This document shows positions 1-64,000 of a stretch of DNA of 64,000 bases, one piece after another; positions within the stretch are counted from its first letter, which is position 1, and each line of letters begins with the position of its first letter. The stretch is from assembly GCF_011039075.1 (NCBI RefSeq), contig NZ_JAAKEG010000001.1, positions 124,001 through 188,000 of the forward strand, in the 5' to 3' direction. The DNA is from Adlercreutzia sp. ZJ304. Its GTDB lineage: Bacteria; Actinomycetota; Coriobacteriia; Coriobacteriales; Eggerthellaceae. Both the position numbers and the translations under genes were made by a program. The notes under the pieces are model-generated. The model searched no databases. It was given only the letters and a program-made list of their open reading frames with translations, and was not told the origin of the DNA.

Positions 1-1037
1 CCAAGCACGATGCCGCCAATGGCTGCAGCTCCGATGCGATTCATCTTGGGGAACACCAGACGCGATAGCGAAGCAGCTGCGAATGGAACTGCCACAATTG
101 CCAGAACCACAAGCACAAGAAGCAATGCCAAAGCAATGGGGCTGGTAACGACGAAGCAAAGCAAGAGCACGAACAACAGTGGTGATACAAGAAGCGCAAT
201 CGCGCCGGTGGCGAATACGTGTCCTGCATGGTTGCGCGTCATGGCAGTTGCACCTTCGACAGGACGACGGAAAAGCCATGCCAGCACAATAGCAAACAGA
301 ATGGTTCCTACTAATCCTACGATTTTGAATAGCAGGTCTATGAATGTAGCGATTCCAAGCACTTCGCTTGCATCGACGGATGCGGCGGTGTCGGTTTCTT
401 TCTCGTATTCAAGAGTGCCTATTTGAGCTGATTCAGAAACGATAGGCTCTATGCCCGATTCCGCATGGAGCGTGCCTGTTATGACGGCATTCGGACCTAT
501 CTCTATAACATTGGCATATATCGAAGCGTCACCATTAATCGTTCCGTTTAGAACGACCTTACTGCCTGAAAAGAAGCCTGCTGCGGCGTTGCCCGCAAAA
601 GAGATCGCAGACCCCGCGCAGTACACTCCGCCTTCTGCCGCACAGTTAACAAAATCTATGTTTTGTCCGGCAACCGTGAAGTTGTTGTGGGTAGACACGT
701 TGGTGAATTTCAAGTTCATGCCAGCTGCACGAACGCTGCCGCCCGTTTTCGAGTCGGAAACACTTAGGTTCATGCCGGCAATAATGATATCTCCGCCAGT
801 TTCGGTGGAAGTAAGGTCAAGGTCTTTGCCCGCCCAGTAGAAATCACGATCAATCTTGTTTTCTGGTAGGGAAGCATAGCCATCAGTACTAACGAATGTG
901 TTCCCGGCACTATTCTTCATTTCATCAGGAGATACCGCCCATGCAGTTCCCGCAGTAGAGAATGCCAGCAGCATGGCAAAGATGACAGCCATCGCCGCAT
1001 TAGCGATTCCTCTGATTCTCAAACTGGTCTTTTCCAT
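1..1037 (-). CDS. Secreted bactofilin-like (polymer-forming) membrane protein, 3' end outside window
   Basis: Reading the minus strand from the ATG at 1037 gives an open frame of about 345 codons that runs off the window edge, so the C-terminus is missing. The N-terminus has a basic start, a hydrophobic core and an AWA-V cleavage-like site, so it is probably a signal peptide. Residues about 50-200 are short beta-strand-like repeats rich in Gly, Asn and Ile (for example GGDIIIAGMNL and NGTINGDASIYAN), the pattern of bactofilin/polymer-forming cytoskeletal domains. Several strongly hydrophobic segments follow from about residue 225. A Shine-Dalgarno (AGAAGGGA) lies 9 bases before the ATG. I infer an exported, membrane-anchored bactofilin-like protein; its role is unknown. 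The next gene is more than 190 bases away on the other strand. Confidence 0.7.
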   Translation of the reverse strand, partial: MEKTSLRIRGIANAAMAVIFAMLLAFSTAGTAWAVSPDEMKNSAGNTFVSTDGYASLPENKIDRDFYWAGKDLDLTSTETGGDIIIAGMNLSVSDSKTGGSVRAAGMNLKFTNVSTHNNFTVAGQNIDFVNCAAEGGVYCAGSAISFAGNAAAGFFSGSKVVLNGTINGDASIYANVIEIGPNAVITGTLHAESGIEPIVSESAQIGTLEYEKETDTAASVDASEVLGIATFIDLLFKIVGLVGTILFAIVLAWLFRRPVEGATAMTRNHAGHVFATGAIALLVSPLLFVLLLCFVVTSPIALALLLVLVVLAIVAVPFAAASLSRLVFPKMNRIGAAAIGGIVL

Positions 1038-1230
1038 TGTATGGTCCCTTCTTGTTATGTTAAGGCGCTCAATTTGCCTTATTACTTTGAGTATTATTGC
1101 ACTTTCGCCATGATGATGCAGAATGCCCATGCAGCACCTTTGTAAAAGGTCAGTGATAATTCACTAGAGTCTAAACACCTTTGCCACTTTATTCAAAAAT
1201 AAGTTGAAGTCGAGCATTAGGAACATGAAC

Positions 1231-1617
1231 ATGGTCATATTTGCGGTGATTCTTCCGCTAATTGTCCTTGTAATGTTACAAGAACCGATATGGAGATTAT
1301 TTTTTCTCTTGGATCGGTGTTTTACTTCTGCGAGCCCTCGAACGGTAAGGAATCGTCTATCAGAAGGTATGCGCAATGTACCTCAAGAAGTCGCTCATAA
1401 TCCTGTTTTGGGTAGCTATAGCGGCAGCTCTGACTCCACCACTAGCCAAAATGAAAGGGAGCTAGAGCCGCAATTAGCACAGACCTCTTTAGAGGGGTCT
1501 GTCGATATCATTTTGCCAGCTGAATACTGCATCCGGTAGAATGACCGTAAGGCTGCTGCCCTGATTGAGGAATTGCTTGATTTGAGTAACGGATGTTTCT
1601 TGGAAGAGTCGGATTAG
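1231..1617 (+). pseudogene. Small membrane protein ORF interrupted by an in-frame amber codon
   Basis: An ORF with a good ribosome site (TTAGGA, 9 bases before the ATG at 1231) encodes one hydrophobic helix (VIFAVILPLIVLVML) and then a polar tail, stopping at TAG 1537-1539. The same frame continues after that TAG for 25 more codons with protein-like composition (AALIEELLDLSNGCFLEESD) and stops at 1615-1617, just 9 bases before the next gene. The simplest reading is one gene of 128 codons broken by a single nonsense mutation. Its FLL-D/N-RCF motif recurs in a short frame at about 18478-18549. I do not recognise the family. The short form could still be translated. Confidence 0.35.
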
Positions 1618-1626
1618 GGGGTTGCT

Positions 1627-2208
1627 ATGTTGATGAGAGTGGTTCTTGTTTGTGGACCTTCTGGTTCGGGAAAATCCACCTACATTGCCGAAAACCTGTA
1701 CAGGGATGCGGTGGACGTTATTGATTTGTATCAGTTTCAGGAGATGAAGTCTTACCCCTCTGGTATTCATGGTGTTCTGATGGTTAGGCTGTCGTATGCT
1801 TTTCTGGAGGATGCGGTTGTTGCCGCTGTTCAGAAGCACATTCTGCTGGAAACGGAGAAGCGTCGTCAGCGTGCGCAGCAAGGCGGGGCTATCTCATCTC
1901 TTCCGGGAGGACTGGTCGTTATAGAGGGTACTTACGTCAAGGCTCGCCGCCGCGCCGACCTCATTCAGGATGTGAAGACGGTGTTTGATGGATACGAGGA
2001 CTGCGCGTTCGAGTGCGTTTGTGTCATTAATTCTCGCGGAAACAAGTTCATGCGTGCGGACTTTGAGATTCCTACCGTCGAAGAGGGGTTCGATAAAGTG
2101 ACCGTTGTTGAGGATTTCGAGACTGAGACTCCTATTCCTGATTTACAGCAAATCGTGGATGCGCAGAAATCTATCGATAGGATTAAGGACGGATGCTTTT
2201 TTGAGTAG
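1627..2208 (+). CDS. P-loop NTPase / kinase-like protein
   Basis: The 193-residue protein opens with a strand and a textbook Walker A, GPSGSGKST, at residues 10-18. A second acidic strand (LVVIEGTY, about residues 98-105) could supply the Walker B-like acid. Size and layout match small AAA_33/zeta-toxin-like or polynucleotide-kinase-like P-loop kinases, which phosphorylate nucleic acids or small molecules. ATG codons at 1627 and 1633 are both possible; AGGGGG sits just upstream. It follows the broken membrane ORF by 9 bases and may once have formed an operon with it. The nucleotide-binding fold is clear, the substrate is not. Confidence 0.65.
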   Translation: MLMRVVLVCGPSGSGKSTYIAENLYRDAVDVIDLYQFQEMKSYPSGIHGVLMVRLSYAFLEDAVVAAVQKHILLETEKRRQRAQQGGAISSLPGGLVVIEGTYVKARRRADLIQDVKTVFDGYEDCAFECVCVINSRGNKFMRADFEIPTVEEGFDKVTVVEDFETETPIPDLQQIVDAQKSIDRIKDGCFFE

Positions 2209-2228
2209 TCCAAAGAAAGACCAAAAGT

Positions 2229-2324
2229 GGAACAGGAAGTGAGAAGACGATTACTTCAATTGGACTAGATGTACACGCACGCTCTATTACTGCGGTGGCT
2301 CTCGACTCGCCTCTTCTTGATTAG
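2229..2324 (+). mobile_element. IS110-family transposase N-terminal remnant
   Basis: Thirty-one open codons read TITSIGLDVHARSITAVALD followed by a stop. The IGLDVHARSI segment is the N-terminal strand of the DEDD domain of IS110/IS116/IS902 transposases, with the first catalytic Asp. No start codon is present in this frame and nothing of the remaining 300 or so residues follows. A 9-bp inverted repeat (CTTACGCCT/AGGCGTAAG) lies just downstream, at about 2328-2376. This is a scrap of an insertion sequence, not a gene. Confidence 0.7.
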
Positions 2325-2457
2325 GACTTACGCCTTCTTTGATTCCGATCACATGCACAAAACCCTCGAAGAGAAGAGGCGTAAGGTGCCTGCGATTTTG
2401 TAGAGAAAGCCAAGACGGTTCCGTCAGCCTCTATTGGGCGGGGCAATAAAAATCTCC

Positions 2458-2488
2458 TTGACTCTCCCGTTGCGGGAGGGACGAAGAT
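2458..2488 (+). promoter_or_regulatory. MerR-type promoter/operator of the merR-gyrI gene
   Basis: A -35 box TTGACT (2458-2463) and a -10-like GAAGAT (2483-2488) are 19 bases apart, the overlong spacer typical of MerR-activated promoters. The spacer contains the dyad CTCCCG-TTG-CGGGAG. The same arrangement with almost the same sequence precedes the MFS gene at 6464, which supports a functional operator. Confidence 0.7.
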
Positions 2489-2515
2489 GGTGCCAACGCG
2501 AGAGAAAGGCAAGGT

Positions 2516-3337
2516 ATGTTTCGCATCGGCGAGTTTTCGAAAATGGCCATGACCACGGTGAAGACGCTGCGCTACTACGACGAGGTGGGGCTTTTGAAGC
2601 CGCGCGCGGTAGACCGGTTCACGGGCTACCGGCTCTACGACGCGGCGCAACTTGTGGATCTGCATCGCATCCAATCGCTTCGTCAGGCAGGACTTTCCAT
2701 CGATCAGATCGCCCGCATCGTATCCGGAGGCGATGCGGAAGAGATACTGCAACAGCATTCCGCGGAGCTTGAGCAGGAAATAACCGAGCGGCAGACCATG
2801 CTCTCTCGCGTTCAATTCATTCTGAAAGAGAGCAAGGAGGGCACCATGCCATACACAACAACGGTAAAGCACATCCCTGAGCAGATCATCTACTGCAAGG
2901 AATATACGATGCGCACGTTTGCGGACTACTTCAAGGAGATGCCGGCGCTAGGCGAGAAGCTGCGCGCGAAGTATCCCGAGCTCAAGTGTGCTACGCCCAA
3001 GTACTGCTACACGGTGAACCTTGACCGCGAATGGCGCGAGACGGATAACCACATCCTCTACTGCGAAGCCGTGACCGAGCTGAAGGACGACTTCGACGGG
3101 ATCCGCTTTATGGTGGCGCCCGCGCTCGACGTGGCGTCGGTGATGCACCAAGGGCCTTACGAGGACATGGGACCTGCGTTTGCCCACGCACTCGAATGGG
3201 TCGAGCAGAACGGATACGAAGTCGCCGGCGATCCCCGCACGAGCTACATCGATGGCATCTGGAACAAGGACGACATATCCGAGTGGCTGACCGAAGTGCA
3301 GATTCCCATCCGCCGTGTCTCAGCATCCCATGTGTAG
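2516..3337 (+). CDS. MerR-family regulator with GyrI-like effector domain
   Basis: The 273-residue protein starts with the MerR winged-helix signature (RIGEFSKMAMTTVKTLRYYD, then a GLLKPRAVDRFTGYRLYD wing), followed by a dimerising coiled coil at about residues 75-115. Residues about 120-270 form a GyrI/AraC-effector-type small-molecule-binding domain (SHS2 fold). BmrR-type regulators with this layout bind hydrophobic cations and activate a drug exporter by untwisting a 19-bp spacer. Such a promoter precedes this gene and also the MFS gene at 6522. By eye the gene is more GC-rich than its flanks, which hints at horizontal gain. The ligand is unknown. Confidence 0.9.
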   Translation: MFRIGEFSKMAMTTVKTLRYYDEVGLLKPRAVDRFTGYRLYDAAQLVDLHRIQSLRQAGLSIDQIARIVSGGDAEEILQQHSAELEQEITERQTMLSRVQFILKESKEGTMPYTTTVKHIPEQIIYCKEYTMRTFADYFKEMPALGEKLRAKYPELKCATPKYCYTVNLDREWRETDNHILYCEAVTELKDDFDGIRFMVAPALDVASVMHQGPYEDMGPAFAHALEWVEQNGYEVAGDPRTSYIDGIWNKDDISEWLTEVQIPIRRVSASHV

Positions 3338-3484
3338 GGAGAGTTGTTCTACACTTGGGCGGTAGTTTTCAAGTGTTCTATTATTGATTACGAGAAAACA
3401 GTTATTTCTTAGTGCTATCCTTTATGCAAAATTGTCAGTGAGCTGTAGCAAGATAAGGAGTGCAAGAAGAGTAAGGCTCTTTGC

Positions 3485-4723
3485 ATGCAAGCAAAGAGCC
3501 AGTTTAAGGCAATGCCGGGAGAATATCACATAGAGATTCTTGCTCCCGGCAGCGAACAAAGCGGCGAGGGGACGGAGCATAGAGCAGACGTGCACTTTCT
3601 TCATCCGCGCGTAGGTTGGATAGACGCTGCTCGTGGTGTTGCCATGCTTGCCATTATCGTCGGTCACTTCTCGGCGTTCTTTTACGACAGTGTCGGCGCT
3701 GCCCGTCTCCTATTCGATCTCACGGACTCTTTCCACGTTCCCTTGTTCTTTATTCTAACCGGCCTCACCATGAGAACAGGCTGGATGGGCGCTCGAAAGT
3801 GCACGCGTCTTGCTCTTTCCTGCTTCGTCCCGTACATTGTAGCGGGTATCGTTTGCATCACCATGTGCTGTGTGTTCTGCAACGGATTCAATCTATACGG
3901 CAGGCTCTTCGGTTTCTTCTACGGTGCAGGCGCTTTCCGCGACTCGATACTGTGGGCAGATCCTGCGAACGTGGATGCGATAGGGCTTCTGTGGTTCCTC
4001 CCTGCCTTCTTTATCGGCAAGGTCTTCGCGAGCGCGTTGTCGGCGTTTCATCCCATAATAAGGGCATTTGTTGCTTGTCTGTTGTTCTTCGTGGGTGCTT
4101 CGACTTCCGCGTATCTGCTCCTTCCCTTCGGTATTCAGCAGGGAATGTGCGCATGCTGGTTCGTCACATGCGGGATGCTGGTATCGGAGTCAGGGCTTTT
4201 GGCGAAGGGTCCGCAAGAACAGAACCCGCTGTATTTTGTTTTGCGCGTTGTAGTCATCGCTTGCGGTGTCGCATATGCCGGTGCCTTATGCTTTGCCCTT
4301 TTGGAAGAGCCGATGTATTGCAACTCCGACTACCATAACGGCATCGTCGATATGTTTGGGAGCGCTTGCTGCGCCATCGCCGTCATGTCCACCGTCAAGG
4401 TCTTTTATCGACATCTGTCTTCCTTGTATGTACCTCTCTCTTGGGTAGGGCGCAACTCCATGGCTGTGTTCATAGCCCATGCGATAACTCTTGCTTGCGG
4501 GGACGATACAAAGTGGTGGTTGCACGGCATAGTGGCGAGTGGCGCCGACGCCCTTGCATGCTATGTCACCTTCATGGCACTGGATATAGTCATATGTCTT
4601 ATGTTCGCATTTGCTGCGTCAAGGATAGGGTGGCTACACTGTATCGTCTACGGCAATCTGCCGCTTTCGTTTCTATCCTCTCCCAACAAGACAAGTAGGC
4701 AAGATACGGCGACAGGAGCCTAG
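3485..4723 (+). CDS. Acyltransferase family 3 / fucose 4-O-acetylase-like membrane protein
   Basis: The 412-residue protein has about ten hydrophobic segments and the family opening R(V)GWIDAARGVAMLAIIVGHFS, with the Asp/Arg and active-site-like His at about residues 47-62. It also carries SFHVPLFFILTGL, the usual second conserved block of COG3594/OafA-type O-acyltransferases. These integral membrane enzymes transfer acetyl or other acyl groups to surface sugars. About 40 non-conserved residues precede the first block, so the true start may lie downstream of 3485. No glycan genes adjoin it, so the acceptor cannot be guessed. Confidence 0.8.
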   Translation: MQAKSQFKAMPGEYHIEILAPGSEQSGEGTEHRADVHFLHPRVGWIDAARGVAMLAIIVGHFSAFFYDSVGAARLLFDLTDSFHVPLFFILTGLTMRTGWMGARKCTRLALSCFVPYIVAGIVCITMCCVFCNGFNLYGRLFGFFYGAGAFRDSILWADPANVDAIGLLWFLPAFFIGKVFASALSAFHPIIRAFVACLLFFVGASTSAYLLLPFGIQQGMCACWFVTCGMLVSESGLLAKGPQEQNPLYFVLRVVVIACGVAYAGALCFALLEEPMYCNSDYHNGIVDMFGSACCAIAVMSTVKVFYRHLSSLYVPLSWVGRNSMAVFIAHAITLACGDDTKWWLHGIVASGADALACYVTFMALDIVICLMFAFAASRIGWLHCIVYGNLPLSFLSSPNKTSRQDTATGA

Positions 4724-4730
4724 TGCCGCT

Positions 4731-4901
4731 GTGAGTATCTCATTTGACCACTTCTACGTCTCCGTTTCTGCGGTGCTACGTTCGTTCTACAGAAACAAGG
4801 TCGTGCTTTGGATGATGGCAAGCGCATTGTTTACCCTTCCGCTTTCGTGGAACGACTGGATGCCGATATTGCTGCTCGATCCGCTTCCGCTGCCTTCCTA
4901 G
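4731..4901 (+). CDS. Possible small membrane peptide (56 aa)
   Basis: A GTG-started frame begins 7 bases after the acyltransferase stop, with an AGGAG-like site inside the preceding gene. It encodes a hydrophobic peptide (segment KVVLWMMASALFTLPLS). It is too short for any family I recognise and could be the 5' remnant of a longer membrane protein. Close spacing to the acyltransferase is the main support. Confidence 0.3.
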   Translation: MSISFDHFYVSVSAVLRSFYRNKVVLWMMASALFTLPLSWNDWMPILLLDPLPLPS

Positions 4902-4977
4902 GGTTTCGCCGGTGAGAAACCAAGTTTTTGTATCTATCAACTGCCTAGTGCGATGGGTTCCCGGTTAGTTCTACGCT

Positions 4978-5547
4978 TCATAGAATCCCAGTAGCCATCA
5001 TGGTAGAAACAATTTCTGCCGCTTCATACTCATTGGCATTCTCGTCCATCCCCTGTACAGGAACCCAAATGCCGCATTCGTAATCTGGAGACTGAGGGTT
5101 GCCGGTAGAGTAGACCTCTAGCGTTGCGGTACCATTCGCCCGATACCTCTGGCCGTCGTTCGGGAACCAGTCCTTCCATACTGCAGTGTTCAGGGTCTGC
5201 AACGAATCGGGCATCGACCCCTTTGCCGTGAACACAGCCCAGTCACTTGCGGGGAAGGAGTACAATTCCAATCCTTGCGGCACATCGCCGTCCTGATACA
5301 TTCCAGCAATCCAGTACTCGAATCCGTTCTTGGATTCTGCGCAGATAGCAAACATGCCGATCCCATTTTCTAGGATTGCTTTTTCGACCTCTGTCTCAGG
5401 CTTCATGGTCTGCCAAAGCCTTGCGTACTTTACAGCGTACTCCTTATTCCAGAACTCTGGACACTTCCGATAGCCTTCCTCCGGGCGAATCTCCGTATGG
5501 TACCCGATAAAGGTCATTGACGGTTTCGCTTCATAACTGACATTCAT
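4978..5547 (-). CDS. Stand-alone GyrI-like / AraC effector-binding domain protein
   Basis: A 189-residue protein with the GyrI-like (SHS2) pattern: an N-terminal strand KPSMTFIGYHTEI, a central EYWIAGMY strand, FPASDWAVFTAKG before the second helix, and a C-terminal YECGIWVPV strand. It has no DNA-binding domain. Relatives bind small hydrophobic ligands or modulate gyrase. I chose the ATG at 5547 because AAAGGA precedes it at good spacing; an upstream extension to 5601 lacks such a site. It lies 75 bases downstream of the tetR gene on the same strand and may be co-transcribed. It probably belongs to the drug-sensing group with the MerR, TetR and MFS genes. Confidence 0.75.
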   Translation of the reverse strand: MNVSYEAKPSMTFIGYHTEIRPEEGYRKCPEFWNKEYAVKYARLWQTMKPETEVEKAILENGIGMFAICAESKNGFEYWIAGMYQDGDVPQGLELYSFPASDWAVFTAKGSMPDSLQTLNTAVWKDWFPNDGQRYRANGTATLEVYSTGNPQSPDYECGIWVPVQGMDENANEYEAAEIVSTMMATGIL

Positions 5548-5622
5548 AGTACGATTTCCTTTCTTTTTGCTCGGCGAGAACTCCGACTCCAGATCGCACA
5601 CCTTGCTAAAGCCCAGCTTCGC

Positions 5623-6222
5623 TCATTTCCCTTGCTCCTTCGCCGCCTCGGCAAAATGGGTTATGAACGCATGGATGCGTTCTGTAATCTGGCGCTCCTT
5701 TTCTGGATGGCGATCGCACTCCATGATGAGCGCTGATACGGGTGCGGTGTACGCGAGGGCGAGAAGCTGCGGGTCGCAGCGCTTCAGCAGACCCTTGTCC
5801 ATCATGCCTGCGAAAACGTGCGTGAAGATGCGCTCAAGTCTTTTTAGGAAGTGCTCGGAGGCAAGTGCCTTTGCACGTTCGTCACGGTGCTGCTCGGCAA
5901 GTAAGAGCCTGCGCGTGAGCACGATTTTCTCGTCGTGGATGGTGAAGCCGACCATCTGTATCGACATCTCGACGAGCTCGTCGCACGAGCTTGGAATAGG
6001 AGGCAGGTTGTCTTCGGAGCCAAAGCTTTGGGAATAGTGGGCTTCGAGCGCTTCGAGCATGGAGATCCAAATGTCCTCCTTGCTGGCGTAATGCTTGTAG
6101 AGGGCCGATTTGCCAAGCCCGAGCGCCTGCGCAAGCTCGCGCATGTTCGTGCCCTCGTAGCCGCGTTGCGCGAACATGAAGAGTGCTTCGTCGAGTATCC
6201 GTTGCTTTGTATCTTTGGTCAT
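5623..6222 (-). CDS. TetR/AcrR-family transcriptional repressor
   Basis: The 199-residue protein has the TetR helix-turn-helix at residues about 5-50 (KQRILDEALFMFAQRGYEG...MRELAQALGLGKSALYKHY), followed by an all-helical ligand domain. The ATG at 6222 has GAGGAAAG just upstream, so the longer frame to 6303 is rejected. A perfect-type palindrome, AGTGAACG-AG-CGGTCACT, lies at 6272-6289, about 50 bases upstream in the space shared with the divergent MFS gene. I infer autorepression and probably control of that exporter. The ligand is unknown. Confidence 0.88.
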   Translation of the reverse strand: MTKDTKQRILDEALFMFAQRGYEGTNMRELAQALGLGKSALYKHYASKEDIWISMLEALEAHYSQSFGSEDNLPPIPSSCDELVEMSIQMVGFTIHDEKIVLTRRLLLAEQHRDERAKALASEHFLKRLERIFTHVFAGMMDKGLLKRCDPQLLALAYTAPVSALIMECDRHPEKERQITERIHAFITHFAEAAKEQGK

Positions 6223-6271
6223 TGTACTTTCCTCGTAAAATCTTGGCGAACGAAGGGTCGTTTTCGTGTAT

Positions 6272-6289
6272 AGTGAACGAGCGGTCACT
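6272..6289. promoter_or_regulatory. Putative TetR operator
   Basis: AGTGAACGAGCGGTCACT is an 18-bp near-perfect dyad (half-sites AGTGAACG and AGTGACCG). It lies upstream of tetR in the divergent intergenic region, where a TetR autoregulatory site is expected. Confidence 0.6.
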
Positions 6290-6376
6290 TTTTGTTCTGT
6301 CAACTGTATCAGATTGTGGATTGGATTGGCAATACGAACGAAGCGACAACATGAACGAAGAGAAACCGAACGAACC

Positions 6377-6458
6377 CATTGGGGACGTACTTATTGTGAA
6401 CCCGTTAGGGACGTGTCTATTGGGCTGTGCCGAGAAGGCAATGACCTCGTCCCCAATG
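6377..6458. repeat. REP-like inverted repeat
   Basis: CATTGGGGACG (6377-6387) and CGTCCCCAATG (6448-6458) are perfect 11-bp inverted arms. Between them is a degenerate second copy of the left arm (CCGTTAGGGACG). The GGGGAC-type arms resemble palindromic units mobilised by REP-associated (IS200-like) transposases, but no such transposase is in the window. The RNA could also fold as a hairpin ahead of the MFS promoter. Confidence 0.45.
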
Positions 6459-6463
6459 AGTTG

Positions 6464-6494
6464 TTGACTCTCCCGTTGCGGTAGGGGTGAGACT
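6464..6494 (+). promoter_or_regulatory. MerR-type promoter/operator of the MFS exporter gene
   Basis: TTGACT (6464-6469), a 19-base spacer with the dyad CTCCCG-TTG-CGGTAG, and GAGACT (6489-6494) match the promoter at 2458-2488. Similarity continues through the leader (CGCGAGAGAAAGG) to the start codon. The exporter is therefore very probably a target of the MerR/GyrI protein. Confidence 0.72.
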
Positions 6495-6521
6495 GGCGAC
6501 ATCGCGAGAGAAAGGAGAGGA

Positions 6522-7820
6522 ATGTTTCAGTCCACAAAACAAACTGCACAAACAGCAAACCTCACGGCAGGTGGGCACGCGCTGCCCGCTGATTGGCTCG
6601 GACGCATCGTTCTCATCTGGAGCGGGTACGCCGTCTCAATGTTTGCGGGCAACGCTGCTAGCTATGCTGGCATCTGGTACGCGACCGAGACGACGGGCTC
6701 TCCTTTGAGTCTCGCGTTCCTCTACGTGCTGGCGTTTCTGCCCATGGGGCTGCTTTCGCCGTTTGGGGGTGTTGTGGCTGACAAACTAAATCGCAAGGTC
6801 ATCATCGTGGTCTGCGATGCGCTTATGGCACTGACCAGCCTAGCGTTAGCTGCATGGACCTTCATCGCCGGTCCGAGTTTCGCTGCGGTCGCGCTGTACT
6901 GTGCCGCGTTCGGTTTCGTATCGGGATTCCGCACGCCGGCTTATAACGCAACCATGCCTCTGCTTGTACCCGAACGTCACCTCGTGCGCATCAACAGCAT
7001 AGATACGCTGCTCGGCAGCATCTCAATGATTGCGGGTCCGGCGCTCGGCATCCTGCTGTACACGAGCTTCGGTCTTCAATACGTGCTCATCCTCGGCGGC
7101 TTCGGCGCTGCGGCCGCCGACGTCACGATGTTGCTTGCGGTGATTCCGCGCGACCACGGTGCGCATGAACAAGCGGGAGCGTGGGCAAGCCTCAAAGAGG
7201 GTGCATCCACCTTGGCGAGTCAGCGCGGTTTGCTCGTGTTGACCATCGGCGTGTCGCTTGGCATGCTGGCGTATGGGCCAATCGATTCACTGATGCCCCT
7301 CATGGTATACGACCATTTTGGAGGAGACGGGTTTGCGGCATCGCTCGTCGCCGCAGTCATGGGTGCAGGCTTGCTTGTCGGCTCGGTAATCCTCATGGCT
7401 GTAAACCCGCGCAGGAAGCTCGCACGTATAATCGTTGTATCTGCGTTCGTGGTCGGGACGGGCGCTTTGATAGCGGGCCTCGTTCCCAAGGGTGGCTATT
7501 GGGCGTTCGTGGTGTGTATCGGCGTGTTGGCCATCGCTTGCGCGTGGTTCAATGCACCCCTCATGACGCTTCTGCAGAAGAACATACCCGACGAAAAGCT
7601 CGGTCGCGTGATGGGGCTCTTCACGGCCATGAACGGGCTAGCCATTCCCGCAGGCACGGCGCTCGGAGGTCTTATCGCCGAAGTTACAGGTACGCCACTT
7701 TTCTTCCAAATTGATGGTGTCTTCATTCTTCTGCTGGCAGTTTCGATTGCCATTTCGAAGAGCGTGCGGAAACTTGATGCCGCTTCTTCCGATCATCCTA
7801 CAGTTGAGCAGACATTGTAA
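6522..7820 (+). CDS. MFS drug exporter
   Basis: The 432-residue protein has about twelve hydrophobic segments, beginning near residue 28. The major-facilitator loop 2-3 motif is present as GGVVADKLNRKVIIV, and a related loop (QKNIPDEKLGRVMGLF) marks the second half. The closest architecture is the macrolide/multidrug Mef-like DHA3 branch, which exports drugs by proton antiport in the cell membrane. A duplicated MerR promoter precedes it and the TetR palindrome lies 230 bases upstream, so two regulators probably converge on it. The substrate is not readable from sequence. Confidence 0.87.
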   Translation: MFQSTKQTAQTANLTAGGHALPADWLGRIVLIWSGYAVSMFAGNAASYAGIWYATETTGSPLSLAFLYVLAFLPMGLLSPFGGVVADKLNRKVIIVVCDALMALTSLALAAWTFIAGPSFAAVALYCAAFGFVSGFRTPAYNATMPLLVPERHLVRINSIDTLLGSISMIAGPALGILLYTSFGLQYVLILGGFGAAAADVTMLLAVIPRDHGAHEQAGAWASLKEGASTLASQRGLLVLTIGVSLGMLAYGPIDSLMPLMVYDHFGGDGFAASLVAAVMGAGLLVGSVILMAVNPRRKLARIIVVSAFVVGTGALIAGLVPKGGYWAFVVCIGVLAIACAWFNAPLMTLLQKNIPDEKLGRVMGLFTAMNGLAIPAGTALGGLIAEVTGTPLFFQIDGVFILLLAVSIAISKSVRKLDAASSDHPTVEQTL

Positions 7821-7861
7821 CTCCTTTAGCATGAACTCGGCGAAGGTCAAAGGGTACTATT

Positions 7862-8020
7862 ATGGTCGGAGGGATTTGGTTCCGCTGGCTCCACGGGCAT
7901 GAAGCATATGAGCGAGTATCTGTTGAGCACACCGAAACGGGAGTGACGGATACATATACCGATGATCATTATCGAATATTTACTCGATTGAATAAGAGCG
8001 GGGTGACGGGGAATGTATGA
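7862..8020 (+). CDS. Unassigned small protein (52 aa), overlapping the SUKH gene
   Basis: A short frame rich in aromatic and polar residues (GGIWFRWLHGHEAYERV, later GVTDTYTDDHYRIFTRL) ends 8 bases inside the next gene. The composition is protein-like and not hydrophobic. Because it directly precedes a SUKH-type immunity protein, it may be the last piece of a secreted toxin gene or a separate small partner. I do not recognise a family. Confidence 0.45.
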   Translation: MVGGIWFRWLHGHEAYERVSVEHTETGVTDTYTDDHYRIFTRLNKSGVTGNV

Positions 8021-8558
8021 ACAGAGCGTGGATTTATTAAAAAGACGAGGAATAGAATTAGAAAGCGGGCTGGCAGCTGATGAAATCGTACAGATAGAAA
8101 AGATCTATGAAATTGTATTCCCGAAGAGTCTGCGGGATTTTTTAATGGCTGCTTTGCCGGTATCGAACGGGTTCTATGATTGGAGGAACGGAGAGCAGAA
8201 GAACATCGAACGTATAAAAGATGCGATAAGCCGACCAATGAGGGATATTCATGATACGCCGGAAGAAGTTTACTGGTGCGAGGACTGGGGCGAAGAGCCG
8301 GCAGACGAAGAAGTTTTCAAAAGGGAAGTGATAGAAAGACTGAAAACGGCGCCGAAGCTAATACCAGTTTATTTTCATAGGTATATGCCGATGGTTTCCG
8401 ATGAGAATCCGCCGATCATGTCTGTGTGTGGTGGGGATATCATATATTACGGAGCGGATATCCAAGATTATTTCGAGGTTGAATTCGATGGAAAAGACCA
8501 GGGTGCCATCGACTTTGAAAGTATTTGTCCGGTACCGTTTTGGACCGATCTCGTATAA
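8013..8558 (+). CDS. SMI1/KNR4 (SUKH) family protein, probable immunity protein
   Basis: The 181-residue protein has the SUKH pattern: an early ...GLAADEIVQIEKIYEIVFPKSL block, the FPKSLRDFL helix, NGFYDWRN, and a late strand with IPVYFHRYMP and SVCGGDIIYYG. SUKH proteins usually neutralise contact-dependent or polymorphic toxins and sit next to the toxin gene. Here only the overlapping 52-residue ORF could be a toxin remnant, so this may be an orphan immunity gene that protects against neighbours. It starts within the preceding ORF. By eye it is AT-richer than the MFS gene before it. Confidence 0.75.
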   Translation: MYEQSVDLLKRRGIELESGLAADEIVQIEKIYEIVFPKSLRDFLMAALPVSNGFYDWRNGEQKNIERIKDAISRPMRDIHDTPEEVYWCEDWGEEPADEEVFKREVIERLKTAPKLIPVYFHRYMPMVSDENPPIMSVCGGDIIYYGADIQDYFEVEFDGKDQGAIDFESICPVPFWTDLV

Positions 8559-8778
8559 TCGATGACATCTCGTGCCATGATGGGCGAATATGTCATCTAT
8601 TATCGAGATAAGGTCTATACCTATAAACATCATCGCGCTACCATATTTTGAGCCTTAACCTTAAGCTGTGAGTCCATTTGGCTACCTCGTCTTGGTTTTA
8701 TAGGATGTTTGTACTGGTGGTAACTTCCAACTACTGTAACTTCAGGAACAAGGCGTAAACTATTGAGGGAGGCATATT

Positions 8779-9234
8779 ATGCAGAAGTGCATTCGTGATG
8801 AAATCGAAAATACTATAAATGAAAAGTCGATCAACAGAGAATCGTTTCGCGAATGCCCCAAAACGAAATATAAAGAAGTTATAAATGGCTTCTATTATGC
8901 ATTTGTTGATTACGATAAATATCCCAATATTGAATTAGATTATTGTTGGTTACATTTCAGAGATAAACTCATTAAGATAGACTGCATTAGTGAAAATATT
9001 GGTTGGGATTGTATGTTGGCGAAGATGAAAGAGTTGCAATCTTACAATCCAAGCAAAAGAATCTATCTGATCCTTTCCCAAGGTTGGGTTTACGAGGGAT
9101 ACATAGATAGCATAATCGGCGTGCTAAGCGAAATAGATGGCTTGTTAGAAGACTTTTACATCACCACCCCACAGTTTGATAAGTTAGCGGCGTACTGCAA
9201 CGATGGTGAGTGTGTAACTCTCTATAGAAAATAA
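8779..9234 (+). CDS. Hypothetical protein (151 aa), possible immunity-type
   Basis: A free-standing soluble protein preceded by GAGGGAGG. It is Lys-, Asp- and Tyr-rich with no signal peptide or membrane segment. The central strand-like block KRIYLILSQGWVYEGYIDSI and the acidic character resemble the style of small immunity proteins, but I cannot name a family. It is clearly AT-richer than the core genes and lies between the SUKH gene and the tRNA-Val island boundary, which suggests acquired DNA. The 220 bases upstream hold only a possible hairpin (GATGACAT/ATGTCATC). Confidence 0.6.
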   Translation: MQKCIRDEIENTINEKSINRESFRECPKTKYKEVINGFYYAFVDYDKYPNIELDYCWLHFRDKLIKIDCISENIGWDCMLAKMKELQSYNPSKRIYLILSQGWVYEGYIDSIIGVLSEIDGLLEDFYITTPQFDKLAAYCNDGECVTLYRK

Positions 9235-9299
9235 TAGAGAGATCGTGCCCGAAATCCCACAAACCTTCAAAGAAGCCCAGAAATCAACAGGCAACTAAA

Positions 9300-9329
9300 A
9301 GACCAGCAAGTAAAAATATTTGCTGGTCT
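9300..9329 (-). terminator. Displaced tRNA-Val terminator
   Basis: AGACCAGCAA and TTGCTGGTCT form a 10-bp stem. On the minus strand it is followed by TTTTAGTTG. It directly follows the tRNA-Val 3' fragment, as the original terminator would before an island inserted. Confidence 0.65.
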
Positions 9330-9333
9330 GGTG

Positions 9334-9382
9334 TTTCTGGTGGTCGCTACAGGATTTGAACCTGTGACCCCCGCCGTGTGAA
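9334..9382 (-). repeat. tRNA-Val 3' half copy, far attachment site of the island
   Basis: These 49 bases are identical to 19008-19056, the 3' half of the intact tRNA-Val including CCA. The rest of the tRNA is missing here. This is the usual footprint of site-specific integration into a tRNA gene: the displaced 3' end marks the distal junction. Confidence 0.85.
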
Positions 9383-9652
9383 TGTCCTAAAAGCGTAAAC
9401 ACTTCAAAAAAATTTTGTCAGAACTTTATGTAAGAGCTTAACATGCAGCCTGACCTCGACCAACTCCACATCGACCACGAGTTCGCGCTCCTTCGCGCCG
9501 CCCTCGCTAAGCGCCTGCACCTCGTTTTGCATCTGCTTCATCGTAACGCGCATCTTCGCGCCCTCATCTAGGCTCTTGTCCTTGCTTCCGTGCGCCACAT
9601 CGAGCCTGCGCAAACGCTCGCTTGCGGCATTAAGTCATCTTTTCAAATCGGT

Positions 9653-10100
9653 CTATAAATCAGAGGACATCAATATCTTTTCTGTTTCTGTCATGTCCTT
9701 TTCGATCAACGGGCACATGCTGTCTTTATACTTCAATAGATTCGCCTCATGCAAACAGGATAGTATTCTTGGAATGTACTGCGGTTTCACCAAGCCTATC
9801 TGCGCAAGAGTCTTAACACATTGCCTAGCTGCGATCGGTTTTTCGTCCGTTATATGTGCGAGGAAGTCAGACAGAATCGAAGCGGTTCTCGTCGTCCCAC
9901 TGGGCGGTTGCCGCGAGTATATGCATCGCGCGATTTCTCACCAACGATTTTGTATGGTCAAGCAACGAGGCAAAGTCATCAAAATGCTCATACCACTCGT
10001 CTGTTTCTAGGCTATCGGATATGATTCTATCGGTAAAAGCGTAAGCATATTCATCATTCTTTGTTGTTAGCTTCGCAATGATATCTTCTTTCATCGCCAT
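9653..10100 (-). pseudogene. Frameshifted HEAT-repeat protein
   Basis: From the ATG at 10100 the minus strand reads 74 or so codons (KEDIIAKLTTKNDEYAYAF..., FASLLDHTKSLVRNRAMHIL). Near 9870-9885 the frame is lost. In a neighbouring frame the protein resumes (ILSDFLAHITDEKPIAARQC, VKTLAQIGLVKPQYIPRIL) and ends at TAG 9653-9655. The two parts together give one helical-repeat protein of about 148 residues with HEAT-like A/B helices. One missing or extra base explains the break. The role is unknown; such proteins act as scaffolds. Confidence 0.7.
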
Positions 10101-10253
10101 CCACCTCCAACTTACGAATTTTCATTCTGCTGCCAATAGTGCCATTCGTCGTGTCAGCTCGTGATTTCTTCGGCATAAGTTTCGGCAAATTTCCCACTGT
10201 GGAGCTTCGTCCGTCCTGAAACATTCGGGAAGGCTTGACCGTGTAACAAAAGA

Positions 10254-10275
10254 CTGGGTAGCATCAACCACCCAG
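10254..10275 (-). terminator. Terminator of the defence operon
   Basis: On the minus strand CTGGGT and ACCCAG pair across a short loop and are followed by TCTTTTGTTAC. It lies 18 bases past the stop codon of the last operon gene (10293). The rest of 10101-10292 holds no gene I can support. Confidence 0.5.
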
Positions 10276-10292
10276 AAATCACACCGGCACAA

Positions 10293-10976
10293 TTATCGTC
10301 TTGAATCACTGTTAGTTTGAGTCGCATCGCAGTCTGCCTTGCTTTGCTTCCACCACTTTCTCGGTACCATTTGCTCGTAGCCCTTTTCTAGCACCTCGAC
10401 AAACCTATCAACCTCTCTAGCTTCATCGTGGTTCGGGAAGTACTTCCTTGTTATGCCGAACTGCGTTTCTGCTTCTTCGATAAAAGCCATGCATTTATCT
10501 ATCGCTTCTTGCACTACAGAACACGATGCGTACGCATATCTGACCCCATCAGCAAGCAAATCAAGTTGTAGATGAGCAAGATGCTGGTTCCGGACGTCTT
10601 TGAATGCAGCATCGATGCAAGCTTTCGCTTCTTCGAGCTTCGAATCATACGAAGCCGGATCCCCAGCCTCCGAACTATAGCCATCAAAGCGCCTGAGAGT
10701 AAAGGTTTCATTACCACAAATGCTCTGCTTGTCTATTAGTCTAGCCAGTCTTATCGTGATTTCGTCCAGAAGCGAATCCTGCATCGTTACCATAAGAACC
10801 TTCGCTACCCTGTTAAACATAGCGACACGCTCTTCACTATAACCAAACAAAGCCCTGTGATAGTTATTAAGCGTCTCTATAACGAATAGCTCGTCTAAAA
10901 GGCAAGCCACAAGAATACCTATATCTCTTCCGTCTCCATTCCTGCGTTCGCTCTCTTTGAACAGGCTCGATTGCAT
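10293..10976 (-). CDS. HEPN / AbiU2-like protein, fourth gene of the defence operon
   Basis: The 227-residue all-helical protein has the R-x(4-6)-H signature of HEPN RNases in DVRNQHLAHLQLD (about residues 128-140), after a helix LLDEITIRLARLIDKQ. This matches the AbiU2-like HEPN group, whose relatives act as abortive-infection RNases or regulators. It starts 7 bases after the res stop codon, so it is almost certainly in the same transcript. I infer a suicide or sensing arm that acts when restriction fails. Whether the nuclease residues are functional, or whether it is only structural, cannot be settled here. Confidence 0.65.
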   Translation of the reverse strand: MQSSLFKESERRNGDGRDIGILVACLLDELFVIETLNNYHRALFGYSEERVAMFNRVAKVLMVTMQDSLLDEITIRLARLIDKQSICGNETFTLRRFDGYSSEAGDPASYDSKLEEAKACIDAAFKDVRNQHLAHLQLDLLADGVRYAYASCSVVQEAIDKCMAFIEEAETQFGITRKYFPNHDEAREVDRFVEVLEKGYEQMVPRKWWKQSKADCDATQTNSDSRR

Positions 10977-10983
10977 ATCCGGT

Positions 10984-13632
10984 CTACTCCTTATCGCCCT
11001 CTAACGATGCCACCCAATACTCAAGTCGTTCCTGCACGTCATCGGCAAACAGGTCGTTTTCCATAGCAAAATTACCAGGAATAACACGATACACATACCT
11101 ACTACCCGCAGCTGTCTCTTCGGCCGCCCTAGCCTTTGCCTTAACCACTGGATCATCCAGTTTATTCTCGCCCTTGACTTCGATGATCTCCACTGTCCCA
11201 TCTTCTCTAACAGCAAGAAAATCAGGGTAGTAGCTGCGCAAGCTCATAGACTCAGGGTCGTAATAGTTCACCATCAAATCACCCTGGCCGCTCGTAAACA
11301 TACCCGTGAAGTACACCTTGTCTATGTCCTCGGCAAAGATATACTGCATGAATACCTCTTGTTCTGGCTTGGAGTCAAAGCAGTAGGTATCGGCATGGAA
11401 GCTCTTGTCGGCGACCTCAATGAACTGAGCATCATCCATTTCCTTGACCAGGCTAGGGTTAGCAGAGAACTCATAGTATTCCGCGTTCTTGGGCTTCCTT
11501 AACAAGGTTATCTCACGCGGCTCTTCAACCGTCTCTCCCCGCACCTCATACAAAGCGTCGAACACCTTGGGGATAATCACGTCGTACAAAATATCCTCAT
11601 TGAAGTTTACAAGCTCAAGCACCTTATCTGCGCCATCAACGCTTCCGCGCAGCATCTTTTCAATCTTCACGCAAGAAGTCTCAGCCCCGATATAGCTTGC
11701 AATCTTAGGCACCAACGAAAACAGGCTATACTCGTAGTCATCCACCTTGCCAGAAATCTCATAGGTCTTAGCAGCAATGTCGCGGTCAATGCGCTTCTTC
11801 TCGGTCACAGTGGCGCGATACTTCTCCAGGTCAAGCTCATCCAAGCCGAAATCTAAAGGCGCATCCAAAGCCTTTTCAACAACTGCGTAATTATGCCTCA
11901 GCCTGCTCAGCGGAATCCTCACCTCTGGCAAAACGACACGCACCCTATATGTCTTCTTCTCCTTGGCAGTCGAGGGTTTCATCTCGCTTATCTCCATATT
12001 GAAGTTCTTCCTAAGCTCGTTGTCTAAAATCTCCTCATTTTCCTTGGAGAGAAACACCGTAGCCTCTTGCTGCACATCGGTAATCTGGCGCAAGCATCGC
12101 ATAGTCGCCTGAAGCACGAACACCTTTGACTTGGGGGACCTATACATAGCCACCCCAAAAAGCGACCTGCAGTTCCACCCCTCGCGTCCTTTCTGCACGA
12201 GGATGATAAACTGCTTGTCATTGCCGCCAACGTTGGGATTGTCCAGGTTGTTAAAGGCGTGTATCTCCTCGTTTGTGGCGTGCTCGGTATTCACCAGAAT
12301 CTTATTTGTATCAATACCAAGCTCAGCCAGCACCCTCTCAACAGCTGGTCGCACTTCCTCCTCTGCTTCCTCGATGCGCGATGCAAATATAGCAAGCTTG
12401 GGCAGAAGCCCTTCGTACTTGTTTTCGCCGTAGGTGTTCCAAAACTCGGTGATCGCAAAACGCAAAAACGCCTCGCTCTTCACGTTGTCATACCCAAGCA
12501 CCCGCGCAGTCTTCAGATATCCGTGCTGGATAGACTCACGAAGCCCGTAGGCATACACCACCTCCGGCAACACCTTGTTATTGGCATAAGGCGTGCCCGT
12601 GTAATTGAAGCAGCCCACAACAGCCGTGCCCTGTCGCCTCAGCTCCTCATCAAGCAGGTTAATAGTGCGCCGCAGCGAGCTCTCACTCTTTTTATCCGTG
12701 AGTGACTTGACCAGTTCCTTGCCAAACAGGTGATGCGCCTCATCCACATACACGCCCAGCTGCCTAAGCCTCGTCAGCTTCGTGTATCGTTGATTGAATA
12801 TAAGCCCCTTATCATCCCTGGCAAAATCTTCCCCATACACAGCAGCAAGCATCTCAGACGCCCGCTCAGACATCGCAGAAGGCATATCAAAAAGCCTATC
12901 CGTCGCTGTGTTCTCCTTGTGCCTCTGCTTGGCAATGATCTTCTGGTCGTTTGAAATAATCAAATTGAAGTCGGAATCATCAAGCGTGTTAAGTGTCGTT
13001 CCGGCATCCTCCAAAAAATGAACTTTCAGATTGCTATCTACTACAGAAACGTACTCTGGCGGCAACACCAAAGCCTTATCCATGCTCACTATCTCTTTGA
13101 GCGATTGCAGCACAGTTTTATCGGGCGCGAACACAAGCGCGTTATGGCAGAACCGCTCGTCCTTAGGAAACTTGTTCGCCAGTAAAAACTCGTAATAGAT
13201 GCATGTCGCCATAAGAACGGTTTTACCAAGCCCCATGGTAAGCGCGTAGATGTAATTCGGATAAGGTTCGTCAGCTTTCTCCAGCTGCTTGAAAACTTCC
13301 TCTGTCTGCTTTTCGGAATAGATATCGAACAATCTTCCGCTCGCACGAAAGGCATCTTTCGAGTCGACAAACTTGCCCGTCTTGTTGCGCCACTCGTCAA
13401 ACGCCTCGCGCACGCTCATGTTGCCCAAATACTCTTTGAAGAAGACATATATTTCGAATGCCTCGAACTGAGGTGGCCGCAAGTACGCATCAGCTCTCGT
13501 CTTACGGTCGTTATAGGCAAGCAGCTTCTTGGTTATGCCCTTATATCCTTTTTGAATCCTGCCTTTGTTGGTCTGGTAATACCAGATAAGCTGCTGATAA
13601 AAGGCAAGGTCTGTATCGTATTTGGTGGCCAT
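10984..13632 (-). CDS. Type III-like restriction subunit (Res): SF2 helicase plus PD-(D/E)XK nuclease
   Basis: The 882-residue protein has SF2 helicase motifs in order: Walker A MGLGKT (about residue 134), DEAH box VDEAHHLFG (about 297), motif III NYTGTPYA, and motif VI LQATMRCLRQ. The C-terminus carries a PD-(D/E)XK core, YPDFLAVREDGTVEIIEVKG (about residues 795-815). This is the layout of type III Res, which translocates or slides on DNA and cuts when Mod is bound at unmethylated sites. It lies 3 bases after mod and 7 before the HEPN gene. Confidence 0.88.
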   Translation of the reverse strand: MATKYDTDLAFYQQLIWYYQTNKGRIQKGYKGITKKLLAYNDRKTRADAYLRPPQFEAFEIYVFFKEYLGNMSVREAFDEWRNKTGKFVDSKDAFRASGRLFDIYSEKQTEEVFKQLEKADEPYPNYIYALTMGLGKTVLMATCIYYEFLLANKFPKDERFCHNALVFAPDKTVLQSLKEIVSMDKALVLPPEYVSVVDSNLKVHFLEDAGTTLNTLDDSDFNLIISNDQKIIAKQRHKENTATDRLFDMPSAMSERASEMLAAVYGEDFARDDKGLIFNQRYTKLTRLRQLGVYVDEAHHLFGKELVKSLTDKKSESSLRRTINLLDEELRRQGTAVVGCFNYTGTPYANNKVLPEVVYAYGLRESIQHGYLKTARVLGYDNVKSEAFLRFAITEFWNTYGENKYEGLLPKLAIFASRIEEAEEEVRPAVERVLAELGIDTNKILVNTEHATNEEIHAFNNLDNPNVGGNDKQFIILVQKGREGWNCRSLFGVAMYRSPKSKVFVLQATMRCLRQITDVQQEATVFLSKENEEILDNELRKNFNMEISEMKPSTAKEKKTYRVRVVLPEVRIPLSRLRHNYAVVEKALDAPLDFGLDELDLEKYRATVTEKKRIDRDIAAKTYEISGKVDDYEYSLFSLVPKIASYIGAETSCVKIEKMLRGSVDGADKVLELVNFNEDILYDVIIPKVFDALYEVRGETVEEPREITLLRKPKNAEYYEFSANPSLVKEMDDAQFIEVADKSFHADTYCFDSKPEQEVFMQYIFAEDIDKVYFTGMFTSGQGDLMVNYYDPESMSLRSYYPDFLAVREDGTVEIIEVKGENKLDDPVVKAKARAAEETAAGSRYVYRVIPGNFAMENDLFADDVQERLEYWVASLEGDKE

Positions 13633-13635
13633 ACC

Positions 13636-15372
13636 TTACGCCTCCACCAATACTTCCAAAGACTCGCTCAAAAGGTCGGTTATCTTCACTTTTATGGTGC
13701 CAGCATCCTCAGGTACGGCGTACCTGCCGCTTACAAGCTCGTTCTTTTCGGGAATATCTTGCACGGCGGGCTCAAGCACCGCGCCGTCATAGTTCCAATC
13801 AATGAGCACGGAATCTACCAGCTCGCACCAATCGCTCACAGTCTCGCGCTCCATGCTGAGCTTCTGCATCAGGTTCAGTGGGTAGAAGCTATTTATAACA
13901 AGTTCACCATCAACCACCTCAACATCTGCTTCAGCCTCGTGCTTGAACTGCAAGTCCTGCTTGTCGCGCAGTATGTCGCATATCTCAACATCTAACTTGA
14001 ACTCCGCCAACTCGCCTTCAAGCGATGCTTTCAGGTCTGGCTCATGCCCCATGCAAACAAGCGTAATCTTCTCAACAGGCTTGTTCGGATTCTCTGCCTT
14101 GCGCTCTTCAAATGTTCTGATAGGCAGATGTGATACAAAATCTCCCAGATCAGCTTTGGTGGCAATTCTATTGGTGGGCAGAATCTTCACCATACGTCCG
14201 TCAAGCTCACCGTCATATACATTGCCCTCATCCAGTTTCTGAATGTCTAACGCCTGAATGATGAGTTCTTTGGCCTCAACGGGATTACGGAAGAAGTCGT
14301 AATTGTTGACGTTGTAGACCTCAAAACCCGTGTAATAAGTCGTGCCGTCGGGAAGCTCTCCATTGAGTTCGTCGGCAACAGCCAAGAGCCGCTTCGTGGT
14401 CGTTTGGATGGCACCCATGTTAATGTCTGCGCCAAGGAAACGCCGTCCGTTTTGCATGGCAACCATTAAAGCAACTCCGCTACCCATAAAAGCGTCAAAA
14501 ACAATATCACCCGGATCGGTGGAGCCAAGAATTATTCTCTCCAACAATTTGTAGGGTTTTTCTGTAGGGTAACCAACACGTTTTATTCCGTCGTTTGGAT
14601 AACGTCCCGCAATGGCAAATTCCCACCAATCCTCAGGTATCTTTCCATCTGCAAGCTCGTATGTACTGGCCATAAAACCCGAACCCTTTAATCCTGCTTT
14701 GAAGTTGCCCGTAGTCTTTTCATTGTGTGCAACCCTTATATTATCGGCGTTAAACTTCCATGTCCCGCTTTTGCAATACCAGTAAATCGTATCGTGCTTC
14801 CTGTTGTATTGGCGCATTCCAGGCGACCCTGGACCGAAATAGCACCAGGCAATTTCGTTAATGAAGTTTGATGTGCCGAACACCTCATCCATGATCATTC
14901 TTAGTTGGTGATTTTTATGCCAATCACAATGCAAGAAAATCGAGCCATTATCAGCAAGCAATTCGCGCAATAAGATAAGCCTCTCATACATAAACTGGAG
15001 GTATTCGTCACTAGACCAGATGTCTCCATATTGCTTTTCTTCAAAAGACGAACTATCACCTTCGATATTATTACCTCGGAGTTTTATGGTCTTCTTGTAG
15101 TCAGCCTTAGAATCAAAGGGTGGGTCAATATAAATCAAGTCAACCTTGCCGCGAAACTCCTTCAGCAAGTGGCTCATAACCTGAAGATTGTCACCCCAGA
15201 AAAGCTTGTTCATCCAGCCATCCACAGGTTCGCCGTAGCTCTCTTTACGCTGCGCAGGGTAATACTGCGTGGACGTATACGGGTGCTTGCCCGTCCACCT
15301 AAGCTCGGGAAATCCCTTGATGACGGGTCGCTTGTCGAACTCGAAAAGCTCTCCCTGCATAGCCTCTGCCAT
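13636..15372 (-). CDS. Type III-like site-specific DNA methyltransferase (Mod)
   Basis: In the 578-residue protein the catalytic motif IV DLIYIDPPFDSKADY (about residue 77) comes before the AdoMet-binding motif I region FDAFMGSGVALM (about residue 293). That is the beta-class order found in type III Mod N6-adenine methyltransferases. The segment between them would hold target recognition, and a long C-terminal extension (about residues 330-578) follows. Mod both protects host DNA and supplies specificity to Res. It starts 12 bases after the UvrD/Cas4 gene and ends 3 bases before res. The recognition sequence cannot be deduced. Confidence 0.9.
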   Translation of the reverse strand: MAEAMQGELFEFDKRPVIKGFPELRWTGKHPYTSTQYYPAQRKESYGEPVDGWMNKLFWGDNLQVMSHLLKEFRGKVDLIYIDPPFDSKADYKKTIKLRGNNIEGDSSSFEEKQYGDIWSSDEYLQFMYERLILLRELLADNGSIFLHCDWHKNHQLRMIMDEVFGTSNFINEIAWCYFGPGSPGMRQYNRKHDTIYWYCKSGTWKFNADNIRVAHNEKTTGNFKAGLKGSGFMASTYELADGKIPEDWWEFAIAGRYPNDGIKRVGYPTEKPYKLLERIILGSTDPGDIVFDAFMGSGVALMVAMQNGRRFLGADINMGAIQTTTKRLLAVADELNGELPDGTTYYTGFEVYNVNNYDFFRNPVEAKELIIQALDIQKLDEGNVYDGELDGRMVKILPTNRIATKADLGDFVSHLPIRTFEERKAENPNKPVEKITLVCMGHEPDLKASLEGELAEFKLDVEICDILRDKQDLQFKHEAEADVEVVDGELVINSFYPLNLMQKLSMERETVSDWCELVDSVLIDWNYDGAVLEPAVQDIPEKNELVSGRYAVPEDAGTIKVKITDLLSESLEVLVEA

Positions 15373-15384
15373 CTTTCAACCTTC

Positions 15385-18234
15385 CTATCTAGAACAGTAG
15401 TGCCTGAAGTCACAGTTCTTACACAACTTGTAGTCTTTCGCCTTTGTCGAGTAGTCCTTGGCTAGTGCTTTGTGTGCCACCTCGTCAAATGTTTCCACTG
15501 TTCTCGCAATGGAAACCTCGTCCTTAGGGTAGCTCACCGTGGGCACGCCGTTTTCTTCGCCCGTGAAGTACACGTGCAGCTTGCTCACCTTGTAGTCGGT
15601 CTTTTCCTCAATTAGGTGCGCATACATCTGCAACTGTTCTCGGTATCGCTTCAGCTTGTCAGCACCCTTATACATGTCAGGCTTGCGTTCCGCCTTGAAA
15701 TCCACAAGCTCCACGGTATCGCCCTCGCCGCGCACAAGATCTATCTTGCCCACTATTATGTAGTCGGGCTTCACCAGGCTCACAGGCACTTCCGCCTCGC
15801 GTATAAAATCCCACCTTCCACGCTGGTTTTCCATATACCGTGCCACCTGCTTCCTGGCAGCCTCCTTCTGAGGCTCTGCCAGATAAGCATGCTCACTCTT
15901 AGAAAGCGTCTCGTAGTTGGCGTTAAACCAAGCATCCATGTTCTCGGGCGTGATGGTGTCCGCCTCGCCGCGCAGTGCCGCCTTATGCATATCCTCTATG
16001 GTCTGATGCACCACCGACCCGAAGAGCGTATACGCGTTGCTGCCGTAAGTAAACTCCAACTCGTTATGGAACTTGTACTGCAACGAGCACCCCTCATACA
16101 CGGCAATATGCGAAGTAAACGAGAGCATGGCTTTGAGGTTCTGTTCTTTGATCGCACTTACCTGAAGCTCCCGTGAAGCAGTCAGCGCATGCGGCTCGCA
16201 CGCTGGCAACTCCTCAAATGCCGCCTCGAAGCACTTCGTAGGTTTTGCGGCGGTCGTCACTACCAACACGTCCTGAGCACGAGAAAACGCCGTGTAATAG
16301 AGCCGCCAAAAGTCGAAGTACTTGATGTCTTCTGTTGGCTCAAATTCGGCTCGCTTGCCGTAAACGTCTATTATTCCCTGAATAAACTCGGCTTGTGAGT
16401 TCTTTCGCGGTGTCGCATTGGTGGTGTCAACCACCACAACAGGAAACTCCATCCCCTTTGACTGATGAATGGTCATAAACGACACGCATCCGCTAGGCAC
16501 GTACTCAGTCTCGTCCTCAAACTCACCGATACCTCCGCGCCACATGAACTTGAGGTACATGTCAAACAACCTGTCCAGCTCCTTCTCCAAATACTTAGGA
16601 GAAAGAAAGCTCACATGGTGCAGATACTCGTACCGCGCAAAAACACTGGTAAGAAGAGACAAGTTATGCAAGGGCCTCAGGTCATAAACGCCAGCACGAG
16701 TATCGGTGTCCAAAATCGTCCTAAATGGCTCAAACGCAAACAACTCGTAAATCAAATCAAGAAACCCGTGGTCTGCGTTCTCAGATAAGGTGTGATGTTC
16801 CTTCCCTCGTCGGCTCACATAGGCTCTCAGCTCGCGCGCCTCATCCGTAGCGATGTAGCTGTTTGCAGCCTCTATGCAACCATCCAAGTAACTCAGATAC
16901 TGCTCGTCAATGTACTCGAATTTCCTATCAACCACTTTCACCAACAGCCCAGGGAATAAAAACAGCATAAGCCCCAAAGCCAACTTGATTTCCTCGCGGT
17001 CAAAAAACTCGTTCGACCGCGGCGAGTACACGTTAATGCCTGCAGTAGCGAAATCCTCAGCAAGCCCACGCACGCGATCGCTCTTTACAGACTTAAACAG
17101 AAACGCCACCTGATTGTAGTCCTCAATCTTTCCGCTTTCCTTTAGCTCGCGGACTAAATTTATGAGATGTTCGCTCCAATCCGAATCCTCTCCGCCAATC
17201 ACGCTCACAATACTCGCATCGCTCACTTTAGAACGCACGGCTCTCAGGTGTTTCTCGTGCCTAAATCCAGCCCAATCGAACTTGAACTTTCTACCTTCGG
17301 TCTTTGTCATCCAGTGATCGTAGAACCCAACTATCTCTGGCCGCGACCTATAGTTCACATCCAGATGCACCACTTCGCAGTTCTTGAACTGGCTCGGAAA
17401 CTGAATGATATTCCTGATAGTCGCACCTCGAAAGCGATACAGACCTTGGTCGTCGTCGCCAACGACGCAGAGATTCTCGTTATCCGCCGATAACATAAGC
17501 GCAAACTGTTCTTGGATGTAGTTCGTGTCCTGATACTCATCCACCATAACGTAGCTGATGCGGTTGCGCACCTCGCTCAAAAGCCCTGGATTGTCCTGCA
17601 GCATTCGGTAGCATTCATACTGAATCTTCGCAAAATCCAGCCAGTTGTTATCTTCCAGAAGCTCGTTATACAGACTTACAGCCTCAGCGATAGCTTTGAT
17701 ACTGTCGTCATCGTCTTCAAGGAGAGCATTCGCATCAATAAGTTCTTCGGATAAGTTGTTGGCCCATTTTGGGATTTCCGCTGATTGGTCCCAAACACCT
17801 CTACTGGCAGGCAGTGCTTCAAAGTGAGGTAACTGACGAAACCTCCAAAAGTTCCTAAAAACGAGGTACTGTTGATCGAAGTCATCGATAATACGATAGT
17901 TCTTCTTCAACGTGGAATACTCTATATTCTCGCTGATAATCCGCATACAGACCGAATGAAACGTGCCTATATACATATCTTCTGGGTTTATCTGTATGTC
18001 AAGTTCGGTAAGCTTGTTTGATATGCGGGTTATAAGCTCTTTGGCAGCCTTTTCCGTAAAGGTAACCACCATGATCTGCTTCGGGTCAACATGCTTCTCG
18101 GTGATAAGGTAAACAACACGTGTAACCAAAGTATAAGTCTTGCCAGTACCTGGTCCAGCGATTATAAGCAGTGGACCATCAGTGGTGGTTATGGCTTTGA
18201 TTTGGCTATTATTGGCATTTCCGAAGTCGAACAT
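15385..18234 (-). CDS. UvrD/PcrA-type SF1 helicase fused to a Cas4-like [4Fe-4S] nuclease domain
   Basis: The 949-residue protein has Walker A AGPGTGKT (residues 26-33), motif II VDEYQDT and further SF1A motifs (GDDDQGLYRFRG, MTIHQSKGMEFPVV). Its last 230 residues form a RecB/Cas4-type PD-(D/E)XK domain: an early cysteine in YEGCSLQYKF, catalytic GKIDLV...ELVDFKA, and terminal CKNCDFRHYC, which together make a four-cysteine iron-sulfur set as in AddB and Cas4. An in-frame TAG directly before the ATG fixes the start. It heads the operon, which is unusual for a plain type III system, so I infer that it processes or unwinds invading DNA with Mod and Res. Confidence 0.85.
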   Translation of the reverse strand: MFDFGNANNSQIKAITTTDGPLLIIAGPGTGKTYTLVTRVVYLITEKHVDPKQIMVVTFTEKAAKELITRISNKLTELDIQINPEDMYIGTFHSVCMRIISENIEYSTLKKNYRIIDDFDQQYLVFRNFWRFRQLPHFEALPASRGVWDQSAEIPKWANNLSEELIDANALLEDDDDSIKAIAEAVSLYNELLEDNNWLDFAKIQYECYRMLQDNPGLLSEVRNRISYVMVDEYQDTNYIQEQFALMLSADNENLCVVGDDDQGLYRFRGATIRNIIQFPSQFKNCEVVHLDVNYRSRPEIVGFYDHWMTKTEGRKFKFDWAGFRHEKHLRAVRSKVSDASIVSVIGGEDSDWSEHLINLVRELKESGKIEDYNQVAFLFKSVKSDRVRGLAEDFATAGINVYSPRSNEFFDREEIKLALGLMLFLFPGLLVKVVDRKFEYIDEQYLSYLDGCIEAANSYIATDEARELRAYVSRRGKEHHTLSENADHGFLDLIYELFAFEPFRTILDTDTRAGVYDLRPLHNLSLLTSVFARYEYLHHVSFLSPKYLEKELDRLFDMYLKFMWRGGIGEFEDETEYVPSGCVSFMTIHQSKGMEFPVVVVDTTNATPRKNSQAEFIQGIIDVYGKRAEFEPTEDIKYFDFWRLYYTAFSRAQDVLVVTTAAKPTKCFEAAFEELPACEPHALTASRELQVSAIKEQNLKAMLSFTSHIAVYEGCSLQYKFHNELEFTYGSNAYTLFGSVVHQTIEDMHKAALRGEADTITPENMDAWFNANYETLSKSEHAYLAEPQKEAARKQVARYMENQRGRWDFIREAEVPVSLVKPDYIIVGKIDLVRGEGDTVELVDFKAERKPDMYKGADKLKRYREQLQMYAHLIEEKTDYKVSKLHVYFTGEENGVPTVSYPKDEVSIARTVETFDEVAHKALAKDYSTKAKDYKLCKNCDFRHYCSR

Positions 18235-18560
18235 CTACAGAACGTCTCGTTTCCTGGTGGATTTGAACTCAGCATTTTTCATTATCTCAAAGAACTTCTG
18301 CCTGAATGACCCGCGCAACGGTCTGCCACGGTAAAATTACCACAGCAACAACCAAATGGTATGTTCCTAAAAGAACAAAAGCCCCGTCCGAAAACGAGGT
18401 TCACAAGGCTCAGTATGAAAATATGTGCGCTTTACACTAGCGCCAGATACTTCTCGCCTCCAGCTACATCTAAGCTGCCAGACCTTATCATTCGTGCAAG
18501 TACAAGTATCGGTATGGAGGTCATTTTCCTCTTGAATCGGTGTTTTGCGGGATGAGGTGT
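18235..18560. other. Upstream region of the defence operon, no gene supported
   Basis: I see no convincing gene here. The 34 codons in frame before the UvrD start (ending KNAEFKSTRKRDVL, then TAG) may be a leader or a remnant. At about 18478-18549 the plus strand carries a short frame (LPDLIIRASTSIG..., FLLNRCF) that matches a segment of the broken membrane ORF at 1231-1617. The operon promoter should lie between 18240 and 18400 but no clear boxes stand out. Confidence 0.4.
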
Positions 18561-18885
18561 CAACACCCCGGACGCTAGATTACGATTCAACTCATCCGCA
18601 TACTAGTTCAAAAAAGTTAGAAAAATGGTCAAAACTTCCAGCTTTCCATGGTCATAGCGCCACATAGCTAACTTGAATTGTGGATGACACTGGGCAAACA
18701 GGGTTCTCCAATTCTATTTTGATTCGTAATTGGCGTAATTTGGCATTATAGACTGTGGAAAGTCGGAAGTTTTGACCATTTTTCGCCTAAAAAGTGACGG
18801 AGGCAACACACGGTCTGGTTTGGTCAGAGTTCCACAACAGCACTCCTTGCCCCTTTGCGATGGACTGAGCCTTACACACTTTTCT
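18561..18885 (+). repeat. Partial IS1249/IS256-like element, copy A
   Basis: About 325 bases match the reverse complement of 40363-40690 with roughly 18 differences. It contains an internal imperfect 29-bp inverted repeat (18620-18648 and 18756-18784), and its right end, ACACACTTTTCTGCC, resembles the IS end at 40.36 kb. One frame ends in a transposase-tail-like block (GLVWSEFHNSTP) but has several stops. It is a decayed mobile-element fragment with no coding function. Confidence 0.75.
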
Positions 18886-18970
18886 GCCTCCCCCTGCTTT
18901 GCTTTTGCAAGCTTCCGCACAGTGAGCATTAACTCTCATTAACCCAAATCTTACCAGCTGCAAGTGGCAA

Positions 18971-19000
18971 GAAAAAAGTCAGAGCGCATAACGCTCTGAC
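18971..19000 (-). terminator. tRNA-Val terminator
   Basis: A 9-bp stem GTCAGAGCG/CGCTCTGAC is followed on the minus strand by TTTTTTC. It lies 12 bases past the tRNA 3' end. Confidence 0.85.
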
Positions 19001-19011
19001 CTGCTAATTTC

Positions 19012-19086
19012 TGGTGGTCGCTACAGGATTTGAACCTGTGACCCCCGCCGTGTGAAGGCGATGCTCTCCCGCTGAGCCAAGCGACC
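19012..19086 (-). tRNA. tRNA-Val (anticodon CAC)
   Basis: The minus strand folds as a 75-base cloverleaf: acceptor GGTCGCT/AGCGACC, D-arm GGCTCAGCGGGAGAGC, anticodon stem TCGCC/GGCGG with loop TTCACAC (anticodon CAC, reading GUG Val), and T-arm with GGTTCAAATCC. Discriminator A and CCA are encoded. Its 3' half is duplicated at 9334-9382, marking it as the integration site of the neighbouring island. Confidence 0.95.
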
Positions 19087-19099
19087 GAATCGACGATTT

Positions 19100-19128
19100 A
19101 TTATACTGTTACAAAGCGCAGGCTTCAA
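19100..19128 (-). promoter_or_regulatory. tRNA-Val promoter
   Basis: On the minus strand TTGAAG (19128-19123) and TATAAT (19105-19100) are separated by 17 bases. This is a near-consensus vegetative promoter 14 bases before the tRNA 5' end. Confidence 0.8.
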
Positions 19129-19133
19129 GAGAT

Positions 19134-19149
19134 TGTTCGCAAGCGAACA
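19134..19149. promoter_or_regulatory. Perfect palindrome between tRNA-Val and trpS
   Basis: TGTTCGC-AA-GCGAACA is a perfect 16-base dyad in the divergent region. It could be an operator or the stem of a trpS leader. It is not the actinobacterial LexA box, whose half-sites are in the opposite order. Confidence 0.35.
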
Positions 19150-19233
19150 TGCGGAATGACTGTGGCTAGCATAGCCGCCAGTTGTTTCGCTTAAATGCAT
19201 GCGTGCAAAACAAAGACGAAACGGAGTTAATCA

Positions 19234-20286
19234 ATGGCAAGCGATTCGCAAACATTTTTGGCACAAAAAGCTATGAGTGATAAGGTCAAGGTAGAGCTGT
19301 CTGAAAACCCATCCAAATTCACCATGCTAACAGGGGATAGACCAACAGGGCGACTGCACTTAGGGCATTATTTTGGAACCATAGTAGAACGCGTGCGGCT
19401 GCAAAATGCCGGCATTAAAACGAACGTCGTTATAGCCGATTACCAAGTTATAACTGACCGCGACACTACCGAGCACATCGCCGACAATGTAATAAATATG
19501 GTTATTGATTATCTGGCATGCGGAATAGACCCTGCGCGCACAATGATTTTCACACATTCTTCGGTGCCGTCACTAAATCAGCTAATGCTTCCGTTTTTGT
19601 CGCTTGTCAGCGAAGCTGAACTTTTGCGCAATCCCACAGTGAAGGCCGAGCAAGAGGCATCGGGTCACGCTCTTACGGGGCTTTTGCTTACATATCCGGT
19701 ACATCAAGCCTGCGACATTCTGTTCTGCAAAGGCAACATAGTACCCGTTGGTCGCGATCAGCTTCCTCATATAGAACAGACGCGCCAAATTGCCAGACGC
19801 TTTAACGAACGCTATGCCAACGTGTTCCCAGAGCCGGTGGGTCTGCTTACGGAAAGTGTGCTTTTGCCGGGTTTGGATGGCAGAAAGATGTCTAAAAGCT
19901 ACGGAAATGCCATTTCACTTTGCGCGACCGAGGAAGAAACGGCAAAACTTATTAAGAAAGCCAAGACCGACAGCGAACGCAATATAACATTTGACCCAGA
20001 GGCGCGCCCGGGTGTTAGTGCGCTGCTAACTACAGCTGCGCTTACTACAGGGCGTACTGAAGAAGATATTGCCGCCGAAATAGGCGACAGTGGCGCAGGC
20101 GCACTAAAGGCATACGTTACCGAAAGTGTGAATTCGTACTTAGCACCAATTCGCCAGCGCAGGCGCGAACTTGAGCAAGACATTCCATACATTAAAGATG
20201 TGTTAGCGCAGGGCAACAAACAAGCTAACGATATAGCAAAAGCAACGCTTGATGAAGTGCGCGAAGCTATGGGGATGCTCTACTGA
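19234..20286 (+). CDS. trpS: Tryptophanyl-tRNA synthetase
   Basis: The 350-residue class I synthetase charges tRNA-Trp. It has the HIGH-type motif as TGDRPTGRLHLGHYFG (about residues 31-46) and the KMSKS loop as GRKMSKSYGN (about residues 213-222). Length matches bacterial TrpRS. A GGAGTTAATCA Shine-Dalgarno region precedes the ATG. Its stop overlaps the fumarase alpha start by one base, so the three following genes may share the transcript. No T-box-like leader is evident. Confidence 0.95.
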   Translation: MASDSQTFLAQKAMSDKVKVELSENPSKFTMLTGDRPTGRLHLGHYFGTIVERVRLQNAGIKTNVVIADYQVITDRDTTEHIADNVINMVIDYLACGIDPARTMIFTHSSVPSLNQLMLPFLSLVSEAELLRNPTVKAEQEASGHALTGLLLTYPVHQACDILFCKGNIVPVGRDQLPHIEQTRQIARRFNERYANVFPEPVGLLTESVLLPGLDGRKMSKSYGNAISLCATEEETAKLIKKAKTDSERNITFDPEARPGVSALLTTAALTTGRTEEDIAAEIGDSGAGALKAYVTESVNSYLAPIRQRRRELEQDIPYIKDVLAQGNKQANDIAKATLDEVREAMGMLY

Positions 20287-21176
20287 TGGGTGTCTCAAGT
20301 TCGCCGAATGCGCTTAATTCTAGCTTGGTGGCGCGTGCTGTGTATGCAGCCATACGCGAGTGTGCATCTACGTTGCGCCCCGATGTGCTTGAGGCTATAC
20401 GTGCGTCGTGGCTGTCCTCAAAAGATGCTGGTGCCGACTCGCGTCAAACAAGCGTGCTTCATGCCATAATAGAAAACGCGCTTATTGCCGAGCGCGATAA
20501 TGTTCCCATATGCCAAGACACCGGAACGGTTTGGGTGTGCTTGGAAGTGGGTGAGGAACTTTCTGTGCCGGGAGGCGTGTTTCGCGAAGTTAACGATGCG
20601 GTGGCGCGCGCCTACGAGGATGGAAAGTTGCGCATGAGTGTTGTGCGCGATGCCTTGTTTGATCGCTCAAATACGAACAACAATACGCCGGCATTTTGCG
20701 AGCTGCGTATAGTGCCCGGCTCGGGTGCGCTTCTTCATGTGTTGCTAAAAGGCGGCGGTTCCGACAATGCGTCGCGTGTATGTATGTTGTCGCCCGACGC
20801 TGGCGCTAGCGGTGTCGCGCAAGTGGTTATAAATTGCGTGCGCGAAAAAGCGGCTAATGCGTGCCCGCCGCTTGTGGTGGGTGTTGGTGTTGGCGCAACG
20901 TTTGACAAGGTGGCAGGCATGTCAAAACATGCGCTGCTTCGTCCTATAGGGTCGCCTGCACAAAGCGACGAAGCTGCTGCATTCGAAAGCGAACTTCTTG
21001 GCACAATAAATGCGTGTGGCATAGGTCCTGCTGCTTTGGGGGGCACACCCACGGCGCTAGCGGTGCATCTTGAAACAGCTCCATGCCATATTGCTGCACT
21101 TCCGGTAGCTGTAAATATGGGGTGCTGCGCTATGCGTTCAGCCACAATAGACTTAATGAAAGCCGACATAATATGA
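20286..21176 (+). CDS. Class I fumarate hydratase / tartrate dehydratase alpha subunit
   Basis: The 296-residue protein has the family cysteine motif PICQDTGT (about residue 79), the KGGGSDNASRVCMLSPDAG block and GVGVGATFDKVAGMSKHAL, all typical of the alpha half of the oxygen-sensitive [4Fe-4S] hydratases. These enzymes interconvert fumarate and malate, or dehydrate L-tartrate. The beta half follows with a 4-base ATGA overlap. Fumarate is the more likely substrate in an anaerobe with fumarate respiration, but sequence alone does not exclude tartrate. Confidence 0.88.
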   Translation: MGVSSSPNALNSSLVARAVYAAIRECASTLRPDVLEAIRASWLSSKDAGADSRQTSVLHAIIENALIAERDNVPICQDTGTVWVCLEVGEELSVPGGVFREVNDAVARAYEDGKLRMSVVRDALFDRSNTNNNTPAFCELRIVPGSGALLHVLLKGGGSDNASRVCMLSPDAGASGVAQVVINCVREKAANACPPLVVGVGVGATFDKVAGMSKHALLRPIGSPAQSDEAAAFESELLGTINACGIGPAALGGTPTALAVHLETAPCHIAALPVAVNMGCCAMRSATIDLMKADII

Positions 21177-21721
21177 CCTCTCCTATAAAACTGCAACTGC
21201 CGCTGGCGCATGAAGAGCTGGCGCACCTTAGTGCTGGTGATGAGGTATTGCTAAGTGGCAATATCTACACCATGCGCGATGCCGGGCATAAAAGGTGTAT
21301 GGAATATTTGGAAGAGCACGGCAAGTTGCCGTTTAACCTAGCGGGGCAAACCCTGTTTTATGCAGGTCCTACTCCGCCTGCTGCCGGTAGACCTATAGGA
21401 GCTGTCGGACCCACAACGGCTTCCAGAATGGATTTTGCCACTCCTGCACTAATGCGCGCGGGAATAGTTGCCACCATAGGCAAAGGCAAGAGAAGCGAAG
21501 AGGTGGTGCGCGCATGTAAAGAGACGGGGGCGGTCTATTTTGCTGCGATTGGCGGCATTGCAGCGCTTTTGGCTGAATGTGTGCATGCATCTGAACTAAT
21601 TGCTTGGGAAGATCTTGGTACCGAAGCTCTGCGAAAGCTGGAAGTGGTAAATTTTCCCGTTTATGTTGAAATAGATACAAAAGGCAACGATTTGTATCGC
21701 AATATAGAATCGGAGTCTTGA
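21173..21721 (+). CDS. Class I fumarate hydratase / tartrate dehydratase beta subunit
   Basis: The 182-residue protein has the beta-domain signatures LSGNIYTMRDAGHKR, FYAGPTPPAAGRPIGAVGPT, GKG and YFAAIGGIAALLA. It completes the active site with the alpha subunit. I place the start at 21173, where ATG overlaps the alpha stop (ATGA), because the family begins near this point; the longer frame to 21083 would lie inside the alpha gene. It probably works in the reductive branch of the citric acid cycle. Confidence 0.9.
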   Translation: MTSPIKLQLPLAHEELAHLSAGDEVLLSGNIYTMRDAGHKRCMEYLEEHGKLPFNLAGQTLFYAGPTPPAAGRPIGAVGPTTASRMDFATPALMRAGIVATIGKGKRSEEVVRACKETGAVYFAAIGGIAALLAECVHASELIAWEDLGTEALRKLEVVNFPVYVEIDTKGNDLYRNIESES

Positions 21722-21727
21722 TTACCG

Positions 21728-23752
21728 GTGATAATGCAGGTTGAGCATATATCAAAAACCTATCCTAGCCGTACTTTATTTAGCGATGTTACATTTCGGC
21801 TCGAACAGGGCGATCGCCTTGCGCTTGTTGGTCCTAATGGGGCTGGTAAAACTACGCTTTTGCGAATTATAACTGGGCAAATTGATGCAGATGAAGGTCG
21901 AGTTATATTTGCACGAGGGGCGCGTGTAGGCTATTTAGAGCAAGAAGCTATAGAGATGGGCAATGATGCCGTTTTTGATGAGGTCATGTCGGCTCAGTCC
22001 GAAGTTATGGAAGCCGAGAAGCGCCTTCGCGAATTAGAGGAAGCACTAGGCGATAGTCCAAGCGAAGCGCAATTAGCTGCTGCTGGGCGTGCGCGTGATG
22101 CATTTGAAATGATGGGCGGCTATACGCTGGAAGCTAAGGTGCGCGCGGTATTATTCGGTTTGGGCTTTGGCGAGGCAGATATGACTCGCAGTGTTAGTGA
22201 ATTTTCTGGCGGCTGGCAAATGCGAATAGCGCTGGCAAAATTGTTAGTGCGCAACCCCGAAGTTCTACTTTTAGACGAGCCTACGAATCATTTAGATTTA
22301 GAGTCGGTGAAATGGCTAGAGGGTTTTTTGCGCTCATATGAAGGAACCGTTATTGTTGTTAGTCACGATAGAGCTTTCATGGACAACATGGTTGATCGTG
22401 TGGCTGAAATAGCTAATGGCTGCGTTGCGCTTTATAAGGGCAACTATTCAGCCTATATGAAGGCGCGCGAAGAGGCGCTAGAGCGGCTTCGAATAGAAAA
22501 ACAAAAGCAAGATGAAGAAATAGAGAAACTAGAGGCGTTTGTAGAACGTTTTCGCTATAAAGCAACGAAAGCCAAGCAGGCGCAAGACAGGCTTCGCAAA
22601 TTAGAGCGCATAAAGGAAAATCGTATAGTTTTGCCAGATGAGCAGAAGCATGTGCATTTCAATTTTAAACAGCCACCCCGCACGGGCGAAGAAGTGGTGC
22701 GTGCAGAAGGACTTGTGAAGCGCTACGACACTTGCGCGGTATACGATGGCATAGATTTCAACTTGTGGCGTGGCGACAAGGTGGCGCTTGTTGGACCGAA
22801 TGGAGCCGGGAAATCTACTTTATTGAAGATGGTAGCAGGCGCAATATCGCCAGATGCTGGCACTATAGAGTATGGTGTAAATGTTAGCCTGACGTATTAT
22901 GCGCAGCATCAATTAGAAGAATTACATGCGGGAAATACTGTGTTTGAAGAGCTCGATCGCGCTGCGGGTGCGTGGAGTATTTCGCAGGTAAGATCGCTTT
23001 TGGGTGCATTTTTATTCCGCGGAGATGATGTGGATAAGAAGGTATCGGTGCTTTCGGGCGGAGAGAAAAGCCGTCTCGCTTTGGCTAAGATGCTGGTTTC
23101 GCCAAGTCCGCTGCTTTGTCTAGACGAGCCTACTAATCATTTAGATATATCTAGTGTAGATGTGTTAGAACAGGCGCTTCAAGCGTTTGAGGGTACTTTG
23201 CTTTTCATAACGCACGATAGGCATTTGATACGCAGCGTCGCCAACCGGATAGTAGAGGTAAAAGATGGCAAACTTAGCGATTATGCCGGCGATTACGATT
23301 ACTATCTTTACAAATCTGGACAATTAGACGGAAGCGATATTAGCGGAAATTCCATAGTAGACGAATTATTTGCAGATGAATTGCCGCCAGAAAAGTCAAA
23401 AGCAACCGCTTCAAAAGAAAGTACTTCCGCGCAAAAAGGTAGTGCGCCAAAAACTAAGGAACAAAAGCGCATGGAAGCCGAGGCTAGAAATAGGGCTCAT
23501 GCTGCAACCAAAGAGATTAGAAAGAAAATAGCTGCGCTAGATTCTAGGCTTGCGCAATATAGTGCGCGTATGGCAGAGTTGCTAGAGTTAATGGCAGACC
23601 CAGATTTTTATATGAAAGAACAAGGTGCAGCAGATGCTATAGCAGAACATGCAGACTTGAAGCGCAAAATAGAGTCCGCTGAAGCGGATTGGTTTGAACT
23701 AAATGAACAATTGGAAGCCGAATTAGCAAAACAGGAAAAACGTGTAGGATAA
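21728..23752 (+). CDS. ABC-F family ATPase (Uup/EttA-like)
   Basis: The 674-residue soluble protein has two ABC domains, with Walker [10 protein letters not shown] (about residue 36) and GPNGAGKST (about 358), signatures FSGGWQMR and LSGGEKSR, Walker [13 protein letters not shown] and [13 protein letters not shown] charged linker of about 80 residues joins them. The C-terminal 130 residues form a Lys/Glu-rich coiled coil. It has no membrane domain. ABC-F proteins act on the ribosome or on DNA rather than in transport. The GTG at 21728 has GGAG 11 bases upstream; the ATG at 21734 is an alternative. Confidence 0.9.
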
Positions 23753-23810
23753 CTATGAGCTCTGCGTTTTGGTCTTCAATTTGTGCGGTAGTCGGTTAAA
23801 CTATGAAACT

Positions 23811-24491
23811 ATGAATACCGAAATAATAGCCTATTACATATGTGCAATTTTATGTTTTGTTCCGGCACTTGTTGTACATGAAGTGTCGCATGGTTTTGCA
23901 GCGTACAAGTTGGGCGATCCTACGGCGAAGCGCGCGGGGCGCTTATCGCTAAATCCGCTCAAGCATATCGACCCATTTGGTACTGTCATTCTGCCTCTAA
24001 TTCTTATGATAATGAATTGGCCAATTTTTGGTTATGCGAAACCCGTGCCGTACAATCCCAGCTATTTCAAAGACCCGCGTAAAGGCGACTTTATAACGGG
24101 TATTGCCGGTCCTCTATCAAATCTGTGCATGGCACTTATTGCGGCGGCTATAGCGTGGGCGCTTTATGATATGTGGCCCATTCTCGCGCAAAGCGCCATT
24201 GGGTATTACTTTTACTACATGTTCCTACCCATGTTTTGCCTTATAAATTTATATCTGATGTTTTTCAATTTAATACCCATACCTCCACTCGATGGATCTT
24301 CCATCATTGCGCTTTTTATACCGGTGAAGTGGCTTCCAAAATGGTATTCCATACAGCATTATGCTTTCCCGATATTCATGCTGTGTGTCATAGCTATGCC
24401 ATATCTATTCCACTTCAATCCATTTTCGTGGTACTTAGATGTTACTGCTGGTAATTTGGCTAATCTGATTTTCCCGTTCAGGATTTCATAG
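23811..24491 (+). CDS. Site-2 protease-like membrane metalloprotease (M50)
   Basis: The 226-residue membrane protein carries the zinc motif HEVSHG in its first transmembrane region (about residue 24) and the second ligand region NLIPIPPLDGSS (about residues 157-168). Several hydrophobic segments match the compact S2P/SREBF fold, which cuts substrates inside the membrane. I use the ATG at 23811; upstream residues in the frame are not family-like. It lies 3 bases before scpA, a common arrangement in Gram-positive genomes. Confidence 0.88.
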   Translation: MNTEIIAYYICAILCFVPALVVHEVSHGFAAYKLGDPTAKRAGRLSLNPLKHIDPFGTVILPLILMIMNWPIFGYAKPVPYNPSYFKDPRKGDFITGIAGPLSNLCMALIAAAIAWALYDMWPILAQSAIGYYFYYMFLPMFCLINLYLMFFNLIPIPPLDGSSIIALFIPVKWLPKWYSIQHYAFPIFMLCVIAMPYLFHFNPFSWYLDVTAGNLANLIFPFRIS

Positions 24492-24494
24492 CAC

Positions 24495-25286
24495 ATGGCA
24501 TACCGCGTATCTATAGAGAGCTTCGAGGGGCCTTTTGATTTGCTGCTCTATTTGGTCAGCCGTAAAAAGGTAGACATCGGCTCTATTTCTATAACTGAAA
24601 TTGCCGATCAGTATTTAGCCGAAGTTGCCCACATGGAAAAGCTTGACTTAGATGTTGCCAGCGATTTTTTACTTGTGGCTGCTACGCTTCTGGAATTGAA
24701 GGCTCAGGCGCTGCTTCCAAAACAATATGATGAAGTGGAAGAAGATATTGCTCAGCTAGACCCGGGTGATGCACGCGAAATATTAGTGCAGCGCCTTATT
24801 GAATACAAGCAGTTTAAGAATGCTGCAGTGCAGCTAGATGCTCGTTTGCAATCCGAGAGCAGAATGCATTCGCGTCCGTTTGGACCGGATGCGCGCTTTT
24901 TGGGGCTTATGCCCGACTTTTTGGAAGGCGTTACCTTAGATTCACTTGGATTGCTTGCCTCTAATGCGCTTGCAAGACGCGAAAAGTTCTTACTTGAGTC
25001 GGAGCATATTGCGGCTAAACCTATTCCGGTAGAAGTTCACGTGCGGGCAATACATGCGCGTATACAATCAAAAAAGCATCTTAATTTCAGCGAATTGTTA
25101 CTAGACGATGCGCGTCCACAACTAGTTGTAGTTACGTTTTTGGCAATATTGGAATTATATAAACGACAGATGGTGCGCTTGTCGCAAGATGAGCAATTTG
25201 GCGATATAGCTATTGATTACATCGAAGGATCCGGGGAATTAAACTTATCTGGCGAAGATGTGCTTACATCAGTAGGAGAAGATTGA
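24495..25286 (+). CDS. scpA: Segregation and condensation protein A
   Basis: The 263-residue kleisin opens with the family signature YRVSIESFEGPFDLLLYLVSRKKVDI. It has the SITEIADQYL block, the DLDVASDFLLVAATLLELKAQALLP helix and a C-terminal winged helix. ScpA bridges the SMC heads with ScpB in chromosome condensation. The scpB start overlaps its stop by one base. Confidence 0.95.
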   Translation: MAYRVSIESFEGPFDLLLYLVSRKKVDIGSISITEIADQYLAEVAHMEKLDLDVASDFLLVAATLLELKAQALLPKQYDEVEEDIAQLDPGDAREILVQRLIEYKQFKNAAVQLDARLQSESRMHSRPFGPDARFLGLMPDFLEGVTLDSLGLLASNALARREKFLLESEHIAAKPIPVEVHVRAIHARIQSKKHLNFSELLLDDARPQLVVVTFLAILELYKRQMVRLSQDEQFGDIAIDYIEGSGELNLSGEDVLTSVGED

Positions 25287-26020
25287 TGTTTAAGGGACCA
25301 GACACCCAAAATCTTGAAGGCGCAATAGAGGCAATGCTATTTGTTACTGACGAGCCGGTAGGAGTACTAACACTGGCAGATCAGCTGGAATGCGATGCAA
25401 TACAGGTGCAAACCGCCCTTGATAATTTGGCGTTGCGTCTTAAAGAGGGCAATCGCGGAATTCAGCTGCGTGAAGTGGCAGGTGGGTGGCGCTTGTTTAC
25501 ACATCCGGCATACGATGAACTAGTAGAGAAATACGTGCTGTCGTGGGATACTCGAAAACTTTCAGCGGCAGCTATGGAAACACTTGCCATAATTGCGTAT
25601 ACACAGCCTGTTACGCGCCAAGGTGTGGCATCGGTGCGCGGTGTAAATTCCGATAGTACGATAAGTTCACTTATTGAAAAGGGGCTTGTGCGCGAGGCTG
25701 GCTCGGCTGATACTCCCGGTAATCCTACGTTGTATGCTACCACTCGTGCGTTTCTGGAAAAATTTGGCTTGCGTTCGGTTGATGATCTTCCCGATTTGAA
25801 TGAATTTGCTCCCGACGAAGAAACAAAACTGCTAATAAGTGAACGACTTAGCGCTACTCGTCAGCAGCCAGAAGTTTCGGATGAGGCGGCTGCATTCATG
25901 GCTCAGCAGATGGTAGATAGCAATTTGTCAGAGCAACTAACAGATGCCATAGCATCTACACTTGGCGTGGTAGATAAAATAGACTTCGATTCTTTGGAAT
26001 TCGATTTAGACGAAGAATGA
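25286..26020 (+). CDS. scpB: Segregation and condensation protein B
   Basis: The 244-residue protein has two winged-helix domains: LEGAIEAMLFVTDEPV at the start and TLAIIAYTQPVTRQGVASVRGVNSDSTI in the second, typical of ScpB. The C-terminal 60 residues are acidic. The start is the ATG at 25286, with AGGAGAAG upstream inside scpA. It acts with ScpA and SMC. Its stop overlaps the rluB start. Confidence 0.95.
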   Translation: MFKGPDTQNLEGAIEAMLFVTDEPVGVLTLADQLECDAIQVQTALDNLALRLKEGNRGIQLREVAGGWRLFTHPAYDELVEKYVLSWDTRKLSAAAMETLAIIAYTQPVTRQGVASVRGVNSDSTISSLIEKGLVREAGSADTPGNPTLYATTRAFLEKFGLRSVDDLPDLNEFAPDEETKLLISERLSATRQQPEVSDEAAAFMAQQMVDSNLSEQLTDAIASTLGVVDKIDFDSLEFDLDEE

Positions 26021-26733
26021 TGCGCCTTTCTAGATATTTGGCTCGCGCGGGTGCCTCGTCGCGGCGCGGAAGTGAACGGCTAATCTTAGATGGTCGCGTT
26101 TCCGTGAATGGGCAAGTGGTGCGCGAACTCGGCACAAAAGTTGACGAAGACAGTGATTGTGTATCTTTAGATGGCAAGCAAATCTTTATAGATGACAGCG
26201 CTTTTACGATAATGTTGAACAAGCCGACAGGTTATGTAACCACAATGCACGATCCGCAAGGTCGTCCTACGGTGGCAGAACTTGTGCCCATAAGCGCTCA
26301 TCCGGCGCTATTTCCGGTAGGTAGGCTAGATTTCAACACAACGGGTTTGCTTCTATTTACAACAGATGGCGATATGGGAAATGCTTTGCTTCACCCAAGC
26401 CGCAATGTTGAGAAGACATACATTGCCCGTATATCCGGAAATCTGTCCGATGCAGGCGTTAGCCTTTTGCGCGAAGGCGTGTTGCTAGACGATGGTATGA
26501 CAGCGCCAGCTAAGGTTGAAGTTTTACAGGCTGGGAAAAATCCACTTGTATCTATTTCTATACATGAAGGGCGCAAGCGCCAAGTGCGCAGAATGTTTAG
26601 CGCTATTGGTTGTCATGTTGAGGAACTACATCGGCTCTCTTTCGGGTCATTATGTTTGGATGATTTACAAGAAGGCTGTTGGCGCGAATTGACAGATGCC
26701 GAAGTGCATACGCTTTTAAATAATGCGCGTTAA
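26017..26733 (+). CDS. rluB: 23S rRNA pseudouridine synthase
   Basis: The 238-residue protein has an N-terminal S4 RNA-binding domain (LSRYLARAGASSRRGSERLI) and the RsuA/RluB catalytic block with the active Asp in PVGRLDFNTTGLLLFTTDG (about residue 108). The C-terminal IHEGRKRQVRRMF motif is also present. It forms pseudouridine in rRNA. It follows scpB with overlapping start and stop, as in many Firmicutes and Actinobacteria. RluB is favoured over RsuA by this context. Confidence 0.9.
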   Translation: MMRLSRYLARAGASSRRGSERLILDGRVSVNGQVVRELGTKVDEDSDCVSLDGKQIFIDDSAFTIMLNKPTGYVTTMHDPQGRPTVAELVPISAHPALFPVGRLDFNTTGLLLFTTDGDMGNALLHPSRNVEKTYIARISGNLSDAGVSLLREGVLLDDGMTAPAKVEVLQAGKNPLVSISIHEGRKRQVRRMFSAIGCHVEELHRLSFGSLCLDDLQEGCWRELTDAEVHTLLNNAR

Positions 26734-26765
26734 CCCATTTTCTGCTTTACCAAATTTCTTAGAAT

Positions 26766-28001
26766 TTGTACGTGCCCAGTTACATGTTGTTACAATGGGT
26801 TATGCAACGAAAGGATGGTAAGGGTTTGCAAGACAACGCATATGAAAGCGAGAAAAGCGCACCGTTTAATGCTGTGGTTATAGTTGGTTTAGGTCTAATA
26901 GGCGCATCTCTTGCGGCGGCGCTTCGCAAAGCGTGGCATCAGATGTATTTGCTTGGGGTAGACGTTGATGGTAGGGCGTGCGTGCTGGCAAAAGAAAGAG
27001 GCTGGGTGAACGAGGCGTGCCGTCCAGACGATGCGCTCTTTACAGAATTTCTAGCCAATAAAGCCGATTTAGTTGTATTGGCTACGCCTGTAGCTGCAGT
27101 GGATGATTATATGCACATGTTGGCGGAGGCTAACTATGAGGGTGTACTAACCGATACAGTTAGTACAAAATCACACATGATTGAGGCTGCAAACAGTATT
27201 CTTCCAAACCCATCAATATATATTCCGGGGCATCCTATGGCAGGCTCTGAGAAGGCGGGAGTTGACGCTGCTAGATCCGATTTATACGAGGGTATAAATT
27301 GGATACTTTGCCCAGATGAAAACACCGATCCCGATGCTTTTCAGCAGCTGCACGAGCTTATATGCGGCATGAATGCTCGTGTTGTTTCGCTGCCGCGCGA
27401 AGATCACGACAACGCAGTGGCTATAGTTAGCCATGTGCCGCATATGGTAGCTTCAGCGCTAATGCAATTAGCACTTGCTCATGTAGATGAAAGTCGTTCG
27501 CTGATGCGTCTTGCGGCTGGTGGATTTAAAGACACTACTCGGGTTGCGGCTGGTTCTCCTGCTTTATGGTGTGGTATCGCTTTTGACAATGCCGACGCGT
27601 TGGCTAATGGATTAGCTGAAATGACTGATATACTGGCAAATCTGCGAAGTGCTCTAGTTGATGGCGATAAGGTGGGATTCACGCGAATGCTAGCTTGTGC
27701 CTCCGATGCGCGCCGGGAACTTCCCGCTGCTTGGGTTCCCGGAAGCGACCGCTTGGTTGAGGTTAGGATTCCGATGGTTAATCGCACAGGTGTTGTTGCA
27801 GAGGTAACAACCATTGCCAGTTCGGTTGGATGCAATATACAATCTATCGAGATAGATCATGTATCGGAAGGTAATGCCGTGCTTAGTTTGGTTCTTACAG
27901 ACGAGGGTGATATAGGTCAAATGTCATATAAACTTGTAAGTGCGGGATATTCCGTTTCGTTCAGTCCGCTTTCTCCGAAGGAGCACAGCCATGTCGAATG
28001 A
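26766..28001 (+). CDS. tyrA: Prephenate dehydrogenase with ACT domain
   Basis: The protein has a dinucleotide-binding fold (VVIVGLGLIGASLAAALRKA), DTVSTKSHM, the catalytic-region GHPMAGSEKAGV and LPREDHDNAVAIVSHVPHMV, all typical of TyrA. The last 75 residues form an ACT regulatory domain (RIPMVNRTGVVAEVTTIA), so tyrosine feedback is likely. It converts prephenate to 4-hydroxyphenylpyruvate. The frame opens at 26766, but a TTG at 26826 with AAGG-rich sequence upstream is a plausible true start. It overlaps aroA by a few bases. Confidence 0.92.
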   Translation: MYVPSYMLLQWVMQRKDGKGLQDNAYESEKSAPFNAVVIVGLGLIGASLAAALRKAWHQMYLLGVDVDGRACVLAKERGWVNEACRPDDALFTEFLANKADLVVLATPVAAVDDYMHMLAEANYEGVLTDTVSTKSHMIEAANSILPNPSIYIPGHPMAGSEKAGVDAARSDLYEGINWILCPDENTDPDAFQQLHELICGMNARVVSLPREDHDNAVAIVSHVPHMVASALMQLALAHVDESRSLMRLAAGGFKDTTRVAAGSPALWCGIAFDNADALANGLAEMTDILANLRSALVDGDKVGFTRMLACASDARRELPAAWVPGSDRLVEVRIPMVNRTGVVAEVTTIASSVGCNIQSIEIDHVSEGNAVLSLVLTDEGDIGQMSYKLVSAGYSVSFSPLSPKEHSHVE

Positions 28002-29313
28002 CGCGAAAATGATTGAGCCGCTATCTGGGGCACTGACCGGTGAAATTAAAGTACCGGGAGATAAATCTATATCGCACAGAGCGGTGCTTTTATCTGCAAT
28101 GGCAGAGGGCACGTCGCACCTAAGCGGTGTACTCGACTCCGAAGATGTGCGTTCATCCATTTCAGCTGTTACGCAACTTGGTGCAAAGGTAGACTTAAAG
28201 AAATGCACCGATGGCTCTTTAGAGGGAACCGTAACCGGATGGGGGCAAGCCGGTCCTGTGCAACCTGAATCGTCCATAGACTGCGGCAATTCAGGCACTA
28301 CTGCGCGTTTGTTGATGGGTGTGCTTGCGCCTTGGCCTATAGAAGTTACGCTAACCGGAGACGATTCGCTTCGTCAGCGCCCAATGCGCCGCAATACTGC
28401 GCCTTTGATGAAAATGGGTGTGCAATTTAAGCCTGCTGAAGCCGATAGATTGCCTATAACAGAAACTGGATGTAGCGATATTCGCGCTATAACATACGAT
28501 GCGCCAATGGCATCGGCACAGCTAAAAACAGCGGTTTTGCTGGCGGGTGTATACGCAGATGGCACAACGACTCTAAACGAGCCTGCACCTTCGCGCAACC
28601 ATACCGAGCTTATGCTGCCTGAATATGGTGTGCCTACAACTGCCGGTACGCGGGTTGCAAAGGTTGAGGGTCCAACCGTTATGCATGCAAGCGATCTTAA
28701 AGTGCCGGGCGATCCGTCGTCTGCAGCTTTTTTGTGTGCGGCAGCTCTGTTGAAACGCGGAAGCGATGTTGTTGTCCGCGATGTTTCACTGAATTCTGCA
28801 CGCATCGGTTTTGTTCGCACGCTAGAGCGCATGGGCGCCAATATTTCTGAACATATTGAAGGCTACGAGGGCAAAGAACCTTATGGCACTATTCATGTGA
28901 AATTTACCGATGCTTTGCGTGGTTGCGAGATACCTTCACAGCATTTTGCTTCCATATTAGACGAAGTACCTGTGTTAGCATTTGTGGCTGCACATGCCCG
29001 TGGCGTTACGGTATTTCGCGGTGTAAGCGAACTGCACAATAAAGAAACAGATCGCGTAAAGGCAATTATTGACGGCTTAGAACTTATGGGGATAGATGCG
29101 TGGGAAGAAGCTGAAAATTTGCTGGTTGAGGGCAATCCGAATTTGCAGCTGCCATGTGGACTGGTTTTCAATTCTTACGGCGATCATCGTATAGCTATGA
29201 CATGGGCATTAGCGGGGCTATGCGGAAACACTCCCGTACAAGTTAGCGATTTTGATTGCATTGCAGTAAGTTATCCTAATTTTATTAAGAACATACAGAA
29301 ACTGGTGAGCTAA
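27991..29313 (+). CDS. aroA: 3-phosphoshikimate 1-carboxyvinyltransferase (EPSP synthase)
   Basis: The 440-residue enzyme has KVPGDKSISHRAVLLSAMAEG near the N-terminus, CGNSGTTARLLMGVLA (phosphoenolpyruvate site) and the PSRNHTELML and KETDRVKAI blocks. It makes EPSP from shikimate 3-phosphate and PEP. The ATG at 27991 has GAAGGAG upstream; the longer frame to 27940 lies within tyrA. It is next to tyrA and cmk, with a one-base overlap to cmk. Confidence 0.95.
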   Translation: MSNDAKMIEPLSGALTGEIKVPGDKSISHRAVLLSAMAEGTSHLSGVLDSEDVRSSISAVTQLGAKVDLKKCTDGSLEGTVTGWGQAGPVQPESSIDCGNSGTTARLLMGVLAPWPIEVTLTGDDSLRQRPMRRNTAPLMKMGVQFKPAEADRLPITETGCSDIRAITYDAPMASAQLKTAVLLAGVYADGTTTLNEPAPSRNHTELMLPEYGVPTTAGTRVAKVEGPTVMHASDLKVPGDPSSAAFLCAAALLKRGSDVVVRDVSLNSARIGFVRTLERMGANISEHIEGYEGKEPYGTIHVKFTDALRGCEIPSQHFASILDEVPVLAFVAAHARGVTVFRGVSELHNKETDRVKAIIDGLELMGIDAWEEAENLLVEGNPNLQLPCGLVFNSYGDHRIAMTWALAGLCGNTPVQVSDFDCIAVSYPNFIKNIQKLVS

Positions 29314-30005
29314 TGATAATTGCTATTGATGGACCATCGGGGGCAGGTAAGTCTAGCGTAGCGAAGGCTTGCGCAAAAACTCTAGGTTTCTCATGTTTAG
29401 ATACCGGGGCAATGTATCGCTGCATTGCGTGGTTGGCATTGCAAAAAGATATACCGCTAGATGACGATGCTGCACTTGGTGAATTAGCGCGTGCATGCGA
29501 TATACGTTTTGGGCATAGCGACGGCGACCCTATTCCAAAGACTGTATTTGTAGATGACAACGACGTTACAAGCGCCATACGTACATCGCAGATAGATAAA
29601 GCTGTAAGCCCGGTTTCGGCTGCGCCTTCGGTGCGCGAAGCTATGGTGCATCTGCAGCGCAAAGTTGGTCTTTCAGGCAATTTTGTAGTAGAGGGGCGCG
29701 ATATAGGCACTGTTGTGTTTCCCGATGCTCAGCTGAAAATTTTCCTGACAGCATCTCCGGAAGAGCGCGCCCATAGGCGTGTTCGTCAAAATGCCGATAG
29801 AGGCGTTGGATCTATAGATTACGAGGAAGTATTGCGCGACATTATACGGCGTGACGAATACGATTCCAATCGCGCAGAGTCGCCTTTGTGTCCGGCTACA
29901 GATGCGCACATTATTGATTCGACTGAAGATTATATTGAAGACATTATCGCTAAGATATGCAGTATGGCGCACGCATGCATTCAAAAAACGGCTGAAGAGG
30001 TATAG
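29313..30005 (+). CDS. cmk: Cytidylate kinase
   Basis: The 230-residue kinase has the P-loop IDGPSGAGKSSVAKACA (residues 4-20), the CMP-binding LDTGAMYRCIAW, VEGRDIGTVVFPDA and the LID region RRVRQNADRG. It phosphorylates CMP and dCMP. It overlaps aroA by one base and is followed immediately by plsC. Confidence 0.95.
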   Translation: MIIAIDGPSGAGKSSVAKACAKTLGFSCLDTGAMYRCIAWLALQKDIPLDDDAALGELARACDIRFGHSDGDPIPKTVFVDDNDVTSAIRTSQIDKAVSPVSAAPSVREAMVHLQRKVGLSGNFVVEGRDIGTVVFPDAQLKIFLTASPEERAHRRVRQNADRGVGSIDYEEVLRDIIRRDEYDSNRAESPLCPATDAHIIDSTEDYIEDIIAKICSMAHACIQKTAEEV

Positions 30006-30881
30006 GTGAGCCTATTTATCCCATATAAAGATATGTGGGACATGCCGCTTGGTGGCATGTCTGACGAAAAGCAGGTACCGCATTGGTTCGGAAATGCCGT
30101 TTACGTTGTTGTTGGTGGTTTGTGCAAGTTGTTGTTTCGCTATCGTGTAGATGGACGGCAGAATTTGCGGGCATTTCACAATGAGTGCGGTGTATTGGTT
30201 GTATGCAACCATACATCGTTTTTAGATGTGGCGTTTATATATCTTGCCGCGCGTACAAAACAGTGGGTGCGCATAATTGGGCGCGATACGCTTTTTAGGA
30301 ATGCTAACGGTTTGCTGGGTCAAATTCTTTCACGTGTAGGTGCCTTTCCCATAAAGCGCGATTCAGCCGATCGTGTTGCTATAAAACGAGCTGCGCGCAT
30401 GCTGAAAAACCGCGAAATTGTAGGAATACTGCCAGAGGGTACGCGCCGCGGAAAAGGTAATCTTGAGCCAAAGCTGCATTCGGGTGCAGCGTTTATAGCG
30501 CGTATGGGCAAAGCGCCTATACTGCCTATGACGGTGCGCGATGCAGAATACGTAAAACAGAAGGGTAGTCGAGTTCATTTTCCAAAAATAACAGTGGAAT
30601 ACGGTACGCCCATTTTGCTTTCCGACTTTGATTTTTTGCCTAAAGATGAACGCTTAGATGCGTGCTCTTGGTACGCCATGCGTGAATGCTTTGCTTTATC
30701 TAGGCGCATTCCCGCAGCCGAGGTGGACATGGTGGAATTATTTCCCGATTCAAAAGACTATGCAAATACATTTGCAGAACATCCCATACCCAAGCATACG
30801 TCAGAGGAAGTTGTAGCTTTGTATAAAGCCCAGATGAGCCCTCGGGTGCAAATCGCAGAAGTTGCCGAGGCGCAAGCGTGA
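30006..30881 (+). CDS. plsC: 1-acyl-sn-glycerol-3-phosphate acyltransferase
   Basis: The 291-residue protein has the PlsC acyltransferase box as VCNHTSFLDVAF (the NHxxxxD variant of HX4D, about residue 62) and the second block GILPEGTRRGKG (about 142-153). It makes phosphatidate in the membrane. The GTG at 30006 directly follows the cmk stop and has an AGAGGT site. Its C-terminal 60 residues are longer than in many homologues. Its end overlaps ispH. Confidence 0.88.
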   Translation: MSLFIPYKDMWDMPLGGMSDEKQVPHWFGNAVYVVVGGLCKLLFRYRVDGRQNLRAFHNECGVLVVCNHTSFLDVAFIYLAARTKQWVRIIGRDTLFRNANGLLGQILSRVGAFPIKRDSADRVAIKRAARMLKNREIVGILPEGTRRGKGNLEPKLHSGAAFIARMGKAPILPMTVRDAEYVKQKGSRVHFPKITVEYGTPILLSDFDFLPKDERLDACSWYAMRECFALSRRIPAAEVDMVELFPDSKDYANTFAEHPIPKHTSEEVVALYKAQMSPRVQIAEVAEAQA

Positions 30882-31714
30882 AGGTAGTTTTGGCTGAACA
30901 CGCTGGGGCTTGCTATGGTGTACAGCGGGCGCTAGATATGGCAGGAGAGGTATTGCGCACAGATGGTGCGTCCAATACGCTTGGACCTCTTATCCATAAC
31001 CCGCAAGTGGTTGCAAATCTTGAAAAGCATGGGCTTCGGGTAGCTGAAAGTGTTGATGATGTATCGGCTGATACGGTTATTATACGCAGCCATGGCGTTA
31101 CGCCGCAGGTTCGCCGCCAGCTAGAAGATATAAATGTGCGTGTGGTTGACGCTACTTGTCCGCATGTGTTGCGTGCTCAAAAAGCTGCCGAGCAACTTGC
31201 GCATGACGGGTGCCGTTTGCTTATTGTTGGCGAGCCGGGGCATCCAGAGGTTAGCGCCATACGTGAATGCGCACGCATAGCTGGCGCAAAAGTTGATGTA
31301 GTGCTGTCGCCCGACGATATACCGGATAACTTATATGCTCCGGTTGGGGTGGTAATACAGACCACGCAGCGTCGTGAGGTGCTTGATGAAATTGTATCGG
31401 CGCTGCAGAAGCGCAACATCGAGCCGATAGTTCGCAACACCATATGTTCGGCAACATCCGAAAGACAGCTTGCAGCTGCGCGCCTTGCAGAGGATATGGA
31501 TGCTATGGTGGTTATAGGTGGGAAGAACTCTTCCAACACCACGCGTTTGGCAGAAATTTGCCGCACAATATGTCCGCGTACCTTTCATATAGAGTCTGAC
31601 GAAGAACTCAGTCCTGAAATGTTTAGCGGCTGTAAGAGCGTAGGGGTTACGGCTGGAGCGTCTACTCCTAGCTACCAAATATCTCAAGTAGTGCAGATGT
31701 TGGATGCGTTATAG
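30878..31714 (+). CDS. ispH: 4-hydroxy-3-methylbut-2-enyl diphosphate reductase
   Basis: The 278-residue [4Fe-4S] enzyme has the three cluster cysteines in GACYGVQRALDMA, VDATCPHVLRAQ and NTICSATSERQ. It also has the HNPQVV and IRSHGV blocks and the final GVTAGASTP. It catalyses the last step of the methylerythritol phosphate isoprenoid pathway. Start is GTG, overlapping plsC by 4 bases. Confidence 0.95.
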   Translation: MKVVLAEHAGACYGVQRALDMAGEVLRTDGASNTLGPLIHNPQVVANLEKHGLRVAESVDDVSADTVIIRSHGVTPQVRRQLEDINVRVVDATCPHVLRAQKAAEQLAHDGCRLLIVGEPGHPEVSAIRECARIAGAKVDVVLSPDDIPDNLYAPVGVVIQTTQRREVLDEIVSALQKRNIEPIVRNTICSATSERQLAAARLAEDMDAMVVIGGKNSSNTTRLAEICRTICPRTFHIESDEELSPEMFSGCKSVGVTAGASTPSYQISQVVQMLDAL

Positions 31715-31788
31715 CTGTTTCAAAACGGACAACTGCATAGTTGCTTTCAATCCGCTAGACTATTAGTTTTAGTGAAAAGGAGTGTGAG

Positions 31789-33108
31789 ATGCCGCAACCG
31801 ATTGTCGCCATAGTTGGACGCCCAAACGTGGGTAAATCTACGCTGGTGAATCGTATAGCGCAAGTAAATGATGCTATCGTGCATGAAATGCGAGGCGTTA
31901 CTCGCGATCGCTCTTATCACAGCGCCGATTGGAACGGTGTCGATTTTGCGCTTGTAGATACTGGCGGTATAGAACTTGCCACCGATGATGATTTTCAGGC
32001 ATCTATACGTGCGCAGGCTTTTCGCGCTGCTGATGAGGCAGATGCAATAATCTTTTTAGTGGATGGTCGCACCGGTATACAAGCTGACGATGAGGAAGTG
32101 GCGCGCATTTTACTGCGCTCTAAGGCACCTGCTTTTTTGGCTGTCAATAAAATGGACACTCCCGGAGGTGTTGACGATGTATGGGAATATTGGCAGCTAG
32201 GAATGGGTCAACCTTGGGCTATTTCAGCCTTGCATGGTCATGGTACAGGAGACTTACTAGATGAGGTAGTGGCAGCTATTTCTCATTTGGCTTCTACTGA
32301 AGATGAAGATGTCGAGGAAGAAATAATCAACATTGCTGTTATAGGTCGCCCAAACGCTGGTAAATCTTCACTTGTGAATCGTCTAACCAACAACGATCGT
32401 TCTATTGTAAGCCCTGTAGCTGGCACCACTCGCGATGCTGTCGATACGCTAATTGTTCACAATGAACAAAAGTACCGCATAGTTGACACAGCTGGTCTTC
32501 GCCGAAAAAGCAAAATAGACGATTCGGTGGAATATTACGGCTTTGTGCGTGCTATGAGGGCAATTGACAGGGCTGATGTGGCTCTTTTAGTAATGGATTC
32601 TACATTGGGTGTCACCAATGAAGACCAGCGGGTTGCAAATTATGCAGCTGAGCGCGGATGTGCCATGGTGGTTGTGTTGAACAAGTGGGATATCGTGGTG
32701 GGCGCAGAGGCAAAGCTAAAAGTTCGCGAAGACGTGCAAGATGAGCTGAAGTATATAGATTATGCTCCGGTGGTGGCGCTTTCCGCTTTAACTGGCAAGA
32801 ACGCTTTGCGCCTTTGGGATGCTATAGATGAAGCGTATGCTAATTATTCTGCCACTATTTCCACGAGTAAATTAAACACATGGCTTGCCGAAATTCGCGA
32901 AAGTGGTCATACCGTCACTAAAGGCAAAACCGTTTTACGTATTAAATATGTTACCCAAACATCTGCTTGTCCGCCCGATTTTGCATTTTTCTGCAATCGC
33001 CCAGATGTGGTTACTGACAACTATATTCGGTTTCTCGAAAATCGTTTGCGGCGCGAGTTTTCATTGGTTGGTACTCCCATACGTTTCAGATTCAAGAAGA
33101 AAGATTAA
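31789..33108 (+). CDS. der: Ribosome assembly GTPase Der
   Basis: The 439-residue protein contains two tandem GTPase domains with G1 boxes GRPNVGKST (about residue 8) and GRPNAGKSS (about 187), DTGG/DTAG G3 boxes and NKMD/NKWD G4 boxes. A KH-like C-terminal domain ends in PIRFRFKKK. Der is required for 50S subunit maturation. AAAAGGAG precedes the ATG. The 75-base gap after ispH could hold a promoter. Confidence 0.96.
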   Translation: MPQPIVAIVGRPNVGKSTLVNRIAQVNDAIVHEMRGVTRDRSYHSADWNGVDFALVDTGGIELATDDDFQASIRAQAFRAADEADAIIFLVDGRTGIQADDEEVARILLRSKAPAFLAVNKMDTPGGVDDVWEYWQLGMGQPWAISALHGHGTGDLLDEVVAAISHLASTEDEDVEEEIINIAVIGRPNAGKSSLVNRLTNNDRSIVSPVAGTTRDAVDTLIVHNEQKYRIVDTAGLRRKSKIDDSVEYYGFVRAMRAIDRADVALLVMDSTLGVTNEDQRVANYAAERGCAMVVVLNKWDIVVGAEAKLKVREDVQDELKYIDYAPVVALSALTGKNALRLWDAIDEAYANYSATISTSKLNTWLAEIRESGHTVTKGKTVLRIKYVTQTSACPPDFAFFCNRPDVVTDNYIRFLENRLRREFSLVGTPIRFRFKKKD

Positions 33109-33111
33109 TCT

Positions 33112-33963
33112 ATGATGTCAGTTTTATTGTTGCTTTTATTACTATTCGTAATTAGCTATCTTTTGGGGTCTATTCCTTGGGGTCTTATTATTTCCAAGGT
33201 ATTTTTTAAGACTGACATTAGAAAGCAAGGTTCAGGCAATATAGGAGCCACGAATGCCGTGCGTGCAATGGGCGCTAAAGGTGGAATTGCGGTTTTTGTA
33301 TTAGACATGGGAAAAGGAATAGCCGCTGGTGCTTTAGCGTGGTTTGTCTTTGGTGAAATAATTGCAAACAATTTTACAAGTGATGCAATTCGAATATTTG
33401 CAATTATGTCAGGAAATGTTGTTACTGCAAATGCTGCGGTATATTCCGATCAGGTGAACTTGCTATGTGCATCGGTAGCGTTTTTGGGTTGCGTTGTTGG
33501 ACATATATTTAGTCCTTGGTTGAAATTTCACGGCGGTAAAGGCATATCGGTGGCGTTTGGCTGCGAGTTTTTTGCATTAACTCCAATAGGGGCGCTAATC
33601 GATTTAGCTGTATTTATTGTTGGTGTTGCAATTTCTCGAAAGGTTTCGGTGGGCTCTATTGCTGCGGCTGTAGTATGTCCGTTTATCGCTGTATGGATAT
33701 GCTGGAATTGCTGGTTTGCGGCTGTGTTTATTTCCATTGCTGCATTATTGGTTATATGGGCGCATCGCGGCAATATAAAGCGCCTACTAAATGGCGATGA
33801 ACCGCGTTTTGGAAAATCTAGCAATAACGCAAAACGGATGGAAGATCAGATTGAGGCACTAAAGCCGCGCAGCCAACGCAGAGAGGAAGAACGTCGCGCA
33901 AAGAAAAGGGCGCAAGCTGCTGAAAAATCGGGAAACACCGATAAGCGAAAGGAGCAGCAATAA
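33112..33963 (+). CDS. plsY: Glycerol-3-phosphate acyltransferase PlsY
   Basis: The membrane protein has the PlsY motifs SYLLGSIPWGLI, DIRKQGSGNIGATNAVRAMG and HIFSPWLKFHGGKGISVAFG. It transfers acyl from acyl phosphate to glycerol 3-phosphate. At 283 residues it is longer than the usual 200, because of a very basic and acidic C-terminal tail of about 55 residues (KPRSQRREEERRAKKRAQ) that should be cytoplasmic. A 28-residue insertion around VVTANAAVYSDQVNL is also present. gpsA, which makes its substrate, follows with a one-base overlap. Confidence 0.9.
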   Translation: MMSVLLLLLLLFVISYLLGSIPWGLIISKVFFKTDIRKQGSGNIGATNAVRAMGAKGGIAVFVLDMGKGIAAGALAWFVFGEIIANNFTSDAIRIFAIMSGNVVTANAAVYSDQVNLLCASVAFLGCVVGHIFSPWLKFHGGKGISVAFGCEFFALTPIGALIDLAVFIVGVAISRKVSVGSIAAAVVCPFIAVWICWNCWFAAVFISIAALLVIWAHRGNIKRLLNGDEPRFGKSSNNAKRMEDQIEALKPRSQRREEERRAKKRAQAAEKSGNTDKRKEQQ

Positions 33964-34967
33964 TGCGCGTTGCTGTTATTGGCGCTGGGTCGTGGGGAAC
34001 GGCACTAGCGCAGCTTTTGGCTAGTAAGGGGTATGAAGTTGCTCTGTGTTGCCGCAGACAAGAGCAGGCTGGGGAAATTAACACCAAGCACGTAAATTCA
34101 CTTTATTTGGGCAATGTGTCGCTTTTGCCTAATGTGGTGGCTACTACAAATTTGCAAGCTGCTCTGCAAGATGCAATAGCAGCTGTAATGGTCACACCTT
34201 CGCGATATTTGCGCAATGCTGCAGAAAAAATATGCCCTTACATTTCCGAGCAACTTCCCGTGGTTATTTGTTCTAAGGGAGTTGAGGGGGACAAAGGAAT
34301 TCTAGCAACAGACATGCTGGGTGACGTATTGGGAAATCCTAGTCGTTTAGCGGTCCTTTCTGGTCCGACACATGCTGAAGAAGTTGTTCGCGGTGTGCCT
34401 AGCGGGGCGGTATGCGCATCTATTAATGAAACCACCGCCGGTTTTTTCCGCGATCTTTTTGCTACGGATGCGTTTCGTACCTATACAACAGACGATGTTA
34501 TAGGCGTGGAACTTTGTGGCGCTTTCAAGAATGTGATAGCCATAGCTGTAGGAATATCTTATGGACTAGGTTATGGCGATAATACGGCAGCTATGATAAT
34601 GACGCGCGGGCTGGCGGAGATGAGTCGCATGGTTGTAGCATGTGGGGGAGAAGCACTTACATGTATGGGGCTTGCTGGTGCAGGCGATATGGTTGTTACT
34701 TGCACTTCTAATCATTCAAGAAATCGCAAATTTGGGCAGTATTACTTAGCTTGCGGTCGTAGTCTTTCCGATTTTGAAACTGATACACATATGGTTGTAG
34801 AGGGTGCACAGGCTTGTAAAACTCTACAAGCATTTCAAACGCGCCATGCGGTAGATTTGCCTCTAACTGATGCTGTGCGCAATATTATTTGGAATGGAGC
34901 TATACCAGAATCTGAGGCGCGCATTCTTATAGATAGACCTTTAAAAGACGAAATTTATGGGCTTTAG
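33963..34967 (+). CDS. gpsA: Glycerol-3-phosphate dehydrogenase (NAD(P)+)
   Basis: The 334-residue enzyme has the Rossmann start VAVIGAGSWGTALAQLLA, CSKGVEGDKG, LSGPTHAEEV, the catalytic-lysine region ELCGAFKNVIAIAVGI, and GLAGAGDMVVTCTSNHSRN. It reduces dihydroxyacetone phosphate to glycerol 3-phosphate for phospholipid synthesis and feeds PlsY and PlsC encoded nearby. It is the last gene before a 270-base gap. Confidence 0.95.
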   Translation: MRVAVIGAGSWGTALAQLLASKGYEVALCCRRQEQAGEINTKHVNSLYLGNVSLLPNVVATTNLQAALQDAIAAVMVTPSRYLRNAAEKICPYISEQLPVVICSKGVEGDKGILATDMLGDVLGNPSRLAVLSGPTHAEEVVRGVPSGAVCASINETTAGFFRDLFATDAFRTYTTDDVIGVELCGAFKNVIAIAVGISYGLGYGDNTAAMIMTRGLAEMSRMVVACGGEALTCMGLAGAGDMVVTCTSNHSRNRKFGQYYLACGRSLSDFETDTHMVVEGAQACKTLQAFQTRHAVDLPLTDAVRNIIWNGAIPESEARILIDRPLKDEIYGL

Positions 34968-34975
34968 AAATATAT

Positions 34976-35168
34976 GCGGGCCCGTTGGCGATAAGGGGAG
35001 AAAAACCAACGAGCCCGCTTTGTGCGCCTAGCGCACCTGCTTTGGACTGCCAAACAAGGTTTGGAGGAGAAGAGGATTCACGGGTAAATCAGTAGGCAGT
35101 CCTCCAGCAATACTTTCTGCTTTTGCGCTCTTGTTTTGGCAAGTTAATATTAGCTTGGTCGCTGTCAA
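34976..35168 (-). ncRNA. Candidate structured RNA of unknown class
   Basis: The minus strand shows a TTGACA box (35168-35163) with TTAACT 15 bases on, then nested helices: GGACTGCC/GGCAGTCC enclosing GATT/AATC and CCAAAC/GTTTGG hairpins, a GTGCGC/GCGCAC hairpin, and a 13-bp stem GCGGGCTCGTTGG/CCAACGGGCCCGC. The last stem is fully paired (one G-U) only on the minus strand, which favours that polarity. It is not recognisable as 4.5S, 6S, RNase P, tmRNA or a riboswitch I know. It could also be just the 3' region of the alkyltransferase-like gene plus the gpsA terminator. Confidence 0.35.
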
Positions 35169-35238
35169 AATTGGCGCATATATTCACTCGGTTAACTTTA
35201 AGATTAAACCTCGTTACGATGCTGAAAACATTGCAGAA

Positions 35239-35715
35239 CTAAGCGTATCGGCGCTCTAATTCTAGGAAAGCACGGCGAAGTTGAGCATTTTTATCGTTCG
35301 CTTCAATGCGACCGCTTGTGGCGACTACTCGATGAGCTGGCACTAGTATCACAAGTGGATTTTGTCGTATTGCGCTACCAACTGCGCTGCTTGCTTTCGG
35401 GTGTCCTATTAATTGCGCCACATCTGTTGCTGTGCATGTTTGGGCATATGGAATTTGTAAAATGCGATTCCAAACTTTTAGTTGAAAATCGCTACCTTCT
35501 AGCAAAATTGGCACATCGAATACGGTGCGCTTTCCTGAAAAATATTCCATCAATTGATTTGCGCATTTGTTTGTTACGGCACTAGGTCGCTTTTCGCCTT
35601 CTAGCAATTGATTGCCTAATACCATGCGACATATATTATCTTTATACGCACCAATAGATACCGATCCGTATTCGGTTCGGTAGATGAAGAAGTTTCGCTG
35701 TGGAGCGCGATTCAT
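35239..35715 (-). CDS. Alkyltransferase-like protein (O6-methylguanine methyltransferase fold, no catalytic Cys)
   Basis: The 158-residue protein has the Ogt/Ada-C layout: an N-terminal ribonuclease-like domain and the helix-turn-helix FQLKVWNRILQIPYAQTCTATDVAQ. The active-site loop reads ILVPAHRVVATSGRI, so the invariant cysteine of PCHR is alanine (codon GCT). Alkyltransferase-like proteins with PWHR or PAHR bind O6-alkylguanine without repairing it and recruit nucleotide excision repair. I place the start at 35715, 7 bases after AGGAGA; longer frames overlap rpe. It may have lost repair activity or have been adapted as a damage sensor. Confidence 0.82.
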   Translation of the reverse strand: MNRAPQRNFFIYRTEYGSVSIGAYKDNICRMVLGNQLLEGEKRPSAVTNKCANQLMEYFSGKRTVFDVPILLEGSDFQLKVWNRILQIPYAQTCTATDVAQLIGHPKASSAVGSAIRQNPLVILVPAHRVVATSGRIEANDKNAQLRRAFLELERRYA

Positions 35716-35825
35716 ACACATTCTCCTAACTTCCTGATGATTATATCTCATAGCAATATGTTCACTCTTTGTTTGCAATACATAAGCTAGAATGGAAAAA
35801 GCGACAGGCGATAAAGGGGTGCACT

Positions 35826-36521
35826 GTGTTTCAGTCTGTAAAGATATGTCCGTCAATACTTTCAGCCGACTTTACACGCTTAGGTCAAGAGGTTGATACG
35901 GTTGTAAACGCTGGTGCCGGATTCATACATATTGATGTTATGGATGGGCATTTTGTTCCGAACTTGACGATGGGTGTGCCTGTGGTAAAACAACTGCGGC
36001 AGCGCGGAAATGTGCCCTTAGATGTACACCTTATGATAGATAATCCCCTTGAACAGCTGCCATGGTTTTTAGATGCCGGGTGCGACATGATATCTGTCCA
36101 TGCTGAAACGCTTGACTTAGATGGGTTGTGCCGCGCGGTGCAGATTATGCATGAAGGTGGCGTTTTGGCGGCTGTAGCTATTAAGCCAGCTACACCGACA
36201 AGTGTATTGAAGCCTGTTATAAAAGAGCTAGATATGGTGCTGGTAATGAGCGTAGAGCCGGGTTTTTCGGGTCAAAGCTACATCGAGGGTACCGATGCAA
36301 AAGTGGCTGAAGTTGTACGTATGTCTAATGCTGCGGGTTGTAGCCCTCTTATTCAGGTAGATGGCGGAATAGGAAAGACTACTGCTCCTTTAGTGTGCGC
36401 TGAAGGAGCTGACTTACTGGTGTGCGGAAATGCTGTGTTTGCGCAGCCCGATCCGGCGGCTTCCTTAAAAGCAATTCAGGAAGTTGGCGAAGCGGCTCGC
36501 TTGGAGGCGCTCAATTTATGA
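35826..36521 (+). CDS. rpe: Ribulose-phosphate 3-epimerase
   Basis: The 231-residue TIM-barrel enzyme has ICPSILSADFTRLGQEV, HIDVMDGHFVPNLTMG, the DVHLMIDNP block, VMSVEPGFSGQSY and QVDGGI, covering the metal ligands and catalytic residues of Rpe. It interconverts ribulose and xylulose 5-phosphate. The GTG at 35826 follows AAAGGGGTG and matches the family start; the upstream extension to 35769 is not conserved. It overlaps the next gene by 4 bases. Confidence 0.93.
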   Translation: MFQSVKICPSILSADFTRLGQEVDTVVNAGAGFIHIDVMDGHFVPNLTMGVPVVKQLRQRGNVPLDVHLMIDNPLEQLPWFLDAGCDMISVHAETLDLDGLCRAVQIMHEGGVLAAVAIKPATPTSVLKPVIKELDMVLVMSVEPGFSGQSYIEGTDAKVAEVVRMSNAAGCSPLIQVDGGIGKTTAPLVCAEGADLLVCGNAVFAQPDPAASLKAIQEVGEAARLEALNL

Positions 36522-37723
36522 GCGATACAGCGGATTTCATTTACTTAGATTATGCTGCTACATCTCCGCTTTGCGAAGAAGCGCTATCTGCTATGCAGCC
36601 ATATTTGCGCTCGGGTATGGGCGGCATGCCTCTTAACGCGAACGCCAATACGCTATACACAGCAGGACGTGTGGCATATCGTGCGCTAGAAGATGCTCGC
36701 AGACAAATTGCTAAAGACTTAGGAGCAAGACCAGATGAGATTATTTTCACATCTGGAGCCACCGAGGCCGATAATGCTGCGCTAATAGGAATTGCTCATG
36801 CTGAAGCTGAACGTCGCAACCATGCGCAAGCAGGTGTTTTTTCGGGGCATATCATTGTTTCTGTTATTGAACACGACGCTGTATTACAGGCGGCTGACAA
36901 GCTGTCTAAGCTAGGTTTTCAAGTTGAATATTTGAAGCCAACACGCAATGGCTTTATAGATGCGCATGCCCTACAGCGCACAATTCGTGAAAATACCATT
37001 CTCGTTTCTGTTCAGGTGGCTAATTCGGAAGTTGGTGCTATTCAGCCCGTGCGTGAACTGGCTGCTATTGCGCATTCCGTAGGCGCGTTTTTTCATACCG
37101 ATGCTACGCAGGCGCTAGGCAAGCAAATGATAAATCTCCACGAATGGGGTGTGGATGCAGCTTCTTTTTCGGCGCATAAAATAGGGGCAATGAAGGGTGT
37201 GGGCGCTCTGTATTTAAAGGCGCGAACACCATTTGCACCTCAGGCGCTTGGGGGAGGTCAGGAAAACAAGCGGCGCAGCGGTACGCAAAATGTTTGCGGT
37301 GCCACAGCTTTTGCCGCTGCGTGCAAAGCTGCTATTAGTATGCAGGCTGCAGAGTCGGCGCGTCTTATGCATCTGCGCGATAAGATTTATAGTGCTATAG
37401 CGTCTATGGATACAGTCATTCCTACGGTTCAAATAAAGCCGGCTTCTTTAGACTATTTACCAAATATCGTTAATATGATAATTCCCGGCATAGAAAGTGA
37501 AACTCTTGTTCTGCGCTTCGATTCGCTTGGCATAGCAGTTTCTGGCGGTAGTGCCTGCTCTTCGCAGTCGCTAGAGCCAAGCCATGTTCTACGCGCTATG
37601 GGAATATCTAGCGACGATGCCCGTTGTGCGCTACGTGTATCTATGGGGCGCACTACTACTGAAAACGATGTGGAGGCGTTTTTGCAAGCTCTTCCAAAAG
37701 TTATACATTGGATGCGATCTTAG
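36518..37723 (+). CDS. Cysteine desulfurase (NifS/IscS-like)
   Basis: The 401-residue PLP enzyme opens with FIYLDYAATSPLCEEAL. It has FTSGATEADNAALIG, the PLP-lysine segment SFSAHKIGAMKGVGALYLK and the catalytic cysteine in SGGSACSSQSLEPSHVL. It releases sulfur from cysteine for iron-sulfur clusters, thiolated tRNA or molybdenum cofactor. The start at 36518 overlaps the rpe stop (ATGA). No IscU or MnmA gene adjoins it in this window, so the acceptor is not evident. Confidence 0.92.
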   Translation: MSDTADFIYLDYAATSPLCEEALSAMQPYLRSGMGGMPLNANANTLYTAGRVAYRALEDARRQIAKDLGARPDEIIFTSGATEADNAALIGIAHAEAERRNHAQAGVFSGHIIVSVIEHDAVLQAADKLSKLGFQVEYLKPTRNGFIDAHALQRTIRENTILVSVQVANSEVGAIQPVRELAAIAHSVGAFFHTDATQALGKQMINLHEWGVDAASFSAHKIGAMKGVGALYLKARTPFAPQALGGGQENKRRSGTQNVCGATAFAAACKAAISMQAAESARLMHLRDKIYSAIASMDTVIPTVQIKPASLDYLPNIVNMIIPGIESETLVLRFDSLGIAVSGGSACSSQSLEPSHVLRAMGISSDDARCALRVSMGRTTTENDVEAFLQALPKVIHWMRS

Positions 37724-37734
37724 GTGGTTTTGCT

Positions 37735-38550
37735 ATGCAACTTGTAAATACTCATTGTCATTCAAAATATTGCGGGCATGGAGCGGGGGAAATTAACGAA
37801 TATGTTGAGGCGGCAAAACGCTCTGGTCTTACTACGCTAGCTTTCACTGACCACTATCCATTAACTCCAGCATTTGATCCGAAAGAATATTTATCGGTTC
37901 TGCCGCAGGATATGCCACTTTATGAGCAAGCCGTATTAGATGCGCGCAGGGAGAATCCAGATTTGGACATATTGCTTGGCGTGGAACTAGATTATTTGGG
38001 TGCCGATGAAGACAGAGATATAACAACAGCCGATCTTAGCCGATTCGATATTGTGTTAGGCTCGGTGCATTTTGTAGATCGCTGGGCATTTGATGATCCA
38101 GATCAGCGCAGCGTTTGGGAAGAAGAAGGGCAGGCTGATCGAATATGGCAGCGCTACGTCGATTTGTGGTGTGAAGCTGCGGCTGATACATCTTTGCGCT
38201 TCGACGTAATGTCGCATCCCGATTTAGCAAAGAAGTTTGCATACTATCCTTCATTTAATTTGCAGCCTATGTACGAGCGAATGGCTGAGGCGGCTTGTGC
38301 GGGCGATCGTATGGTGGAAGTTAACACTTCGGGTGCTTACTATGCTTGTGCGGAAATTTTTCCAGCTCCTGCGTTGCTGCAACAATTTTGTCGTGCTGGT
38401 GTTCCGTGCACCGTAGGCAGCGATGCGCACGATCCTAAGTATGTAGCGCGCGACATAGAGAAAGCTTATAGACTTATGTATGATGCTGGTTACCGTTACG
38501 TCACCGTTGTTACACAAGGCGGCGATAGGCGTATTATCCCTATAGAATAA
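37735..38550 (+). CDS. PHP-domain phosphatase (histidinol-phosphatase-like)
   Basis: The 271-residue protein starts with the PHP metal motif NTHCHSKYCGHG and continues with FTDHYPL, GVELDYLG, GSVHFVDRW, DVMSHPDL and the late SDAHDP, giving the full set of metal ligands of the PHP fold. HisK-type histidinol phosphatases have this size and motif set, but no other his genes are here, so the substrate is open. I take the ATG at 37735, with AGGTGG upstream. Confidence 0.82.
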   Translation: MQLVNTHCHSKYCGHGAGEINEYVEAAKRSGLTTLAFTDHYPLTPAFDPKEYLSVLPQDMPLYEQAVLDARRENPDLDILLGVELDYLGADEDRDITTADLSRFDIVLGSVHFVDRWAFDDPDQRSVWEEEGQADRIWQRYVDLWCEAAADTSLRFDVMSHPDLAKKFAYYPSFNLQPMYERMAEAACAGDRMVEVNTSGAYYACAEIFPAPALLQQFCRAGVPCTVGSDAHDPKYVARDIEKAYRLMYDAGYRYVTVVTQGGDRRIIPIE

Positions 38551-38584
38551 CTAATATATCTACGCGCAAGAAGGAGCGATTCAA

Positions 38585-39478
38585 ATGGCAAAAAGTACAA
38601 CTACTGAGGCTATTCAGAAACGCAAAACACCGCTTCCGGCTAAGCAAGCAAAACGGGTTACTGTAGCTTCGCTTGAAGCAGCGCTTTTGAAAGAATTTCC
38701 CGACGTTGATGCTGAATCTTGGGACACCACAGGCATCTATGTAGGGGAAGGTGCTATTCCTGTCACTAAGGTGGCTGTAGCGCTAGATCCTACGGTTCCT
38801 GCAATACTTCAAGCTGCATCATGCTCAGCTCAGGTGCTAGTTACGCATCATCCTGCCTATATTGAAGCGCCTGCTACATTTGCACCTGAAGTATCGTGTG
38901 CTATATCACCCGGAGCTGCGGTGTATGCCGCTGCTAGAAACGGAGTGGCGCTTATGTGTTTTCATACTGCCTTAGATGTAAGCAATAAAGCGCAAAAAGC
39001 ACTACCTGCTATGCTGAACCTCGATTACAAAGGCAAAGTTTTACAGCCTATAGCTACTAGTAAGCGTAAAGGATATGGGCAGATTTGCACTGTTTTGAAG
39101 CAAGATGGAAAGGCTGTAACACTTGGTCAGCTGGGTGCTCGTTGCACATCTGTATTTGGGCGTGCGCCGCGCATCTGGGGCGATTTTAATGCCGGAGTAG
39201 AAACTGTTGTTACAGCTTGTGGTAGTGCTAGCAATATAGTAGAGGCATGCATTAAAGCCAATGTTCAATGTCTTATTTGCGGTGAATTGAAGTACCATGA
39301 TGCCCTTGCTTTGTCGCAGGCAGGTGTTGCCGTTATAGAGCTAGGACACGATTTAAGCGAGCTTCCGTTAGTGGCTGTGTTGGCTGATTCTGTGGCTCAT
39401 GCTGGTATCAGTCGCGATTCTATCCTTATAGTAGATCAGTCTAGTAACTGGGCTTATCCCGAGGCTATTCGTTTATAG
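38585..39478 (+). CDS. Nif3-like dinuclear metal-centre protein
   Basis: The 297-residue protein has the Nif3/YqfO blocks SWDTTGIYVGEG (replacing the usual DN-G), VTHHPAYIE, MCFHTALDVS, TACGSASN and CGELKYHDAL with a final ELGHDLSE. These supply the His and Glu ligands of a dinuclear metal site in a hexameric ring. Nif3 proteins are often annotated as GTP cyclohydrolase-like, but the function is not settled. GAAGGAG precedes the ATG. The zinc-ribbon gene follows after 72 bases, a conserved pairing. Confidence 0.9.
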   Translation: MAKSTTTEAIQKRKTPLPAKQAKRVTVASLEAALLKEFPDVDAESWDTTGIYVGEGAIPVTKVAVALDPTVPAILQAASCSAQVLVTHHPAYIEAPATFAPEVSCAISPGAAVYAAARNGVALMCFHTALDVSNKAQKALPAMLNLDYKGKVLQPIATSKRKGYGQICTVLKQDGKAVTLGQLGARCTSVFGRAPRIWGDFNAGVETVVTACGSASNIVEACIKANVQCLICGELKYHDALALSQAGVAVIELGHDLSELPLVAVLADSVAHAGISRDSILIVDQSSNWAYPEAIRL

Positions 39479-39550
39479 GTAAATTCGTTTCGAAATATCA
39501 CTTGGAATTGCCGTATAGTTAGCACTAAACCGTTCGATAAGGAATCGCTT

Positions 39551-40270
39551 ATGGAAGCAAAAATAGATGACCTCGATCGCCTGCTAGAAGTTCAGAAGTA
39601 CGATCTTGAGTTATATAATCTGAAAAAGCAGCTTACAGAATTACCCCAGCCTAAGGTTATTGCAAACGCGCGGACCAAGCGTACTGAATTGCAAAAGAAG
39701 GCAGACCAGATTGGCGCTCTGAAAAAAGATGCTACTAAGCGATTGCTTCGCGTGTGCGATGAGGATGAATCGCTTGTAAAAAAAGAGCGAGGTGTTCAGG
39801 CTGCCATAGATGCTGCAGGCGGAGACTACCGCAACATTGAAGCTCGCTCAAAAGAACTTGCCGGTATAGCAAAGCGCAGAAATACTCTGTCTGAGAACAG
39901 GGCAGAAATTGAAGCTGAACTGGCAAAAATATCTGCTTTAGAAGCGCAGGTTTCAAATGCTATTCAAAGCGTAGAGCGTATAGAGGCTCAAACCGTTGAG
40001 GAATATAGACGTGAAGGTGGGGCTATTCAGCAAAAAGCAATAGACTTAGAGCGGCAGCGCGATTTGCTTTTTACAAGCATAGATGGTTCTCTAGTGGAGA
40101 AATATCGCAAAATTGCCGAGAGGCTCAAGGGTATTGCAATAGGCGAATTGCAAGAGAATCGTTGTGGTGTGTGCCGCTCTGCGATAGAGGGTGGTCGTTT
40201 GATTGATTTGCGAAATCAAGCGCCGCTTGGAATTTGCCCATCGTGTAGTCGCTTGCTTATTATTCGCTAG
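39551..40270 (+). CDS. Coiled-coil zinc-ribbon protein (DUF164 / C4-type)
   Basis: The 239-residue protein is almost entirely coiled coil (about residues 5-190). It ends in a C4 zinc ribbon, CGVCRSAIEGGRLIDL...CPSC (about residues 205-235). This is the YbgI-neighbour family often paired with Nif3-like genes. The molecular role is unknown; the coiled coil suggests a scaffold or nucleic-acid adaptor. Confidence 0.85.
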   Translation: MEAKIDDLDRLLEVQKYDLELYNLKKQLTELPQPKVIANARTKRTELQKKADQIGALKKDATKRLLRVCDEDESLVKKERGVQAAIDAAGGDYRNIEARSKELAGIAKRRNTLSENRAEIEAELAKISALEAQVSNAIQSVERIEAQTVEEYRREGGAIQQKAIDLERQRDLLFTSIDGSLVEKYRKIAERLKGIAIGELQENRCGVCRSAIEGGRLIDLRNQAPLGICPSCSRLLIIR

Positions 40271-40362
40271 AACATGCATTGAATGTATCAAAATTGAAAG
40301 AGGCTACGTTTAGAAGCTGTGCAGTTCTCGCTTCGCCTTTCTGGTTTTGCTGATTGGTATAT

Positions 40363-40690
40363 AGACAAAAAAGTGTGTAAGGCTCAGTCCATCGCCAATG
40401 GATAAGGAGTGCTGTTGTGGAACTCTGACCAAACCAGACCGTGTGTTGCCTTCGTCACTTTTTAGGCGAAAAATGGTCAAAACTTCCGACTTTCCACAGT
40501 CTATAATGCCAAATTACGCCAATTACGAATCAAAATAGAATTGAAGAACCCTGTTTGCCCAGTGTTCTCCACAATTCAAGTTAGCTATGTGACGCTATAA
40601 CCATGGAAAGCTGGAAGTTTTGACCATTTTTCTAACTTTTTTGAACTAGTATGCGGATGAGTTGAATCGTAATCTAGCGTCAAGGTGTTG
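40363..40690 (-). repeat. Inverted partner of the repeat at 18561-18885
   Basis: About 328 bases match the reverse complement of copy A, with roughly 94-95% identity by eye. It contains the internal 29-bp inverted arms at 40468-40496 and 40604-40632. Together the two copies could support inversion of the 21.5 kb between them. Confidence 0.8.
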
Positions 40691-40862
40691 AGAGTTTACC
40701 CAAAAGCCATCCAACAAACACTTTAAGCTATCTTGCGGAGGTATCGTTTTTCCTAGCACTAGAGCCTCCGAACAAGGTGCATCTCTACCTCTGCTTTCCT
40801 GCTTTAGTGAATTTGTTCTTTGACATTTTGCTGCCGCAAATGCTGCATTTTGAGATAGACAC
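40690..40862 (-). pseudogene. IS1249-like transposase N-terminal fragment
   Basis: From a GTG at 40862 the minus strand reads ISKCSICGSKMSKNKFTKAG, then KQR-stop-RCTLFGGSSARKNDTSAR-stop-LKVFVGWLLGK. The CxxCGSKM...RC...FGGSSxRxNDT...LxxFxGWLLGK pattern is the zinc-finger N-terminus of IS1249-type transposases. Both stops sit where Trp and Gln are expected. The rest of the transposase is missing. Confidence 0.75.
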
Positions 40863-41068
40863 TGCTCACCTCTGTCCATAACTGACTTTTTCTTGGAAAA
40901 AGCTTACCTGAACAGGGATGTCAAGTGAGAATCCTACACACTTTTTTGCCTATATGAAAGTCGAGCAGCATCGACTTCAGAGGCATCTATTTGGTATCTG
41001 AACAGGGAAAACAGCATAAACTTTTACACACTTTTTGCCTATATGTCTGCTGATTACTATTGGCAAAT

Positions 41069-41094
41069 AAAAAAGGACCTGCGGGTCCTTTTTT
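41069..41094. terminator. Bidirectional terminator downstream of rpmB
   Basis: AAAAGGACC-TGCG-GGTCCTTTT is a perfect stem with A and T runs on both sides, 22 bases past the rpmB stop. Confidence 0.85.
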
Positions 41095-41115
41095 AATGCT
41101 GTATTTACGCGAGAG

Positions 41116-41307
41116 CTATGCGCGCTCTACTTTTCCTGCCTTCATGCAGCTGGTGCAGACATGTGCTTTGCGCACTTTGCCTTTAGCATCACGAATAGTA
41201 ATTTTTTGTACATTCGGACGGAAAACGCGATTGCTTACCCTATGCGAGTGGCTAATGCTGCGACCTGCAACTGGGTGCTTACCGCAAACTTCGCAAACCT
41301 GTGACAT
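41116..41307 (-). CDS. rpmB: 50S ribosomal protein L28
   Basis: The 63-residue protein has the L28 signature: CEVCGKHPVAGRSISHSHR, NRVFRPNVQKI and VCTSCMKAGKV. The CxxC...CxxC set indicates the zinc-binding (C+) form. It is transcribed divergently from the Asp23 gene and ends at a strong terminator. AGGAGAAG precedes the ATG. Confidence 0.96.
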   Translation of the reverse strand: MSQVCEVCGKHPVAGRSISHSHRVSNRVFRPNVQKITIRDAKGKVRKAHVCTSCMKAGKVERA

Positions 41308-41466
41308 GTTCTTCTCCTATAAGCGCATGGCATTTAAGCCGTCTTGTCGATAGCTGTACAACTATAGCACAGCATAACGCCCAACAGTGTAAGATTTTCC
41401 GCTATACTTATCTGAAAAGCGACATGCCAGCGCCATATTGTTGCGCATCCTATAGGAAGGAGCCTA

Positions 41467-41814
41467 ATGGCTGAGGTTATTCAAGGGAATCTGCACGTTG
41501 CGAACGACGTGTTGGCGGATATAGTTGGAAACGCTGCTATGGAATGCTACGGTGTTGTTGGTATGACGGCACCTAATGCTGTAGACGGCATTGCTAAGAT
41601 ACTTCCAAAATCGCGTTTACGCCGTGGGGTTGTAGTAACACCAGAAGATGATGGCGTGAAAGTAGATCTTTACGTTGTTATTGAATACGGCACCAACATC
41701 CAGACGGTTTCTCAAAACCTACGCGATCAGGTAGCTTTTGCATTGAAGGAATATGCTCGCGTGCCCATGAAAGATGTAGAAGTGCACGTACAAGATGTTA
41801 AAGTGCGAGGTTAA
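41467..41814 (+). CDS. Asp23/Gls24 (YloU-like) family protein
   Basis: The 115-residue protein has the Asp23/DUF322 pattern: GNLHVANDVLADIVGNAAMECYGVVGM, LRRGVVVTPEDDGVKVDLYVVIEYG, VAFALKEYARVPMKDVEVHVQDV. In Gram-positives this small gene sits directly before the DAK2/FakA gene, as here (39-base gap). It is linked to envelope homeostasis. GAAGGAG precedes the ATG. Confidence 0.92.
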   Translation: MAEVIQGNLHVANDVLADIVGNAAMECYGVVGMTAPNAVDGIAKILPKSRLRRGVVVTPEDDGVKVDLYVVIEYGTNIQTVSQNLRDQVAFALKEYARVPMKDVEVHVQDVKVRG

Positions 41815-41853
41815 TCCGTCTACTGTAATACAATAAAAAGGAGCTTCATACAG

Positions 41854-43485
41854 ATGCCCACCACATATTCACCGCAGCAGATGCTTTCCGCTATTGCTTT
41901 CGCTAGTCGCGTGCTAGAGGAACGCAAAGAAGAAGTTAATAGGCTAAATGTGTTTCCTGTGCCCGATGGAGATACGGGCACAAACATGTCGCTTACCATA
42001 AAAAGCGTAGTTGATAATATACAGTCACTTTCCGCCGATGCTAATAATCTTGAAGTATTGAAGGCTATAACAACTGGCGCTCTTATGGGTGCGCGCGGTA
42101 ATTCTGGCGTTATAACGTCGCAAATATTGCGCGGCTTTTGCGAAGGCACTGTGGGTCACACTAAGCTTTCTACTGAAGTTTTGCACAATGCTTTTGCGAA
42201 GGCTGAAGAGGTTGCCTTTCAAGCTGTCCGTAAACCAGTTGAGGGTACTATCCTTACAGTTCTTCGCGATAGTGCCGCAGCTGCTGCAAAGGCACATGAA
42301 GACCGCCTTACAATAGATGATGCGCTAGAGGCTATAGTGGCTGAAGCGTATGCGTCTGTGCAGCGCACACCCGATTTTCTTCCAGTTTTGAAAGAAAATG
42401 GTGTAGTGGATGCCGGTGGGTTTGGGCTTGCAATTCTGTTTGACGCTTTTATGGCATCTTTGCTTGGAAAGGGCGAGCCTGTAGGTATTGCGTTTGGTAT
42501 TCAGTCAGATGCAGCTCCTAAAGTTGAGATAGAGCAAATTAACGATTGGGAAGATGCTAACTTCCGCTATTGCAACGAATTTTTGGTCGATTCTGATACG
42601 TTAGATATCTCTGATGCTTTAGATTTCTTGGCAACTATGGGCGATTGTGAATTGTGCGTGGGCTCTACACCGAAATTCAAGGTTCATGTGCATTCTAACG
42701 AGCCGAATAAAGTTCTTGAGTATTTCTTAAATTGCGGTCAGATATCTGAAGTGCATATTCATAACATGGAATTGCAGTCGGCGGATCGCGCGAAAAAGAT
42801 TGCTAATGAAGAGGTGACAGAGCGCAAACCTATTGGTGTTGTGGCTGTTGCGAACGGCAGCGGTAATGTAGAAATACTTAAAAGCTTAGGTGTGGATAAA
42901 GTGGTGTCCGGCGGACAGACCATGAATCCATCTACAAAAGATTTGCTGGATGCTGCAAATTCAGTAAATGCGAATGCTGTTGTTTTCCTGCCTAACAATT
43001 CAAACATAATAATGGCAGCTCATAGTGCCTGCGAGCTGTCCGATAAGTCTTGTGGCGTTGTTCCCACTAAGAGTGTTCCGCAAGCGTTTGGTGCTATGTT
43101 TGCGCTAGATTCTGAAGTTGGGTTAGAGGAAAACATAGAAGCTATGAGCGAAGCCGCGGCAGATGTGCTAACTGGTGAGGTAACTACCGCTGTGAAAGAT
43201 TCAAAAGATGCCGATGGCAACCCCATAAAAACAGGTGATGTTATCGGCATATCCGATGGCTCTATTTGCGCCGTTGGCAGCGATGTAGCAAATGTCATAA
43301 TGGATCTTTTGGCAAAAATGAATGCCGATGATTACGATACGTGCACATTGCTTGCGGGCGATGCTATGACCGATAACGAATTACACAGCATAGCCAAGCG
43401 CATAGAAGATGCTTACTGCGAATTAGAAGTAGATGCTCAGCGCGGCGATCAACCGCTTTACCCGATGGTTCTTTCGCTTGAGTAA
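41854..43485 (+). CDS. DAK2-domain fatty acid kinase-like protein (FakA/YloV)
   Basis: The 543-residue protein has an N-terminal DhaL/DAK2 domain with RLNVFPVPDGDTGTNMSLT (Asp residues that bind ATP-Mg) and GARGNSGVITSQILRGF. A middle domain and a C-terminal EDD-like fold follow. FakA phosphorylates fatty acids delivered by a FakB protein so they can enter phospholipids through PlsX/PlsY. No fakB is in this window. Its stop overlaps the probable recG start. Confidence 0.88.
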   Translation: MPTTYSPQQMLSAIAFASRVLEERKEEVNRLNVFPVPDGDTGTNMSLTIKSVVDNIQSLSADANNLEVLKAITTGALMGARGNSGVITSQILRGFCEGTVGHTKLSTEVLHNAFAKAEEVAFQAVRKPVEGTILTVLRDSAAAAAKAHEDRLTIDDALEAIVAEAYASVQRTPDFLPVLKENGVVDAGGFGLAILFDAFMASLLGKGEPVGIAFGIQSDAAPKVEIEQINDWEDANFRYCNEFLVDSDTLDISDALDFLATMGDCELCVGSTPKFKVHVHSNEPNKVLEYFLNCGQISEVHIHNMELQSADRAKKIANEEVTERKPIGVVAVANGSGNVEILKSLGVDKVVSGGQTMNPSTKDLLDAANSVNANAVVFLPNNSNIIMAAHSACELSDKSCGVVPTKSVPQAFGAMFALDSEVGLEENIEAMSEAAADVLTGEVTTAVKDSKDADGNPIKTGDVIGISDGSICAVGSDVANVIMDLLAKMNADDYDTCTLLAGDAMTDNELHSIAKRIEDAYCELEVDAQRGDQPLYPMVLSLE

Positions 43486-45679
43486 CACCTCTGCAAGACC
43501 GTCCGATATCCGTCTTAGAGCAACGCTTGCTTTCGATGAGTCGATAACTTCGGTAGCGGGGGTTAGTTCTAAACGTGCTTGTGAATTACAGCGTATGGGT
43601 ATGCGGCGCGTGCGCGATTTGCTGCAGAATTTTCCACGGCGCTACATAGATATGAGCTGTGTCTGTAAAGTGGCTGAAGCACCTATTGGGCGCATGGCTA
43701 CCATTGCGGGTGTTGTGCATGAAGTAAAACTAAAAAAGCCGAAGCCTCGGTTGAAGTTAGTTGAAATTTCTGTCATTGATGAAACCGGTGTAATAATCGT
43801 TACTGCATTCAATCAGCCTTGGTTGAAAGATAAGCTGCATGCAGGAGAGCGTGTGGCTTTATCGGGGAAAGTGGAATTTGATTACGGTTTCAAGCGTATG
43901 ACAAATCCAATAATTGAGCATGTGCAAGGAGAAGTTAGTGGGCTTATACTTTCTGTTCATCCTACTGGTGGCGGTATAAGTCAAAAACAAATGCGCTCTT
44001 TAATACGTTCAGCTTTGCAAATTACCTCAGGTGCGCTAGACCCGCTTCCGCTCGAACTTCGCCAGAAGTATCGTCTTATGTCGCGACAAACGGCGCTTCG
44101 CTGTGTACATTTTCCCCATACAATGCAAGAAGCTGCGCAGGCGCGGCGCAGATTAGCGTTTGAAGAGTTGCTGTATGTGCAGTTATTAATGATGACTGAA
44201 AGCGCGAAGAGGGCAGAGGGGCTAGTGCCGTGTTCGCACACAATTAATGGTAAGCGCGTGTTGCAGCTTTCGGATGCGTTGCCGTTTGAGCTGAGTGCAG
44301 GACAGGAGAAGGCAAAGCGCGATTTGCTGCATGTTATGTCGAAGCCTAGCTTGGCAAACCACATGATTTTAGGCGATGTTGGAACAGGCAAAACGGTAGT
44401 GGCTGCATTTGGTATGGCTGCTGCGGTAGATTCTGGTGGTCAGGTGCTTATGTTGGCTCCTACCGAGGTTTTGGCAGAGCAGCATGCGCGCACTTTAGGA
44501 GATCTGTTTGCATGTGTGGGTATACGTGTAGGCTTGCTAACTGGCTCTACTTCATCAAATGATCGCATGCGTATTTTGAACGACTTATCGTCGGGAAATT
44601 TAGATGTGCTTATAGGAACGCATGCACTTATGGAAGATGATGTAGTGCCTGCAAATTGTACATTGGTGGTTATTGATGAGCAGCAGCGCTTTGGTGTAGA
44701 TCAGCGTGCTAGTTTATTGTCGAAAGGCGCAGCGCCCGATGCTCTTTATCTGACAGCTACACCTATTCCGCGTACTATGGCGCTTGCGCTTTTCGGCAAT
44801 ATGACTTTATCTTATATAAAAGATAGACCAAAAACGGGTTCAGGTAGGCAGACTTACGTGCTTTCTCGAAGCGACAGGGGTAAAGCATACGATGCGGCTA
44901 AAGAGGCGCTAGCACAAGGTCAGCAGGTGTATGTGGTGTGTCCACTGGTCGGATTGAACACACAAGAGCGCAACGAGGCAGCGCAGCGACATTCCCACGA
45001 TGAAGACGATTTTGATTTTTACCCACAAGTTACTATCGAAGGCGCACACGGTGATCCAGATGCGTCTCTTACAGCGGCTGTTGAGGAAGCATCTTTTCTT
45101 AGCAGAAACGTATTTCCTGATTACCGTGTAGAGCTAATGTATGGTGGTATGCCCTCAGATGAAAAGCGTGCAGTTATGCAGCGCTTTGCGAATGGCGAGG
45201 TCAATGTTTTAGTTACCACTACGGTAGTAGAAGTGGGTATAGATGTTCCCAATGCAACGGTTATGATAATTGAGGATGCCGATAGATTCGGGTTGTCGCA
45301 GCTTCATCAATTGCGTGGGCGCGTTGGTCGTGGCGATAAGCCCGGTCAGGTGTTTTTGGTTTCCGCCTCTAAGAAGGAAGGGGCAATTGCGCGTTTATCG
45401 GCTTTGCAGCGCACCGATGATGGTTTTGAACTTGCTGAAGAAGATTTAGCTATGCGCCGCGAAGGTGATATCTTAGGCAACAGACAATCTGGTGCATCTG
45501 CGCTTAAACTTGTGAATGTAATACGCGATGCGGCTATGATAGAAGAAGCGCATAATAGTGCTGCGGCTATTTTGCAAGCTGATCCGTATTTGCAGGATAG
45601 CGAAAATGCGGCTCTAGCGCGCGAAATGCGATCTATTTTCACTGGAGAACAATACGAATACGCAGTAATAGGTGGCTAG
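43478..45679 (+). CDS. recG: ATP-dependent DNA helicase RecG
   Basis: The protein has the N-terminal wedge domain (LLQNFPRRYIDMS...ATIAGVVHEV), Walker A LGDVGTGKTVVA, the DEQQ box VIDEQQRFGVDQR (a RecG hallmark in place of DEAD), TATPIPRTMALALFG, and motif VI LHQLRGRVGRG. It reverses stalled replication forks. I infer a TTG start at 43478 overlapping the upstream stop; the frame is open further upstream. The rsmD gene follows after 22 bases, a common pairing. Confidence 0.94.
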   Translation: MSNTSARPSDIRLRATLAFDESITSVAGVSSKRACELQRMGMRRVRDLLQNFPRRYIDMSCVCKVAEAPIGRMATIAGVVHEVKLKKPKPRLKLVEISVIDETGVIIVTAFNQPWLKDKLHAGERVALSGKVEFDYGFKRMTNPIIEHVQGEVSGLILSVHPTGGGISQKQMRSLIRSALQITSGALDPLPLELRQKYRLMSRQTALRCVHFPHTMQEAAQARRRLAFEELLYVQLLMMTESAKRAEGLVPCSHTINGKRVLQLSDALPFELSAGQEKAKRDLLHVMSKPSLANHMILGDVGTGKTVVAAFGMAAAVDSGGQVLMLAPTEVLAEQHARTLGDLFACVGIRVGLLTGSTSSNDRMRILNDLSSGNLDVLIGTHALMEDDVVPANCTLVVIDEQQRFGVDQRASLLSKGAAPDALYLTATPIPRTMALALFGNMTLSYIKDRPKTGSGRQTYVLSRSDRGKAYDAAKEALAQGQQVYVVCPLVGLNTQERNEAAQRHSHDEDDFDFYPQVTIEGAHGDPDASLTAAVEEASFLSRNVFPDYRVELMYGGMPSDEKRAVMQRFANGEVNVLVTTTVVEVGIDVPNATVMIIEDADRFGLSQLHQLRGRVGRGDKPGQVFLVSASKKEGAIARLSALQRTDDGFELAEEDLAMRREGDILGNRQSGASALKLVNVIRDAAMIEEAHNSAAAILQADPYLQDSENAALAREMRSIFTGEQYEYAVIGG

Positions 45680-45701
45680 TTTATCTCAGAGAAGGTGCAA
45701 A

Positions 45702-46295
45702 ATGGGTGATATACGTATCATAGCGGGAATACATGGCTCTCGCCGTATAAAGGCACCCGATTCGGTTGCTCGTCCAACAACCGATCGTGTTCGCGAATCG
45801 CTTTTTAGCAGCATTGTCAGTTTACGCGATGGTTTAGATGGGGCGCGTGTGCTAGATGCTTATGCAGGGTCGGGCGCGCTAGGTTTAGAGGCAATGTCGC
45901 GCGGCGCGGCGTTTGCCTGTTTTGTGGAGCAAGACTTTAAAGCCATAAAAATAGTACAGGGAAACGCTGAATCGTTGGGATATGGCGCTTCTGATGTGTG
46001 TACTGTACAAGCAAATTCTCTAAACGCTGTCAATTTAGAGTCGAAATTATCAGGACTCGGTTTATTTGATGTGGTGTTTCTAGATCCGCCGTATGCCTAC
46101 AATGCGCACGATGTGCTAGAGCCTATAGTTACTCTTGTTAATCGGGGTATTATTGCTAAGGATGCTCTGATAACTTACGAACACGATGCATCTGTGAATT
46201 TAGAAGCCATTTTGCAGATGCTAAACTTTCCGCTAGCTTCTATAAAGCGAAAAAAGTTTGGAAAAATAGCAGTAGATATCTTGGAATACGTATAA
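45702..46295 (+). CDS. rsmD: 16S rRNA (guanine(966)-N(2))-methyltransferase
   Basis: The 197-residue enzyme has IRIIAGIHGSRRIKAP, RPTTDRVRESLFSSI, the AdoMet motif VLDAYAGSGALGLEAMSRGA and the catalytic DVVFLDPPYAY. Start is the ATG at 45702 with GAAGGT upstream. It methylates the 30S subunit. coaD, often next to it, is not found here. Confidence 0.95.
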   Translation: MGDIRIIAGIHGSRRIKAPDSVARPTTDRVRESLFSSIVSLRDGLDGARVLDAYAGSGALGLEAMSRGAAFACFVEQDFKAIKIVQGNAESLGYGASDVCTVQANSLNAVNLESKLSGLGLFDVVFLDPPYAYNAHDVLEPIVTLVNRGIIAKDALITYEHDASVNLEAILQMLNFPLASIKRKKFGKIAVDILEYV

Positions 46296-46444
46296 ATGAA
46301 CAGCAGAAATGCCTTCATCAAAGTTAAACCGTGTTTTTTCGATACAATATATTGCGTAATACGATAATATGGACAACTATCTGTATTGTACTTGTGCACA
46401 ATGTAAATGCAACCTAGTGGAAGGGAACGCGAAGAGGGTTGTCT

Positions 46445-47533
46445 TTGACATTCGCTAAAAAAAGCATGTGCATTCTAATCGCAGTTGCCTTTGCGTTTTC
46501 TGCGAGTGTCGCTCCTGTTCCTATAGCATTTGCCGACGAGGATCCTAATGCTGTGCTTGATGCAGCACAGGCTAAACTCGATGAAATATCTAATGAATAC
46601 AATGAATTAAGTTCTGAAGTTAATGCTTTGCAGTCGCAAATTGACGAATTAGCCGATCAGGTGCTTGCTGCTCAACAGGAAATGATTGAGGGTCGCAAAG
46701 CGCTAGGCACAACAGTGCTTTACGAATATCGCGGTGGCTCTGTATCTGCTTTGTTAAACGTATTAATGGGTTCATCCGATATTTCAGAACTTACGCGCAA
46801 TATGAATTATATTAGCCAGATTATGGATCATCAGGCTGAAGAAATAGAGGTTCAAAAAGACCTGAAAGAGCGTTTCACAAAAATTTCCAACGAACTTACC
46901 GTGCAAAAAGACGAACAAAATTTGAAACTAGAAGAGTTGGCTACAAAACGCGAAGAAGCTACTAAGGTGGTTGAGGAAGCTAGCGCGCGCGTGGAAGAGA
47001 ACAATGCACGCATTGAACAAATGCGCAAACAGGCAGATCAGTTTATATGGGGTGGCGTGCAGGAAGACAATAAGGCACCACAAGCAGATGTGCCCGAGCA
47101 AAACACTCTCTCAAACGAAGAAAAAACCGAAACCCAACCGAACAACAACAATACCAATAACAATAATGCTAACACACAGACTGCTCCTAGCGATGTTGCA
47201 AATTACCGCACCGTTGTATCATCTGCATATGGCGGGTGGTCTGATAAAAATACGCCAAACCCCGGCACTACAGCTAATGGCTCTATTTGCGACGATAATT
47301 CTATGGGTATAGCTATTCCTATGTCTTGGAGCAATCGCGGGAAGTATTATGGTCGTACTGCCGAGATAGTATGGAACGGGCGCGTTGTGTATGCCACAGT
47401 GAACGATTGCGGCAATATGGATAAATATGGCTGCGAGATAGATCTGCAACCCGGAGTATGGAAAGCGCTTGATCCTAACTGCACAACATGTGCTCAGTGG
47501 GGGCACAGAAAAGTTAAGTATCGTATTCTTTAG
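46445..47533 (+). CDS. Secreted coiled-coil protein with C-terminal double-psi beta-barrel domain
   Basis: The 362-residue protein has a signal peptide (hydrophobic core ILIAVAFAFSASVAPVP, cut near AFADE). A long coiled coil of the PcsB/NlpC-P60 N-terminal type (about residues 35-200) follows, then a Gln/Asn/Thr linker with N-runs (about 205-250). The C-terminal domain (about 255-362) has SAYGGWSDKNTPNPG, ATVNDCG and DLQPGVWKAL, an RlpA/barwin-like double-psi barrel. Such proteins bind or cleave peptidoglycan. The TTG at 46445 is better spaced from GAAGAGG than the TTG at 46439. Confidence 0.8.
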   Translation: MTFAKKSMCILIAVAFAFSASVAPVPIAFADEDPNAVLDAAQAKLDEISNEYNELSSEVNALQSQIDELADQVLAAQQEMIEGRKALGTTVLYEYRGGSVSALLNVLMGSSDISELTRNMNYISQIMDHQAEEIEVQKDLKERFTKISNELTVQKDEQNLKLEELATKREEATKVVEEASARVEENNARIEQMRKQADQFIWGGVQEDNKAPQADVPEQNTLSNEEKTETQPNNNNTNNNNANTQTAPSDVANYRTVVSSAYGGWSDKNTPNPGTTANGSICDDNSMGIAIPMSWSNRGKYYGRTAEIVWNGRVVYATVNDCGNMDKYGCEIDLQPGVWKALDPNCTTCAQWGHRKVKYRIL

Positions 47534-47664
47534 CGGATAAATTCTGCTACAGGCGCACACTTGCGTTATAGTTATCCAAACAGGAATCCATAAACATTTC
47601 GGACCTGCGCGCCTTTGCGCCATTGGGTTCGTTTGTCATATATTGCGGAAGGCTGGGTTGTTAC

Positions 47665-48726
47665 ATGGCGTTAAAAGATGAACTGCGCAAACTTGAACAG
47701 GACACTCTTTCCAGTGTTGAAAATGCATCAACCTTACAAGATTTAGAAACTGTGCGCGTTGCGGTGCTGGGCAAATCGGGTTCTTTGACCGGTTATCTTC
47801 GCAACATGGGTAATGTTGCTAAAGAGGAAAGAGCTGAGGTTGGTAAAGCGGTTAATGCTGCGCGTCAGGCTGTTGAAGAGGCAATAGATGCACGTAGGGC
47901 TGTTTTAGAAGTCGCAGAGATGGATGCACGTATAGAAGCGGGTGCTGTTGATATAACGCTTCCCGGACGCTCTCAGCAAATAGGTTCGCGCCATCTTATA
48001 AATCGCATTATCGATGAGGTGTCAGACATATTCTTAGGTCTTGGATATACCGTAGGTGTTGGACCAGAAGTAGAAACCGATTATTACAACTTTACCGCGC
48101 TGAACGCTCCGGCTGATCATCCAAGTCGCAGTATGCAGGATACATTTTATGTGCGCGATATGTCTGGAGATTCGGCGGCAGTACGCGGAGAAAGCGATGT
48201 GTTGTTGCGCACGCAAACTTCTGGAGCGCAGGTGCATGCAATGGAAGATAAGCCCCTTCCTATATATATGATTGCGCCCGGTAAGGTATATCGTCGAGAT
48301 GTGGCTGACCCTAGTCATTTACCTCAATTCCACCAGATAGAAGGTTTGGTGGTCGATAAAGGTATTACTTTCGGCGACTTAAAAGGTACGCTTGACCACA
48401 TGTGCAAACAAATATTTGGTAGCAATCGTAAAACACGCTTTCGGGCGCATTATTTTCCGTTTACCGAGCCATCTGCCGAGGTGGATGTAAGCTGTGGTGT
48501 ATGCGCAGGCGAAGGGTGCCGCATGTGTAAGGGCACCGGTTGGCTTGAAATATTGGGATGCGGCATGGTAGATCCCAATGTATTACAAATGAGCGGTATA
48601 GATCCTGAAATATATTCGGGCTTTGCGTTTGGTGTAGGGGTTGAGCGCATTGCCTGCTTGAAATACAACGTACCTGATTTGCGCATGCTGCTAGAAGGCG
48701 ATATGCGTTTCCTGCGTCAGTTTTAG
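47665..48726 (+). CDS. pheS: Phenylalanyl-tRNA synthetase alpha subunit
   Basis: The 353-residue class II subunit has the N-terminal coiled coil and motif 1 region FLGLGYTVGVGPEVETDYYNF, motif 2 around YRRDVADPSHLPQFHQIEG, and motif 3 GFAFGVGVERIACLKY. The CGVCAGEGCRMCKGTGWLE cysteine cluster is of the kind seen in many bacterial PheS. The start is the ATG at 47665 with GGAAGG upstream. pheT follows after 9 bases. Confidence 0.95.
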   Translation: MALKDELRKLEQDTLSSVENASTLQDLETVRVAVLGKSGSLTGYLRNMGNVAKEERAEVGKAVNAARQAVEEAIDARRAVLEVAEMDARIEAGAVDITLPGRSQQIGSRHLINRIIDEVSDIFLGLGYTVGVGPEVETDYYNFTALNAPADHPSRSMQDTFYVRDMSGDSAAVRGESDVLLRTQTSGAQVHAMEDKPLPIYMIAPGKVYRRDVADPSHLPQFHQIEGLVVDKGITFGDLKGTLDHMCKQIFGSNRKTRFRAHYFPFTEPSAEVDVSCGVCAGEGCRMCKGTGWLEILGCGMVDPNVLQMSGIDPEIYSGFAFGVGVERIACLKYNVPDLRMLLEGDMRFLRQF

Positions 48727-48735
48727 GGGTTAAAT

Positions 48736-51222
48736 ATGCTTGTATCATTAAAATGGCTTAGCGAATACGTTAACGTACCACAAGATTTGCAAGCTTTTTG
48801 CGATAGGCTCGATCTTACGGGTACGGGCGTTGAGGGTGTTGAACATGTAGGCGATGCTTTTGCAAATATCGTTACTGCGCGTATTGTTAGCAAGCAAAAG
48901 CACCCCGATTCAGACCATATGTGGGTATGTCTTGTAGATGTAGGTCAAAATAACACAGACGATTCTGGCAATCCGCAACCGCTGCAAATTGTGTGTGGGG
49001 CTCAAAATTTCAACGAGGGCGATCACATTGTATGCGCGTTGGTAGGCGCTGAGCTTCCCGGCGACATCAAGATAAAAAAGAGCAAACTTCGCGGTGTTGT
49101 TTCTATGGGAATGAATTGCTCCGAGCGCGAACTTGGTCTTGGAAATAATCATGATGGAATAATGATTCTTCCTCAAGATGCCCCTGTAGGTGTTCCCTTC
49201 GCAGAATATATGGGTAAAAGCGATACTGTCTTAGACCTTGAGATAACACCAAATCGTCCGGATTGTCTGTCTATATGCGGTATGGCGCGCGAGGTTGGCG
49301 CAATGTATTCTACTGATTGGAAAAATCCGCTGCCGGATGCGGCATCAAAGATTGTTATAGAAGGCGAAGCACCTGCAAATGCTGTAACTGTATCTATTGA
49401 AGATGCAAAGCGTTGCCCTCGTTATACTGCACGCTTGATAAAGGGTGTCAAAATAGGTCCGTCACCCGATTGGATGGTTGAGCGTCTGGCTGCCATAGGG
49501 CAGCGCTCTATCAACAATATAGTGGACGTAACGAACTATATCTTGTTTTTGTATGGTCAGCCGCTGCACGCATTCGACTGTGCCAAGTTGGCTGATGCAA
49601 ACGGAGACGTAAATGTGGTTGTGCGCGCAGCTAAAGAAGGCGAAAAATTAACGACGCTTGATGGGCAGGAGCGCACGCTTACAAGCGATATGACCGTAAT
49701 AGCAACACCTAGCGCCGGTGCTGTTGCTTTGGCGGGTGTAATGGGTGGTCTTAGTAGTGAAGTTACCGATAATACGGTGGATATATTCCTAGAAGCAGCT
49801 ACATTTGAGGCTGGGCGTACAAGCCGTACAAGTCGTAATCTGGGGCTAATATCTGAAAGCTCGATGCGCTATGAGCGCGGCGTAGACGATCACGAAATGA
49901 TTGAGCGCTCTGCCGCCGCTGCTGCGCTAATGGTTGAAGTTGCAGGCGGTAGTGTTGTGCCGCTAGGTAAAGGCGGATGCGGATATATTGATGAATGGCC
50001 GCAGGTCAGTCAGCCAAAGAATTTGAAATTCCGCATGCAGCGCTTCAAAGAGTTTGTTGGTGCCGATATTCCGCAAGACTTTGCCGTAGATGCTCTTCGT
50101 CGTTTAGGCTGTGCTGTGGAAAATTCAACCGATGATGTTTTGGATGTGGTTTCACCCACTTTCCGCCCCGATCTCGAGCGCGAGATTGATCTTTACGAAG
50201 AGGTTTTGCGTCTTTGGGGAATGGATCGAGTGGCTCCTACTTTGCCTGCTAGTGCTAAGCGTGTTGGTATGCGTACCAAATCTCAGGAGATAAGTGCAAA
50301 AGTGAATGAAGTGCTGCGCGCTAGCGGCATGAATGAAACTATGACGTATTCGTTTGCTGAACCTGGCGATATGGCGCGTCTGCGTTTACCTGAAGATGCG
50401 CTTGGCATGGCAGTTCAGCTGCTTAATCCACTGAATTCCGATCAGTCGATAATGCGCCAGACTATTTTGCCGGGTCTGATGCGCTCTCTATCGTATAACT
50501 TAAGCCGAGGCGTTCATAATGTGCAGTTATATGAAATTGGTACTGTTTTTTCTACGTCTGAAGGACGCAAAAAGCCAAAGGAACGCACAAAAGTAGTAGG
50601 CGTTATGGCGGGTGCCATGGGAAATAAATCATGGAATGTGGAATACGCTTCTTTCGATTTCTTTGATGGAAAAGGCGTGCTTGAAAGTATTGCGTATGAA
50701 TTAGCATTGCCAAAAGTGCGTTTCCGCGCGCTTGATTGCGAAAGCGCGCCGTATTTGCAACCCGGTCGTGCTGCCGAGATGCTATCGGGGGGCAATGTTG
50801 TCGGATGGGTTGGAGAAATCCATCCTCTTGTCTGCAAAGAATTTGATATAGATACTGTTGTGGTTGCATTTGAACTAGACATGAATGCGCTGGAAAAATC
50901 TACACAATCGGCGCGTCCATATGTGGATGTGCCAGCATTTCCGCCTATTGAGGTAGACCAGAATTTTGTAGTAGGTGAAGATGTTACGCACGAGAAACTT
51001 GTACAGGTTATGAATTCTGCTGGTGGTAAGCTACTAGAAGATGTGCGCCTGTTCGATGTGTATCGCGATGATGAGCGTGTTGGTGTTGGGAAGAAATCGA
51101 TGGCTTATACGCTTACGTATCGCGCCGCCGATCGAACGCTAACAAGTGAAGAAGTAGAGCGCGCACACGAGCGTCTAGTGAATAAGGTTGTCGGTGCAAC
51201 TGGCGGTGAAGTAAGAGGATAA
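48736..51222 (+). CDS. pheT: Phenylalanyl-tRNA synthetase beta subunit
   Basis: The 828-residue subunit starts with MLVSLKWLSEYVNVP. It has the tRNA-binding (EMAP-like) domain from about residue 40, the B3/B4 editing region, the B5 domain with TFRPDLEREIDLYEE and the C-terminal ferredoxin-fold anticodon-binding domain (FPPIEVDQNFVV...YRAADRTLTSEEV). Length is normal. It forms the alpha2-beta2 enzyme with PheS. Confidence 0.96.
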   Translation: MLVSLKWLSEYVNVPQDLQAFCDRLDLTGTGVEGVEHVGDAFANIVTARIVSKQKHPDSDHMWVCLVDVGQNNTDDSGNPQPLQIVCGAQNFNEGDHIVCALVGAELPGDIKIKKSKLRGVVSMGMNCSERELGLGNNHDGIMILPQDAPVGVPFAEYMGKSDTVLDLEITPNRPDCLSICGMAREVGAMYSTDWKNPLPDAASKIVIEGEAPANAVTVSIEDAKRCPRYTARLIKGVKIGPSPDWMVERLAAIGQRSINNIVDVTNYILFLYGQPLHAFDCAKLADANGDVNVVVRAAKEGEKLTTLDGQERTLTSDMTVIATPSAGAVALAGVMGGLSSEVTDNTVDIFLEAATFEAGRTSRTSRNLGLISESSMRYERGVDDHEMIERSAAAAALMVEVAGGSVVPLGKGGCGYIDEWPQVSQPKNLKFRMQRFKEFVGADIPQDFAVDALRRLGCAVENSTDDVLDVVSPTFRPDLEREIDLYEEVLRLWGMDRVAPTLPASAKRVGMRTKSQEISAKVNEVLRASGMNETMTYSFAEPGDMARLRLPEDALGMAVQLLNPLNSDQSIMRQTILPGLMRSLSYNLSRGVHNVQLYEIGTVFSTSEGRKKPKERTKVVGVMAGAMGNKSWNVEYASFDFFDGKGVLESIAYELALPKVRFRALDCESAPYLQPGRAAEMLSGGNVVGWVGEIHPLVCKEFDIDTVVVAFELDMNALEKSTQSARPYVDVPAFPPIEVDQNFVVGEDVTHEKLVQVMNSAGGKLLEDVRLFDVYRDDERVGVGKKSMAYTLTYRAADRTLTSEEVERAHERLVNKVVGATGGEVRG

Positions 51223-51230
51223 TTCGCTTT

Positions 51231-51318
51231 GATGTGCGCTATGCGTGAAAGCCAATGATTGCGCTCAGAAGCTGCGCAGCGTTGGCTCCATCATCCGCTT
51301 TCGCACATAGCGCGCATC
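51231..51318. terminator. Long hairpin between convergent pheT and MBL genes
   Basis: Arms 51231-51252 and 51297-51318 pair over 22 bases with three mismatches, and the loop contains a further stem (GCCAA/TTGGC). It lies between the converging ends of pheT and the metallo-hydrolase gene, as expected for a two-way terminator, although the flanking T runs are weak. Confidence 0.5.
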
Positions 51319-51321
51319 TTT

Positions 51322-52134
51322 CTATATAGATATTGTTAGCCCGTCCATTGCTGGCTCTACGCGACCATCGTATTGTTTTAGATATTCAATTAGTTGCGCA
51401 TAGGTTATTGGCTCGTCGTAGTGCATGCACATATGGGTTAGATATATCTTTTTTGCGTCAAGACTGAAGCCCTCAGCTATGCATTCTTGTATGGAGTGGT
51501 GGTCGTTCGGATTCCAATTTCGTTTCCAAAACGTGGCATCCATAGCCAATATATCTACGCCGTGAATACGCTCGGTGGTTTCAGGAGGAAGAGGTCCTGT
51601 GTCCGATGCGTAAAACAGGCGGGTATTGTTTGTTTCTATAAGGTATCCGTATGTGCCCGGGGCATGCGTTACCGGAAGCGCTGTATATTTCACGCCATCG
51701 AATATATGCGAATCAAATGGTTCTAAAGAGTGAAAATCTAAGCAATAATCCATGTAGTGGAATTCGCCAACTATGCCTTGTAGCGCTTCAGGCGATGCAT
51801 AAATTGGCAATTTTTCGCCTGCACGTTTTAGCTGTACGAGATATTCATATTCACCAAGTCCGCCTATATGGTCGAAATGGCAATGAGTAAATAAGATTTC
51901 GTCAACTTGCTTTATGCCTTCTCGCAGAAGTTGGTGGCGGGCATCGGGTGGAGTGTCGATGGCTAGGCTGGATTGCACACCGTTGTTGCCTATTTTGCGC
52001 ACCATAGCCCCGCAGTCTCCGCGCGCAAGCTTTGGATTATTTCTTGCTTCTTCGCATGCCGGACAATCACAGAAAAAAGACGGTACTCCGCATCCTGCAG
52101 CGGTTCCCATAAATGTAAAAGTGTAATCTGCCAT
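51322..52134 (-). CDS. PhnP-like metallo-beta-lactamase-fold hydrolase
   Basis: The 270-residue protein has the MBL motif HCHFDHIGG (HxHxDH, about residue 82), then LPVTHAPGTYGYLI, YASDTGPLPPET and the late LTHMCMHYDEP. The N-terminal cysteines FFCDCPACEEAR match the zinc-binding start of PhnP-type phosphodiesterases. It probably cleaves a cyclic phosphodiester. GGAGGG lies before the ATG at 52134. No phn genes are nearby, so the natural substrate is open. Confidence 0.85.
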   Translation of the reverse strand: MADYTFTFMGTAAGCGVPSFFCDCPACEEARNNPKLARGDCGAMVRKIGNNGVQSSLAIDTPPDARHQLLREGIKQVDEILFTHCHFDHIGGLGEYEYLVQLKRAGEKLPIYASPEALQGIVGEFHYMDYCLDFHSLEPFDSHIFDGVKYTALPVTHAPGTYGYLIETNNTRLFYASDTGPLPPETTERIHGVDILAMDATFWKRNWNPNDHHSIQECIAEGFSLDAKKIYLTHMCMHYDEPITYAQLIEYLKQYDGRVEPAMDGLTISI

Positions 52135-52218
52135 AAAAGACCCTCCTTTTATGCCCGATTATAGCCGCATATAGGAAAAGAATTGGTGCTAATCTAGTAC
52201 ATAGGTCACTGTGGTCGC

Positions 52219-52224
52219 TATAAT
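52219..52224 (+). promoter_or_regulatory. Putative -10 box for the redox operon
   Basis: TATAAT lies 70 bases before the first redox gene. A weak TAGTAC sits 18 bases upstream. The -35 is poor, so an activator may be needed. Confidence 0.4.
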
Positions 52225-52293
52225 AATCGAAGCATGCACACAACACGTGCGTTTGTTGTCGTGCCATAAGAAACGAGGAGAAGAGGAAGGTAG

Positions 52294-55278
52294 ATGGCCG
52301 AGAATCCAAGCATTTTCGACGAAGACGTGCAATGCATAAAGTCGCTTTGCTATTTCTGCCATGCGAACTGCGGCGTGCTCGCTTACGTCAAAGATGGCGA
52401 TGTAATTAAGATCGAGGGTGATCCTAATTACTCAAGCCAAGGCGGTCTGTGCTGCCGCGGAACAAGTGCTCTGCTTCATGTAAACCATCCTGCTCGTATA
52501 AACCATGCATTAAAGCGTGTGGGCGAGAAAGGTGAAGGGAAATGGGAGCAGATACCCTACGATCAGGCGATTCAAGAGGTTGCCGATAAGCTAAATCAGA
52601 TCAAAGCTGAATCTGGAGCCGAAGCTGTGGCATCTGCGGGTGGCACCACGCGTACCGACGACTGGGCGCGTAGGCGCTTCCTTAACCAGTTCGGTACACC
52701 TAATGGCTTCCATAACGCGCTGCTGTGCTGGATTCCAACCTTCATGGCTGAAACTTGCGTTGCTGGTTGGTCGCCGTTTGAGACTGATTTGGGTGCTGCG
52801 CGTTCTCTTATTTTATGGGGCATGAATCCGGCTGCTTCCACTTTGGGCGGCATGCACGGATATACAGATCTGAAGCTAAACGGCATGAAGATGATAGTGG
52901 TTGATCCGCGTTATTCTGAGACTGCATCTAAAGCCGATTTGTGGCTGCCGCTGCGTCCCGGTTCTGACGCTGCACTTGCTTTAGCTATGCTGCATACCAT
53001 CATTTTTGAGGGAATGTATGACATCAACTTTGTTACCGAATGGTGCGAAGGTTTTGACGAGCTGCAAGATCACATGATCGATTACTCGCCTGAATGGGCT
53101 GAGCCTATCACATGGCTGCCGGCGGAGAAAATCCGTGAAGCTGCGCGCATGTATGCAATGAATCGTCCGGGCTGCATTCAATGGGGTTGCACGTGGGATC
53201 AAAACGGTTCCACTTCCACTACTGCAAGCCATGCTCTTGCGCTTATCCGCGCAATTTGCGGTAACTTAGATATTCCCGGCGGCGACGGTATGCCCGGTCC
53301 TGCGCTTAATTTCCTAACTGATGAAGAGCTAGAGCTTAATGAGCTGCTTCCCGAGGAAGTGAAGAGCAAGCAGATTGGTTCTGACAAGTTTAAGCTGACT
53401 AGCTGGCCCGGATATCAGATAATATCTGACAATGCGGTGCGTAAATGGGGCAAGACGCTTCCAACCGAGTGGTTCTGCGAGGCTCATGGTCCAAGCATCT
53501 TTAAGGCGATCCTTACGGGCGATCCGTATCAGGTGCGCGCTCTAATTTGTAACGCTACAAACCCCATTAACTCTTACGGCGATGCGAAGATGACGCTGGC
53601 TGCTTTGAAGAAAGTAGAGTTTTTGGTAGTTGTTGATTATTGGATGACTCCTACTGCTCTGCAAGCCGACTATATATTCCCGGCTGCTGGTGCGCTTGAG
53701 CGTCCTACTATCATTACACACTATGGTGCAACCGACTCTTTGATGGGTGGTCGTCGTGCCATACAGCCTAAGTATGATCGCCATACCGATATGGTGTTCT
53801 GGCGCAAACTTGGTCTTGCCTGCGGTCAAGATCCAGCAAATTGGCCATGGGAGACTGAAGAAGAAGCGTATTGGGCTGTTATCGAGCCTATGGGACTTCC
53901 AATCAATAATTACAACGAGTTTGTTGACAATGTACGTATGTACTTCCCGCCGCTGCATCAGACAAAGTACGTTCAAAATGGTGGTTTCTGGACTCCTTCT
54001 GGCAAGGTAGAGTGCAACTCTTCTATCCTGCGCGAACTAGGATATTCCGGTATGCCAATTTACACAGGTATGGCTGAAAGCGAACTGACAACACCTGAAG
54101 TTGCTGAAGAATATCCTATTGTTCTAACCACCGGTGGTGGTTTTATGCCATATCACCATTCCGAGCACTTCCAGATGCAGGGAATTCGTTATCTCTATCC
54201 CGATCCGTATTTCTGCATCAACCCCGACCTTGCAGATAAGCTAGATATCAAGCAGGGCGATTGGTGTTGGATTGAAACACGCCGCGGTCGTATTAAGATG
54301 CGTGCTGGTGTAGAGCCTATTGTTGACCCGCGTGTCGTTATGTGCCCGCGTGGTTGGTGGTTCCCCGAGCGCGATGGCGCGGCTGATCCCGACAATCCGT
54401 TTGGTTGCCTAGAGTCGAACGTAAACACTTTAACGTCTGTTGACGATTGGGATTGCGATCCTATGGGCGGTTCTTGGAACAACCGTGGTTTGATGTGCAA
54501 GGTGTACAAGTGCGGCGATCTGGATAATGTATTCCGTTCAGAAGACGCACAGTTCTCCATTCCGGGCTCGGCTAAAGAACCCGGCATTCATATGACTTAT
54601 TCGGAGATGAAGACTTGTCGTGAGCCTATTCCGTTTGAGAAGCCTGCGCCTACTAAAGAAGTGCCCGAGGGCTATGTTTGGACTTGGCAAGACGATCAGC
54701 TTTACCAGAAGGGTACCGGTTTCAAACTGGATGAATCTGGTTGGCTAATCGATCCGAAAGATAAGTCTTATGTAGATGCATACACCGGATGGCACTACGA
54801 TGCTAACCAACAGTGCCTAGTTGATACGTCAACCGGTAAGAAATACACGATGGATCGTCAAGAGATTCAAGAATTGGCTGGAGTGCGTCTGTATCCCGGC
54901 ACGGCTGAGGCTCCGTTTGAGATTACTAGCCAAGCTCTTATTTGGGACGCCGAAAAGGGCTACGCAACGTTTGCTGGTGCTAAGGGCGAAGGCAAGATTT
55001 TTAACCCCGATACTCAGTGGGTTATGGGAATAGAAGACAATGTCTATTATGACCAGCATATGGGTTATGCATACGATCCTAATGAGAACAATCTTGTAGA
55101 TATGGAAACCGGTGCACGCTACACCATGTCTTATGAGCCAATTAATGCAGGTGTGGCTGAAGCTCATGTTGAGGCTGATGCTGCGGCAGCTGCAATGGCA
55201 GACGCGGGCGATTATGCGGATGCGCAGGCTGCGGCTGAGGCATCTGATGAAATAGCTGCGGCGCAGGAGGAGGAATAA
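52294..55278 (+). CDS. Molybdopterin oxidoreductase catalytic subunit, acetylene-hydratase clade, with C-terminal repeat extension
   Basis: The 994-residue protein has an N-terminal [4Fe-4S] motif Cys19-x2-Cys22-x3-Cys26 with the fourth at 53/54, and no Tat signal, so it should face the cytoplasm. Cys145 in HNALLCWIPT aligns with the metal-ligand cysteine of acetylene hydratase, as do VVVDYWMTPTALQADYIFP and RGLMCKVYKC. The catalytic Asp after the second cluster cysteine of acetylene hydratase is His23 here. Residues about 780-994 are an added tail with two similar 29-residue Tyr-Asp repeats (826-854, 918-946) and an Ala/Asp/Glu end. It starts the operon. The substrate is unknown. Confidence 0.85.
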   Translation: MAENPSIFDEDVQCIKSLCYFCHANCGVLAYVKDGDVIKIEGDPNYSSQGGLCCRGTSALLHVNHPARINHALKRVGEKGEGKWEQIPYDQAIQEVADKLNQIKAESGAEAVASAGGTTRTDDWARRRFLNQFGTPNGFHNALLCWIPTFMAETCVAGWSPFETDLGAARSLILWGMNPAASTLGGMHGYTDLKLNGMKMIVVDPRYSETASKADLWLPLRPGSDAALALAMLHTIIFEGMYDINFVTEWCEGFDELQDHMIDYSPEWAEPITWLPAEKIREAARMYAMNRPGCIQWGCTWDQNGSTSTTASHALALIRAICGNLDIPGGDGMPGPALNFLTDEELELNELLPEEVKSKQIGSDKFKLTSWPGYQIISDNAVRKWGKTLPTEWFCEAHGPSIFKAILTGDPYQVRALICNATNPINSYGDAKMTLAALKKVEFLVVVDYWMTPTALQADYIFPAAGALERPTIITHYGATDSLMGGRRAIQPKYDRHTDMVFWRKLGLACGQDPANWPWETEEEAYWAVIEPMGLPINNYNEFVDNVRMYFPPLHQTKYVQNGGFWTPSGKVECNSSILRELGYSGMPIYTGMAESELTTPEVAEEYPIVLTTGGGFMPYHHSEHFQMQGIRYLYPDPYFCINPDLADKLDIKQGDWCWIETRRGRIKMRAGVEPIVDPRVVMCPRGWWFPERDGAADPDNPFGCLESNVNTLTSVDDWDCDPMGGSWNNRGLMCKVYKCGDLDNVFRSEDAQFSIPGSAKEPGIHMTYSEMKTCREPIPFEKPAPTKEVPEGYVWTWQDDQLYQKGTGFKLDESGWLIDPKDKSYVDAYTGWHYDANQQCLVDTSTGKKYTMDRQEIQELAGVRLYPGTAEAPFEITSQALIWDAEKGYATFAGAKGEGKIFNPDTQWVMGIEDNVYYDQHMGYAYDPNENNLVDMETGARYTMSYEPINAGVAEAHVEADAAAAAMADAGDYADAQAAAEASDEIAAAQEEE

Positions 55279-55859
55279 TGACAAGATACGTCATGGTCAT
55301 AGATCAGCGGCGCTGCATTGGGTGCCAATCCTGCACCGTTGCTTGCCGCACATGGAACGAGCTTCCGCTCGATATCATCTATAATCCGGTTCTAACTGAA
55401 GGCGTTAAAGGCGAATGGCCTAACGTTCATCGTAACTGGATTCCTACGCTGTGCATGCATTGCGAGAAGCCAGCTTGTGTTCCTTGTTGTCCTACTGGAG
55501 CTAGCCAGCAAGATGACGACGGCACTGTCTGGATTGATTACGACAAATGCATGGCTTGTCTTGCATGTGTTAATGCGTGTCCTTACGGCATGCGTGATCA
55601 GTCGAAGCTGCAACCTGCATTGCATCGCTTTGTGCGCAAGTGCACTTTCTGCCGCGATCGTCGCCAGAATGAACCCGGTCGCGATCCGTATTGCGTACAG
55701 ACTTGCCATCAGAAGGCTCGTATCTTTGGTGACTTGGATGATCCCGAATCAGAAGTATCGAAACTTATCGGCTCTGTAGAGACATTCCGTCTTCTCGAAG
55801 ATATGGGTACTGGTCCGCAAATTTACTACATTCCTGACCTTGGAGGTACGGCAAAATGA
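55278..55859 (+). CDS. Four-cluster ferredoxin electron-transfer subunit (DmsB/PsrB-like)
   Basis: The 193-residue protein carries four [4Fe-4S] cysteine groups: RCIGCQSCTVAC, LCMHCEKPACVPCCP, KCMACLACVNACP and KCTFCRDR...CVQTC. It passes electrons between the molybdopterin subunit and the NrfD membrane subunit. It overlaps the catalytic gene by one base and the nrfD gene by four, so the three are translated together. Confidence 0.92.
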   Translation: MTRYVMVIDQRRCIGCQSCTVACRTWNELPLDIIYNPVLTEGVKGEWPNVHRNWIPTLCMHCEKPACVPCCPTGASQQDDDGTVWIDYDKCMACLACVNACPYGMRDQSKLQPALHRFVRKCTFCRDRRQNEPGRDPYCVQTCHQKARIFGDLDDPESEVSKLIGSVETFRLLEDMGTGPQIYYIPDLGGTAK

Positions 55860-56857
55860 GACATCACTTTTGGAAATGGCCGATACCCGTTTATCTGTTC
55901 CTCGGAGGCTTGGGCGGCGGCATCTTCTGCCTCTCAGCTGTTCTATCTCTCATCTTGTTTCCGGGAATTGAGGCGGTTCCTACGGCTTTGGCATGGCCGT
56001 GCTTCATCGGTATCTGCTGCCTTGGCTTTGGCTGCTTGATGTTGGTGGCCGACCTTGGGCAACCTATGGTTTTTTATCGCGCGTTTGTAAAGAGCACAAG
56101 CGTTCTTGCTTGGGGTGCTAGATTGCTGACTGTATGCATGATTTTTGGTCTGCTTTGGTTTGTAAGCTATGTGCCTTGGGATTGGTTTAGACCAGTCGCT
56201 GACCTGTTCGTCTTCTTCCGCGGATTAAACCTTGCTATTGCTGGTATCGCAGGCACTTGCATCATGCTATACACTGGCATCTTCCTGTCTACCTTGAAAT
56301 CTCATGCATTTTGGGCTACTCCGGCATTGCCAGTGCTGTTCACCATCTCTGCTCTTTCTACCGCATGCGCAGCCATAGCGCTGTCTATTGGATGGTGGCC
56401 CGCAACCACTTCTATATTTACAGAGGCTGGAGTAATGAACATTCTTGCATCTCAAGAGTGCAAGCACATTCTGCATACTGTAGATGTTGTTTTGGTTGTT
56501 TGTGAAATAGTGGTATTACTTGTTATGGTGCTTTCTTTCTTGGGTGCTGGCAACAAGACTGCAAATAAGGTTGCTCACAAGTGGGTACACGGTTCTTATG
56601 CACTTGCTTTCTGGGGCGGCATGATAGCGGTTGGCTTGGTTTTGCCTGAGCTAATGTACATATTCCTTGATGGCACCATTGCATCAAGTGTTATTGCTCC
56701 TGTGTTTGTGCTTTTTGGTGGCTGCCTGCTTCGCTTTATGGTGGTCAACAGCGACGAGCGTGCACCGCTTCCGGGTGAGAATGAATACTTCAACAAGGTT
56801 GCTAAGCGCGATGCTGAGTTTGTTACAAAATGGACTTACGGAGAAAATATCTACTAA
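55856..56857 (+). CDS. NrfD/PsrC-like membrane quinone-reactive subunit
   Basis: The 333-residue integral membrane protein has 8-9 hydrophobic helices and the NrfD opening WPIPVYLFLGGLGGGIFCLSA, with LVADLGQPMVFYRAF and LYTGIFLSTLKSHAFW. NrfD/PsrC subunits exchange electrons with menaquinone. With no Tat signal on the catalytic subunit, the complex should sit on the cytoplasmic face. A strong hairpin follows the gene. Confidence 0.9.
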   Translation: MRHHFWKWPIPVYLFLGGLGGGIFCLSAVLSLILFPGIEAVPTALAWPCFIGICCLGFGCLMLVADLGQPMVFYRAFVKSTSVLAWGARLLTVCMIFGLLWFVSYVPWDWFRPVADLFVFFRGLNLAIAGIAGTCIMLYTGIFLSTLKSHAFWATPALPVLFTISALSTACAAIALSIGWWPATTSIFTEAGVMNILASQECKHILHTVDVVLVVCEIVVLLVMVLSFLGAGNKTANKVAHKWVHGSYALAFWGGMIAVGLVLPELMYIFLDGTIASSVIAPVFVLFGGCLLRFMVVNSDERAPLPGENEYFNKVAKRDAEFVTKWTYGENIY

Positions 56858-56900
56858 GATAAACATTTCGTATGTTGCAGCCTTAATAGGTTGAGTTGTA

Positions 56901-56932
56901 ACGAGGAGGGGACCAAAAGGTCCTTTCCTCGT
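56901..56932 (+). terminator. Intercistronic hairpin after nrfD
   Basis: Bases 56901-56914 and 56919-56932 pair over all 14 positions around an AAAA loop, with two G-U pairs that exist only in plus-strand RNA. TTTATGG follows. It ends 15 bases before the HdrB-like start, so it may be an attenuator or an mRNA-stabilising stem. Confidence 0.6.
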
Positions 56933-56947
56933 TTATGGGGGGCTTCT

Positions 56948-57919
56948 GTGGTAGATTTTGAATTCATTGATGCATTGACCGGCGATAAAGTTGGTCTTAT
57001 TTACACGCAAGGGCAAGCTGCTCTCGCAAAAGTAGATGGCAATGTGCCAAATTGTAAATCTATATTTTTCTCCGGTTGTTCGCTTTTGAATTATGCTATG
57101 CCGTTAGTTCCAGCAATTTATAACACCTTGCTAGATGCTGGGGAAGTTGATGGATTATCGGTTTTGTGCTGCGGCAAAATACTAAGTTATGAACCTAATG
57201 GCGATGTGTTGCGTGCAAGTTTTGAGGATGAACTGCGCAATGTTGTTGCCGCAACAAGCATAAAGCGGTTCGTTTGTGCTTGTCCAAATTGCGTGAAGGC
57301 ACTTCGCGATGCATTTTCTAAAGATGTTCGCACGAAAGATATCGCAATAGATGTTTTACCGCAGACACTTGCTGATATCGGCTATAAGCTAAATCCCAAA
57401 ACATGTGCTCGACTGATTAAAGGGGATGAAAATGCGGAGGTGCTATTCTGTCCGCACGATTCTTGCCCAGATAGAGAGTCCGGCGATTTTGCACGTGGAT
57501 TGCGGGCTCTTATACCAGATGGTATGTGGGCTGATCCTAAACATGCTTGGAGACGATCTGTTTGTTGTGGGTCATTGCCGCGCGCTGCAGGAAAATTTAA
57601 GCAGGCTGATAAGTGTGCCGACATTAATGGTCGCGAAGCGCTAGAAGTAGGCTCTGACGCAATTATTACGGCATGTATGAGCTGCGATTTCCAACTAAAT
57701 ATGGCACAGCCTCATATTCAATGTGTTCACTATTTGGAAATGCTATATGATTGGCGCATAAATTGGTCGCAAGTAGGCGACATGATGAAACTACGCTTTT
57801 TGTTTAATGATACATTAGGAGTCATAGATAGCTCTAATACTCAGCGCTTGTTTGAGGGTATGAGTTCGTCTGTTCTCGATAATGTTGAGGACGATTGTGA
57901 TGAGTGTAGAATCGATTAG
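56948..57919 (+). CDS. HdrB-like CCG-domain iron-sulfur protein
   Basis: The 323-residue protein has two CCG domains: SIFFSGCSLLNYAMP...LSVLCCGK (about residues 38-78) and VLFCPHDSCPDRE...RRSVCCGSLPRA...ITACMSCDFQ (about 165-260). CCG domains of HdrB bind non-cubane [4Fe-4S] clusters that reduce disulfides or act as bifurcation hubs. No HdrA or HdrC gene is here. I take the GTG at 56948, after TGGGGGG, rather than the longer frame. It lies between the two molybdopterin subunits and may pass electrons to a thiol or a protein partner. Confidence 0.8.
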   Translation: MVDFEFIDALTGDKVGLIYTQGQAALAKVDGNVPNCKSIFFSGCSLLNYAMPLVPAIYNTLLDAGEVDGLSVLCCGKILSYEPNGDVLRASFEDELRNVVAATSIKRFVCACPNCVKALRDAFSKDVRTKDIAIDVLPQTLADIGYKLNPKTCARLIKGDENAEVLFCPHDSCPDRESGDFARGLRALIPDGMWADPKHAWRRSVCCGSLPRAAGKFKQADKCADINGREALEVGSDAIITACMSCDFQLNMAQPHIQCVHYLEMLYDWRINWSQVGDMMKLRFLFNDTLGVIDSSNTQRLFEGMSSSVLDNVEDDCDECRID

Positions 57920-57931
57920 ATAGAGCGGCGA

Positions 57932-60181
57932 ATGTCTGAGAATATACTGAAGACAAATTGTCATTTCTGTGGATACCTTTGCGGATTGTTGGCAACTGTT
58001 AAGGACGGTCGAGTAATTAATCTTGAGCCCGATCCAAGTCGCTATCCTTACGACGAACGCATTTTGGCTGGTTGTCATCGCTGGAAAAAGAATCTGGACA
58101 TTTTAGATGGTGCCGATCGGGTGAATTATCCCTTGAAGCGAACAGGGGAGCGAGGATCTGGTCAGTGGATGCGCGTATCTTGGGATGAGGCGCTGGATGA
58201 TATCGCAAATCGTCTTAGTGCTTTGAAGCAAGAATATGGTGCAGGCGTTTTAGCTTCTATGATAGGAGGACCGCATACATCGTTTTGGCCGCTGCATAGA
58301 TTTATGACTTTGTTTGGTTCGCCGAACAATATGGGGATAGGGCAAATTTGTTGGAATCCTCGTATCTGGATGGATGTAATAACATTTGGATGGACGGTGG
58401 AAGCTGACATACGCCCAGAAACCGGGTGTGTGTTTATTTGGGGAACGAATCCTGCCGAATCTGACAATTCAGTATTTTGGCGCACCCTTTTGAAAGTTGG
58501 AAAATCGGCGGACACGAAGCTGGTGGTAATTGATCCTCGTTTGACACGTACTGCGAAAGCTGCTGACTTATGGTTGTCGCCCAAACCGGGGACCGACTGC
58601 ACACTGGCTCTATCGATGTTGAACGTGATAATAGAGCACGAACTATACGATAAGCAGTTTGTTGATGAATGGTGTCATGGTTTCGATGAGCTGGTTGAGC
58701 ATATTAAGCCTTATACGCCAGAATATGCTGAGAGTATCTGCGGCATCGCGGCTGAAGATATATGCAAAGCGGCATCTTGGTTCGCAAGCCTTGCTCCTAG
58801 CGCTTTAATATCTGGCAGAGGTATAGATCAGGTGGGTCAATCTGTAGCGCCAACACACAGAGCAATTTGTTGTTTGCGGGCTATAACTGGCAATATAGAT
58901 GTTCCGGGTTCTTGTGTTATAGCCGAAGGTAGCGATTTTGTAAGCGAAGCCGATCTTGAGCTAACGCTTCAACACATGGATGAGTTATCCAAGTTGTGCC
59001 TGAATACAAAGTATACGCCTCTGCAATGTTATGAGGGCTATAAGCAGGTGGAAGCGCTGACCGAGAAAGCAGGACGAAAGCTGCCGGTTCGATATCTTAC
59101 ATCAGCCCATCCCGATTTGGTTTTGCGCGCTATGGAGACATCTGAGCCGTATGCGGTTCGTGCTTTAATAGTAGAGGCTACAAATCCACTACTCACATAT
59201 GCTGATACGCATCGTGTATACAATGCCCTTATGGGACTCGACTTAATTGTGGTGCTCGATTATTACATGACTCCTACCGCTCAAATTGCTGACTATGTGC
59301 TTCCTTCAGCTGCTGCTATTGAGCGACCTACATTTCAGGCACATGGAGGGGTGGGAAATATTGCTTATGGTGGGGCGGCAGCTGTAAAGCCTTATTATGA
59401 AAGAAAAACTGACTACGACATATTCCGTGCCTTGGGTATTAGATTAGGGCAAAAGGAAAATTGGCGTAGCGCTACATTTGAGCAAGCGTGCAGTCAAACT
59501 TTGGCTCCTGCTGGAATGTCGTGGGAAGAATACTGCGAACAGGGGTTGTATTTTAGACCACCGGGTTATATGAAGCATTTAATGACCGATGATGAAATGC
59601 GTCCATTTGGTTTTGCTACTACTACTGGCAAAATAGAGCTTGCAAGCGAACTATTACCAAAATTGGGTGGACAGAGATTGCCTGAGTCCGGGCATGCCAG
59701 ACAGCTTTGTTCGTCGGAGTTCATTACTGAAAAGGAATGCGATAACTGGATGCATCTATATCTGATTACGGGTGGCAGAAAGCAGCCCTACAACGCTTCT
59801 ATGTATATGAATATTCCATCTTTTAGAAAGATGCGTCCTTATCCTGAAGTAGAAATGAATGAAGTTACGGCGAATAGGCTTGGGGTTAAACTTGGTGATA
59901 GTGTAATATTGGCAACTGACAATGGGCAAGCCGCTTTCAAAGTAGTAATTGCTTCTATGGCAGATGATTTAATTCATGCCGATTACGGTTGGTGGCACCC
60001 CGAATGGGGAGATGATGGTCGATTGGGTGGAATGTGGGAGAGCAACATAAACTGCTTGACATCGTGTTCGCTTGATCAATCGGAGGCTCTTATTGGTACA
60101 TGGTCGTACAATGCGCTGGATTGTATGGCAAAGAAACTAGATAAAGTACTTAGCTGGGATGAGCCGAGTACCGATATGTAA
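57932..60181 (+). CDS. Second molybdopterin oxidoreductase catalytic subunit
   Basis: The 749-residue protein has cluster cysteines Cys10-x2-Cys13-x3-Cys17 and Cys48 (LAGCHRW), no Tat signal, and a likely metal ligand Cys140 in GQICWNPR. VVLDYYMTPTAQIADYVLP and HADYGWWHPEWGDDG are family blocks. It is related to the 994-residue subunit but lacks its long tail, and it has Gly14 where acetylene hydratase has its catalytic Asp. It follows the HdrB-like gene by 12 bases. No separate ferredoxin or membrane subunit accompanies it, so it may use those of the first enzyme or couple to the HdrB-like protein. Confidence 0.85.
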   Translation: MSENILKTNCHFCGYLCGLLATVKDGRVINLEPDPSRYPYDERILAGCHRWKKNLDILDGADRVNYPLKRTGERGSGQWMRVSWDEALDDIANRLSALKQEYGAGVLASMIGGPHTSFWPLHRFMTLFGSPNNMGIGQICWNPRIWMDVITFGWTVEADIRPETGCVFIWGTNPAESDNSVFWRTLLKVGKSADTKLVVIDPRLTRTAKAADLWLSPKPGTDCTLALSMLNVIIEHELYDKQFVDEWCHGFDELVEHIKPYTPEYAESICGIAAEDICKAASWFASLAPSALISGRGIDQVGQSVAPTHRAICCLRAITGNIDVPGSCVIAEGSDFVSEADLELTLQHMDELSKLCLNTKYTPLQCYEGYKQVEALTEKAGRKLPVRYLTSAHPDLVLRAMETSEPYAVRALIVEATNPLLTYADTHRVYNALMGLDLIVVLDYYMTPTAQIADYVLPSAAAIERPTFQAHGGVGNIAYGGAAAVKPYYERKTDYDIFRALGIRLGQKENWRSATFEQACSQTLAPAGMSWEEYCEQGLYFRPPGYMKHLMTDDEMRPFGFATTTGKIELASELLPKLGGQRLPESGHARQLCSSEFITEKECDNWMHLYLITGGRKQPYNASMYMNIPSFRKMRPYPEVEMNEVTANRLGVKLGDSVILATDNGQAAFKVVIASMADDLIHADYGWWHPEWGDDGRLGGMWESNINCLTSCSLDQSEALIGTWSYNALDCMAKKLDKVLSWDEPSTDM

Positions 60182-60190
60182 GGAGATAAC

Positions 60191-61060
60191 GTGGCGGATA
60201 GAAAGCAGGCGCTTCTGGTTTTTAGCAAACCTCCAATTCCCGGAATGGTTAAAACTCGCATGACTAAAAAAAACGGTGGATTTTTAACCGATGAACAAGC
60301 TGCGCAATTTTTCAAATTATGCCTATACGATGTGTGCGAAGCAAGCATGCAGGCTTTGATGGAGCTGCAAGCTGAAAATGATGCGCTAGTTGAATCTGAT
60401 CCAACAGCCGATCGTATAACCTACGATTTCTTTATATCTACAACACCTGAATCTAACTTACCTATAATGCGTGATACGTTTGATGCTATAGGTCCTTGGC
60501 CGATGGAGATACACTACATAACAGATTCTGGTGCAACGTTCGATGATCATTTTGATGATGCATTTCACCAAATATTTGAAATGGGATATGAGCATATAGT
60601 ATCTGTTGGTGGCGATATTCCCACTATGCCAAAATCGCACGTTACTCAGGCATTTCAGTGGCTTGATTACTATCATGCACAAGGAACACCCGGTTTTGTG
60701 TGCGCACCGTGTCAAGAGTGTGGCACCTCTCTTGTAGGCTTTTCGAGCGATACTCCGATAAATCATCAAGGAGTCTATTACAACAAAAATGGTGTAGCTG
60801 CCTTAGATGCCTATATGGCGAAAACGGCAAAAATGAACATCCCCGTTTCTTATTTTTCGCCAATTGCCGACATTGATGAAAAGGTAGATTTAGCACACGC
60901 CATATCTTGCATGAGAGCAATAGAGCAAGCTGCGCAATATCAACATGAGCTGTTTATTCCAAGTCGCGTGCTTCGCTGGGTTGACTTTATGGGAATTACT
61001 GTAAGCACGCCGCCTAATGAAGAGCATGATCCGCGTCAGTATATCGACTCTGAAAATTAG
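60191..61060 (+). CDS. DUF2064 / TIGR04282-type glycosyltransferase
   Basis: The 289-residue protein begins ALLVFSKPPIPGMVKTRM, the start of the DUF2064 GT-A fold. It has VSVGGDIPTMPKSHV (nucleotide-sugar/metal site) and FSPIADIDEKVDL near the end. Members are often beside radical SAM genes, as here, and some are tied to arsenosugar synthesis. The donor and acceptor here are unknown. GTG start at 60191 with AAGGAG upstream. Confidence 0.78.
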   Translation: MADRKQALLVFSKPPIPGMVKTRMTKKNGGFLTDEQAAQFFKLCLYDVCEASMQALMELQAENDALVESDPTADRITYDFFISTTPESNLPIMRDTFDAIGPWPMEIHYITDSGATFDDHFDDAFHQIFEMGYEHIVSVGGDIPTMPKSHVTQAFQWLDYYHAQGTPGFVCAPCQECGTSLVGFSSDTPINHQGVYYNKNGVAALDAYMAKTAKMNIPVSYFSPIADIDEKVDLAHAISCMRAIEQAAQYQHELFIPSRVLRWVDFMGITVSTPPNEEHDPRQYIDSEN

Positions 61061-61113
61061 GAATTTACCTAGAAACTTTAACATTACAAATTCGCTATTG
61101 AAGTAGGGAAAAT

Positions 61114-62424
61114 TTGAGAAGAGAACTTCACAAAACAGGGGCTCTTTGTCCAACGTGTTTGAAGGAATATCCAGCTGAAGTGTTTGCCGATGATGACGGC
61201 GTTGTATGGATGGGTCGCACATGTCCTGAGCATGGTTACTTAGAAACTAGGATGTGGCCCGACGCACAACACTATGAATGGTTGCGAACGCATGCCTTTC
61301 CAAAAGTTCGTCCTGCAAACCCCGAGCCTATAGTTGATGCGTGTCCGTTTGGGTGCGGTACATGCGCACGTCACCAACGGCGCGGCACGCTGCTTGAAAT
61401 AGAAGTTACCCGTAACTGCAATTTGCATTGTCCGGTATGTTTCGCCAGTTCGGAAAGTGGGGAATACGATCCTACTTTAGAAGAAATAAGCGCGATGTAT
61501 GATGCGATAGAAAGCGCGGTCGGTCTGGACGGAGCTGTGCAGTTAACCGGTGGTGAGCCCACTACTCGTAAAGACTTACACGAGATTATATTCATGGGTC
61601 GCAGCAAAGGCTTTTGGGGTATAGAAGTAAACACAAACGGACTTGTTATAGCGCAGCGATCTGGGTATTTGGAAGACTTAGTGGCTGCCGGTCTTACTGG
61701 GGTTTATTTGTCATTCGACGGGCTTACGGGTAATGTTTATGAGGCTACATGTGGGCGCGACATACTAGATGTAAAGTTGCGCGCTATTAAGCGATGCCGC
61801 GAAGTGGGTATTCAAGTTGTGCTGTCAGTTGCCGTAGTTGCCGGTTTGAACGATGGTCAATTGGGCGATATTCTTCGTTTCGCTATGGAAAACTCTGATG
61901 TAGTAGCTGGCATTGCGTTGCAGCCCGCGTTTACATCTGGACGTTTTGATGCGCATCGTGTTAAGCCTATGAGTTCGGGTGATGTAATTTTTGCTTTGGC
62001 GGAGCAGTCTGATGGACTCTTAGATGTTCACGATATATGGCCGCTAGGTTGTTCTAATCCGCTTTGTGACACAGGCGTATTCTTGGTGAAAAGCGAAGAT
62101 GCCGAACATGAAAGCGGCTTTTATCCTGCTACGCGCAGAATGACTCAGACCGAATATGAGCAAGGCTACAGCCCAGATTCGCCGCAAGGATCGGTATTTT
62201 TAGACATACTTTATAAAAAGGGTGTTCAAGTAGAAGATGGTATATCAATTATCATAATGAACTATATGGACGCATTTAGTATGGATACGCAGCGTCTTCG
62301 TGAATGTTCAATGATGGTAGCGATGCCCGATGGGCGCGCTATTCCGTTCTGTTCGTATCATCTTACCGATACGGCGGGTCGGCGAATATATCCGCCATGG
62401 TGCAAGGAGGATATAAATGGCTGA
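61114..62424 (+). CDS. Radical SAM enzyme of the MJ0619/Tes-like type
   Basis: The 436-residue protein has an N-terminal cysteine region (ALCPTCLKEYPAEVF...TCPEHGY, then CPFGCGTCARH) before the radical SAM motif CNLHCPVC in EVTRNCNLHCPVCFASS (about residue 110). GGEPTTRKDL follows. The arrangement matches MJ0619-type enzymes, which include archaeal tetraether lipid synthase, and bacterial relatives of unknown function. It starts with TTG at 61114 after GTAGGG. The C-terminal region has several further cysteines. A lipid or cofactor modification role is possible but not shown. Confidence 0.78.
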   Translation: MRRELHKTGALCPTCLKEYPAEVFADDDGVVWMGRTCPEHGYLETRMWPDAQHYEWLRTHAFPKVRPANPEPIVDACPFGCGTCARHQRRGTLLEIEVTRNCNLHCPVCFASSESGEYDPTLEEISAMYDAIESAVGLDGAVQLTGGEPTTRKDLHEIIFMGRSKGFWGIEVNTNGLVIAQRSGYLEDLVAAGLTGVYLSFDGLTGNVYEATCGRDILDVKLRAIKRCREVGIQVVLSVAVVAGLNDGQLGDILRFAMENSDVVAGIALQPAFTSGRFDAHRVKPMSSGDVIFALAEQSDGLLDVHDIWPLGCSNPLCDTGVFLVKSEDAEHESGFYPATRRMTQTEYEQGYSPDSPQGSVFLDILYKKGVQVEDGISIIIMNYMDAFSMDTQRLRECSMMVAMPDGRAIPFCSYHLTDTAGRRIYPPWCKEDING

Positions 62425-63391
62425 TTATCGTATTAAGCATAATCCTGACGTTTGTGTGAAGTGCGGGCTGTGTGTGGCATTTTGCCCATGCGAGATGCTG
62501 GGTATAGGAAGCGACGGATATCCTACAGTTTTAAATATAGACGAATGCGTCGGATGTATGACTTGTTCGGGGAATTGCCCTAAGCGTGCTTTGTCCGTAG
62601 AGGCTACAGGAGATTCTTCATTCGACCCATTCAAGGACGAGCCGCGTGCTAAACCGATATCTTTAGAGACGCAGCAGCTTTACGAGCAATGGCAAGATAT
62701 ATCAATGGAAAAACTTGGTTTACGCTGGCAACCTGTTGCGGTTAGTCTTATAGAAAAAGATGAATTACTGCCAGACGTGCCTATGCCTGCCGAGAATTTG
62801 CGCTTCTGCCAAGCGATGATGGCAGCTAGGAGGGGTGCTAGTATTTTGATGCCACCTTTCCGTCATTCTTGTCCGGATGGCACATCCATTTTTGGGATGA
62901 CCGGTGTGCCTGAAAAGCTGGCAACAGGCGAGATATATGTGCTTTTTCACAAACTTGTAAACGCTGAAGCTGCAGCCCAAATGGTAGCCGAGCGACCTAC
63001 GCTGCCACCGCATAGTCGCCGCGCTACGTATGTTGCGCCGCTTGCAAAAACGCTGCGCAAGCCCGAAGTGGTTGTGTTTACGGGTACCCCTGAACAGATG
63101 ATGTGGCTATGTATGTCTATGAGCTACTACACTGGGCATCGTTTTGATTTTCATGCAAGTGGTTATAACTCTATGTGCGTAGAGGCGGTTTTGTACCCCA
63201 TGATGGAAGACCAGCCTAACATTACATTTGGTTGTTATGGGTGTCGCGCGGCAAGTGATATAGGTGAAGATATGATGTTTATGGGTATGCCTACATCTGC
63301 TATGCCTACAGTCGTTCGCGGATTAACTGAATTGGCTAAGAAAGCCATTCCGGATTCGCGCAACAAGATATATGTCCCACCTATTATGTAG
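62417..63391 (+). CDS. Ferredoxin-DUF169 fusion protein
   Basis: The 324-residue protein has an N-terminal two-cluster ferredoxin (CVKCGLCVAFCP and CVGCMTCSGNCP, residues about 13-55). A DUF169 domain begins at GLRWQPVAVSLIEKDE (about residue 98) and carries FRHSCPDGTSIFG and FGCYGCRAASDIG. DUF169 proteins occur next to radical SAM and redox genes, but their chemistry is unknown. It overlaps the radical SAM gene by 8 bases, so the two are translationally coupled. I infer that it is a partner or electron donor of that enzyme. Confidence 0.82.
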   Translation: MADYRIKHNPDVCVKCGLCVAFCPCEMLGIGSDGYPTVLNIDECVGCMTCSGNCPKRALSVEATGDSSFDPFKDEPRAKPISLETQQLYEQWQDISMEKLGLRWQPVAVSLIEKDELLPDVPMPAENLRFCQAMMAARRGASILMPPFRHSCPDGTSIFGMTGVPEKLATGEIYVLFHKLVNAEAAAQMVAERPTLPPHSRRATYVAPLAKTLRKPEVVVFTGTPEQMMWLCMSMSYYTGHRFDFHASGYNSMCVEAVLYPMMEDQPNITFGCYGCRAASDIGEDMMFMGMPTSAMPTVVRGLTELAKKAIPDSRNKIYVPPIM

Positions 63392-63400
63392 TGGTGTCCT

Positions 63401-63829
63401 ATGACTGCACTATTTACTTTACGTTCTGCAGCTGAACTCGATCGTCAAGCGCTTGAATTGATGCTTGGCATGGAAGGTATGGATACATTTGATAGCTTAG
63501 AAGGTGTTACGGTTGCAGTTAATGAAGCCGATGAAGTGGTAGGCTTCATTCGCATTGCGATAGGGGAAAACGGCAAAGCATATGTAAACCCTGTAGTAGT
63601 TTTTCCGACTTGGCGCGGGTATGGCGTAGGAAGTTTTTTAACCGATGCGGCTTTGGCACAATACGGTGAGCTTCGTTTGGTTTCTCGCGGTGCTTCGAAG
63701 CCGTTTTACGACAAGATGGGCTTTCAATGCTGCGATTGGAGTTTAATTGTGCATGGGGTTTCTGAGGACTGTGATAATTGTAGCTGGCGCGAAGAATGCA
63801 GACCACAGCCGATGAGGCGTATGTTGTAA
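63401..63829 (+). CDS. GNAT-family acetyltransferase with C-terminal cysteine tail
   Basis: The 142-residue protein has the GNAT core with VVGFIRIAIG, VVVFPTWRGYGVGSFLTDAAL (acetyl-CoA loop) and YDKMGFQ. The last 20 residues, CDNCSWREECRPQPMRRML, form a CxxC-x5-C cysteine motif that could bind metal or cluster. It lies 9 bases after the DUF169 gene and ends the operon before a terminator. The substrate is unknown. Confidence 0.8.
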   Translation: MTALFTLRSAAELDRQALELMLGMEGMDTFDSLEGVTVAVNEADEVVGFIRIAIGENGKAYVNPVVVFPTWRGYGVGSFLTDAALAQYGELRLVSRGASKPFYDKMGFQCCDWSLIVHGVSEDCDNCSWREECRPQPMRRML

Positions 63830-63848
63830 AACTGAATTTCTCGATAAT

Positions 63849-63874
63849 AAAAAAGCCCGTATGCGGGCTTTTTT
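63849..63874. terminator. Bidirectional terminator ending the redox operon
   Basis: AAAAAAGCCCG-TATG-CGGGCTTTTTT is a perfect stem with A and T runs, placed between the GNAT gene and a convergent minus-strand gene. Confidence 0.88.
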
Positions 63875-64000
63875 ACTCTTCATACATTGGGTGCGAACAT
63901 TCAGGTGTAGGTGGAAGATCTATTCCCAGTGCGGTAGCTGCTTGAGCACGCAATTCTTGAAGCGTTAACGTATAGCAAGCCAATGCATCTATCCAGCGCC
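63873..64000 (-). CDS. C-terminal end of an unidentified protein (start outside window)
   Basis: The minus strand is open for 42 codons up to a TAA at 63873-63875, ending ...LGIDLPPTPECSHPMYEE. The stop lies in the shared terminator stem. Too little is visible for identification; it may belong to the redox cluster. Confidence 0.6.
   Translation of the reverse strand, partial: RWIDALACYTLTLQELRAQAATALGIDLPPTPECSHPMYEE

Follow-up and report, generated by a model that had tools for sequence, protein, structure and literature searches.

The closest described counterpart of the locus analyzed here is the gene neighbourhood reported by Hudaiberdiev et al. in 2017 (PMC5704561), who found UvrD-Cas4 fusions most commonly beside type III Mod and Res genes and predicted that the association serves defence. 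Extra genes in that neighbourhood encode WYL, HTH and Schlafen-like proteins, and the paper makes no mention of HEPN. Genes of the AbiU2 family were reported within restriction-modification (R-M) operons in 2013 (Anantharaman et al., PMC3710099), and in a model discussed in the same paper the HEPN protein PrrC, encoded beside EcoPrrI, is released when restriction is inhibited. We found no experimental study of a UvrD-Mod-Res system in the open-licence papers searched.

The present locus lies in a 64-kb stretch of the genome of Adlercreutzia sp. ZJ304, hereafter the window. ORF calling recovers the four minus-strand genes described in an earlier note on this DNA, in the order uvrD, mod, res and HEPN, with the same intergenic gaps of 12, 3 and 7 bases (Table 1). 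The catalytic motifs of all four are intact in the translations. A terminator-like hairpin follows the last gene; hairpins of this kind arise in shuffled sequence as well. The first three genes are those of the 2017 neighbourhood, with the same kind of fusion, since UvrD-helicase (PF00580) and PDDEXK_1 (PF12705) domains occur in one protein and the Mod and Res genes adjoin. The three-gene core has therefore been known since that study (PMC5704561), and the new part is the HEPN cargo. The composite defence operon envisaged in the earlier note survives in the form of a predicted restriction core plus a HEPN/AbiU2 gene. That the core is a restriction system is very probable. We also lean towards the view that the whole is best explained as a mobile R-M system with an added suicide effector; most likely the operon would destroy unmethylated DNA, with the HEPN protein as a suicidal back-up.

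Table 1. Features of the window and of related loci, with variable genes placed relative to the core
Locus	Position	Strand	Feature	Remarks
Window	9334..9382		left copy of 49-bp direct repeat, partial tRNA-Val, island boundary	exact repeat
Window	10254..10275	-	terminator-like hairpin, directly 3' of HEPN gene	consensus match only
Window	10293..10976	-	HEPN/AbiU2 cargo gene	227 aa; Rx5H motif RNQHLAH, residues 129-135
Window	10984..13632	-	res: SF2 motor + C-terminal TnsA-like PD-(D/E)XK nuclease	882 aa
Window	13636..15372	-	mod: beta-class N6/N4 DNA methyltransferase	578 aa; target-recognition region ~residues 176-262
Window	15385..18234	-	uvrD-cas4-like: SF1 helicase + C-terminal PD-(D/E)XK nuclease + four-Cys (Fe-S type) cluster	949 aa
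Window	19008..19056		right copy of 49-bp direct repeat, inside intact tRNA-Val gene	exact repeat
Window	19012..19086	-	tRNA-Val (cac), presumed integration site	
L014			Zorya II ZorA, ZorB, ZorE	after Res
L055			Hachiman HamA + helicase	after Res
L061			TrlF	after Res
L100			AAA_13 ATPase, matches PADLOC candidate PDC-S06	after Res
L042			Mrr-like nuclease	after Res
L073			metallophosphatase-STAND protein	after Res
L041			RES-domain protein	after Res, at 82 bases
L060	1244-12679		complete Menshen set NsnA, NsnB, NsnC	nested between uvrD and mod
L091			OLD-like ATPase	between UvrD and Mod
L035			BRO-N protein	between UvrD and Mod
L025	7246-8112		~250-290 aa family member	between uvrD and mod
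L026	7165-8037		~250-290 aa family member	between uvrD and mod
L028	6584-7315		~250-290 aa family member	between uvrD and mod
L048	7221-8006		~250-290 aa family member	between uvrD and mod
L127	9318-10094		~250-290 aa family member	between uvrD and mod

How widespread is this arrangement? We collected 108 loci with relatives of Res: 10 from plasmids, 80 from species-representative genomes (the best 80 of 227 confirmed relatives), 17 from IMG/VR and one from phage records. The order UvrD-Mod-Res recurs in at least nine phyla in the Res tree (Bacillota, Actinomycetota, Bacteroidota, Pseudomonadota, Spirochaetota, Thermodesulfobacteriota, Chloroflexota, Verrucomicrobiota and Poribacteria), and also on plasmids and in phage. 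Since dozens of loci keep the three genes in this order, the arrangement is not due to chance. A few of the viral loci (L132, L145 and L147) end at contig edges or have an incomplete UvrD or Res. The carriage by plasmids and phage, together with the interleaving of phyla in the Res tree, point to frequent transfer of the core, in a tree where bins may contain misassigned contigs and the window forms a long branch. Two bins assigned to different phyla (L073 and L075) hold near-identical loci with the system, which suggests that the system was transferred recently or that a contig was binned wrongly. In two Priestia megaterium plasmids (L129 6962-16097 and L130 7001-16097) a related UvrD is paired with a methyltransferase and a DEAD/DEAH protein that are both larger, which may represent a sister variant. 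PADLOC 2.0 does not call the core as one system, its matches being a methylase of type III character, a weak REase and a generic UvrD, and its scan of the window gave no named defence system.

Additional genes are found in two slots, after Res and between UvrD and Mod, in a survey by simple ORF calling, which may have overlooked genes that are small or have a misassigned start. An ORF of at least 120 aa starts within 60 bases of Res in 19 of the 76 loci that have at least 1 kb left, some of these ORFs looking like unrelated neighbours, such as the Mn-catalase of L047. The second slot is occupied by a family of ~250-290 aa proteins at ten genome loci and in phage NatCom_11578, and the members scanned have no match in Pfam, NCBIfam or PADLOC. 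In the same phage a gene pair resembling the anti-phage IteS and IteA, below curated cut-offs, adjoins UvrD-Mod-Res (L127 2472-5911). The HEPN gene of the window is one example of such variable cargo. A bolder proposal, which we consider doubtful, is that the core acts as a defence chassis with two slots for unrelated suicide or defence modules, where the intact complex would restrain the cargo until blocked by a phage; AbiU2-HEPN would then be a new example of such cargo.

The HEPN protein matches HEPN_AbiU2 (PF18734) with an E-value of 4.1e-9 and 36.6 bits against a cut-off of 26.8, and its catalytic Rx4-6H motif is intact; it is likely to be an abortive RNase. A single-sequence AlphaFold model had a pLDDT of 40 and was unusable. 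The earlier note had proposed a composite defence system of four genes, and here the comparison leads elsewhere: no relative of the HEPN gene was found beside any of the 108 related loci, and the form comprising core plus HEPN is known from a single locus. The HEPN gene is thus cargo attached to a three-gene core rather than a defining component. Its sequence, searched against plasmids, viral contigs and the phylum (396 genomes), returned only itself, and the PF18734 profile had no match in 50 carrier genomes or records; applied to 296 genomes of the phylum, the profile found the window gene and five others. One of these five (L124) lies after genes for an N6/N4 methyltransferase and an HNH nuclease, which agrees with the AbiU2 genes listed for R-M operons in 2013 (PMC3710099). 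The window gene is like those in its score above the Pfam cut-off, its Rx5H motif and its R-M context, and differs in being attached to a UvrD-Mod-Res core and in having no sequence relatives within the searched set. There is likewise a resemblance to PrrC and EcoPrrI, in that a gene of an RNase family of HEPN type adjoins a restriction system, but PrrC has an ABC ATPase and accompanies a type I system, while the window protein is a small stand-alone HEPN.

Is the HEPN protein coupled to the core as a fail-safe? We put this at slightly under an even chance, and nearly as much weight must be given to the possibility that it is an independent abortive-infection gene that uses the operon promoter and has no molecular link to the core. 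The absence of the gene beside all of the relatives is what independence predicts, and the Menshen, Zorya II and Hachiman genes found in the same slots are complete systems of their own. The base composition is also distinctive, with a GC3 of 0.47 for the HEPN gene compared with 0.55-0.62 for the core genes, and at the level of sequence no antitoxin or partner domain ties the protein to the core. Against this, the short gap after res, with an AAGGAG ribosome-binding site 10 nt before the ATG, and the L124 AbiU2 gene, which directly follows an R-M pair, fit coupling, while not proving it.

The Mod protein bears out the type III character previously ascribed to it. It matches N6_N4_Mtase (PF01555) at 3.7e-49, and the DPPF motif precedes FMGSG, so that it is a beta-class enzyme with its own target-recognition region (TRD), as in type III systems. 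The best PDB match of the Mod profile is EcoP15I Mod (4zcf_A, 3.2e-31). Among relatives the TRD averages 0.26 identity compared with 0.66 in the remainder of Mod, and ranges in length from 78 to 156 residues. The TRD of the window shares 76% identity with the TRDs of L025 and L047, while Res is only ~55% identical to its nearest relatives; the region is swapped between lineages. This is how a restriction-type specificity behaves, and the core resembles a sequence-specific restriction system in its behaviour. Mod genes are present as tandem pairs in L045 and in L093.

Res is less typical. Its Pfam matches lie just below the cut-offs (ResIII 21.3 bits for a cut-off of 22.5, and TnsA_N 25.9 for 26.5), the PADLOC REase_III match is weak, and a Res profile found no sequence match in the PDB, EcoP15I chains included. 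Thus the type III likeness proposed for Mod and Res together stands for Mod, and Res is not typical of type III by sequence. Residues of the motor, and E757, D804, E818 and K820 of the nuclease, are invariant in the aligned relatives. A structure model built from 57 sequences, with a pLDDT of 84, matches RadD, EcoP15I Res and LlaBIII, indicating an SF2 motor fold that is compatible with a type III enzyme and not specific to one. Assignment of Res to type III by fold was rejected, the SF2 motor fold being common to many families. The operon therefore shares with EcoP15I the tandem mod-res genes, a Mod whose profile is closest and a Res model with EcoP15I among its matching SF2 motors, but differs in the extra helicase-nuclease gene, in the TnsA-like nuclease of Res and in the lack of a sequence match of Res to the EcoP15I chains. 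A type III R-M system comprises two genes, mod and res, and here uvrD is kept and co-evolves with them. The operon appears to be only partly of type III.

The UvrD protein has matches to PF00580 (5.7e-73) and PF12705 (4.9e-21), and a Cas4 match (TIGR00372 in NCBIfam) below cut-off. The closest structures to its helicase part are those of PcrA/UvrD. The PD-(D/E)XK residues are invariant among aligned relatives, as are the cysteines C716 and C938-x2-C941-x5-C947 in ten aligned sequences, a pattern that we take to resemble AddB and Cas4. Like AddAB, AdnAB and RecB the protein combines an SF1 helicase with a RecB-family nuclease, but it is a single polypeptide bound to an R-M operon. Among the 75 loci where 2.9 kb or more of sequence precedes Mod, 73 have UvrD on the same strand. 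Of the two exceptions L096 retains only a UvrD remnant and L099 has no UvrD, and in the latter a transposase-like ORF overlaps the start of mod. In 68 complete three-gene sets, the Spearman coefficient between pairwise distances is 0.91 for UvrD and Res, 0.80 for Mod without the TRD and Res, and 0.03 for the TRD and Res; these rank correlations use non-independent pairs, with the TRD serving as an internal contrast. The three core genes have co-evolved. It had been suggested that homologues of mod-res without the flanking genes would speak against the proposed system: relatives without HEPN are indeed found, but without UvrD almost never (2/75). Since it is retained in nearly all loci and its distances track those of Res, UvrD is evidently an integral partner of the core rather than an accessory; the earlier note had likewise treated the helicase-nuclease as a real part of the operon.

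The same data weigh on the proposal of an ordinary type III enzyme with two subunits, to which UvrD-Cas4 would be only an ancillary repair enzyme limiting self-damage. Hudaiberdiev et al. discuss an ancillary role and a partial redundancy with RecB (PMC5704561), the nearest matches of Mod are type III Mods, and relatives of UvrD are also found without a Mod-Res pair of this kind. However, the retention of uvrD, a correlation of UvrD with Res that is tighter than that of Mod, and a Res that is atypical in sequence for type III make this unlikely.

The operon lies within an island of ~9.7 kb, a setting missed in the earlier note, the edges of which are an exact 49-bp duplication of the end of tRNA-Val. 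The 44-base core of the repeat occurs nowhere else in the genome, and no integrase was recognized among the ORFs between the repeats. The tRNA-Val gene is the presumed site of integration. In the sister genome G403 it is present once and unduplicated, beside topA, which in the window genome is on another contig; the genes adjoining tRNA-Val differ between the genomes, which leaves the proof of an empty site incomplete. Within the island a small minus-strand ORF (window 9653-10100) resembles the beginning of a disrupted gene that could plausibly continue in a different frame. Between tRNA-Val and uvrD there is an imperfect inverted repeat with 34-nt arms that are 88% complementary (window 18620-18653 and 18751-18784). 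A dispersed repeat of ~90 bp (window 18801-18889) has roughly 22 further copies in the genome, and was not seen in G403 in the same search. Just outside the island are genes for a SUKH-like protein (window 8013-8558, match below cut-off) and a DUF6756 protein (window 8779-9234); genes of these types are encountered in toxin systems, where they confer immunity.

Location between tRNA-Val repeats, and the occurrence of relatives on plasmids and phage where addiction pays, would suit a HEPN protein that is chiefly an addiction device, held off by the core and freed upon loss of the island, so that the island is kept. But R-M systems can be addictive alone, no antitoxin gene is seen at the operon, and the present data fit addiction and defence alike; we regard this as quite improbable.

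The hallmarks of DISARM are a DUF1998 helicase, DrmB and a PLD nuclease, and none of these is matched in Pfam, NCBIfam or the listed PADLOC matches. In Hma, HmaB is an m5C methyltransferase (PMC8565338) and HmaC a DUF499-type ATPase (PMC12839542), while the Mod of the window is a PF01555 N6/N4 methylase and Pfam gives no DUF499 match. Both leads of the earlier note thus fail for want of the defining genes. A system of the BREX, Hma or DISARM type, blocking phage chiefly by means other than cleavage, would share the multi-gene make-up of methylase and helicase, and cleavage by members of the family is predicted only, but with two complete PD-(D/E)XK sites invariant in the family, and no PglZ, DUF1998, PLD or DUF499 domain among the PADLOC, Pfam and NCBIfam matches, it is highly improbable.

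Returning to the favoured reading of a mobile R-M system with an added suicide effector, the operon would have arrived in this genome on the island at tRNA-Val. Mod would place a methyl mark, most likely on the N6 of adenine, at a specific sequence and thereby spare host DNA. On meeting unmodified sites, the SF2 motor of a Mod-Res complex would move and the TnsA-like nuclease would cut. The UvrD-Cas4-like enzyme would then load onto the ends, unwinding and degrading the DNA in the manner of AddAB or AdnAB, but dedicated to the system. HEPN/AbiU2 would be co-expressed with the core and held inactive; should a phage block or overwhelm the core it would cut RNA and growth would stop, as may be compared with PrrC beside EcoPrrI. 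The steps from methylation to degradation, including the base and site methylated and the order of cutting and degradation, are drawn by analogy from the protein families, and we infer both the RNase activity of the HEPN protein and its coupling to the core.

Our analysis shows that a widespread core goes unrecognized as a single system by PADLOC 2.0, and the co-evolution of its genes places the helicase-nuclease within the machine. The variable extra genes provide a natural series, in which one restriction core is combined with different possible fail-safe effectors. This offers a way to ask if restriction complexes guard and release toxins in the manner of PrrC.
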